Translations under genes and position numbers: made by a program | Source of the DNA: Thraustochytrium sp. TN22 | Lineage: Eukaryota > Sar > Bigyra > Thraustochytrida > Thraustochytriidae | NCBI GenBank assembly: GCA_013306675.1 | Contig: JABLUY010000267.1 | Location: forward strand, 1 to 46,139 | DNA length: 46,139 bases | Direction: 5' to 3' | Notes under the pieces: generated by a model | The model's database searches: none | Seen by the model: the letters and a program-made list of their open reading frames with translations, nothing else | What the model was told of the DNA's origin: nothing | In this document: piece by piece, positions 1-46,139 of the stretch | How positions within the stretch are numbered: the stretch's first letter is position 1 | Layout of the letters: every line of letters starts with the position of its first letter

Positions 1-398
1 GTGTGTTCGCACTGGCCATGATTTGCCCGGTTCGTAGCGGTCCCTCGGTTTCATTGATTGGCTGGCTAGCTAGCTAGCTGGCTGGCACCGGATTCGTGCT
101 TCGGACCTTTCGGCGTGTGCACGGGTGACAGACGGCTTACGTCTTCTACCAAGCTGAGCTTTTTAATTAATGTTGGGGCCCTCGTACCGCGCTCGCCTCT
201 GACAGACAGAGTCCGTCCCTTCTGGGCGCCGCGCACCGCACACGGCGCCGCGAGACGGCGGCGCTTCTGCGTCGATGGTGGGACCCTGCAGGCTGCGCTT
301 GCCAGGCGCTCCGCGCCGGCAAACGCGCAACTTCATCAAGCGCTGCGTCGTAGGCAGGCTCGAGCAGGTGAGGGCTCGCGCTTGCGGGCGCTTGCGGC
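1..398 (+). other. 5' flank of LRR gene A
   Basis: No gene is seen here. The stretch is a diverged copy of the flank before gene B at 6289. It starts inside a repeat that also occurs around 4681-4800 and 5958-6080, which contains the shared words TTTGCCCGGT and GGGTGACAGACGG. It should hold the promoter and 5' UTR of gene A, but no TATA-like element stands out. Confidence 0.5.
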
Positions 399-2000
399 AT
401 GATGCGCATGATGGTTATCATGGTGTGCCTTCTCATCGCAATCCTAGCAAGCCCATTTGCGGAGGCTACGTGCACCTGCAGCATTAGTGCTGCTACGATG
501 AGTTGTGAACCTTGTGACACGTTCCCCGAATATCTTCCCAGCTATAGTTCGATTACCTCTCTGAACGTGTATGGGGGATTCTATGAGGGGTTCGACATGA
601 GCTTAACGTCTGTGCCAGCGTCCATCTCAGCCTGGAGTAGCCTGTGGGAACTTGCCATTAACTCCCACAGCAGTCTCCTTTCCCTGCCAGACGAGATCAG
701 CGCTCTTACACTGCTGACGTACTTGTGAGTAAGGCCTTGACAAGTACAGCATGGAACACAAGAATCGTCAGCCTGCCTGAATGGGACTCGGTCGTTGACT
801 CTGTGAGCTCTTTATGCGACGCAGGGGCATTTATGGTAACTCTATCACCTCTCTCCCGGACGGCGTTCTCGCTTTGACCAACCTTCTTAACCTGTGAGTA
901 ACGGGCTTCTGACGATTGTGCGCGCGATCAAATCCGGGGCGCGAGTTCGGAGCGCAAACGTGATAGGCAGACAGCTTCAAGCATCTGACAATTCCCCGCG
1001 GCTGTAACGTTCACTAACGCCGCTACAGAGGAGCAGCCTACAACTCGCTCACTTCCCTGCCGAACCTTCCGACCACGCTGACTAGCATGTACGTTGCAAC
1101 ATAAACTTTGCCAAAGCAACCTCCAAACTGACCGGTGGTGGTCTTTGCAGAGAGATGTCATGGAACCAGCTCACAGCACTTCCGAGTGATTTTGGCTACC
1201 GACCAAGCTTGCTCTCTCTTGAGCTGTTGGGCAACCAGCTCACAGCACTTCCGAGTGATCTTGGCAGCAACATACCGAGCTTAACGATGCTTTACCTGTC
1301 CTACAATGATGCGCTCACATCATTGCCGATGTCTCTCACGCTGCTCACAAGCCTCCAAACACTTTACACTGGAGGGCTCGACCTAGAGGGCCCTCAACCC
1401 AACATGGAGTTCGTCCCGTATTGTGAACCGTTGCGCGACTGGACCAGCTATACGCGATACCCCACCGTTTCACCGACGAACGAGCCTACTGCGGAACCAA
1501 CTGACTATCATACCCGCGAGCCGACAGCAGATCCAACGGCCGAGCCCACGGCCGAGCCCACGGCCGAGCCCACGGCCGAGCCCACGGCCGAGCCCACGGC
1601 CGAGCCCACGGCTGAGCCCACGGTCGAACCTACGAGAGAACCCTCTGCCAGCCCGACCGCCTTTCCTACCGAAGAGCCCGCGTCCTACCCCACCAGCCTG
1701 CCGACGGCAGTCGGATCTGCCCACCCCACCAGCCTGCCCACTGCGGATTCTACAGCAATTCCTTCTGCCGACAGTGCAAGCGTCTCACCCACGGTAACTC
1801 CTTCAAGCACCGACGACACCGACGACAACGAAGCGTCTTTCCCCCCTAGCAACGCGGAGGCTCTCGCACCCAGCGAGACGGCCGGCGTCGTGATGGGCAC
1901 GCTGGTCGCCCTGGCCGGCCTCGGAGCTGCGGGCGTTTCGGTGCAGCGCTACCGTCTTCGAGTCGGGCAGCAACAGCAGCAGCGGGCTCTGGCCGTCTAA
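399..2000 (+). CDS. LRR / PT-repeat type I surface protein, copy A (4 exons)
   Basis: Exons 399-724, 825-893, 1029-1088 and 1151-2000 give 434 residues. All three introns begin GTGAGT or GTACGT, end in AG and are phase 2. Residues 1-24 are a signal peptide (MMRMMVIMVCLLIAILASPF...) followed by a CxC...C cap. Leucine-rich repeats of the LTSLP/LTALPSDL type follow, and each internal exon is one LRR. Next come an EPT/AEPT low-complexity stalk (roughly residues 225-350), a hydrophobic span (TAGVVMGTLVALAGLGAAGV) and a short basic tail. The protein should therefore sit in the plasma membrane with LRRs outside and act in binding or adhesion; this is inferred, and no ligand can be named. Start ATG 399 is the first of several clustered Met codons and gives the best signal peptide. 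Gene B is a close paralogue. Splice sites were assigned by frame and consensus, without transcript data. Confidence 0.85.
1539..1634 (+). repeat. 12-bp AEPT tandem repeat, gene A
   Basis: Eight 12-bp units of the form GCCGAGCCCACG, the last two diverged, encode the AEPT/VEPT stalk. Gene B has seven comparable units, so unit number varies between the paralogues. Pro-Thr repeats of this kind are usual in stramenopile surface proteins and are likely O-glycosylated (inferred). Confidence 0.95.
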
Positions 2001-3204
2001 AAAACGTCGGTAAGCACCATGAGGAAGCATGGGAGTCCTTCCAGAGCCCCGGTCCGAGCAAGAAGAATCTCATCAAGACTTATCTCAAATCTCATCTCAT
2101 TTGGTCGAGCAAAGCGCGTTCTCGTGGCCAAGTGGATTTTGAGCTTTGCTGCAGTCTACACCGCGAAAGACTTTGATGTGGCCGAGGCACGTGAAGCAGA
2201 CTCTCGCCCGCGTCTCGCAATGTCTTGGTATACTCATGTTGTGGTGATGCTTCTACGTGCTGCTGTGCGCGGCCAAGCGCCCACGTGCGAGTAGTTTTCG
2301 ATGTGCTGTCACAGCTGTGTGACAGCTTTTAAAACTTGTTATTCGCGTGTTGCGCGGCATAGACTGCGCGGCGCTGAGCTCAAATGGGCGCCGAGGCTGC
2401 CGACTTTGGCCCGAAAAGCAGCGTTACCAGCGGAAGCCTGCCTTTTGCGTGCGCATGACTCGATCGGCCGCAAAAGCCTCGGTTCGCTGCACCGCTCTGC
2501 GGCGGATGCTTCGTTGCAAGCTCTTTGTGAAGGAGAGATTTTGTTCGTCTTCCCGGCGGATGGAAGCCCCAGCTACACGGTGTTATACGGCGCCTTTGGC
2601 GCAAAGGGCGCGCTCAGCACGGCCGCAGCCGATGGTGCGAGCGCCACGCCATCGCTAGGTTTCAGCAGTTCGTCTCATCGCCGCGAACGGACCTTGTACG
2701 CTCCACTGTAGGCTCCGCCGATGGAGAGGTCGCAAGGTCTTCGGTGGCCAACGTCGTGGGTTCCGAGTCCTTCAAGTTCTTGGGGAACGCACTGAGCGCC
2801 AGGAGGGCCAGGAGGGCGATGATCTGGGTTCTCTCTCTGCACCGCACGGAGAACGAGGACTCGAGCAGAGGCAGGCAGGCGGCGGCCTGGCGGGCGCGCA
2901 GGTGGCGGTGGCGCGTGCGGCCGCGCGCGTACGAGAGGGCGAGAGGGCGGGCGAGCGAGACGCGCTTTGCGAGGGCCGCCGGGCGCGAGGCGCGGCCGCG
3001 AGCCTGCGCGGAGACCATGCTGGTGAGCTCGCAGGTGGCGGCGCAGGGCAAGGCCCGGAAGCAGGACGCTGCCGTGGGACCAGGTAGCGCTGTCGCCGCC
3101 GCCGCAGAGCAGCAGGCCCAACTTGAAGGCGGCGCCCTCGCGCGAGACGGAGCCGGAGCGGCGGCTGGCGCGAGACGCCAGCAGGATGATGGAGGTGGCA
3201 CTCA
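2001..3204. other. Gene A 3' flank and duplicated non-coding sequence
   Basis: No intact gene was recognised. 2001-2200 matches the 3' flank of gene B (7811-7980), and 2340-2800 matches 8200-8680. On the minus strand, about 2662-2800 could encode a short PT-rich peptide like the tail behind the P450 remnant. The stretch 2800-3200 has open but arginine/alanine-rich frames on both strands, which is expected in GC-rich DNA and not convincing as coding. Confidence 0.5.
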
Positions 3205-3894
3205 GTGATGGGAGTTCGCGAGCTGACGCCAGTGCGCGTGGGTGGTGTTCTGCTTCGTTGCGCTGCTGGTGCCGCCCTGCTCTGCCTGGCCATGGTGTGT
3301 ATCATCTGCATCTGCCAGCGCAGCACGAGTCGGGCTACGTGCTCCCGTTCACGATGGACACGCGGAACACCAAGGAATACCTCTGCGGCAGCTTTGTGGT
3401 GCTGGCCTTCCTCGGATCGGTGGGTTTCCTCTCGTTCCTCGCGCCGCTGCTGGCTGGGCTCCAAGCTCGTGCTGCACTTCTTCGCGTCCTTTATGGGCTA
3501 CTCGGAGGGCGAGACATGTACACGAGCGGCGGCGCGAACCGCGGGCTTCACGCACTTGACGACAGCGGCGAGGACAGCCTCAAGGACCTGGAGCGCGGAG
3601 AAGGCCATCACTGGTCGGCCGGCGGCTCTCTCCGCGGGCTCCGCCTCGGAAACCGCGGACAAGGAAGCAGACCTGGAGGCGCTGCGGCGCCAGCTCAGAC
3701 TCGAATAGCACAAGCTCGGACTCGAGCAGCACCGCCTGGAGCAGCTTGACGAGAACCTCAAGAAGCGCGAGAAGGAGCTGCGAGCGCGCGAGGACGATCT
3801 CGAGCTCTTTGGGACGCAGCTTCAAAAGCGTGAGGCCGACCTCGAGCTGGCCGAGCATGAATTTGTCAAGCAGCAGTTGGAGAAGGCGTCATGA
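3205..3894 (+). pseudogene. Remnant of a membrane plus coiled-coil protein
   Basis: Three frames each hold a piece of what looks like one protein. Hydrophobic segments occur near 3240-3320 (ALLCLAMVCIICICQ) and 3390-3465 (FVVLAFLGSVGFLSFLAPLL), followed by KLVLHFFASFMGY in a shifted frame. The last frame runs from about 3460 to a TGA at 3892 as a strongly heptad-like coiled coil (LEALRRQLRLE..., LKKREKELRAREDDLE), broken by one TAG at 3706-3708. At least two frame changes plus the stop make it a probable pseudogene. The membrane part loosely recalls the layout of small ciliary TMEM107-type proteins, but that is weak and I do not assign a family. An intron-containing intact gene is less likely because no clean GT-AG pair restores the frames. 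Confidence 0.5.
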
Positions 3895-3944
3895 GCGAGG
3901 CCCCAAAGCTTGGCTCTTCGCAGGCGCCTAGGTATCGAGGCTGG

Positions 3945-4165
3945 CGGAGGTCGCGCTGTCCTGGTCCTCCGAGGTCGCACAGCGACCAGGCGACCGCGCG
4001 CTAGCCTGCGTACTTTGATCGCAGCGGCTTCAAGCCCGCGCTGACCGAGGAATCGCAACGAACCGGGCAAACCAGTGCGTACACACGAAAGAAGCCTTGT
4101 GGGCGTCTCCCGAGCCTGACGCTGGTGTGGCTAGCCAGCGGCACTCCAGCAAGGACTTACACTCG
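3945..4165 (-). repeat. Partial and inverted repeat fragments, cluster 1
   Basis: 3945-4060 repeats the start of the 600-bp unit in forward orientation. 4055-4165 is the reverse complement of its end: AACCGGGCAAACCAGTGCG against CGCACTGG...TTTGCCCGGT, followed by GGGCGTCTCCCGAGCCTGACGCTGG and CCAGCAAGGA. Direct and inverted pieces thus abut. Confidence 0.65.
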
Positions 4166-4180
4166 CGCCCTTTCTGTCGG

Positions 4181-4800
4181 AGGTCGCGCTGTCCTGGTCC
4201 TCCGAAGCCGCATAGCGACCGCGCGCTAGCCTGCGTGCTTTGATCGCAGCGGCTTCAAGCCTGCGCTGGCGCGAGACCGTGAGACGAGCCGCTCGCAAAG
4301 CGGCGCGTCACGGTGTGCAGACGGTGTGCACGACTTTTTCGCCGGGACAGGCCGCCGTAACTCCAAGGCCTCCAAGGACACTTGCACGGTACCTAACTTG
4401 TACCATGAGGGTTTAGAGTGTCCGAGTCGGCGAGGCTACTTGGTCGCCGTGGTTCAGGGCCTGCAGGCTGGCCAGCGCCGGCTGAGGTCGCAAACTTTGA
4501 AGGCCGCGAAGTGCCACGCGACTGTGTGGTGCGGAAGGGACAGGACAGCGTGAGCTCCTCCACCAGTCAGGCGCTTGCGAATAACAGGACTTGGACCCCG
4601 CCCACCGCCGAACAGAAGTGAGCGAGCGAAAATCCTTGCTCGAGCGCCTCCGACCAGTGTCGGGCTCGGGAGACGCCCGTGTTTACGCACTGGCTATGGT
4701 TTGCCCGGTTTGCGGTTGAATGGCTGGCTGGACCATTCGGCGTGTGCATGGGTGACAGACGGCTTACGTCTCCTACCGAGCTGACTCAGCTGAGGTTTGA
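4181..4800 (+). repeat. About 600-bp dispersed repeat, copy 1
   Basis: This unit starts with GGAGGTCGCGCTGTCCTG. It then runs through TTTGATCGCAGCGGCTTCAAG, a small GC hairpin near 4282-4300, CACGGTACCT, GGCGAGGCTACTTGGTCGCCGTGG, GAGCGAGCGAAAATCCTTGC and TTTGCCCGGT to GGTGACAGACGGCTTACG. The same order recurs at 5455-6085. No ORF for a transposase is present, so it could be a non-autonomous element or part of the segmental duplication. Confidence 0.75.
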
Positions 4801-4967
4801 ATGTTGGGACCCTCTCGTCATTTTGAGACAGCGCGTGCCCCTGACAGTGGGCTGACAGACGAAGCCCGTCTCTTCTGGGCGCCACGCACCGCACACGGCG
4901 CTTCTGCGTCAATACCTTGCTGGACTCGCAGCTGGAGTGCCTCTAGCTAGCAGAGGAGACGCAGCGG

Positions 4968-5450
4968 ACCTTTCGGCGTGTGCATGGGTGACAGACGGCT
5001 TACGTATCCTACCGAGCTGACTCAGCTGAGTACCCTCTCGTCAGTTTGAGACAGCGCGCGCCCCTGACAGATGGAGCCCGTCTCTTCTGGGCGCAACGCA
5101 CCGCAGGCTGGGTTTTGAATCTTCGCAGGCGCCTGGGTCCGAGTCCCGTGGCTGGCGGAGGTCGCGCTGTCCTGTCCTCCGAAGTCGCATAGCGACAGCG
5201 CGCTAGTCCGCGTCCCGCTGTCCGAATGATCGCGACGAACCGGGCAAACCAGGGCGTACACACGAAAGTGGGCGTCTCCCAAACCTGACGCACGCTGGCG
5301 TGGATGCTAGCCAGCCTGAGAGGCACTCCAGCAAGGATTTTCGCTCGCGCGCTAGCCAGCCTAAGAGGCACTCCAGCAAGGGATTTCGCTCGTGCACTTT
5401 CAGTCAGCCAGGCCCGTCACACTTCGCAGGCGTCTAGAGGTCCCGTGGCT
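4968..5450. repeat. Partial and inverted repeat fragments, cluster 2
   Basis: 4968-5100 repeats 4735-4890 in forward orientation (GTGACAGACGGCTTACG, CTGACTCAGCTGAG, TTTGAGACAGCGCG). 5156-5215 repeats the unit start. 5230-5400 is an inverted copy of the unit end and includes two nearly identical neighbours (GCTAGCCAGCCTGAGAGGCACTCCAGCAAGG and a second copy near 5356). Confidence 0.65.
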
Positions 5451-5454
5451 GGAG

Positions 5455-6085
5455 GAGGTCGCTCTGTCCTGTCCTCCGAAGTCGCATAAGGCCTGCGTGC
5501 TTTGATCGCAGCGGCTTCAAGCCCGCGCTGGCCTGAGGCGACCCGCTCGCCAAGCGGGCGCGCCTCGGTGTGCACGAAATTTTTTGCGCGGCGGCCCGGC
5601 GGGGCCGGGCCGGGCCGTAACTCCATCGACACCGGCACGGTACCTGAGTATGGTACCATGGAGGTGTGAAACACAAGTGTCTGACGTGTCACGGTGGGTC
5701 GGCGAGGCTGCGTGGTCGCCGTGGTGCAATCATTGCAATGGTGCGGGCTGGCCGCGAAGGCCGCGAAATGGCCATGCGCCTGTGTGGTGCGGGTGCAAGG
5801 CTCACAAGCTATTTGGAGGACAGGACAGCGCGAACACGGTCAGGCGCTTGCGAGTAGTCAAGACTCGGACCCCGCTCACCGCCGGACAGACAGTGAGGGA
5901 GCGAGCGAAAATCCTTGCTGGAGCGCCTCCGGCCAGCGTCAGGCTCGAGAGACGCCCGTGTGTACGCACTGGCCATGGTTTGCCCGGTCCGTGGCGATCC
6001 GTCGGTCTCAATGGCTGGCTGGACCTTTCGGCGTGTGCATGGGTGACAGACGGATTACGTCTCCTATCGAGCTGTGGGCCGCTTG
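5455..6085 (+). repeat. About 600-bp dispersed repeat, copy 2
   Basis: It is collinear with 4181-4800, sharing the same ordered landmarks. Its hairpin is GACCCGCTCGCCAAGCGGGC near 5539. The 3' end of this repeat is also the distal promoter region of LRR gene B, and the beginning of the window (1-170) is the same part of a third copy in front of gene A. Confidence 0.75.
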
Positions 6086-6288
6086 CCTCAGACAGACGGA
6101 GTCCGTCCCTTCTGGACACCACACACCGCACATGGCGCTTCAGCGTCAATAGTGGGACCCTGCAGGCTGCGTTTGCCGGGGCGGATCGGCTGCGCTTGCC
6201 GGGCGATCCGCGCCGGCAAACGCGCAACTACATCAAGCGCTTCGCCGTAGGCAGGCTCGAGCACGTGAGGCTCGTGCTTGCGGGCGGC

Positions 6289-7810
6289 ATGATGCGCATG
6301 ATGATTGTCATGGTGTGCCTTCTCATCGCAATCCTAACAAGCCCATTCGTGGAGGCTACGTGCAGCTGCAGCGCTAGTGGTGCAGTGATGACTTGTAATC
6401 CTTGCGACACATTCCCCGAATATCTCACCGACTATAGCTCGATTACCTATCTGTACGTGGCTGGGCTGGGGACTCTTCGAAAGAGGAGGATTATTTGCTG
6501 ACTAACTACCTCGCATTCCAGCTCGGTTTCGAAAGGAAGCTCCACGGGCTTAACGTCTGTGCCAGCGTCCATCTCATCGTGGACTGGCCTGGAGACACTT
6601 TACATGTTGAGCCACAACAGCCTCCTTTCCCTGCCAGACGAGACTCTCGCTCTGACCAACCTTCTTTCTCTGTGAGTTTCGGGCTTCAAACGATTGTGCG
6701 AGATCGAGTCCGGAGCGCGAGTCCGGAGGGCAAACGTTGTAGGCGGAGCCTCAAGCATCCGCCGATTTCCTGCGGCTATAACGTGAACTAACGCCACGAC
6801 AGAAACCTATTCAGCAACCAGCTCACTTCCGTGCCGAAGGTTTCGACCACGCTGCGATATCTGTACGTTGCAACATGGACTTTGTCAAAGCAACCCCTGA
6901 ACTGACCTGTGGTGCTCTATGCAGCTCCATGATTTCCAACGAGCTCACAGCACTTCCGAGTGACTTAAACCTGCCGAGCTTGACAAAACTTTCAGTGGCA
7001 GGCAACCAGCTCACAGCCCTTCCGAGTGATTTTGCCAGCAACGTACCGAGCTTAAGGGAGCTTGACCTGAGCGGAAATACTCCGCTCACATCGTTGCCGA
7101 TGTCTCTCACGCAACTCACAAATCTCGTGATGCTTTCTACGTATTATCTCAACCTGCAGGGCCCTCAACCCAACATGGAATACGTCAAATTCGATTCACC
7201 GAACCGCGACTGGGCCAGCTATACGAAATACCCCACCGTTTCACCGACGATCGAGCCAACTGCGGACCCAACTGACTATCCCACCCCCGAGCCGACTGCA
7301 GATCCAACAGCCGAGCCCACGGCCGAGCCCACGGCGGAACCCACGGCCGAGCCCACGGCCGAGCCCACGGTCGAGCCCACGGTCGAACCTACGAGAGAAC
7401 CCTCTGCCAGCCCGACCGCCTTTCCTTCCGAAGAGCCCACGTCCTACCCCACCAGCCTGCCGACGGCAGATCCGACTGCCTTTCCTACCGAAGAGCCCAC
7501 GTCCTACCCCACGAGCCTGCCGACGGCAGATCCAACTGCCTATCCCACCAGCCTGCCCACTGCGGATCCTACAGCATTTCCTTCTGCCGACAATGCAAGC
7601 GCCTCACCCACGGCGGCTCCTTCAAGCTCCGACGACAACGAAGAGACTCTCTCTTCCAGCAACGCGGAGGCTCTCGCACCCAGCGAGACGGCCGGTGTTG
7701 TGATGGGTACGCTCGTCGCCCTGGCCGGCCTCGGAGCTGCGGGCGTTTCCGTGCAGCGCTACCGTCTTCGAGTCGGGCAGCTTCAGCAGCAGCGAGCTCT
7801 GGCCGTCTAA
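6289..7810 (+). CDS. LRR / PT-repeat type I surface protein, copy B (4 exons)
   Basis: Exons 6289-6452, 6522-6671, 6803-6862 and 6925-7810 give 419 residues. All introns are GT-AG and phase 2, and the first (6453-6521) contains a good branch-point word (CTGACTAAC). The layout is as in copy A: signal peptide (MMRMMIVMVCLLIAILTSPF), Cys cap, LRRs ending LTALPSDF and LTSLPMSL, a PT stalk, one TM (TAGVVMGTLVALAGLGAAGV) and a basic tail almost identical to A. Compared with A, copy B has an intron where A reads through (after SITYL). It also lacks one LRR with its intron: the piece LPDE...LALTNLL is fused in exon 2, as expected from unequal exchange between repeats. The stalk carries an extra 60-bp repeat. 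Function (binding or adhesion at the cell surface) is inferred. Confidence 0.85.
7310..7393 (+). repeat. 12-bp AEPT tandem repeat, gene B
   Basis: Seven 12-bp units (GCCGAGCCCACG and variants) encode AEPT/VEPT. Confidence 0.95.
7418..7537 (+). repeat. 60-bp tandem repeat in gene B stalk
   Basis: There are two 60-bp units, 7418-7477 and 7478-7537, followed by a partial third. They encode AFP(S/T)EEPTSYPTSLPTADPT. Gene A has only one diverged unit here, so the stalk length has changed since duplication. Confidence 0.95.
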
Positions 7811-8492
7811 ACGTCGGCAACCACCATAAGGAAGTACGGGAGTCCTCCCAGAGCCCCGGTCCAAACAGGAAGAATCTCATCAAGTCTTATCTCAAATTAC
7901 AGCTCACTTGGTCGCCTTCGTTGACCAAGTGGGTTTTGAGCTTTGCTGCAGTCTGCACCGCGAAATACTGTGATGTGAGGCATCGCGCGAGGATCAGGCC
8001 AAGGCACGTGAAGCAGTCTCTCGCCCGTGTCTCGCAACGTCTTGGTATGCTCATGTTGTGGTGATGCTTCTACGCGCTGCTGTGCGCGGCCTTCAAAATT
8101 GAGGTGAATTGCATGAGCTTGAAACAGCCAGTTACATGCTTTCGAGGAAAGGCGCCCACGTGCGGGTACCATTCGATGTGCTGTGCGACGGCCTGCATCT
8201 GTAGATTGCGCGTTGCGCGGCATAAACTGCGCGGCGCTGAGCTCAAATGGGCGCCGAGGCCGCCGTCGTCTGGCATGAGAAGCCGCGTCACCCGTGGTAG
8301 CCTGCCTTTTGCGTGCGCAGGACTCGATCGGTCGCAAAAGCCTCGCGTCGCTGTACCGCTCTGCGGCGGATACATCGTTGCAAGCTCTTTGTGAAGGAGA
8401 GAGTTCGTCTTCCCGGCAGATGGAGGCTCCAGCTACACGGCGTTGCACGGCGCCTCTGGCGCGAAGGGCGCCCAGCGCAAAATGCGCGCTCA
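7811..8492. other. Gene B 3' flank
   Basis: No gene was recognised. 7811-7980 and about 8200-8492 match the flank of gene A. 7980-8200 is only partly shared. Confidence 0.5.
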
Positions 8493-10041
8493 TCACGGCC
8501 GCAGTCGATGGTGCGAGCGCCACGCTATCGCTAGATTTAGTAGCTCGTCCACATCGCCGGGAATGGAGCTTGCAGGCTCCGCTGTTGTAGGCTCCGCTGT
8601 GGGCTTCGCCGCTGGAGAGGTCGTAAGGTCTTCGGTGGTCAAGGTCCTGGATTCCTTCGTGGGAAACGCAGTAGGCGCCTTTACGAGTATCGTGTCAGCA
8701 GTCGGTGCCTCCGTCGGATGGTCGGTCGGGGCCAAGGGCAGCCCCCCCTCGACGGTCATGGTGATGCCGGCGCTGGAAGGAGGGTCCTGGACGGGGCGCG
8801 CGAGCTGGATCGTGAAGCGCCGCGCGAGCTCGACAGTGAGCACCTTGGCCTCGAAGACGGCGAGGTCGGCGCCAAGGCACTTGCGGTGGCCGGGCTGGAA
8901 GAAGGGAAACATCCACTCCTCGACCTCGCGCATGGAGCCGTCCTCGTGGGCGTCCGGGCGCGGCTCGTCGACATCGTTGCCCCAGAGCTCCTCAGAGTGA
9001 TCCATGCTGTAAATGTCAAAGTAGACGATGCCGCCTTGGGCACGGAGATGCCATCCGGCAGCACATTGTCCGTGCAGACCATCTTGCCATCACTGGGCAC
9101 GGGCGGGAAGAGGCGCAGGCTCTCCATGACGAGGACGTTCAGCCGCGCTTGAGGTGCTCAAGCGTGGGCGGCTGCAGGTCGGCGCCGTGTTGGCCTGCCT
9201 CGGGCAGCTCCGCCCAAATCTCCTGGAAAAGGCGTTCCTGGATGTCCTTGCTTGTGGCGAGGATGAGGATGGTAAAGGATAGCGCGCAGGCCGTTATGTC
9301 GCGGCCGGCAATGAAGAAGCTCATGACCACATCGCGCAGGTACCTGCGCGTGCTGGCCGGCGCCTCCTCTCCATCGAGGGGCGGCAGCTTCTCGTCGCGG
9401 AAGTGCGTGATGAAGTGCGAGAGGATGTCCTGCTTGCCGCGCACGTCCGGGTCGGCCAGGCGCTCGTTGATGACCTGGTGGCTTAATTAATTCGTCCCTC
9501 CTGGCGATGTGGCGGTGCAGTCATGCTCTGCCTTGTACAGCGGGCCCAGGTACTCGAAGAAGGGCAGCGTGGTGCGCCCGAAGCTCAGCTTCTGTGTCTG
9601 GTCGAAGAAATCCGCGAACCACGCGTTCTCCTCCTAATCGAGCGTCTGCAGGTCCACGCCAAAGCCCACCGTGCCGATGGAGTCCATGATGAACTTGAAG
9701 AAGATCATCTGCAGGTCCACGGGCTGCGTGCCGCCCGCGCTGCAGGTGTTTTGCGCGAAAGCGTGAAACATCATGCCCTGGAAGACATTGCGCGTGAAGA
9801 TCTTCGACGCCGTTTTTACGCTGCAGCAGCCAGTCCGCCTTGCCCAGAAGCGGACCCAGCAGCAGCATCAGCGTGTCGCTCTTGGTGTCATTGCCGAGGT
9901 CCATGCGCAGAATGTGCTTCACGTTCGCTGGAACCGACGTGCTCACCATGGCCACCGACCGCCAAAGCGCGCTGATCACCATCGTCGTGCGGTCGTGCTC
10001 CTTTCGGTCCAGGCGGTAGTCATACAGCCGCTCAACAACGA
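8493..10041 (-). pseudogene. Cytochrome P450 pseudogene (CYP86/CYP4-like) with PT-rich tail
   Basis: Read on the minus strand, the fragments follow P450 order. An N-terminal part (SVPANVKHILR) is followed by a C-helix piece (RKTASKIF), GMMFHAFAQNT...MDSIGTVGFGVDLQTLD, the I-helix FFIAGRDITA, the K-helix MESLRLFPPVP, LPDGISVPK, and the haem loop FFQPGHRKCLG with its Cys. The frame is broken by an extra base in the T5 run at 9813-9817, a shift near 9145-9165, and a missing base near 9033-9037. Stops lie at 9634-9636 (TAG) and 9487-9489 (TAA). The extreme N-terminal membrane anchor is missing. After the usual C-terminal end (about 8745) the frame continues into a PT-rich tail (APTDHPTEAPTADT...) to 8493. 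An intact enzyme would be a fatty-acid-hydroxylase-like monooxygenase; this copy cannot make one unless the assembly is wrong. Confidence 0.85.
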
Positions 10042-10368
10042 CGCTCGGCGAAAAAAGACACTCACATACTTGATGACGACAACGACACCCACCTCCGGCT
10101 ACGAAACCAGTTGCATACGCAGCGCAGGTGTGCTCGCGTGCGCGTGGCGTGAACTTCAGCGGCTGGCTGCTTCCGGTTCGTAGCAGGGAGAGACTTGGGG
10201 ATTGGATATATTTTCGTATTTTGCTTGATGGTAGTCTTTGTTCTCATGCATGGTGTCCTTGGGCGCGGCGCGACGACGTCTCGTCGAGCAGCGCAAACGC
10301 ACAACGCGGCAGCACGACAGCGCAGCAGCGCGACAGCGCGACGGCGCGACAGCGTACGCTCTCTCTCT

Positions 10369-10417
<49 letters not shown>

Positions 10418-10649
10418 GCCGTGCGCAAACCAGCCAGGCCACGCCTTCGCGCCAGGGCACGGCATGGCGCGGCAAACAAAGCATCGGAAAGCACACCCCA
10501 CTGCAGTAGCGCCAGAGACGACAAAGCGAAGGGTAGTGCTCCAGAAGCAATGGCTGATTCTGTCTCGCTCCGGTTTGGTTGCGCGGCGCAGCGCGACGCA
10601 ACGCCAAGCTGTAGCTACTAGCTCGTAGCCCCTAGCGAACCAGCGCGAA
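10042..10649. other. Intergenic region with CT microsatellite
   Basis: No gene is seen. It lies between the lost N-terminal end of the P450 remnant and the 3' end of Rab2 and contains the CT tract at 10359-10417. Confidence 0.5.
10359..10417. repeat. (CT)n microsatellite
   Basis: This is an almost pure CT run of about 59 bp with CC and TT interruptions. A similar tract lies at 36511-36556. Confidence 0.95.
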
Positions 10650-11921
<1,272 letters not shown>

Positions 11922-12113
11922 TCACGTCGCATCGCTCGCATGCTTGCGAGAGGACACGTGGCCACGGGAGGCGTCGCTGCAAGGCAGGGGCGAGGACACG
12001 GGCGACGGCGAGCGAGGAGGAACAGGTCAATTTGGTCAGCGGTGCCGCGGCCGCCGCGAACGACGTCGGACTTGGAGACTACCAAACTAAAGGTGACGAG
12101 TTGATGTCGCACG

Positions 12114-13166
12114 TCATGCCTCCGGATCAGGGTCGACCGTAGATTTGCTGGCCAGTCTGGAGTTCTCCGCAGCCTCAGAGGTGGCCTGAATATGAGCGGC
12201 CTTGCCGGCGGTGAGGAGGTAAATGCCAGCAAAGGCGACCAGGAGGCCGAGCATAAAGAGACCCCACGCGAGGGAGTCAAAGCACTCGAACTCGCGGTAA
12301 TAAAGCCCGCCGAACGTCACGCCGGCGACGATGAGGAGCGCGGAGTAGAGCGGCGAGAAGAGCGTGGCGTCGTAGCGAGCCAAGCCCTGGTTAATAAAGC
12401 TGACCTGCGTGACGGCCAGGACAATGACGGCGACGATCCAGAGTAGCGCGAGCACCGGCTCGTCAACGAAGGAGTTGGAAGCGCCGGAGATCTGGCCTGT
12501 GAGAATCTCGGCGGCGCCCTTAAACAATATGTTCATCTGGCCGCCCAGCGCAGCGGCCACCATGGCGTAGAGCACCGGCTGCATGAGCACCGGCACGAAG
12601 CGCACAAGGCGCGTCTTGAGCATGGCGATGGCGGAGAAAATGAGCGCGAAGGCGATGCTCTCTGACACGATGGTGCGCTCGTAGCGCCAGAGCGCGCGCA
12701 GGGCCGCCAGGTCGTAGTCGGCCTCGGCGTGCACGCCGAAGGCGCTCGTGAGTACCACACCCGTAACGATGACCAGGCCCGCCATGTAGTCGCGACGCGA
12801 GACGACCTCGTTCTCCAGGAACCGCGGGCCAATTACCTGCGTCAGCACGAGGGTCACGGCGCCCAGCGGCGTCACGAGCGTCTGCGCCGCGAACGAAAAG
12901 GCCATGATGTCCAGCGGCACCGGGAAGACGCCTACCAGACAAACGCCCAGGATCCACCGCGGCGACAGCACGATGCCCTCCACCGGCTCCCTGTACTTGC
13001 TGCCCACGGGCAGCAGCTGCTGCTGCGTCTGCGCCTGCTTTTGCACGATGTTGCCAAACGAGGTGAAAACCGACGACCCAAAGGCTGCCGCAATGCCCGC
13101 CAGCCACAGGTAGCTCTCTTCGCCGTCCTCCGCAGCCCCGGTGCCCAGCTCGCACGGCGACGCCAT
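12114..13166 (-). CDS. NIPA-type magnesium transporter
   Basis: The product is 350 residues with about nine hydrophobic spans and the NIPA family pattern: ...AFGSSVFTSFGNIVQKQAQ at the first helix, PLGAVTLVLTQVIGPRFLENE, and SFINQGLARYDATLFSPLYSALLIVAGVTFGGLYYREF near the end. NIPA proteins belong to the drug/metabolite transporter superfamily and move Mg2+ across plasma or endosomal membranes. Start MASPCELG at 13166 is preferred. An in-frame Met at 13274 would add 36 polar residues that look like 5' UTR. The tail is charged and cytosolic. Single exon, transcribed in the same direction as Rab2, with an 819-bp gap. Confidence 0.9.
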   Translation of the reverse strand: MASPCELGTGAAEDGEESYLWLAGIAAAFGSSVFTSFGNIVQKQAQTQQQLLPVGSKYREPVEGIVLSPRWILGVCLVGVFPVPLDIMAFSFAAQTLVTPLGAVTLVLTQVIGPRFLENEVVSRRDYMAGLVIVTGVVLTSAFGVHAEADYDLAALRALWRYERTIVSESIAFALIFSAIAMLKTRLVRFVPVLMQPVLYAMVAAALGGQMNILFKGAAEILTGQISGASNSFVDEPVLALLWIVAVIVLAVTQVSFINQGLARYDATLFSPLYSALLIVAGVTFGGLYYREFECFDSLAWGLFMLGLLVAFAGIYLLTAGKAAHIQATSEAAENSRLASKSTVDPDPEA

Positions 13167-14423
13167 TGTCCCGCGCCGCGCCGCCCCGGCCGGCGAGGGG
13201 CGCTGGGGTCGGGCTCGTCCCTGTACTAGATCAGTCCCTGGCTGGCCCCGATTCAAGTTTTGCACGTGAGTCAACCGTCAAAGCGTAGGCGAGGCGTGTG
13301 ACGCGCGCGAGCAGCTGACGGTGTGGCTGCACTGGCCGCCAAGGCAGTGATGGCGAGTAAATGGGCCAGGCTGGCCGGCCCGGGCCTGCCAGTGCCAGTG
13401 CAGTGGTCCGAGTGGTCCGGCAAGTCCCGCGTGCACCACACGCGCCGTTGGCGGTGTGCGCCCGATTGCGCGCGGGCGGATTTCTGCCGTGACTGGAGGC
13501 GATGACGACAGAGGCTCAGCTGCTGCCATCAGGGCCATGTCGTTCAAGTTGAGAGCATTACGGCGCCCGCGGCCCGCCACAAGCCTTGCGCAAGGAGCTC
13601 CAACTTGAACTTGCTCCTACTTGCTCAGCTGGCGGGTAAGTTAACGTTAGCTCAGCTGCGTCAGAAGGTGACATCGTGACGGCCTGCCAGTGCAGTGCGC
13701 GATCATGCCGCCTGGCTGGCGGCTCTTCTACCACCTGCTTCGCGACGCTGGCACCACCAGCATGCCACCACCAGCACCAGCACCACTGGCACCAGCACCT
13801 CGCCGGGGAAGGAGCCTCCCGTCCGAAACCCCCTCGGCCCGTGCTGGCGGGCCGGCCGGCCGCTCGGCGCGGCGCCCACCATGACCGGTACTACTAGCCC
13901 ACGCGCCGCGGGCCGCCGGAACCAGCCGCCTGGGCAGGCGACAGCGGCGACAGGCAGCCGGGGCCGCGATCTTCGCTCCCGCGCCGAGATCAGCGATCGT
14001 CAGACGCTGCCCGTAGGCGAGGCCGTAGAGGTGGTGGACCACTGGTGGTACCGCTGCTCCAGCTCCCGCGCGCCGTGGTGGACGAGATCCACCAGCACGC
14101 GCGGCGCCGCGCTTTCGATGGCGCGCGCGTGGCCAGGGGCAGCGCGCGAAGGTGCGGCGGCACGCGCGGCGCGCGGGATTCGCCGAGGCGCCGCGCGGCT
14201 GCTCCCGCGCGGAGGCGCAGGCCGGCCCGGATGCGCCGGGCTGGCCCGGCGCGCGCCGTGCCCCGCGCCGGGCCGCGCGATCGTCGAGAATCGAGCTTGC
14301 GTTCAAACCCGAATTGCGGTCGAGCGGCACGTCCTGTCGCCGCGGGTCGGTTCGGGCGCGCGCGGGCTGCAGGCGGAGCGCGCGGCGGGCGAGCGCGCGA
14401 GCGCGACGCGGCCGGCAGGAGAC
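13167..14423. other. Intergenic region, no convincing gene
   Basis: Long open frames exist on both strands (for example 13728-14888 minus), but they are arginine/alanine/proline-rich by-products of very high GC and show no domain. The region separates the divergent NIPA gene and the small orphan gene, so both promoters should lie here. Confidence 0.45.
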
Positions 14424-14789
14424 ATGCCGTCCACGGCGGCGGCGGTGGGCGAGGCGGCGCGCTCGGCGCTGCTCATGATGAACGGCAAGGATGGGGACGC
14501 GCACGGCAGCGGCGACATCCGCGGGTTCACGGCGCAGGAGCAGGACGAGCTGCTGCTGGGCGGCGAGAAGGTGCTGGTGAACGGCGCGCCAAGGAACCAG
14601 CGCGGCAACGCCGCCAGGTTCCGCAAGCGCCGCGGCACGCCCGTGCCGCTCGATCTGGGCCGCCTGCGCACGCAGCTCGCATCCTTTGCGGGCCGCGCCC
14701 CGCACCAGCACGCGCACAAGGGCGGCGCCTCGCAGCTGCCCAAGCTCGCCGCCGTCAGTGAGAGCGACGACGACCGCGGCGACGAGTAG
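14424..14789 (+). CDS. Small orphan protein, 121 residues
   Basis: I do not recognise the family. From ATG 14424 the protein reads MPSTAAAVGEAARSALLMMN..., with a FTAQEQDELLLGGEKVLVNG segment, a basic centre (RFRKRRGTPVPLDLGRLRTQL), a His-rich piece (HQHAHKGG) and an acidic end (SESDDDRGDE). The amphipathic, mixed-charge composition differs from the arginine-rich noise upstream, which is why I accept only this part of a longer open frame beginning at 13695. It may be a small nuclear or RNA-associated protein (guess). Confidence 0.55.
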   Translation: MPSTAAAVGEAARSALLMMNGKDGDAHGSGDIRGFTAQEQDELLLGGEKVLVNGAPRNQRGNAARFRKRRGTPVPLDLGRLRTQLASFAGRAPHQHAHKGGASQLPKLAAVSESDDDRGDE

Positions 14790-15235
14790 AGGGAGCCTTG
14801 TTCCGGCCAAGCCAGCGCGAGCGGACGACCGCGCGGGCGAGCGAGAGCTCTGGCAGGCAGTTCCGCCTCCGACCAATGTATACGGCATACCTTCCGTGGC
14901 ACTCTCTCTCTCTCACACCTCATGCCAAGGGCACGTAGAAGCGGGACGAGACAGGAAGAAGACAGGAAGACAGACAGATGACAGCTTGAGCTGGCAGGAA
15001 AGGAGTCCACGCCGGCGCGACGACAAGAGCAGCGCTTTCCTTTGACGAGCGCTTGCTGTACAACACATCAAACGCTACTCTATTACCCGTGTGAACCTTA
15101 CGACTACTATTTTCTTATCTTTGGCAAGGACAAGACGACGACAAGACGCCAATTCCTTTTTCTTGACAGTCACCGAAGGCCAATGCAAAGGCATGTGCTA
15201 CCTCTCGCCAAGGCTTTGACGTGACGATAGCAAAG

Positions 15236-15345
15236 AGAAAGTGGCGCCACGTGCGTTTTGAACTCTCTCTCATCAGCTTGCGCATCGGCCTCCTCCAGCA
15301 AAGAGAAAGAGGCGCCACGTGCGATTTATACTCTGATCAGCTTGC
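15236..15345. repeat. Direct repeat pair with CACGTG
   Basis: The word GGCGCCACGTGCG followed by CTCTGATCAGCTTGCGTATC-like sequence occurs twice, at about 15243 and 15312. Both copies are preceded by CAAAGAGAAAG. CACGTG lies at 15248-15253 and 15316-15321. Confidence 0.85.
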
Positions 15346-15389
15346 GTATCCCTTCCCACCCAGCCCCGCCAAAAGATAAGAGAGGATTG

Positions 15390-15570
15390 TGCGCATGGCT
15401 TTGAGCGAATGAAGGAGCTTCTCTTTTCTTTTTTTTTTCGCACGTGTCCGGGTCGAGAGGAGAGCGCGCATGGCAGGCTTTGAGCAAATGAAGAGACCTC
15501 TCTCTTTTTTCGCAAGAAGCTCCTCGATTTCCCCCCAAGATAGATCCCTTTTTTTTTGTCGCACGTGTCG
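15390..15570. repeat. Direct repeat pair, GCGCATGGC...TTTTTTTCGCACGTGTC
   Basis: Two units (about 15391-15450 and 15467-15570) share GCGCATGGCTTTGAGC(G/A)AATGAA, a T-rich run, and CGCACGTGTC. CACGTG lies at 15441-15446 and 15562-15567. Confidence 0.8.
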
Positions 15571-15581
15571 CACTTTCTCAA

Positions 15582-16940
15582 TCAACGCTTAGCGTGGAGC
15601 GCCTCGACAGTGTCGGCGATGCGATCGCCCATGTCCGAGGTGGAGACGGCGTCGGCCTTGGACTCACCCGGGAGCAGGAGGTCACCGGTGCGGTGGCCGG
15701 CCTGCAGGACCTCATCCACGGCGCTCTCAATGAGCGCGGCCTCCTCGTTGAGGCCAAAGGAGTAGCGCAGCATGAGCGCGCCCGAGAGGATCTGCGCGAT
15801 GGGGTTGGCGACGTTGAGGCCGGTGAGCGAGGGCGCGCTGCCGCCCGAGGGCTCGTACATGTGCAGGGAGCCAGTGCTGAGGCTGGCCGAGGGCATGAGG
15901 CCGAGCGAGCCCGGCAGCACGCTGGCCGTATCACTGAGAATATCGCCAAAGAGGTTGGCCGTGACGATGACGTCAAAGGAGGACGGGTCCAGGATGAGCT
16001 GCATGGCGGCGTTGTCCACGTACATGAACTCCATGGAGACCTCCGGGTAGTCGGGCTTGATCTCGTTGGCCACGCGGCGCCAGAGGCGGCTGCAGTCCAG
16101 CACGTTGGCCTTGTCGACCACGGTCACCTTCTTGTTGCGCTGCATGGCCGTCTCAAAGGCGAACTTGACCGGGGCGCGGATCTGGTCCGCCGTGTAGTGC
16201 ATCACGTCCCAGGCCTCGTCGCCCTCCGTGCGGTGCTCGCCAAAGTACACGTCGCCCACGAGCTCGCGGATGATGACCATGTCGATCGCGCCGCGCTGCA
16301 GAATCTCCGGCTTGAGCGGGCACAGCGGCGCCAGGTTGCCATAGATCTTGGCCGGCCGGATGTTCACGCCGAAGCCAAACTGCTTGCGCAGGCCCAGCAG
16401 GGAGTTCTTCTCCGCGTCCTTCCACCGCGGCTCGCTCGCGTGCTCCACGGGGCCGCCCACCGAGCCGAAGAGCACCGCGTCCGACGACTTGCACAGGTCG
16501 ATCGTCTCCTGCGGGAAGTGGCTCTGGTGGTCGTCCCACGCCGCGCCGCCAATGAGCCCATACTTGAAGTCCAGCTCGTGCCCGAAGCAGCCCGCCGTGC
16601 GTTGCTGCGCCCCGCAAGCCGCTCACCTCGCGTCGCGTCAGTCGATCCGCCTGCCATCACCTCTGCCCAGCCCACTCGCTGCCAGCCTGGGCCCAGCCTG
16701 CCGAGGCAGGCGCCAAGGCCGCCCGCGCCCTGCCCGCCCGCCCCGCTCCCTCCCTCCCTCCCTCCCTCTGGCCTTGGCGCCGCGCCGCGCACCTCGGCAC
16801 GCCCTCCGTGCGCTCGCTCGGTGCGCCGCAGCCGCACAAGAGGCGAGGCCCTCACGTACCAGCACCTTGACAGCCTCGGCCATCACCTCCGGGCCGATGC
16901 CGTCGCCCGGCAGGGTCGCGATCACGCGCTTCATCGCCAT
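15582..16940 (-). CDS. leuB: 3-isopropylmalate dehydrogenase (2 exons)
   Basis: Exon 1 is 16940-16860 (27 codons, [20 protein letters not shown]...) and exon 2 is 16604-15582, with a 255-bp phase-0 GT-AG intron (16859-16605). Together they give 367 residues, the normal length. The enzyme oxidatively decarboxylates 3-isopropylmalate with NAD in leucine biosynthesis. The sequence shows the GDGIGPEV start, [16 protein letters not shown] across the exon 2 start, [16 protein letters not shown], and the family signature [19 protein letters not shown]. The joined residues at the splice ([16 protein letters not shown]) fit the family and support the intron. No clear targeting peptide is seen, so cytosolic or weakly targeted. 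The gene is divergent from the Cys-rich membrane gene at 17225. Confidence 0.95.
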
Positions 16941-17224
16941 GCTGCCGCCGCCCGCGCGCGCCGCCCGCTCGCCCTCGCTGCTGCCCGCTGCCGCCGCCCG
17001 CGCCGCCGCGATTTGAATTTGGGTGCCGCTCGCCGCGCAGCGCCGCCCCTGCCGCCGCGTCCGCGACCGTCCGCGACCGTCCGCGACCGTCCGCGACGGT
17101 CCGCGGTCGAAACGGTCTTGTCCTGCGCGAGGTCGGGTTCTGGAGGGACTGGGACGCGCGGCGGGACTCGGACCACCTGGAGACGACCTCGAGGCGACGC
17201 AGAGCAGAGCAGGCCGCGGCGAGC
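16941..17224. promoter_or_regulatory. Likely shared divergent promoter with decamer array
   Basis: This 284-bp gap separates the start codons of two divergent genes. It contains a 10-bp array (CCGCGACCGT three times, then CCGCGACGGT and CCGCGGTCGA) at 17061-17109. The array repeats CCGCG and ends in a near-palindrome. Promoter function is inferred from position only. Confidence 0.5.
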
Positions 17225-18154
17225 ATGGCGTGGGGCGCGGGCGAGGCCGGCGCGGCCGTGGGCGCGGCCGTGGCCGTGGCGGCGGCGTGCGGGCTGCTGG
17301 CGACGGCGGCAGGCGCCGCGGCGAGGACGCGCGCGTGGAAGCACGCCTTCTGCAAGCTCGTGCTGCTGGCGGCCGTCGGCGTCGAGTTCTTCATGGTGGC
17401 GCTGGTGGCCGTGAAGATGCCCGAAGCGGCGGAGAAACCCGTGCTGAGAGATTGCGTGCGCAGCGGCAAGGGCGGCAAGGACGAAGGCAGCTTCAGGGAC
17501 TGCAAGCAGGGGCAGCCGCCCCAGTGCACGTACGAGGACCCGTGCACGCCGTGCGACGAGCCCGTGGCGTGGACGACCTTTGATAGCTTGCTCTGGCGCA
17601 ACGACTGCCGCGTCTGTGCGCGCACCGACCCGGGGCTCTGTCGCGGCGCCGACCCGCTCGCTCGCGCCCCGCGCGATCGTGTCGAGTGGTGCCGCGACGC
17701 CCAGGGCGTTGTTGAGCCCTGCTCGCGCTGCTGCGCTACGCTGCCCTCCTTTGCCAACGGGACGCGCGTCGCCTCTCTCGAAGCCTTGCATGCTGACGAC
17801 TGCGCCTTTGTGCGCGCCACGCCGTGGCTCGACGAGCTCCCTGGTCTGCTCGAGTGTGCCGACCCTGACTTTTCGCTCGCCACGCGCTTCGGCTGCTGCG
17901 CGGCGCAGGCGCTCGACCCCACTGCCTCGGCACCTACCGGCGTTCTGGCGCTCGGAGATGGCTCCTCGGTACAGGCATGTGCCAACTCCGGCCCGCAAGC
18001 CGCTGGCTGGCACTATTGCGCGGACCTCACGGAGCAGGTCCTTCTCGCTGACGGCCGCACGGTCTCCGTGCCGGCTGGCTGCCCTCTCATCTCGAACGGC
18101 AAGCTCACGGGCGAGCTTTTTTGCCGGCCCCCCACTGCCACCTCCACGAGCTAA
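17225..18154 (+). CDS. Cysteine-rich membrane protein, unknown family
   Basis: The product is 309 residues in a single exon. Two hydrophobic segments lie near residues 8-35 (Ala/Val-rich) and 42-64 (FCKLVLLAAVGVEFFMVALV). The following roughly 240 residues hold about 20 cysteines in CxxC, CC and CxxxC spacings (CTYEDPCTPCDE, PCSRCCATL, FGCCAAQ), typical of a disulphide-bonded ectodomain. One NGT sequon is present. I do not recognise a domain, and a surface or secretory-pathway role is inferred from topology. The start at 17225 is the first ATG before the first hydrophobic helix. Confidence 0.8.
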   Translation: MAWGAGEAGAAVGAAVAVAAACGLLATAAGAAARTRAWKHAFCKLVLLAAVGVEFFMVALVAVKMPEAAEKPVLRDCVRSGKGGKDEGSFRDCKQGQPPQCTYEDPCTPCDEPVAWTTFDSLLWRNDCRVCARTDPGLCRGADPLARAPRDRVEWCRDAQGVVEPCSRCCATLPSFANGTRVASLEALHADDCAFVRATPWLDELPGLLECADPDFSLATRFGCCAAQALDPTASAPTGVLALGDGSSVQACANSGPQAAGWHYCADLTEQVLLADGRTVSVPAGCPLISNGKLTGELFCRPPTATSTS

Positions 18155-18665
18155 TGTAGTCGTAGCTCACTGACTCACACTGATGTGAGTCACATCTTGC
18201 AAGCTCAGGACTCTCCTCTCGCCGCGTGAACCAGCAAGAGGGCGGGGGCAGCGAAGCTAGCTAAGAGCAAATTAGAGCCAAGAACTCTCTTCTTCAGTGG
18301 TAGAAAAGTTAACTTAGATCAAGCAGTCAACCTCTCCAACCATTGTCAAAGCGACGACAAGTCTTTACGGTAGGCCCCACGGAGATCAACTTGGACGAAC
18401 TTGCGGCCAATGAGCGCGCCGCGGCCCGGCCGCCGCGCCTTCAAGTTCATCATGTGGAAGATGCGACCTTGGCCGAGTGCAACCTTGCAGACGGCGTGGC
18501 CGCAACCTTCTTGCCGAGCGACCACGAACAGTCAGACAGCCAACCAGCCGGCGAGGCAGGGTCGCAGCGAGGCGAGCGCGTGACGCAGCGGCGCGGCGCG
18601 GCGCGGCGCGGCGAGTCGAGTCAAGTTGGGTTGAGGCGACCACGAGGCAAGAGCGGTAGAGCAGC
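18155..18665. other. Intergenic, 5' flank of the HAD phosphatase gene
   Basis: No supported gene. A 111-codon open frame from 18343 begins with TTG and runs into the next gene in another frame. A (GGCGC)n run lies at 18590-18614, about 50-75 bp before the next start codon. Confidence 0.5.
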
Positions 18666-19706
18666 ATGGCAGGGTTGACGCTGCTGAGCGTGGGCAAAAG
18701 GTGCGGCGCGGCGCTCCGGTCACGAGGCGGCGTGGGCCTGCTAGGCGGCGCGAGCGGGACGCAGATGCAGCACAGCGCGAGGCTGAGCCAGCAGCAGGAG
18801 CGGTCGACGTGCAACCTGAGCTACGCGGACATGGACTTCACCAGGGCGCTGCTGGCCGGCAAGGAGGGCTTCATCATCGACTGTGACGGCGTGCTGTACC
18901 ACGGGTCGCACCTGCTGCCGGGCGCTCGCGAGTTCGTCACCTACCTGCAGGAGAGCGGCAAAAAGCACCTGTTCTTGACGAACTCCAGTGACAAGAGCGC
19001 GAGCCGCCTGGTGGAGAAATTTGAGCGCCTCGGGCTCCGCGTGCGCGAGGAGAACTTTTACACGAGTGCCATGTCAACGGCGACCTTTCTGCGCTGGCAG
19101 AAGCGCGGCGGTCGCGCCTTTGTGATCGGCGCCGAATGCCTGCGCAATGAGCTGCGTGCCGAGGGCCTCATGGTGGTGGACGAGGCCTCGGCGGAGATGA
19201 GCACGCCTGACTTTCTCGTGATTGGCGAGAGCGCCTCCAAGGAGTTGTACAACTTCGACACGGTAGAGTTCGCTGTCAAGCTGGTGCGGCGTGGCGCGCG
19301 CCTCATTGGCACCAACGAGGACGTGGCGGACCGCATTGGCAAGGAGATGCAGCCCGGCACGGGGGCGCTCATCCTGCCCATTGCCGCGGCCAGTGGCGCC
19401 ATGCCGTACTTTGTCGGAAAGCCGAATCCACTCATGGTGCGCAGCGCGCTCGATCGCCTCAAGGTGCACCGCGAGCACGCGGTGGTGGTTGGCGACCGCA
19501 TGAACACCGACGTGCGCGCGGGCGTGGAGGCTGGCGTGGACACCGTGCTCGTGCTCAGCGGCGTGACCACGCCGGAGGACGTGCTCAGATTCTCGTATCG
19601 GCCCACGTCCATTCTGTCCGGCGTAGGCGACATTGCTTCCATTCTGCAAGATACGGACGCGGTTCGGCCGCAGCAGCAGCAAGAGCCGCAGGACATCGCG
19701 TCATGA
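18666..19706 (+). CDS. HAD-IIA phosphatase (phosphoglycolate / 4-nitrophenylphosphatase type)
   Basis: The product is 346 residues in a single exon. All four HAD motifs are visible: DCDGV (nucleophile Asp72, acid/base Asp74), TNSS (105-108), Lys252 in GKPNP, and GDRMNTD (277-283). The long cap insert between motifs II and III is the NagD/PGP C2 type. The family removes phosphate from 2-phosphoglycolate, pyridoxal phosphate or sugar phosphates, and the substrate cannot be read here. The first 50 residues are rich in Arg, Ser and Gly with no acidic residue until about position 45, which looks like a mitochondrial targeting peptide; that would fit a metabolite-repair or photorespiratory role. 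It converges on the adenylate kinase gene with a 199-bp gap. Confidence 0.9.
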   Translation: MAGLTLLSVGKRCGAALRSRGGVGLLGGASGTQMQHSARLSQQQERSTCNLSYADMDFTRALLAGKEGFIIDCDGVLYHGSHLLPGAREFVTYLQESGKKHLFLTNSSDKSASRLVEKFERLGLRVREENFYTSAMSTATFLRWQKRGGRAFVIGAECLRNELRAEGLMVVDEASAEMSTPDFLVIGESASKELYNFDTVEFAVKLVRRGARLIGTNEDVADRIGKEMQPGTGALILPIAAASGAMPYFVGKPNPLMVRSALDRLKVHREHAVVVGDRMNTDVRAGVEAGVDTVLVLSGVTTPEDVLRFSYRPTSILSGVGDIASILQDTDAVRPQQQQEPQDIAS

Positions 19707-19905
19707 TGCATGTAATTCATTTCTTGGGTGTGCCTATAATGTGCTTCGCGCGCTTTGGAGCTTTGCCCGCTTACAGGTAGGTAGGTAGTGCGTGTCGTAC
19801 TCAAGCCCGTGGAGGTAACTATTGTTCATCGCATCCAACGGCACGGATGAGCGGGCCACTAAGTCAAAGAGCACCTTGTCGAGCGCCGTCGCCACGGTCC
19901 TGTAT

Positions 19906-21792
19906 TTACTCGTCGTTGTCGTTGTCGCCGTCGTCACCGGCCACCTCACGCAGAGCAGCCTCCACCTCGGCCCAGACATCCTCCTTGGACTGGAGACCGT
20001 CCACCTCGACGGTGACGTCCTCGTAAAAGCCGCGGATCGCGTCAATGTTCTTGTGGAAGGCCTTGACGCGCACCTTGACCTTCTCCTCGGTGTCGTCCGC
20101 GCGCTGCACGACGCGATCCTCAATCTCGGGCGGCGGAGGGTTGAACTCGACGTGGTACGAGTTGCCGGTCTCGGGGTCGACGCGGCGGCCCACGACACGC
20201 GCCACGAGGGCCTCGTCCGGCACGTTGAGCATGAGGAAGACGTCGACCTCGATGCCAAGCTCCGCAAGCGCCTCTGCCTGCGCCTCGGTGCGAGGAAAGC
20301 CGTCGAGCAAGAAGCCCCGCTCACGCACATCGTCCTGGTCCAGGCGCTCCTTGATTGCGGCGATGACGATGTCGTCCGGCACAAGCTGGCCGCTCTCCAT
20401 AAGCGCCTTGGCCTTCTTGCCGACCTCAGTGCCGGCGGCCACCGCGGCGCGCAGCATGTCGCCCGTGGACAGGTGCACGAGCCCAAAGGCGTCGCGGATG
20501 AACTCGCACTGCGTGCCCTTGCCCGAGGCGGGCGCGCCGGAGATAATGACGCCGAGCGGGCGCTTGCCGGCAGCTGCGGCGGCCTCGGCGGCGGCCTCGT
20601 CGCCCTCCGCGCCCTCCTCGCCCGTGACCAGGCGCAACGCCGCCTCCACCTCGGCCCAGACGTCCTCCTTGGACTGCATGCCGTCCACCTCGACGGTGAC
20701 GCCCTCGTAAAAGCCGCGGATCGAGTCGATGTTCTTGTGGAAGGCCTTGACGCGCACCTTGACCTTCTCCTCGGTGTCGTCCGCGCGCTGCACGACGCGG
20801 TCCTCGATCTCGGGCGGAGGAGGGTTGAACTCGACGTGGTACGAGTTGCCGGTCTCGGGGTCGACGCGGCGGCCCACGACACGCGCCACGAGGGCCTCGT
20901 CCGGCACGTTGAGCATGAGGAAGACGTCGACCTCGACGCCGAGGTCAGCGAGCGCCTCCGCCTGCGCGGCGGTGCGCGGGAAGCCGTCGAGCAGAAAGCC
21001 GTGCTCGCGCACGTCGTCCTGCGCCAGGCGCTCCTTGATGGCGCCGATGACGATGTCGTCCGGCACGAGCTGGCCGCTCTCCATGAGCGCCTTGGCCTTC
21101 TTGCCGACCTCGGTGCCGGCGGCCACCGCGGCGCGCAGCATGTCGCCCGTGGACAGGTGCACGAGGCCAAAGGTCTCACGAATGAACTCGCACTGCGTGC
21201 CCTTGCCCGAGGCGGGCGCGCCCGAGATGACGACGCCGAGGGGACGGTTCTCCGGAGCGGCTGGCGCCGCCGCGGCCTCGCCGCCGCGGCTGCCCGACAC
21301 GCGCTTGAGCGTCTTGCCGAACTTGCGCATCAGCGAGCGCGCCGACAGCCGGCGGTCGCCGTGCGACCAGGTGGCCTCCGCCACCTCGCCGCCGCGCCAC
21401 ACGCCCTGCAGCTTGGCGCCCGACGCGTACAGGTACACGCCCGGCCCATCGCGCAGGTTCTCCGCCCAGGAGCCCTCGAACCGGTCCCCGTTCGCGAAGG
21501 TCTCCACGCCCTTGCCGTGCTTCTTGCCAGCCCGCCAGCCGCCATCGTACCTGTCCCCGTTCGGGTACGTGTACACGCCCTTGCCCTCCTTGACGCCCTT
21601 GGAGTACCCCCCCTCGTACACCGCGCCGCTCTTCCACGTGTACACGCCGTGCGCCTTGGCGCGCTGCTCGTCCACCTCTCCCTCGAAGCGGTCCCCGTTC
21701 ACGAAGCGCACCTCCACCAGGCCGGGCCGCGTCAGCGTCGGCCCGCTCTCCTGCGCGCCGTCCAGGTACCGCACGCTCTCCACCTCGCCCAT
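19906..21792 (-). CDS. MORN-repeat protein with two adenylate kinase domains
   Basis: The product is 628 residues. From about residue 25 to 150 it has MORN repeats (FEGEVDEQRAKAHGVYTW, YEGGYSKGVKEGKGVYTYPNG, DGGWRAGKKHGKGVE, FEGSWAENLRDGPGVYLY). Two adenylate kinase domains follow at about 185-390 and 413-618. Each has the P-loop GAPASGKGTQCEF, STGDMLRAAVAAGTEVG, LLDGFPRT, a long-type LID (GRRVDPETGNSYHVEFNPPP) and RADDTEEKVKVRVKAFHKN. Adenylate kinase interconverts 2 ADP with ATP and AMP; both copies keep the visible catalytic residues. MORN repeats usually bind membranes or cytoskeleton, so local energy buffering, for example at a flagellum or cortex, is plausible (inferred). Start MGEVESVRYLD is chosen; the upstream open frame is Arg-rich low complexity. 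Confidence 0.92.
   Translation of the reverse strand: MGEVESVRYLDGAQESGPTLTRPGLVEVRFVNGDRFEGEVDEQRAKAHGVYTWKSGAVYEGGYSKGVKEGKGVYTYPNGDRYDGGWRAGKKHGKGVETFANGDRFEGSWAENLRDGPGVYLYASGAKLQGVWRGGEVAEATWSHGDRRLSARSLMRKFGKTLKRVSGSRGGEAAAAPAAPENRPLGVVISGAPASGKGTQCEFIRETFGLVHLSTGDMLRAAVAAGTEVGKKAKALMESGQLVPDDIVIGAIKERLAQDDVREHGFLLDGFPRTAAQAEALADLGVEVDVFLMLNVPDEALVARVVGRRVDPETGNSYHVEFNPPPPEIEDRVVQRADDTEEKVKVRVKAFHKNIDSIRGFYEGVTVEVDGMQSKEDVWAEVEAALRLVTGEEGAEGDEAAAEAAAAAGKRPLGVIISGAPASGKGTQCEFIRDAFGLVHLSTGDMLRAAVAAGTEVGKKAKALMESGQLVPDDIVIAAIKERLDQDDVRERGFLLDGFPRTEAQAEALAELGIEVDVFLMLNVPDEALVARVVGRRVDPETGNSYHVEFNPPPPEIEDRVVQRADDTEEKVKVRVKAFHKNIDAIRGFYEDVTVEVDGLQSKEDVWAEVEAALREVAGDDGDNDNDE
19952..20565. repeat. 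Internal gene duplication, unit 1 (adenylate kinase domain 2)
   Basis: This unit pairs with 20636-21249 at a constant offset of 684 bp. The two domain-coding stretches are nearly identical at the DNA level over long runs, for example TTCTTGTGGAAGGCCTTGAC at 20048 and 20732. Confidence 0.92.
20636..21249. repeat. Internal gene duplication, unit 2 (adenylate kinase domain 1)
   Basis: This is the partner of 19952-20565. The offset of 684 bp equals 228 codons, so the domain plus its linker was duplicated in frame. Confidence 0.92.
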
Positions 21793-22585
21793 CGCGCCGC
21801 CGCGCTCTGCCGCCGCGCTCTGCCGCGCCGTTCTCGCTCTGCCGCCGCGCGCCTCCGAGTCACCGGGTCGCGCGCGCCGCCTCGCCCGCCTGCCTGCCTC
21901 TGGCTGCCCTGGCGGTCTGCTGCCGCGCCTCGCTCGCCGCCTCGCCCGCTCGCCGCGCGCCGCGCCCGGTGGCTCGCCGCGCCGCGCCTCGCCCCGCCCG
22001 CCCGCCCGCCTGGCCGCGCGCTGGCGCCTTCGCGCAGGGGCCTGCGGTCTCTGCCGCGCGGCGCGCGAGTGCCAGCAGCCTCCCCCTGACGCGCGCGCGG
22101 CGCGTGCACCGAGGAGTCTCACTGTCACTGGCAGGGCTGTAATCATTGTAATGGTCAGGGGCGCCACTGCCAGGCTGCGCAGGCTGCGCAGGCTGCAAGC
22201 CTCTGCGCGCGCGGCGAAACTGGGCGCGCGCTTGCCGCGACAGACGCGGCATGATTAGGCTGGCGAGCGGCGAGGCGAGGCGAGAGGCGAGGAGGACTCG
22301 GAGATGGCTTGTGAGGAGATGGACGCAAGGCGAGGCGAGGCGAGGCGGGCGAGGCGAGGCGAGGCGAGCAGCCGAGATAGCCCGAGACAGCCCGAGAGCG
22401 CCCGAGAGCGCCCGAGACCCTTCGCAGGCCGCTCAGGCTTCGCTCAGGCTCAGCTCATCTGTGAGTCTTGACTACTTAGACCCTGCCGGGCCGAGCGTGT
22501 GCAATCTCGGCGAACACGCGGCTGACGCGTTGCCTCTGGCAGTCTGAGTGAGTGTTGATTCTCTGATTCTCTGATTAGTAGCTAG
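21793..22585. other. 5' flank of adenylate kinase gene with CGAGG arrays
   Basis: No gene is supported. GCGAGGCGAGG-type units occur at about 22260-22370 and CCGAGAGCG units at 22380-22425. The open frame that continues upstream of 21792 on the minus strand encodes only Arg/Ala-rich sequence and is treated as UTR. Confidence 0.5.
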
Positions 22586-24442
22586 CTAGCTCGCAAAGTC
22601 GCCGTCGAAGGAGCGGAAGCCAGCGAGCTTGAAGAGGAAGTAGTAGTCCGTGTCGGGGAGCTGGTGGCACCAGTTCCAGGCGGAGGTGAGGCGGCCGTCG
22701 ATGCAGGAGCCGGCCTCGAAGAAGTTGTCGGCGCCGGAGCCGTCAAAGGCGCGCTGGAAGAAGTCCTGGAGAATGGTCTTGACGGCGTCCTCCACGGAGC
22801 CGAAGCGGGCCTGCACGAGCTTGACCAGCGCCGGGTCTTCCGGGAGCTGGTTGGTGATGTACTTGAGGCAGCTCACGAGGGCATTGAGGATGCGCGGAAC
22901 CTGGTTGTACTTGTCGATGAAGAGCAGCGCGTTGGGCACGTTGGTGTCGCCGAGGTGGATGACGCTGGAGCCGACCCAGCCCTCGACACTGTGGCCCAGG
23001 CGCTGCTGCACGGCGTAGAGGATGCCATGCATGGCCTTGGAGGTGCGCGACGCGGCTTGCAGGCGGTGCGTGCCCTGGCCCGTGTTGCGCAGCTTATAGG
23101 GCGCCTCCGGGTCGAGCAGGTCCTGCTCCGCGAGACTCCACAGACGGAACATGTCATGCACAATCTCGCGCCAGAGCGTGAGCGACTGCAGCACGTACAG
23201 GTACTGGCGCTCGTGCGTGTGCGTGAGGCGCGACCCAGACTCGCCGCCGTAAATGGCCAGCGACCACTTGGACGCCGCGGCGTCCGCCCCCGAAAAGTGC
23301 TCCTTGAGCAGAGAGATGACGTAGTCGATCGGCTTGCAGTTGCTGTTCAGGTAAGAGGTGTTATCGCCCAGGCTGTACAGGCAGCGCTTGATCTCGTCCT
23401 GCGAAGCATCCGACGCGCCGCTCGACTTGCAGTACTTGCGCGCGATGAAGTCGATCGCATGCTCCTTGAGCTTGATCTCGCGCCGAATCTGCGGCCGCGT
23501 CTTGCCATCCGGCAGGATCTCCATGGTGGCCGTTGAGATGTACTCGTCGTGCAGCACGTCCAGAGCCTTCTTCTGCTCCAGGAGCTGGTACACTGTCTTC
23601 ATGGGAATCACCAAATCGAAGCCCAGCTGATCCCGCACCTCCGGTACCATGGCATCCTGCAGCAGGTAGATCATCTTGCCGTAGGTCCCGCGCATCTTCT
23701 CCGGATTCATCACCTTGTAGCGCCGCCCCACCTCGAAGACGCGCCCAAACGTCGACTTGTACTTGGCGAAGTTCCGGTCCTCCACCAGCTCCTGCGCAAG
23801 GTGATACTTGTAAGCTGTCGCGACGCCCGTTAGCGTCGCCCCGACGCACTTAATGAGCGTGTGCAGCCGACGCGCCTCCGACTTGAACTCGCGCCCGTCA
23901 ACCACATTCGCGTAGTCGCTCGACCGCATGATGGCGTGCACGAGCCGCAGCCGCGGCCGCTCCTCATACTCGAGCCGCAGTGGCACGAACTGCGCGCGCT
24001 CCTCGTACCACGTGCCGATCTGCTGCTTCGCTTCCTCGCTCAGCGACGCCCCCGCCTCCCCGACCAGCCCCATCGTTAGGGTCGACACCAGCCCACGCCC
24101 AGTGCTCTGCCCGCCCAGCGCGCGCTGCGCCTCCGATCGTTGCTCGTCTAGCAGCGCCTGGATCTCGTCCATTGTCAGGTACGTCTCGTCCTTGTGCTCC
24201 TCCGCCAGCATCGCAGACTCCTTGCCCTCCTGCTGCCGCTGCACCTTCTCAGCGACCTGCCGCGCGCTCTCCTCGTACATGCGAAGCGCGTCGTCGTCCT
24301 CCACAAACCGCCCGCCGCCGCGCCCGTCCTCCGCAACTGCATCTTCTTCCTCCTCCATGCGCTTCGCCTCCTCCTTGCCCTCCTTGCCCTCCTTGCCCTC
24401 CTTGCTCTCCCGGCCCGCGCCCGCAGACGCTGACGCTGACGC

Positions 24443-24526
<84 letters not shown>

Positions 24527-24787
24527 TGAGGACGAAGACGATGAGGACGAAGACGAAGACGACGAGGAGACCGCCGCCGCGACAGCAGCTGCCGCGTCAG
24601 CGTCCTCCCCCGAGCGCGGCCCGTCGGCGGTCGAGGTGCGCGCCATGGTCGTGTCGCCGCCCTCGACGTCCATGGGCTCCGCCGTGTTTGCGCTGGCCGC
24701 CGCCGAGGGCGAGGTGCTGCGACGCCTCGCCACCGAAGACACGTCCGCGTCCACCTCCATGCGCTGCGCCTTGGCGCCCGCACGCAT
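22586..24787 (-). CDS. DUF2009 / UPF0652 family protein
   Basis: The product is 733 residues in a single exon. The C-terminal two thirds (about 255-733) match the conserved eukaryotic DUF2009 family: WYEERAQFVPLRL, then FEVGRRYKVMNPEKMRGTYG, KMIYLLQDAMVPEV, and HLGDTNVPNALLFIDKYNQVPRIL. The molecular role of the family is not established. The N-terminal 250 residues are disordered: a Ser tract at about 74-113 from a TCG-coded triplet array, KEG repeats (KEGKEGKEGKEE), then acidic and coiled-coil-like sequence (ARQVAEKVQRQQEGKESAM). The start at 24787 is the first ATG. The conserved part is intact and of normal length. Confidence 0.9.
24444..24524. repeat. (GAC)n trinucleotide array inside DUF2009 gene
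   Basis: About 27 perfect triplets are followed by imperfect GAC/GAT/GAA triplets to about 24570. In the gene's frame (minus strand) they read TCG, that is serine; on the other strand they would read aspartate. Confidence 0.97.
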
Positions 24788-26601
24788 CGACGCTCGGCTT
24801 TGCCGCCAACGGCGCCACCCAGCGTGGCGCCGACCTCATGCTTGTCAAGTGGCGGCAGCCGCCTTCAAGTTGTTGTCTGTCTGGTACAGTCGCAAGCTCT
24901 TAACTTACGCAGTTAGCCTCACTGGCAGACCTCGCTATAAATCATTGCTGGTACAGTGAGGTGCGCGTGAGCAAAAGAACCGGCCGAAGCCTGAGGGCCG
25001 ACTTGAAGGAACGACCGTGACCTGCCAGCCGCGGCGAAGAGCTGTGAAGCAAGCCCACGAAATGCTTGGGGTCAAGTCAAAGCTTGAGGTGATCTATCAG
25101 CGCGACTCCGAGGCGTCAGAGTCGAAATATCCAAAAGTCAGCTGAGGCCGGGATCAGCTTCGGGCAAAGTGATGAAAGAAGAATAGCGGGGCGGCCATGG
25201 CGAAATCTATCGCAAGGATGGATCACATCAACCTCGGGTTGTACCAGAGGCGATGCCATCAGTCTGCGCAAAAAGACGCATCGGACGAGCCTCGAGAACA
25301 CCTGAGAGAGAGAGCTCGCTGCCGTTGTGCAGCTGGAGGTGAGCACTTGAAGCACCTTTCCTTCGTTTCTTCCATGTCCTCGTCTCCCTTGCCGTGCGGC
25401 GACGCGAGAGCGCAGGATGTTCTCCGTCAACCTGTGAGGCTCGCCTCCTTGAATGTGCAGGGCGGTACGCAAGCAAGATGCAGCAGCAGAGCAGCGCGGG
25501 GCTCGGCCCGCAGCGCCAGCAATCATAGCATGACCTCGATTACAAAAAACCGCGACTTGCTCCTTTCCAAGTACCCACACCACAGCGTTGATGACGCATG
25601 CCAGTGCGCCCTGTCGATCTCAAGCTCTCTCTTCAACTCTCTGCCCGGCGACCGTGGCGGCGCTGGCCTCGGCGCTGGCCTCGGCGCTGGCCTCGGCGCT
25701 CCTCCCGAAGCAGACTCCCTTCCAGGCCTCCGAGAGCCGGGAGCCGCACATCGCAATGGCCCTCGCGCGCACCTTGAACTGCGCGGCCGATTCGACCGCG
25801 TGCGCGCCGCCGCCTCCCGCGACCTGCGCCGCGCGCGCCCGTCCGAGCCTGCCACTGCAGTGCGCGCCTTGCTTGGCCGGCGTGTCAACGGAGAGCCCTT
25901 CAAAAGCGAACCAAGGCCCGCCGGCGGCCGCGGCGCAGGCACCGCACGCGCCGACAGTTACCGAGCGGCGCGCGGCGCGCGGCGCGCGGCGGCGCGGGCG
26001 GCGCGGCGCGGCGCGGCGCGCGCGCGCGCCGGCGGCGGGCGCGAGGCCCCGCGCGCGCCACGGGGCCGGCGCCTCAGCGGGCCGCGCGCGGCGGCTGCCA
26101 GTGGGACGCGGGCGCGTCATCCGTCGAGCGAACAAGAAGGGAGAGTCAAAAGCCCAGCCCAACGAAACGCCGGCCAACGTCCACGCGCGCGCGCGCGCGC
26201 CGGGCGGCCGGGCGGCCGGGCTGGAGGCGGCTCGCTACACGCTGCGCTGCGCATCGCTGCGCTGCGCTGCGCTAAGGTGGTGCTGGGCTAGGCTGCGGCG
26301 GCAGACTGACCGCGTCCCAAAGGACGGGCGGGCGGTCGACCACCCCGGCTCGCTTCAAGCAAGCAAGCAAGCAAGGAGGCTCGCGCGCGAGGCTGTCTGG
26401 GGACTGCCGCAAGGTCCCGACCGCTGAGCTAGCAAACAGCTCGAGTGATCGTCGCACGCAGGGCCAGACTCTGTGCAAGCACCGGCAAGGGCAGCGCCAT
26501 CCAACGCTTGCGACCGGACCAGGCGCGCGCGGCCGCTTTGACCACCGCGCGCAGGGCCGCGCAGGATCGCAATCGAAGTTCGCGACAGACAGACACCTGT
26601 C
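24788..26601. other. 1.8-kb gene-poor region with GC-only tract
   Basis: No convincing gene. Open frames such as 25197-26291 (plus) and 25620-26177 (minus) lack domains. Landmarks are four 12-bp units (GGCGCTGGCCTC) at about 25660-25705, a stretch without A or T at 25965-26043, GCTGCGCTGC units near 26240-26275 and (AAGC)n at 26356-26376. It separates divergently transcribed genes, so two promoters are expected. Confidence 0.5.
25965..26043. repeat. 79-bp tract of only G and C
   Basis: The tract consists of alternating GCGCGC and GGCGC units with no A or T, including a GCGCGCGCGCGCGC run. It has Z-DNA and hairpin potential. Confidence 0.9.
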
Positions 26602-28353
26602 ATGGAACACGAGACGTTGATTTCAAAGCCCATGTCGGCGGGCGTCGCCGACGCCGGCCGCCTCCCAGTCCCGCCACCGGCGCCCTCTGCGCGGGCGCCT
26701 CGCGAGACCCAGCTCGCGGCCGCAGCGCAGCTACTGCGCATCTCCATCGAAGAAGAGGAAGACGAGGGCGAAGAGCCCGGCAAGAGCGCCAAGGACGCGC
26801 ACCTCGTCACCGTCGGCTCATCAGCTGTGGAAGCCAAATCGCCAGGCCCGACCTCGCCCGGCACGCAGCATGACAAGCTCCATGCCTACTTTGCAGCGCA
26901 CACCCGCGTTGGGGCGCCACAACAGCCCCTGTCGACGTCGAGCAGCAGGGCGCGCCGACAGCGGCCAACAAGTTGGCGAACGGGTAGCGAGGCCGGCGGC
27001 GTGCCCGCGCCGCGATTTCGCGGCCGCGCCGTCATTGAGGGCGTTGTGCGCAGGATGCGCGCCAGGACGTCTTCCTCGAGCTCCTCGCCGGGGGCATCCT
27101 CTCCCTCCCCGTCGGCGTCGGCGTCGGCGTCGTCATCGTCATCATCATCGTCGTCGGCCTTGCCGCGGTTCTCCGGGCAGCAGCCTTCCATGTCCTTGGG
27201 CGAGCGAAGCGCCTCGGATCCGCCTGCCCAGGAGCGCCGCGAGCGCACGCTTTCCACGCCAAATCAGCCCTTCGCGCTCAGGAGGCACGAGTCCGAGACC
27301 GCAGAGGCACCATCGCAGCCCCGCCAGCGCCCGCTCCTCCCCATGAGTCGGAGCGACGAGTCCCTGCCGCTCAACGCCGAGTCCGCCCCGGCCCCGACAT
27401 CGCCCTATGTCTTTCGCTTCGTGCCCCACGTGCCAGCGAGCCCGCTCTCCAGCTTTCGTTTCCCGCGCGTTGGTCGCTCCGCCAGCACACCCGTCCCGGT
27501 GGCCTCTTCTTGCTCCATGGCCACAGACGCCATCTGGGACGATGACGCTGACCTCGCCATCGACCTGCTCATTCAGAATCCGGACTGCTTCCTCTCGGTC
27601 TATTGTGACGGTTCGTTGACGTCGCAGCAGCGCAAGCATGTACTCACGGCCCTGTCCGCGCTTTGCTTGCGCGACGTGGAGAACGACGCCAAACAGCAGA
27701 CGCTCCTACGGAATCTCGCCCGCGCCCTGCTCGACGCCTCTTTGGACAACAACAGCGAAGGAGGAGGAGGAGGAGGAGAAGGAGAAGCAAAGGAGGGCCA
27801 GGCTGCCCCGCTGCAGGCTGCGCTTCGCGACAGCGCTGGGCCTCTGGGGCTCTTCCTCGTTTCGATCGCCCGCCGCCAGTCCTGCGTCGCCGCCTTGGAG
27901 GCCATCCTTCGCGCGGCCCTCGACCCCGATCTCGACAAGAATGGGCCATCCGTCGACCTCTCCATCCTCGCGGAGCGCATTCTGCGCAAGCTGCGCCCCG
28001 AAGCCTTCCCGGAGCCCCTGCGCATCGTCTGCCAGGAGCTCTTTGCCGCGGCGCCCGCGGCCCTCCGGGAGCGACTCCTCGGCGGCTTCTTCATCCTGCG
28101 CTACGTCAATCCCACCCTCGTCGCTGGTCCACGCGGTCCCCACTCGCAGCGCTCTCTCGTCGTCGTTGCACGCCTACTCCAGCACGTCGCTAACCATGCA
28201 GCCACCGCCGCCACCGACCCGCCTGCGTCCCACAAGGACGAGGACCTCAATGACTTCCTCGAGGCCAACCGCGCCTCCATGCTGTCCATCGTGCGCGCCC
28301 TCGGTTGCAGAACGGCGGCATTTTTTCCTACCGAAACCGACCCCAGTCCTTGA
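26602..28353 (+). CDS. RasGAP-domain protein
   Basis: The product is 583 residues in a single exon. Residues 1-300 are disordered: Pro/Ser-rich, with an acidic EEEEDEGEE patch near 50 and a Ser tract near 157-186. The rest looks like a RasGAP fold, with long amphipathic helices, LAERILRKLRPEAFPEPLRIVCQELF, and the signature GGFFILRYVNPTLVAG at about 493-508, equivalent to the FLR-x-(I/V)-x-PA motif. RasGAPs switch off Ras-type GTPases by supplying an arginine finger. I cannot point to a clear finger in the N-terminal part of the domain, so catalytic activity is uncertain. A Gly/Glu loop (about 385-400) interrupts the domain. The start ATG 26602 is the first in frame. Confidence 0.75.
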   Translation: MEHETLISKPMSAGVADAGRLPVPPPAPSARAPRETQLAAAAQLLRISIEEEEDEGEEPGKSAKDAHLVTVGSSAVEAKSPGPTSPGTQHDKLHAYFAAHTRVGAPQQPLSTSSSRARRQRPTSWRTGSEAGGVPAPRFRGRAVIEGVVRRMRARTSSSSSSPGASSPSPSASASASSSSSSSSSALPRFSGQQPSMSLGERSASDPPAQERRERTLSTPNQPFALRRHESETAEAPSQPRQRPLLPMSRSDESLPLNAESAPAPTSPYVFRFVPHVPASPLSSFRFPRVGRSASTPVPVASSCSMATDAIWDDDADLAIDLLIQNPDCFLSVYCDGSLTSQQRKHVLTALSALCLRDVENDAKQQTLLRNLARALLDASLDNNSEGGGGGGEGEAKEGQAAPLQAALRDSAGPLGLFLVSIARRQSCVAALEAILRAALDPDLDKNGPSVDLSILAERILRKLRPEAFPEPLRIVCQELFAAAPAALRERLLGGFFILRYVNPTLVAGPRGPHSQRSLVVVARLLQHVANHAATAATDPPASHKDEDLNDFLEANRASMLSIVRALGCRTAAFFPTETDPSP

Positions 28354-29290
28354 GCAACCTTGCTTCAACTCAGAGACACCACGGGCCTCACTGCGCGATT
28401 GATCCTTCCCACTGATGAATACTAAGTTCTGTGATCCAACACTCACCTGCTCCCGGTCTTGTGACCGCATATCATCTTGCAGGTGCGGGTCTTTGGAATG
28501 CCTTGATGATTCTCGCCTGAGGAGCAGTGACAGGTTAGAAGCGCAAAAGAGGCAGACGGCTTCGGGCCACAACACCGTCAATATGCGAAGCCCCTGCCAC
28601 GAAGGTGCCAATTGCCAAGGACGAGACGCACGACGAAGCGCTTCGCGAATAGACCATCGTCCACGCCGTTCAAGACAGAACTTCGTCTTCCGTACCGTTG
28701 ATCACAGAACTTCGATCGTGCCGACGTGCGGCGTCTTGCGTGCCGAGGACGAGACGTGCAATAAGGCGCTTCGCGAAAGGACCGTCGAGGCGCTTCGCGA
28801 AGAGACCGAGAACAGAACTTCGTCGTCCACTTCGTTGAACTTCCATCGTGTCGCCACGACGTGCGGCGTCTTGCTGCGTGCAGAACCTGCAGAACCTGCG
28901 TGCGTGCCTTCCCGTCTCGAGGGCCCAAGGGCCAGAGGCGGCGCGCCGGTCAGCCCCCGCCTTTCCTTTCCTCTTGCGGCCGCCTCGCCTCGCCTCGCCG
29001 AGCGCCGCCTTGCATGGCTACTAGTCCAGACCGAGGGGACACGCGGCAAGTGACCCCCTGCGCAGAGCCGCGTGCAGACGACCAAGGCCGGCTGCGGCGG
29101 CGCGAGCGGTGGTCGGCGCGCGGCGCGCGGGCTCCGCGGCTTGGCGCGGCGCGGCTTGGCGCGGCGCGGGCCTCTTGGCGCGGCCCCGCGGCGCCCCTCG
29201 CGGCGGCGGGCGGTCCCGGGCGGGCGCGGCGGCGGCGCGCCTCGCGTGGGTGGCGGCGGCGCGGCGCGGCGGCGGGGCGACGCCGCGAGC
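28354..29290. other. Intergenic region with 128-bp tandem repeat
   Basis: No gene is seen. It contains the repeat pair at 28618-28880 and, closer to the next gene, CTCGCCTCGCC (28984-29001) and GGCGCGGCGCGG runs (29140-29290) just before the methyltransferase start. Confidence 0.5.
28618..28880. repeat. 128-bp tandem repeat, two diverged copies
   Basis: Copies at 28618-28745 and 28746-28880 share AGGACGAGAC at the start, GCGCTTCGCGAA, ACAGAACTTCGTC and GACGTGCGGCGTCTTG at the end. In copy 2 the GCGCTTCGCGAA box is itself doubled. GCTTCGCGAAGC-like boxes are palindromic around TTCGCGAA. Confidence 0.85.
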
Positions 29291-30940
29291 ATGAGGCCGC
29301 TCGCGCTCTTCGCGGTGGCGCAGCCAGGCCTGGAGCGGCTCGTGCAGCAGGAGCTGCGGGCGATGCCAACCGGCGCCGTGGGCCAGGTGAGCCTGGAGAC
29401 CGGCGGCGCGAACCTGGCGGGCCACGACAGGAGCCTGTACAGGGCGAACCTGTGGCTGCGGACCTCGTCCCGGGTGCTCGTGCGCGTGGGCTCCGGGAAG
29501 GCGCTGCACAAGCACGAGCTGACGCAAAAGGTGCGCAAGCTGGACTGGGCGCGCTTTCTGCAGCCCAACGGAACGCGGCTCAAGGTGCGTGTGACATCCA
29601 AGAAGTCCAAGCTGCTGCACACGGGGCTCATCGAGGACGCCGTGCGCACGGCGCTGCGCGACTTCGACTCGGAGAGCGCGGCGAACGAGCAGGAGATTGT
29701 CATCGCACTGCGCAGAGACCGCTTCGTCATTTCCATCAACAGCAGTGGCGACAACCTGCACAAGCGTTGGTACCGTCAGCAAGTGAGCACGCGCATGCCG
29801 GTGCGCGAGACCATCGCGGCCGGGATGCACATGTCCTCGTGGGCAGCGCCCGAGTCGGACGGGGGCGCGCCGGCTGGCCGCTACTTTCCCATTGTTGACC
29901 CGTTTTGCGGATCTGGAACGCTCCCCATCGAAGCTGCGCTCATGCTGTCCAAGACGGCGCCGGGCCTCGTGCGTTTGCAGCACCACCCGGATCGGCCCTT
30001 TGCGTTCATGGACTGGCCCTGGTTCGACGAGTCTCGCTTCCAGATTGAGGTGGACGCCGCGCGGGAGCTGCGGCAGACGGCGCCTTCCGACGGGCGGCCC
30101 GTGGCTTTTGGCTTCGATGTGGACAAGGACGCAGTCTCCATCGCGCACGGCTGCGCACATCGCGCCGGCGTCGACCAGTGGTGCCGCTTCGAGCAGCGTG
30201 ACCTCATGCGTGACCGCCTTGCGGTCATGCGCAAGTTCCTCACGCCAGAGGACGGGCCGGGCGCAATCGTGTCCAACCCGCCTTATGGTCCGCGCTTCAC
30301 GGAGCGACTGCGGCCCTTGTATGCTGCGCTGGGTGTCGCGCTGCGTTCGCAGGCTTTAGGATGGCGACTAGCGCTCCTCGCTCCGACTGCGCGCGACACG
30401 CTGCGCAATCTGCACGTGATTGGCCAGCCTGGCCTTGTCGAGATGGACTTCGACAAGCAGCTTAATGTCATCAACGGCGGCCGTCGCGTGCGGTATTTCT
30501 GTCTCGCGGAGATTCGCGAGCCCGCTGTGCGGCCCAAGCAGAGTGATCACAGCCACGTCAAGAATGCCGGTAGCGATGACAACGGTGTCATTGATTCAAG
30601 CACGTCACCTGTTGAGACTGCAGATACAAAGGACGAGAGCATGGAGGGAGAGAGGAATGAGGACAAGGAGAAAGAGACAAAGGAGAAGGACGACGACGAC
30701 GACGAGGAGGAGGAGGAGACGATGACGGAGAAAAGGGAGGAGACGATGACGGAGAAAAGGGAGGAGACGATGACGGAGAAAGGGGAAGAGACCGTGACGG
30801 AGAAGAAGGAGGAGACGATGATGGAGAAGAAAGAAAGGGCGGAAGAAGTGAATGTTGCGGCGCGAGACAAGTTCGCGGAAGAGCAGACTGTGCCTCGCGC
30901 GGCAGAGGAGATGCCAAGAGGCGGCGACAAGCAAGTCTGA
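29291..30940 (+). CDS. THUMP/UPF0020-type RNA guanine-N2 methyltransferase (RlmL/TRM14-like)
   Basis: The product is 549 residues. The N-terminal 1-160 is THUMP-like (LYRANLWLRTSSRVLVRVG, LKVRVTSKKSKLLHTGLIEDAV). It is followed by a Rossmann methyltransferase with DPFCGSGTLPIEAAL (about 203-217, SAM-binding) and SNPPYGPRF (about 329-337), the NPPY motif of N2-guanine methylation. Relatives modify rRNA or tRNA, and which RNA cannot be read here. From about residue 440 a charged tail follows, with an Asp/Glu run and five 8-residue repeats (EETMTEKR). Start MRPLALFAVAQPGLE at 29291 aligns with family starts; the open frame upstream is Arg/Ala low complexity. It converges on the PAS gene with a 158-bp gap. 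Confidence 0.88.
   Translation: MRPLALFAVAQPGLERLVQQELRAMPTGAVGQVSLETGGANLAGHDRSLYRANLWLRTSSRVLVRVGSGKALHKHELTQKVRKLDWARFLQPNGTRLKVRVTSKKSKLLHTGLIEDAVRTALRDFDSESAANEQEIVIALRRDRFVISINSSGDNLHKRWYRQQVSTRMPVRETIAAGMHMSSWAAPESDGGAPAGRYFPIVDPFCGSGTLPIEAALMLSKTAPGLVRLQHHPDRPFAFMDWPWFDESRFQIEVDAARELRQTAPSDGRPVAFGFDVDKDAVSIAHGCAHRAGVDQWCRFEQRDLMRDRLAVMRKFLTPEDGPGAIVSNPPYGPRFTERLRPLYAALGVALRSQALGWRLALLAPTARDTLRNLHVIGQPGLVEMDFDKQLNVINGGRRVRYFCLAEIREPAVRPKQSDHSHVKNAGSDDNGVIDSSTSPVETADTKDESMEGERNEDKEKETKEKDDDDDEEEEETMTEKREETMTEKREETMTEKGEETVTEKKEETMMEKKERAEEVNVAARDKFAEEQTVPRAAEEMPRGGDKQV
30713..30832 (+). repeat. 24-bp tandem repeat in methyltransferase tail
   Basis: Five 24-bp units (GAGGAGACGATGACGGAGAA + AAGG and variants) encode EETMTEKR, EETMTEKR, EETMTEKG, EETVTEKK and EETMMEKK. 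Confidence 0.93.
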
Positions 30941-31098
30941 TCCACAGTAATTGCAACTGGACCATCTTAGCTCTTAGATCTCTGCGCGCAAGTTGTGAAG
31001 ACCCTTGACGTAGAGCTCCGTCAAAGACTTTCTCTCGGATGGCTCGCTCAGCTAAGAAAGAAAAAAAATCAAACAAAGGCTTGCCCTGAGCCTCGTCA

Positions 31099-34000
31099 TC
31101 ACTTGCGATGCTTCGCCTCTTTCTCCAGGAGAATAATGTTGCCGAGCGCGGGGATGTCATCAAAGACGTGGGCGGGAAAGGCGACGAGGAGGAACTGAAG
31201 GTCCTGCATCTTGCGGTTGACCGCAACGTAGCGACGGAAGACGTAAAAGGAGCTGATGACGAGGAAGAACCAAAAGCCAAAGAGCATGAAGCGCCCGGTG
31301 AGGAGCTGAGAGTCGACGATGGTTACGAGGTGCGAGTTGAAGAGCGACATGGATTCCTCAAGCGCCTCGGAAAGAGCCTTGATAGCGACGCGGACTATGG
31401 CAAAACGCTCCGTTTGTGTCATGCCCTCCGTCCCGCCCACAACGGCCATCGCGTCCGCAATCTCTCTCGGCGAAGCGCCTTCCGCTTCCATTTCCGTGAA
31501 GGAGAGGTTGGCGAAAGTTTTGAAATTGTCGAACCCGCGTTTGAGACCGGTCGCACATGCCTTGCTCCACGGGTTGTCTGGGTAGGCCAGGCAGGTGGCG
31601 AGACAGGCGTCGTCGAAGAGAAGAGCGTACTGGGTCGGAAAGGAACTCTGATCCTGGACAGCCTGAACCTCGATGGTGTCGTTGCCGTAGGTAAGCTGAT
31701 AGTCGAGATCGATGGACTGAGCGAGCAGCCCCTCTGCATACTCAATCTTTTCGTCGATGCGATCCCACCACTGGCTCCAGGACTGCTCCCCCAGACCAGC
31801 TTGTGCGTCGCCCAGGTAGTACATGACAGCGTGCGTCTTGACCCAGCGGCGACCGGCCATATTGACCATGCGGCTGAGGGAAACACGGATGGAGAGCGAG
31901 TACGACTCGTAGAAGAAGATGACCACCACGTAGACGAGCGTCACGAGAAAAGGCAGACTCTGTAAAGTAACCAGACGCACAACGTCTCGCTTCTCCTTGC
32001 GCTTCTCCCGCCTCTCGTGGCGCCGCTTCCGCTCGAGGCGCGCCGCGCGAGCGGGCGTGATGCGTGCGTCACGCGCCGGGCCTCCAGTCTGCACCTCCAC
32101 CTTGTTGGTGACGCCAAGAAACTTGGTCTTGTGCCGTTGGCCTGCCTTCGAAGAGCCAGCCTCCGAGGCCGGGAGCCGAACGGAGTCCGTGGAATCCTGG
32201 CGCGTCATGAGCTTATCCGCGTTGTTGCGCTTGATGTCTTCACGCTCATCCAGCATGGAGCGCTCCGCAACACTCTGCGCGCCCAGCGGTAAGGGCGCGT
32301 CCTCCTGGCTGCCGTCGCCGTCGTCAAAGTCGAAGTCGAACTCTTCGCGCAGCCGCTCTCGTACCGCGCTGTATCGCTCCTGCGCCTCCTGCGCGACGCG
32401 TTTGATGGTCTGTCGCGGCACCTTGTACAGGATTATGCAGCTTTCACGGAAGGATAACCACGCCTCGCGGATGGTCGGGACGGTGAAAAAGATCGTGAAG
32501 ACGATGAAGGTGCCAGCCACGAAGAAGATGTTCATGTACTCGTAGAAGCGCACGTACTGTAGCGACTCCACCGCGAGTTCAGCGTAGATGTGGCTCGCTC
32601 TGTTGGAGGCCAAAAAGATGTTGACCGGGGCGTTATTCAGGATGAAGGCACACGAGGCTGAACATGTGAAGGAAGCGTAGTCCTCCAGCTCCTCAATCAT
32701 ACCGTGCACGCTGGTGATGATTTCATGCACGGCGAGCCATAGACTCCTCTTCTCCTCCAGCGTGTTGGAGTCCACATAGACCTCAATGGAGGGCTCCTGG
32801 TTCAGAGCTTCGAGCACGTCGTTGCCGTCATTCGCCGAGGATTCCGTCACGGTAATGTGCAGCTCGAGGAGTTCGCTCAGGTCAGTCGTGACGTCATCGA
32901 TATAGGCCTGGACCTCCGCCTGGGAGGCGTTGATGCTGGCGCTTGAGTAGATACCGAAGGTCGCCACAGCCAGGTCTGCGAGATAGAAGCTGCGCCGCAT
33001 CGAGTTGCAGACCTGGGCAATAGCCTCCAGGCCCACGCTGTAGGCGTCGCGGCGCATGAACCACTCGCTGAGGCTCAGCGCGAAGCAGATGACCGCCGAC
33101 ATGATGGTGAGCCGTCGGTACTTGTGGACCTGCTTGCCCTTGCGCGAGATACCACGCTGAACGCGGTCGTACACGGACCGCTTGCGGCCCGCCTGCGAGG
33201 TTGCCTCCGAAGAGGAAGCCTGTGAATCCTCGTCATCGCGGCCGCTCTTGTTCAGGCGATCGTCCAGAATGGTGGACATCCCGGGCATGCCCCGCGATTT
33301 GCCCCCGATCTGCGTGTCATGCCGCTGCAGCATCTTGTCCTTTGGTCGGTTGTCTTCATCTGCGAGGTCATCGTCAGAGTCAGGGCCTACCTTGTTGTAC
33401 TTGCGGCCCGACCGAAGCTTCATGGACTTATGCGACTTTTGCGCAATGATGCGCCTCGAGATGGCCTTGGAGATGTAGCCTGGAGGGGCCGCGCTGTCGT
33501 CGCGAGGATCGCGCTCAAGCTCTTCATGGCTCGGCCTTGGCGGACTCATAGGCTCGCTCGCCTGCTCATTGCCCATGGGTTGAATCTCCTCGATCTCCGA
33601 CTCGACTACGCGAGACGGAGTCTTGGGCGACCTGTCGCCGTCAGCATTGCTAGCACCGCCATCATCCTTCTCCCCGTCGCCATCCTCGCTGTCGCTGCCG
33701 CTATCAGCAGCCGCGGACTGCGGCCGCGCACTCTCGTCCGAGGCGACACTCTTTTCGTCCGAGGCAGCACTCAGCCCGCTGGCCGAGTCCGGCTCGACCG
33801 CCTTTGCCTCGTGGATGGTCTCTGCGGTTGTGCGGTGCGCCGCCGCTTTTTGCTCGTCCTCATCACGGATGCGGTTCATCAGCTTGCCAAAGGCGCTTCG
33901 GTCCTCGCGCGACATGGTGGAAGCCTCCTCGGCGCCTGGGATCGCGGCCGAGAGCTCCATGTCAAAATTCAGGAGAACCATGTCGAATTCCATCGCGGGC

Positions 34001-36339
34001 TTGCCGCCAATCGCCGGCACGGCCTTCTTGGTGAGCCTCGACTCCACGTGATACGGCTTCCCCTTGAAGCTGATGGTGCCCTCAGAGTCGTGCTGCAAGA
34101 GGTGCTTGAAGATGGGCGACTTCATCTCGGCCTCCGTCATGAAATCGCGCAGGTTACCAACGCGGTCCTTGCGGTCCGGTGACGGGATCTGCAGGATCTT
34201 GAGGAAGGCGCCGCGCGAAGCGAAGTAGATGTGCATCGTCTGGCGGTCAATGCAGATGAAGTCCGTCTTGTCCACGCGCCGCCGGTACAGCTGGCCGTGG
34301 AAGATTACTTCGCCGCTGTTAGGGTCGATCTCCGAGCTCACCTCGAGGTGCGTGGCAATCACATAGCCAGCCGCGTGCTCGGACCACACGTCGACGCGAC
34401 GCTGCAGAAAGTGCGTCGTGTGCTGCAGGTGCATGAGGAGCAGCGCATCGTGCATGCGATCGTAAGGGTACGGGACGATCTCGTTCACGGAGCGGCCCAC
34501 GAGCTCGTCCCCGGAGGCGTAGCCCAGCATCTTGCACAGGTTTGGGCTCACGTTGCGGATAATGCCGATGGAGGCCTCATCGCCGCTGATGGTCATCGTG
34601 CCGTGAAGGCTGTTCTTGAGGTTGGTCACGCCGCCGTTGGTTTGACAGCGCTCCGCCTCCTCTTCTAGCGCAATGGCCTGGTCCATGAGCGCCGTGGCCA
34701 TGAACTTGTCGTTGATGACGTACTCCAGGTATAGACTATAGAGCCGGAAGACCAGCGCCGAGTCCCGGGTGATGCGCATGAGCTGCTCCAAGTGGAAGTT
34801 GGCGCTATCTGAGGAGCGCCGCAGCTTGTGCGCGAGACGCAGCAATTCCATCTCATTCATCGCACCGGTCCTGAGGTGGCGCATCACAGAGACGATGTTG
34901 TCCATGGCTTGAATGAGAAGCTGCTGCGCCTGGTTGATGTGGTTGTCGAAGGCCATAAAGTTGATGGCGCCACCCTCCTCCGTGCCCGTGCTCTTGCGCG
35001 TTTCCTGGTCCAGCTGGTGCTTGAAGATGACGAAGCGCTCGTCAAAGTGCAGATCGAGCGACTTGCACTTTTGCAAGTACCGCTCTGACCGCAATGGGTC
35101 GTTGCCGCAGTCGCGCAGAAGGAGCGACACGTGGATGGCCATGTAGGCGCTCTTGGGAAAGTGCACCTCCACGAGCGCCAGGTATGTTTTGCGGCACTGC
35201 TCCCAGGGCGTCGCCGGGAGCGGGTATGTGCAGCGCGCCACGAGCTCCGCCACCAGCGGGTTCTCGACGGAAGCGATCTGGACCGATCGCAGCCGGCGAA
35301 TGCGACTCTCCACGAGCGACTCACAGGTGAACCAGCAGAGTGGCGCGCCCACTGCAAAGGGCATGAATGCGCCAAAGCGCTCCGTCACGTCCAGGTAGGC
35401 CAGCATTTCCAAAACCAGGCAGAGCGTCGAGAAGAAGAAGGTGCCGTAGACCATCATGGACAACTTGTTGAGCGCCATGGAATAGTATGGCATGTAGTAG
35501 TAGTAGGAGAAGGAGAGCAAAAAGGCGCTGATAACGATCTGCACCATGAGCAGGATTGGATTGCTGGTACCGATCGCCACGAAGGTGAAGCTCATCAGTC
35601 CACGCAGGCCCAGGGAGAACGCATGCAGCCTCCCGTGGACCTTGGCGCCAATGTCGCCCGAGGCCGGGCTCCGCTCGATGATGACCATGACTGCCATCCC
35701 AGAAAAGATCATGAAGACCAACGACAAACATGCGCTCATCGCACTCAACAACAAGTGCACGGTGCCGCCGCACGTGAGGCTGGTGCTGAGCTTGGATTCG
35801 CATTGATAGATCTGCAGCAACGAGTCCAGCGCCGGCACGTAGAGTACCGTGGTGAGCAGGTCCAGCATGATGCGCAGAGGTGTCAGCAGCCACAACTGCC
35901 GCACGCCATCCGTCGCGAAGGCATACCCCACATACACGACAGCGCCGAAAGTCGCCATGACCACCGACAGCGAGCCGAGGAACATGACCAGCGTCCAGGA
36001 CCCCGTCCCGGACGACAGCATTGACAGGTTGGCGGCCTGAAGGATGGGCACGAACTTCTCCGTCACCCACGAAGACCACGGGAACCCGGTGTTCGTGTTG
36101 AAGGTGAACGACAAGAGCTGTAGCAGGTTCATGAGCTCCGTCACACCCAGGAGCAGCGGGTTCGTCTTGCTCTGCCCTTTTTGCAGCAGGCTCAGCACGC
36201 CGAGCATGCCGAAGCGGAACCGCCCCACGAGCGAGCCATACTTGCGCACGTTCGACATCTCGCCGCCGAAGTCCGTCCGCGCCACCTCGAGGCCCAGCGC
36301 CTCATTGAGGTACTTGCGCGGGTGTGCCTTGTCAATCAT
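31099..36339 (-). CDS. Multi-pass PAS-domain membrane protein, TmcB/TmcC-like
   Basis: The product is 1746 residues in a single exon. The N-terminal half has about eight or nine hydrophobic spans (residues about 60-340, for example WTLVMFLGSLSVVMATFGAV and LLLSAMSACLSLVFMIFSGM). Helical, TPR-like cytosolic sequence follows (380-570), then a PAS-type domain (about 572-717; IRNVSPNLCKMLGYASGDEL, GRSVNEIVPYPY). A disordered acidic/Ser region comes next (about 800-1000), then four more spans near 1073-1094, 1266-1290, 1453-1478 and 1680-1706. The layout matches the tiny macrocysts B/C family of amoebae, ciliates and stramenopiles, whose role is poorly defined; a membrane sensor is inferred. Start ATG 36339 (MIDKAHPRKYL) is chosen because the in-frame codon at 36393 is TTG. 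Confidence 0.85.
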   Translation of the reverse strand: MIDKAHPRKYLNEALGLEVARTDFGGEMSNVRKYGSLVGRFRFGMLGVLSLLQKGQSKTNPLLLGVTELMNLLQLLSFTFNTNTGFPWSSWVTEKFVPILQAANLSMLSSGTGSWTLVMFLGSLSVVMATFGAVVYVGYAFATDGVRQLWLLTPLRIMLDLLTTVLYVPALDSLLQIYQCESKLSTSLTCGGTVHLLLSAMSACLSLVFMIFSGMAVMVIIERSPASGDIGAKVHGRLHAFSLGLRGLMSFTFVAIGTSNPILLMVQIVISAFLLSFSYYYYMPYYSMALNKLSMMVYGTFFFSTLCLVLEMLAYLDVTERFGAFMPFAVGAPLCWFTCESLVESRIRRLRSVQIASVENPLVAELVARCTYPLPATPWEQCRKTYLALVEVHFPKSAYMAIHVSLLLRDCGNDPLRSERYLQKCKSLDLHFDERFVIFKHQLDQETRKSTGTEEGGAINFMAFDNHINQAQQLLIQAMDNIVSVMRHLRTGAMNEMELLRLAHKLRRSSDSANFHLEQLMRITRDSALVFRLYSLYLEYVINDKFMATALMDQAIALEEEAERCQTNGGVTNLKNSLHGTMTISGDEASIGIIRNVSPNLCKMLGYASGDELVGRSVNEIVPYPYDRMHDALLLMHLQHTTHFLQRRVDVWSEHAAGYVIATHLEVSSEIDPNSGEVIFHGQLYRRRVDKTDFICIDRQTMHIYFASRGAFLKILQIPSPDRKDRVGNLRDFMTEAEMKSPIFKHLLQHDSEGTISFKGKPYHVESRLTKKAVPAIGGKPAMEFDMVLLNFDMELSAAIPGAEEASTMSREDRSAFGKLMNRIRDEDEQKAAAHRTTAETIHEAKAVEPDSASGLSAASDEKSVASDESARPQSAAADSGSDSEDGDGEKDDGGASNADGDRSPKTPSRVVESEIEEIQPMGNEQASEPMSPPRPSHEELERDPRDDSAAPPGYISKAISRRIIAQKSHKSMKLRSGRKYNKVGPDSDDDLADEDNRPKDKMLQRHDTQIGGKSRGMPGMSTILDDRLNKSGRDDEDSQASSSEATSQAGRKRSVYDRVQRGISRKGKQVHKYRRLTIMSAVICFALSLSEWFMRRDAYSVGLEAIAQVCNSMRRSFYLADLAVATFGIYSSASINASQAEVQAYIDDVTTDLSELLELHITVTESSANDGNDVLEALNQEPSIEVYVDSNTLEEKRSLWLAVHEIITSVHGMIEELEDYASFTCSASCAFILNNAPVNIFLASNRASHIYAELAVESLQYVRFYEYMNIFFVAGTFIVFTIFFTVPTIREAWLSFRESCIILYKVPRQTIKRVAQEAQERYSAVRERLREEFDFDFDDGDGSQEDAPLPLGAQSVAERSMLDEREDIKRNNADKLMTRQDSTDSVRLPASEAGSSKAGQRHKTKFLGVTNKVEVQTGGPARDARITPARAARLERKRRHERREKRKEKRDVVRLVTLQSLPFLVTLVYVVVIFFYESYSLSIRVSLSRMVNMAGRRWVKTHAVMYYLGDAQAGLGEQSWSQWWDRIDEKIEYAEGLLAQSIDLDYQLTYGNDTIEVQAVQDQSSFPTQYALLFDDACLATCLAYPDNPWSKACATGLKRGFDNFKTFANLSFTEMEAEGASPREIADAMAVVGGTEGMTQTERFAIVRVAIKALSEALEESMSLFNSHLVTIVDSQLLTGRFMLFGFWFFLVISSFYVFRRYVAVNRKMQDLQFLLVAFPAHVFDDIPALGNIILLEKEAKHRK

Positions 36340-36514
36340 CCTGGCGCTTGCCGCCACCGCCGCCGCCGACGCCAACGCGCCCGCTGCTGCCAATCAGCAC
36401 GAGTGCTCGCTCCGCGCACGGCGGCGCGACGCCCACGTCGGGCAGGTCCTACGAAAGGTCTATGCCGATGTCCTGTCAGGCTCGCTTTGCGCGCGAGGGG
36501 CTCTGAAGGCTCTT

Positions 36515-36558
<44 letters not shown>

Positions 36559-38503
36559 AGGTTCGCGGCGCGGCGCGTTGTGCCTTGCACCTCCGTCGCG
36601 GTCGGTCGAGTTCGAGTCGCTCTTCCAGTTTACCGTTTCGACTGCTTTGCTTTGCAGTGGCTCAATCAGGCATGTCAGCTACAAACGTTAACGTTACGTT
36701 TGGGGAGAGTCACTGGCCCAAGCCGCGTCCCGCCAGCCGTGGCCGGCCAGCGACTGCAGTTGATCGCAGACAGGCAGGCAGACCAGCCCGTGTCCGTGAA
36801 AGACTTGCCCGCCTCGCCTACCGCCTGCCAGACTGCAGGCGCGGGACCGGGGTTTCGGACAGGAAGCGCTGCAGCTGCTCGCTCCGTCGCCGCTCCGAGT
36901 CGTCCGTCCCTCTGCAAGGCTCAGGCCGAAGTTCGGGCGTGGTCCCGCCAACGCCCGGGCAAGCAATGGCGCCGTGCTACCGACGCTCGGGGCCGGCCAG
37001 TGCGTGTTGCGGAAGTACGGCAGCTGCGCGCTGCAGTCGGGGCTCGTGTCCCGTCGTCGACCTGGCTGGTCTCGCTCTCTTTGAGATGCAGATGCAATGG
37101 CCGCGGCTCCACCTGCGTGCTATGCACGCACCTCTGACGACGGTTGCCCCCACGCGCAGCGCTGCCGAAGCGAGGGCCGCGAGCGACGGCCGCCCGCCCG
37201 GGGCGCCGCAGGCTTCGTAGGGCGCCTTGGGCCGGAGCCTCGGCGCGGCCCGGCACCATCGTCACCTGTGCTCTGCAGCCGTTACGGTTTGGTTGGTCCT
37301 CCTCGGAGCGCTCGCGGTAGAAAGCGAACCTGGAGGCGCGTCTCGCCAGTGGCGCCGAGACTCCGGGGCGAAGTGGAAGCACAGCGGCGCAACGCTGAGG
37401 GCAGGTTGGGTCGGGGCCGGCCTACAGGGCCGTACAGGCTCCTGAGGTTGGGTGCCAGGCAGGGTAGCTCTCTAGCTTGCTACTAGAGATCGCTACGGGT
37501 AGTACGTACCTCGAGCGAGCTCGTTCGATGACCAGATCACAGTCCTTGCCCCGGTTGCCCGCGGCCGAGTTGCCCGTGGCCCCGTAAGCTCCGATCCTAC
37601 TTCAACCGACCACCCGGAGCCCGAGGGCCACCTCCTGTAGGATGCGAATCCGCCCTGGGAGAGGAAGAGCATGTGGAGTCGCGTGTCAGATTCACCCAAG
37701 TTCTTCCTTCAACCGTAGATTTATTGCGGAGCCCGGACTTTTGCTGGTGCTGTTAGTGAGTGATGTATGTGCGTTCGCGGAGAGTTGCCGCCGGTGCCGT
37801 TTGCGCGATAGTCACAGCCATCAAGCCGCTTGGAAGGCGGCGGCAGCTCGAAAGCAGCCCAAGTTGAAATGGTGCGAGCGATCGGCACTGCGGCGCGCGA
37901 TCGGCCGTTAAACATGATTGACTGGACGCCGAGGGCGGCACGGCCGGCCGGACGCAATATTTGAAAGGCCTATCCCATTTCGTCTTCCATCGAGCCGGCA
38001 CATCTTGTGTGGTGCACTCGAAACAAAGATCCTTGACGTGCCGTCATTCGAGCCTAGTAGCTAGAATTGGAGATGACAACAATGCAACGGCCCTGGGCTT
38101 GACGGCAAAAAAACATCACATGCCAGGCTGCATTCACGTCACAGAGCACAGAGAGTCTCGGAGGGGGAGAACCATCATTCTTGGTTGACTGCGAGTCCAA
38201 GGAGATCATGATGGTGGGGTGCTGAGAGCAAGTCCGACGAATGCGGCGAGACGTGAAAGCCGCCCGAGTCGACCTCGGCGTCCTGAAATAGCTTAGCACA
38301 CGGTCGACCTCGTAAAGTTGGAGTCCGTCTGGCTGCGCTCGATCGGGTCTCCGTGAATGCGGTGGTTAGGTTGAACGCGAACTGAGCTCCCCGCCGCCAC
38401 CGAGACGACATGAACGAGGATGATGTCAAAAAGTTGAGGGCGTCGAGGCCTGGTACGCAAGACCGCGCGCGAACCCGGCGCGCCGCCGCAGACAGGAGCG
38501 GCG
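36340..38503. other. 2.1-kb gene-poor region between divergent genes
   Basis: Open frames on both strands are short and Arg/Gly/Pro-rich without domains; I see no gene. It holds the CT tract at 36511-36556, just upstream of the PAS gene, and a possible tiny first exon for the next gene (ATG 38410 to 38452, GT at 38453, AG at 38494-38495), which would join in frame. The middle part (about 37500-38300) is less GC-rich than the flanks. Confidence 0.5.
36511..36556. repeat. (CT)n microsatellite
   Basis: A nearly pure CT run of about 38-45 bp lies about 175-215 bp upstream of the PAS gene start. On that gene's sense strand it reads GA. Confidence 0.95.
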
Positions 38504-40024
38504 ATGGGGCAGCGCGCGCGCAAGCGGCGGCGGCGCGGCGAGGCGGTTGGGCAGCGCGGCGTGGCGGACGTGGTGCGCGGACTGCGACTGCGCGAGATGG
38601 GGCGCGCACCGGCGCCAGGGTTCTTCGCGCGCGCGCTGCAGCCGCGCGAGGCGGTCTCGCTGCGGCAGGCCGTGCGGCACACCAGGAGGCTCGCGCAGTC
38701 CTCGCTGCTTGGCTTCGTGACGCCTGGGCTCCGCGTGCTGGCCATGGGCGGCAACGGCCTGGGGAGCGTCGAGTGCTGGAGGCTCGACGCGCAGCGCCAC
38801 CGCCTCGAGCTGGACTTTGAGGTGGCGCTGCTGACGTCGTGCGAGGGACTTGGCCCGGACGTCGAGCACGTGTCCGTGGCGCAGACCGAGGACGGCGCGG
38901 CCATGGTGGCGGCCTTGCGCCATGAGCTGGGGGACACGCAGGTTTCCATTTTCGTGCGCAGCGCGGCGCCGCAACACGTGGCCACCTTCAAGGTCACGCT
39001 ACCGCGAGCCGAGGCGCGCTGCGCTGCGGCTATCGTGAACGAGGATCGCCTCGGCGTCGACTTGCGCACCAACGAGCACGTGCTCGTGCTGCCCTTTGGC
39101 GAGCACGCGCTGCACGTGACGCGTTTCCGCGTGCGGCAGACCGAGACGCCCAGCACAGCAGACGGCGCGAGTAGCATCCGCGACAGCAGCGAGTGCACTG
39201 CTCCTCAAGCCGGCTGTCGCTGGCACTGGATGTCCACGTGCTGGGTCCCCCTCCGCATGACGCTGTCGCCGACCCATGGGGTGGACCCGGAGCTGCCGGT
39301 CGGCGGCGTCCATATCCTGGAGCAGGTGCGCATCGACATGGAGGCGCTTTTGGTGCACTGCCTGGCGCTAGACATGGGCATTCGCGTGCGTGGCGCCCGC
39401 GAGGAGGAAGCGCGCGCCCTGCACGCGGACCAGGGCCACAGCTGCAGCGCCGAGCAGCCCTGCGCGCCGCTGCGACGCGCGCGGCGCCGTGCGGGCCGCC
39501 TCGCGGGCCAGGCGCCCTCGCACGCGCTGCGGGACTTCGAGCACCGCTTGCTCGGGGTCTCGTCCGCCGGCTCGCACGCGCGCGTCGCCTGCGTCGCACG
39601 CGTCAGCAGGGTCGAGAGCGACCAGGACGTTGTCGCCAAGGACTCGGACTCGGACTTCAAGACCGAGGCCGGCACGGCCACGAACGGAGCGTCTGCCCCC
39701 AAAGCGGACCTGCGCGACGTGGGCGTCCTGCTCGAAATCCGCCTGCGCGACGGCGAGCAGCGCGTGCAGGCGTCGCTGGCGGCCCCCGCGACGCTGCCGC
39801 TGCCCGAGGCGCTGCAGCGATTTTGCAGGGCGCTGGCGGCGTCCCACCCAGTGCCTTCCCGCGCGCAAGCGTTTTCGCCGCGCTCCGTGGCGCAGCCGCT
39901 GCGGCTGCCCTTCTCGCTGTGCTCGCTGCGCTCGCCGTCGGTGCCGCTCGCCATCGTGCATGGCCCCGCGGGGGGGCGCGGCGCGCGTTTGACGCGCGGG
40001 CCGGCCTCGCGCAGTCTGGTCTGA
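38504..40024 (+). CDS. Unrecognised 506-residue protein, possibly WD40-like
   Basis: The frame starts MGQRARKRRRRGEAVG, a strongly basic, nuclear-signal-like start. Short beta-rich stretches follow that recall degenerate WD40 blades (LLGFVTPGLRVLAMGGNGLG, VECWRLDAQRHRLELDFEVA, VSIFVRSAAPQHVATFKVTL). Helical segments near 260-290 (VHILEQVRIDMEALLVHCLA) and an Arg/Ala-rich middle come next, and the protein ends in Ser/Pro-rich sequence. DET1- or DCAF15-type ubiquitin-ligase receptors have a similar look, but the match is weak and I do not assign it. A 43-bp intron (38453-38495) could add 17 residues starting at ATG 38410 (MNEDDVKKLRASRPG). It lies 244 bp upstream of the PPPDE gene on the same strand. 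Confidence 0.6.
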   Translation: MGQRARKRRRRGEAVGQRGVADVVRGLRLREMGRAPAPGFFARALQPREAVSLRQAVRHTRRLAQSSLLGFVTPGLRVLAMGGNGLGSVECWRLDAQRHRLELDFEVALLTSCEGLGPDVEHVSVAQTEDGAAMVAALRHELGDTQVSIFVRSAAPQHVATFKVTLPRAEARCAAAIVNEDRLGVDLRTNEHVLVLPFGEHALHVTRFRVRQTETPSTADGASSIRDSSECTAPQAGCRWHWMSTCWVPLRMTLSPTHGVDPELPVGGVHILEQVRIDMEALLVHCLALDMGIRVRGAREEEARALHADQGHSCSAEQPCAPLRRARRRAGRLAGQAPSHALRDFEHRLLGVSSAGSHARVACVARVSRVESDQDVVAKDSDSDFKTEAGTATNGASAPKADLRDVGVLLEIRLRDGEQRVQASLAAPATLPLPEALQRFCRALAASHPVPSRAQAFSPRSVAQPLRLPFSLCSLRSPSVPLAIVHGPAGGRGARLTRGPASRSLV

Positions 40025-40130
40025 GCAGGCGCGCTCGCCGCCGCGCCAGCCCGAGCGCCGCCGGTGCCCCCCCTCTTCGCGAAGCTACCGGCGCAGACCA
40101 CGATCGCCGACTCGGAGCTGCGCGGGCTTG

Positions 40131-40160
40131 CCAGGCAGGCAGGCAGGCAGGCAGGCCGCC
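40131..40160. repeat. (GCAG)n tetranucleotide array
   Basis: About six GGCA units lie 110-140 bp upstream of the PPPDE start codon, like the array upstream of Rab2. Confidence 0.9.
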
Positions 40161-40268
40161 TCGCGCGTGGCAGCGCGGCCGCCCCGGACGCGCCCCGACG
40201 CCCAGCCGCGGCGACCGTCGCCGCGCGCCGGCGCTGCCTGCGTCAGTCTGTTGTGCCCGCTCGGCGCC

Positions 40269-41614
40269 ATGGAGGTGGTGCTGCACGTGTACGACCTGAG
40301 CGCAGGCATGGCGCGCACCATGTCGCAGTCGATGCTTGGGTTCCACGTGGACGCCGTCTACCACACGGGCGTGCTGGTGTTCGGGCGCGAGTACTTTTAC
40401 GGCGGCGGCATCCAGCGCATGGAGCACGACCAGGTGGTGCGCCAGTTTGGCCTCATGCCGGTGGAGCGGCTCTCGCTGGGCACCACGAGCAAGACGCAGG
40501 AGGAGTTCCACAACTTTCTTACCAGCATTAACGCGGACTTCACGCCTGACCGCTACGACCTCTTTCACAACAACTGCAACAACTTCTCCGACGCCGTCGC
40601 CAAGTTCCTCCTCGACGGCCAGGGCATCCCGTCCCATATCGTGGAGCTGCCTAGCCGCGTGCTCAACACGCCGCTCGGTCAGATGATCGCGCCCATGTAC
40701 CAGAGCATGCAGCAGCGCATGCAGGCCGACATGATCCCCTTCAATCAGGCAGTGCCGAGCGGCGCCGCGGCCGCCACCACGAGCGCTGCGCCGCCGCCGG
40801 CCACCCCTCCCGCCGCCGCCGCCGCCGCCGCCACCACCACCGCTGCGCTGGCGACGGACGCGCTTGCGCTGGGCGCAGACGCTGAGGCCGCGGAGGCGGC
40901 CGCGGCGGCTGATGGCGGCATCGAGCTTCGCGTCAAGATCTCAACGCAGGAGCACCCGGTAACCCCCAAAGTGCGGTCCATGGACGCGACCGTTGCCGAG
41001 CTGAAGCGCGCCGTGGCGCGCGTCTCCGATTACGCGGCCGGCGACCAGCGGCTCATCTTCAAGGGCCAGTTCCTCAAGGACGACGACAAGGCGCTCTCTG
41101 CCTACAACATCCAACAGGACGAGGTCATTCACATGGTGCCCAAGCCGGGCTCGGGCGCCAGCAGCAAGGGCGGCGCGGCTGCCGCGAGCGGGGCGGCGGC
41201 GGCGGATGCCGCTGTGGACCCGCTGACGGCCAGTCTTGCCAAGCTGGACCAGGCCCCGGCCAAGGACCGCACCGTGGCGCTCAAGACTCTGCACAAGATC
41301 GTGCAGAATCTCATCGACTTCCCTCTCGAACCCAAGTACCGTAAGATCAAGCGGTCCAATCAAGCCCTGGCCAAGCGTCTTGCTGCGCCAGGCGCCATGG
41401 ATTGCCTCCTCGCGCTCGGCTTCAAGGAGGAGACGGACGCTGGCGAGGAGCTTCTCGTGCTCGAGGCCACGCAGGAGGCCTGGCAGAAGGTGGTGGACGG
41501 CCACGAGAGGCTCGCAGGCCTTTTGAGCGCTGGCGAGCCGCGCGCCGCGCCGTCCGGCGCCGGCGCGCCCGGTGCGGCGCCCGCGCCTGGCGCCAACCCG
41601 TTTTCCGCATTCTC

Positions 41615-41646
<32 letters not shown>

Positions 41647-42029
41647 ATCCCATGGCTGCGCAGATGATGCAGTCGATGGCGGCCAACCCCGAGCTGCTGC
41701 GCAGCATGCTCCAGATGCCCCACGTGCAGCAGATGGCGCAGAGCAACCCCATGCTCGCGCACTCTTTGCGGGAGTTCGCTGAGCACCCGGAGCGCCTGCA
41801 GTCCATGATGCAGAACCCGGCCGTCCAGGCACTCATGAACAATCCTGGCTTTGCCAGCTCTATCATGGGCGGGGTCGGCATGCCAGGCATGCCAGGCATG
41901 CCAGGCATGGGCGGCAGCAGCGGCAATGGTGGCAACGGAGGTGGCAACGGTGGTGGTGGCGAGGACTCGCAAATGACCGAAGAGGAGATGATCCAGGAGG
42001 CCATTCGCCGCTCTCTCCAGGAGCAGTAG
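40269..42029 (+). CDS. PPPDE peptidase fused to UBL, PUB, STI1 and UIM domains
   Basis: The product is 586 residues in a single exon. Residues 1-140 are a PPPDE (DeSI-type) cysteine isopeptidase domain with His32 in YHTG and Cys103 in NNCNNFS, the expected catalytic pair. After an Ala-rich linker come a ubiquitin-like domain (about 218-295; VAELKRAVARVSDYAAGDQRLIFKG), a PUB/PUG-type domain (about 326-418; LKTLHKIVQNLIDFPLEPKYRKIK) and Met/Asn-rich STI1 repeats (about 461-534; NPELLRSMLQMPHVQQM). A C-terminal UIM follows (EEEMIQEAIRRSLQEQ). DeSI enzymes remove SUMO or ubiquitin. UBL binds the proteasome, PUB binds p97/CDC48 tails, STI1 binds clients and UIM binds ubiquitin. A ubiquilin-like shuttle with its own protease is the natural inference. 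Start MEVVLHVYDLS matches the family start; the upstream frame is noise. Confidence 0.93.
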
Positions 42030-42744
42030 GGGAGAAGTGACCTCGGCGAGCGCCAGGTATGATGGCGGATGCGGTGTTGGCGTGGAAAGTGGGTGCGGCG
42101 CGACTGGGAGGAACGACACGCACACACACACATGCCCATGGAAGCCACCATTCGCCGCTCTCTCCAGAGGATCAGATCAACCTGCGAGGAGCCCACCCCA
42201 AGATGTTGAGCTCTCACTTCCTGACGGGTGAGCGAGCTAGCCAGCGTTGCTGCTTCGTGATGATGTAGTTTTGTAGTACAAGGCACGGGCCAGAGTCACT
42301 CGGCGCTGGGAGAAAGGTCTTGAACACATGCGTGGAGGCCATTCGTCGCTCTTGGATTCCATGAGATGTTGAACTTTCTTTGTGCCGGCGAGCGAGCGCT
42401 ACACTGCGCGACTTGCGGAGCCAGTGTCAAACCGAGAAGCTCTGAGAACATCTCTGAGAAATGAGGATGTCTCGGTCCATGCCTGTTCCAAGCCTGATTT
42501 GCTGCTCGCGCTGGTCAAGCTTCCTTTGCTCCTCCTCGCTTTGCTCCTCGCAATCAAAAGTTTTCGTCTCACTTTCTCTCTCTTTCTCTCTACTACGGTT
42601 GGGCCTCATGGGACAGCACGCGCCCCTTGGTAAGCTTTGTTAGGTAGAGGCACAGTTGAGGCCATGTGGTGGTGGGTGATGGAGACTTTGCAGGGCTCGC
42701 CCATCTTCATCTTCATCTTCTCCTTGTCTGCTCAGTTCTGGATC
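42030..42744. other. Convergent 3' region with UIM echoes
   Basis: No gene is seen. Two fragments resembling the last codons of the PPPDE gene occur here, and TC-rich sequence lies near 42560-42600. It is the 3' flank for both neighbouring genes. Confidence 0.5.
42148..42176. repeat. Echo of UIM-coding sequence, copy 1
   Basis: CCATTCGCCGCTCTCTCCAG repeats 42001-42020, which encodes AIRRSLQ in the UIM of the upstream gene. A third, diverged version (GGCCATTCGTCGCTCT) lies at 42337-42352. Confidence 0.9.
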
Positions 42745-45700
42745 CTACTCGTCGTCCTCCTCCTCCTCATCGTCGTCCTCCTCGAGCCAGGCCACGAACT
42801 GGGCGGTCTGAACAAGCGCGGTCATCTTACCAGGCGTGTCGGTGAGGTCGTCCTTCCACTCGATGATCGCCTCGGGGGGCACGACGTCATTGTTGTAGAA
42901 CAGCATGAAGACCTTCTCGAGCAGACTCTGGTTGTTGCTCGCACGCGGGAAGCCGGCCTTGTCAAAGGCCGTCTGCACGGCGACGAGCATGCGGATCTGC
43001 AGCTTGAGCTTGTCGGAGCTGGGCTCCTCCTCGAAGATCAGCTTGGCAAGCAGCGGGCCGTAGCCGCTGGGACTAGCCCACGTGCAGTTCTCGTCCTCAA
43101 CGAGGTCGGGCTTGGAGCGCAGGGCGCGCTCGATAAAGGCGACACCAAAGTCCGCCGACACCTCGGCCGGGTTGACCTTCTCGGCGAGCTCCTTGCCCTG
43201 GGCGCCCGAGGCCAACAGCTTGTCGACAAGCTGCGAGTCGGCGCTGTCGTCGTCCTCGCCCTCGCCCGCCGCGCCCTTCTTCTTGAAGTCGGGCAGGGCC
43301 ACGGCAACGAGGGCCTCACCGAGGTCCTCCTCGCCAAAGCACTCCTTCTCCTGCAGCATCTTGGCCATGCGACGCGTGTTCTCAAGGCGATCCTTGTCCA
43401 CGTCGTCGCCGGCGTCCATCTTCTGCTTCTGCTTAGCACACACGAGCTCCATGCCGGCGGCCACGTCGGCGGGGCGAGCGAGCTCCTCCTTGACGAGGGA
43501 CTCGATGAGCGCCACGATGAGCTTGCACTCCTTGACGCCGTCCTTGCTGCCGCGCAGCACGGCCTTGCGCACCACCTGCGGCATGAAGTCCTGGTTATCC
43601 AGCTCGCGCACAGCCTGCACGGCATCCTTCTTGTTCTCCATGAGCATGTACGCCTTGAGCATGGCGTCCGTCCGCGCGACGAGCTCCTCCTCGGTGAGCT
43701 CCTTCTTCTTGCCGGCGTCGCCGCCCTTGGCGGCAGGCTTGGAGGAGCTGACCTCGTCGTCGCCCCAGTTGCCGGGCTTGTCCCCCAGCTCCGCCAGCTC
43801 CGCCAGGTTTCGCGACTTGCGCACGCCCAGCTTGGGCCGGCCGGGCGGCTCCTCGTCGCCATAGCCGCCGCGCTCGCCGGGGCCGCCGGGGCCGCCGAAG
43901 CCGCCGCGCTCGCCGGGGCCGCCGTAGCCGCCGCGCTCACCAGGGCCGCCGTAGCCGCCGGGGCCGCCGGGGCCACCAGGCCCACCGTAGCCGCCAGGGC
44001 CACCGGGCCCGCCAAAGCCGCCCTGAGCGCCGAATTCCTCGCGGTCGCGGCGGCCGCTGCTGCCGAAGGCCATGGAGGCGCGCTCCCGGTCGTAGTCCGG
44101 CTGACGGCGGCCCATGGGGAAGCCGCTCTGCGGGCCGCCCGGGTAGCCGCCGGGACCACCCTGAGGGCCGCCCTGGGGGGCGCCGGGGAAGCCGCCCTGG
44201 GGGCCGCCAGGGAAGCCGCCCTGGGGGCCGCCAGGGAAGCCGCCCTGGGGGGCGCCAGGGAAGCCGCCCTGGGGCCCGCCGGGGAAGCCGCCCTGGGGCC
44301 CGCCGGGGAAGCCGCCCTCCTCGCGGTCGCGGCGCGAAGAGCCAAAGGCGTGGGAGCCCGGACGCTCGCGCGGCGGGCCGCCGGGCCCGCCAAAGCCGCC
44401 GGGGCGGCCGCCAAAGCCGCCGGCCTCGCCGGCCTCGCCGCGACCGCGGTTGAAGGCGTCGGGCGCCGGCGCAGGGCGGCGCGGGTTAAAGGCGGAGAAC
44501 TCTTGCTCCCGCTCCCGATCGCGGTTGCTGTCGCCGTACATGCGGTGGCGCTCCGGCTCCTTGGGCTTGGACGAGGCAAAGATGCTATCCCACTTGTCGG
44601 CGCCCTTGGGCTTCTCGGCCTTGGGTGCGGCCGGCGCCGCCTCACTCGCGCCGGCGCTCGGCGTCTCGCTGGCGGGAGCCTCGGCCTCTTCGGTGGCGGC
44701 GGGGGCTGCCGGCGCCTCCTTGGCGGGCACGGCGGCCTCACCGGCGTCCGGTTTCGCGGGGGCCTCGGCCGCCTCGCCACCCTCGGCGGGCTTGGCAGCA
44801 GCCTCGCCCTCGCCCTCGGCGGCCGGCGCGGCGGCGCGCTTGGGCTTGACCAGCTTCAGGCGCGGACGGCCGTCCTCGCCATCGGCGCCGTCGGCGGCCG
44901 CGGCAGGCGGCGGCGTGGCGGCCTCGGCGGGCGGCGGGCCGCGGCGCCAGTTGTCCTCGCCGAGCGCGTTCTGACGCACAGGCGCTGGCGCCGAAGTGGC
45001 CGGCGCGGGACCGCGGCGCCAGTTGTCCTCGTTGGCCGGGTTGGGCCGCGCGGGCGCCGCAGGCTCCGCAGAAGGGCTGGCCGTGGGCGCGGGCGGGGTC
45101 GACCTCCTCCACTGGTCCGAAGCGTCCGCCTCGCTGGGCGCGGCCGGGGGGCGCGACGGGATGGGCGCCTGCTGGATGCGGTTGCGCCGCCAGTCGTCCT
45201 CGCCGTCCGCAGCGCTCGGCATCGGGCCGTCCATACCCATGCCGCCGCCGCCACCACCACCGCCCATGCCCATGCCTCCGCCCATGTTGGGCCGCGGGCC
45301 ACGGCGCCACTCGTCCTCGGCGTCGGCAGCAGAGAAGGCCGGGCCGTCCATGCCCATGCCACCGCCCATGCCACCGCCCATGCCGCCGCCACGCCACTCG
45401 TCCTGCTCCGCAGGGAAGCCGCCACCGCCCATGGGGCCGCCGCCCATGCCCATGCCCATGCCCATGCCGGGGCCGCCCATGCCGGGGCCGCCGCGCATGG
45501 GCGGCGCCGGGCCGCGGCGCCACTGCGTGTCCTCGTCGGCAGCCGAGAAGGGCGCCTCGTCGTCACCAAAGCCGCCGCCGCCACCGAAGCCGCCGCGCTC
45601 GCCACGGCCCCAGTCGCCGTCCGAGGCGCCGGCCTCGCCGAAGCCGCCGCGGCCGCGCCTGTCCTCGCGCGGCATGCCGCTCGGCGCGCGGGGCAGCAGG

Positions 45701-45777
45701 TCGCCCTCGGTCTTGAACCCGGCGCCCAGGAACTCGCCCAGCCCCATCTTCTTGCCCTTATCCTTCTTCTTACTCAT
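42745..45777 (-). CDS. eIF4B-like / eIF4G C-terminal (MA3-W2) fusion protein
   Basis: The product is 1010 residues in a single exon. It starts MSKKKDKGKKMGLGEFLGAG, matching the eIF4B N-terminal pattern KKKxKGKxxxLxxFL. At about 85-280 there are six or seven (D/E)xWRR motifs spaced by Gly/Met/Pro sequence, then PRLKLVKPKR, an Ala/Glu-rich stretch, an RG/GGF region, and collagen-like GGFPGGPQ repeats (about 486-549). An MA3 domain (about 690-850; LKAYMLMENKKDAVQAVREL) and a W2/eIF5C domain ending in acidic WLEEDDDEEEE close the protein. In eIF4G these bind eIF4A and Mnk-type kinase or partners. No MIF4G domain is seen. The role is likely in translation initiation with eIF4A (inferred). Start 45777 is chosen over an in-frame Met 22 codons upstream because it begins the eIF4B motif. 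Confidence 0.85.
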   Translation of the reverse strand: MSKKKDKGKKMGLGEFLGAGFKTEGDLLPRAPSGMPREDRRGRGGFGEAGASDGDWGRGERGGFGGGGGFGDDEAPFSAADEDTQWRRGPAPPMRGGPGMGGPGMGMGMGMGGGPMGGGGFPAEQDEWRGGGMGGGMGGGMGMDGPAFSAADAEDEWRRGPRPNMGGGMGMGGGGGGGGMGMDGPMPSAADGEDDWRRNRIQQAPIPSRPPAAPSEADASDQWRRSTPPAPTASPSAEPAAPARPNPANEDNWRRGPAPATSAPAPVRQNALGEDNWRRGPPPAEAATPPPAAAADGADGEDGRPRLKLVKPKRAAAPAAEGEGEAAAKPAEGGEAAEAPAKPDAGEAAVPAKEAPAAPAATEEAEAPASETPSAGASEAAPAAPKAEKPKGADKWDSIFASSKPKEPERHRMYGDSNRDREREQEFSAFNPRRPAPAPDAFNRGRGEAGEAGGFGGRPGGFGGPGGPPRERPGSHAFGSSRRDREEGGFPGGPQGGFPGGPQGGFPGAPQGGFPGGPQGGFPGGPQGGFPGAPQGGPQGGPGGYPGGPQSGFPMGRRQPDYDRERASMAFGSSGRRDREEFGAQGGFGGPGGPGGYGGPGGPGGPGGYGGPGERGGYGGPGERGGFGGPGGPGERGGYGDEEPPGRPKLGVRKSRNLAELAELGDKPGNWGDDEVSSSKPAAKGGDAGKKKELTEEELVARTDAMLKAYMLMENKKDAVQAVRELDNQDFMPQVVRKAVLRGSKDGVKECKLIVALIESLVKEELARPADVAAGMELVCAKQKQKMDAGDDVDKDRLENTRRMAKMLQEKECFGEEDLGEALVAVALPDFKKKGAAGEGEDDDSADSQLVDKLLASGAQGKELAEKVNPAEVSADFGVAFIERALRSKPDLVEDENCTWASPSGYGPLLAKLIFEEEPSSDKLKLQIRMLVAVQTAFDKAGFPRASNNQSLLEKVFMLFYNNDVVPPEAIIEWKDDLTDTPGKMTALVQTAQFVAWLEEDDDEEEEDDE
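44130..44320 (-). repeat. GGFPGGPQ tandem repeats in translation-factor gene
   Basis: About seven to eight 24-bp-like units (CCGCCGGGGAAGCCGCCCTG and variants on the plus strand) encode GGFPGGPQ or GGFPGAPQ. Confidence 0.9.
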
Positions 45778-46139
45778 CTTGCCTAGCTGCGCGTGCGCCT
45801 CTCTACGCTCCCCTGCTCTCGCTGCTGCTCCTGTTCGCGTCAACCCGCTCGTCGTCAGCCCTGCGTCCTCGCGCTCGTACCCGCGCCACTAACCGCCGCG
45901 GCCAGCCCGCCCTGCCCCGGCCGGCGCCGCAGCGGCAGCCGCAGCCTCAGCCGCAGCCGCAGCCCACCACGGCACGCGCTCGCCCGCCCGCCCGCCCTCT
46001 CGCTCGCTCCGTGCCGCGCCGCGCCGCGCCGCGCCGCGCGCCGCCTCGTCCGTCGTCACGCGCGTCGCGGCCTTGGCCGGCCGGCATCGCGCCGTCCCTC
46101 GCGTTCGTTCAAACCGGGCGCGCGCCGCCGCCGCCGCCG
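45778..46139. other. 5' flank of the eIF4B-like gene
   Basis: No gene is seen. The stretch contains (CAGCCG)n near 45930-45965 and (GCCGC)n at 46016-46045, and ends in a CCG run at the window edge. It is presumed promoter and 5' UTR of the gene at 45777. Confidence 0.5.

Follow-up and report, generated by a model that had tools for sequence, protein, structure and literature searches.

Introduction

The PPPDE peptidases, whose founding paper is reportedly that of Iyer in 2004, include DeSI-1 (DESI1), which we take, from the combined wording of published passages, to be the same protein as POST, the partner of UBIN (UBQLN4). A literature search for PPPDE proteins as thioesterases yielded nothing usable. 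Passages of one report describe DeSI-1 as a homodimer that is only minimally characterised and has one assigned substrate (PMC10919355). According to a second, a review, K48-linked polyubiquitinated proteins exit the nucleus in a CRM1-dependent manner via UBIN together with NES-containing POST (PMC7824755), and a third, a classification paper, states that DeSI-1 takes part in the UBIN/POST system (PMC10318531). The two chains of that system, separate proteins in humans, one of DeSI-1 type and one of ubiquilin type, are reported to act jointly on polyubiquitinated proteins, whereas at the locus described here both types lie on one chain, in which a UBA is not found and PUB and UIM parts are added. 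CRM1-dependent export is a feature of the described system; the fused protein is known here from its sequence.

The initial annotation of this locus knew of no protein combining PPPDE, UBL, PUB, STI1 and UIM parts. An open-access literature search likewise found no description of the architecture (subscription journals and architecture databases lie outside its scope), but the claim of unfamiliarity has to be qualified by the reports that place a DESI1-type protein and UBQLN4 in one system. Searches for relatives gave eight pattern matches in viral contigs and 14 in prokaryote genomes, none of them confirmed, and no match in phages; these viral, prokaryote and phage collections are silent on eukaryotes and thus on how frequent such proteins are there. 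Fungi have PPPDE-thioredoxin-PUL proteins, in which PPPDE is joined, together with thioredoxin, to a domain that binds the Cdc48 tail; that domain is PUL and not PUB, and UBL, STI1 and UIM are absent. No text on this fungal architecture was found in the open-access search.

Results

A single reading frame encodes five parts

The window is the whole 46,139-nucleotide stretch that was analysed, which is the entire contig C185 of a 37.9 Mb genome in 453 contigs. The one intact frame claimed in the initial annotation is present, with 586 codons followed by a stop and with no internal stops, and it encodes in order PPPDE, UBL, PUB, ubiquilin-type STI1 and a terminal UIM-like helix (Table 1). Because the open frame extends upstream beyond the ATG, the start codon is a predicted one, based on the ATG context GCGCCATGG and on the match to the solved chain 3ebq, which starts at residue 3. 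A Pfam scan of the protein listed 11 families, four above the curated cut-off and seven sub-threshold, and the UBL, PUB and STI1 parts named earlier are all recovered above cut-off by profile search. In NCBIfam all three listed matches are sub-threshold, and Rad23, which covers residues 238–332, ranks first among them.

GC content by codon position across the five domains is 0.61–0.71, 0.33–0.41 and 0.79–0.92 for the first, second and third positions, respectively. All four linkers are in frame and free of stops, with abundant Ala, Gly and Pro, and three of these Ala/Gly/Pro-rich linkers have a GC content of about 0.8. The sole intron donor of the GTRAG form, the form that the scan covered, falls within the conserved PUB motif KYR. 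A single-sequence AlphaFold model of the whole chain has a mean pLDDT of only 48.5 and is good only in most of PUB, with the STI1 and UIM helices middling; a model of residues 1–293 (PPPDE-UBL) is poor and uninformative (mean pLDDT 37.3).

Table 1. Features of the 586-residue protein and their positions in the window.
Feature	Residues	Positions	Strand	Basis
Complete reading frame		40269..42029	+	Intact ATG to stop; similar codon periodicity across five domains
PPPDE domain (Peptidase_C97, DeSI-1-like)	2–144	40272..40700	+	Pfam E 7.1e-38; 62/143 columns identical to 3ebq
Ala/Pro/Thr-rich linker	156–215	40734..40913	+	In frame; GC 0.81; GTRAG donor absent inside
Ubiquitin-like domain (UBL)	216–292 (Pfam core 238–292)	40914..41144	+	Pfam E 3.2e-12; alignment to ubiquitin
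PUB domain	323–410 (Pfam 333–401)	41235..41498	+	Pfam E 1.5e-17; AlphaFold; Foldseek
Ubiquilin-type STI1 region	456–535	41634..41873	+	Pfam UBQLN1 (462–501) E 6.6e-9; STI1-HOP_DP (507–530) sub-threshold
C-terminal UIM-like helix	571–585	41979..42023	+	Consensus match; not listed by Pfam

The PPPDE head retains its catalytic residues

The head of the protein matches the permuted papain-fold profile Peptidase_C97 with 130.3 bits against a cut-off of 29.2 and is 43% identical to the DeSI-type solved chain 3ebq. His32 (40362–40364) and Cys103 (40575–40577), the dyad named in the initial annotation, align with His40 and Cys110 of 3ebq and would presumably correspond to His38 and Cys108 of DeSI-1. 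Their neighbourhoods, VYHTG and NNCNNF, are intact. The residues required for the predicted catalysis are in place, and the deconjugating activity proposed in the initial annotation is to that extent consistent with the sequence. The domain also shares the LPS-VL-TP-GQ tail of the solved DeSI-1 chains (3ebq and 2wp7), which are 168–170 residues long and belong to a protein described as a homodimer in the passages cited above, whereas here the domain heads a chain of 586 residues. A SUMO-interacting motif was considered and rejected, its sole pattern match (IVEL at 124) being part of the PPPDE domain.

The genome-wide six-frame search with the PPPDE profile yielded three candidates and from these two matches, of which one, the frame described here, is over the cut-off. 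The other is a 26-bit piece, below cut-off, on contig C122, where more exon-like pieces (HTGVQIGSREY and YNLVNQNC) can be read by eye in another frame, so C122 probably carries a second, intron-split PPPDE gene. A six-frame search ignores introns, and further split copies could be missed by it.

The UBL and STI1 parts resemble ubiquilin

The UBL keeps the residues of an Ile44-type hydrophobic patch, I263, H288 and V290, which we take to be the equivalents of ubiquitin I44, H68 and V70. It lacks the C-terminal Gly-Gly, and its reading as a processed ubiquitin precursor was rejected. Over 50 residues it is 44% identical to the same genome's own ubiquilin, and it lies behind the PPPDE domain, not at the N-terminus. 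The STI1 region matches the ubiquilin-specific model UBQLN1 with 35.8 bits (cut-off 27), with XPC-binding (E 0.0011) and STI1-HOP_DP (E 0.02) sub-threshold. The order of UBL followed by ubiquilin-specific STI1 is that of ubiquilin/Dsk2, which the protein differs from in having PPPDE in front and PUB between the two. No UBA was listed for it by Pfam at E ≤ 10, whereas the separate canonical ubiquilin of this genome (UBL-UBQLN1-UBA, contig C94) gives a UBA at 6e-9 in a comparable scan; the protein is therefore not classed as a ubiquilin. All stramenopile species characterised so far are stated, in a passage of PMC4230246, to have a single ubiquilin gene.

The UIM assigned in the initial annotation stands as a consensus match but not as a profile match. 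The consensus, in a strict form, occurs once in the protein, in three of 20,000 shuffles of the whole chain and in eight of 200,000 shuffles of the tail, and a six-frame translation of the window (92,274 residues) contains it nowhere else. Pfam does not list a UIM at E ≤ 10, but most weak short matches are removed by the HMMER filters. In the PDB the tail is closest to a RAP80 UIM, though not significantly so (E 0.42). Client holding by STI1 and ubiquitin reading by the UIM are plausible functions for these two parts.

The PUB pocket departs from the standard motif

The PUB fold is well supported: ten-residue blocks 321–350 and 371–420 of the AlphaFold model reach pLDDT 80–88, whereas blocks 351–370, which hold part of the pocket, reach only 61–73, and Foldseek aligns the model with the PNGase PUB domain 2hpl at a target TM score of 0.79 and an rmsd of 2.2 Å. 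The pocket that binds the PUB-interacting motif (PIM) is given in a passage of PMC6995525 as Y-x-x-N(x)9-Y plus K/R-x-x-N. Here it reads I-x-x-N(x)9-Y and K-x-x-N (I344, N347, Y357, K361 and N364), so that four of five positions are kept and the first tyrosine is Ile344. In the alignment PNGase Y38, N41, K50, Y51, R55 and N58 face I344, N347, K356, Y357, K361 and N364, respectively, Y38 being the one without a like counterpart. For SPATA2, which has Val at the first-tyrosine position, the same source reports that no binding to PIM peptides was found (PMC6995525). Docking to p97, as claimed for the PUB domain in the initial annotation, is for these reasons weakened and uncertain in its simple form, although the fold itself is confirmed.

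A PUB profile search of the genome returned 15 matches, 10 over the cut-off, and 12 were examined. Among 12 aligned PUB regions, including the one described here, the first-tyrosine position is Tyr in three, Ile in four, Val in two and Met, Ala or Leu in one each. This lineage may have another way of using the PUB pocket; alternatively, the Cdc48 tail may not be a ligand of many of these domains. The CDC48 profile TIGR01243 gave 27 matches, none over its cut-off, and neither a CDC48/p97 gene nor its tail was found among the six loci read. Judged by eye, these six are presumably two AFG2-like genes and one each of PEX1-like, PEX6-like, NVL-like and Rpt-like type.

A thioredoxin-headed sister and other PUB proteins

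Searched with the whole protein, the genome yields as its second-best match a sister on contig C235, consisting of thioredoxin (E 8.6e-21) with a WCGPC motif, a UIM-like stretch recognised with a looser pattern, UBL and PUB. The two proteins are 31% identical over UBL and PUB (E 3e-12, computed for a two-sequence database with the low-complexity filter), and in the sister's pocket, YVKN..Y..RQGN, every position is standard. The ubiquilin STI1 model was not listed for the sister (Pfam, E ≤ 0.05), so that only UBL and PUB are securely common to both. The different head suggests a UBL-PUB chassis that is swappable among quality-control enzymes. The last residues of the sister (G000:C235:8044-12294, minus strand), DDLDDLDDIYAD, resemble a PUB-interacting motif (D-hydrophobic-Y); judged from this tail, the sister might dock on PUB proteins, even on the protein described here.

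Other PUB matches lie in varied contexts. At G000:C44:85290-88469 (minus strand) a PUB domain, which scores 35.8 bits against a cut-off of 34.3, stands between Pex14_N and KPWE domains in a peroxisomal docking protein that may bind Cdc48 or a similar ATPase. Two further proteases of the ubiquitin/SUMO-linked kind have PUB regions: a WLM metalloprotease with PUB at G000:C105 and, at G000:C440, an OTU protease whose PUB-like region reaches 28.9 bits and so stays under the 34.3 cut-off. At G000:C410:98222-103105 an open frame of 6937 codons contains EF-hand-like stretches, recognised by eye, and matches the PUB profile three times, once over the cut-off. Elsewhere in the window, the minus strand carries DUF2009, which Pfam names a non-canonical E2 ubiquitin-conjugating enzyme, at 22586–24787 (E 5.6e-181) and MORN repeats with two adenylate kinase stretches at 19906–22146.

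Discussion

By analogy with the described system, the fusion most likely puts the known DESI1-UBQLN4 partnership on one chain. Since UBQLN4 with POST, and DeSI-1 within the UBIN/POST system, are reported in the passages cited to act on polyubiquitinated proteins, the fusion would be of the Rosetta-stone type. The reading we judge best, though at no more than even odds, is a DESI1-ubiquilin factor on a single chain, with ubiquitinated or SUMO-ubiquitin proteins as its clients. The partnership is favoured by the five-part frame with both catalytic PPPDE residues and the I44/H68/V70-type patch of the UBL, by an STI1 region that matches the ubiquilin-specific model beside a UBL with 44% identity to the genome's own ubiquilin, and by the fact that this is the only above-cut-off PPPDE frame found in the 37.9 Mb genome by a six-frame search, which can miss split genes. 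It is weakened by the undetected UBA, by the PUB pocket without its first tyrosine, and because no NES can be assigned: generic NES patterns match at eight start positions, which are uninformative because each lies inside the folded PPPDE or PUB domain. The genome keeps its separate canonical ubiquilin, so the protein would be an extra, specialised body.

The observed fused frame, domain identities, catalytic and pocket residues and sister protein are compatible with a mechanism in which we infer every binding and catalytic step. A DeSI-1-type cysteine isopeptidase would be fused to a ubiquilin-like receptor (UBL and STI1) with PUB inserted between these two parts and a UIM in place of the terminal UBA. 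The UIM would read the client's ubiquitin, STI1 would hold the client's exposed hydrophobic stretch, and the UBL would pass the complex on to a UBL reader, be it the proteasome or a different one. Through PUB the complex could dock on a PIM protein, either the Cdc48 tail or some other, although this contact may be weak or may involve an unusual ligand. PPPDE might trim SUMO or ubiquitin; it might also, or instead, play the carrier role that DESI1/POST has beside UBQLN4/UBIN when proteins are exported from the nucleus. A more elaborate version, which we consider rather doubtful, is a one-chain UBIN-POST machine, for which the lineage would have joined a second ubiquilin body, supplemented with PUB and UIM, to DESI1 and assigned the DeSI-1-type catalysis to client shuttling, the thioredoxin-headed sister doing a redox step on the same UBL-PUB chassis.

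The main rivals to the partnership are a pair of Cdc48-tail enzymes and a non-catalytic carrier. The first is an unlikely alternative, in which docking on the Cdc48 C-terminus, not ubiquilin-style shuttling, would be the defining feature, and the PPPDE protein and its thioredoxin sister would process clients leaving Cdc48 from a shared UBL-PUB chassis. It draws on the alignment of the sister over UBL and PUB, on the sister's WCGPC motif and fully standard pocket, on the WLM-PUB enzyme and the OTU protease with a sub-threshold PUB-like region in the same genome, and on yeast, where the SUMO-linked protease Wss1 is reported to act with Cdc48 and the Cdc48-tail cofactor Doa1. Against it stand Ile344 in the pocket of the PPPDE protein, given the SPATA2 result, and the ubiquilin STI1 model, which is matched in this protein and unlisted for the sister. 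The fungal PPPDE-thioredoxin-PUL proteins would be a parallel to such a pair, and would make PPPDE with a Cdc48-tail binder an already known kind of protein.

Slightly less probable still is that PPPDE is a non-catalytic carrier or scaffold and the protein a transport receptor for polyubiquitinated proteins, cleavage being incidental. POST is described as the NES-containing export partner of UBIN (PMC7824755), which agrees with such a role, but a pure carrier need not keep H32, C103 and their surroundings intact. An artefact, either two adjacent genes or an assembly join at one of the GC-rich linkers, where assemblies can fail, is very improbable and both forms were rejected, given the stop-free frame kept through all four linkers, the like codon periodicity on both sides, the only GTRAG donor (the one form scanned) within KYR of PUB, the sister, in which a different N-terminal domain precedes UBL and PUB in the same order, and a PPPDE half for which the six-frame search found no second above-cut-off match in the genome.

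A fusion found naturally in a distant eukaryote would lend independent support to the view that DESI1 and ubiquilins share clients, and it offers a single protein that can be purified to test cleavage, ubiquitin reading and docking together.
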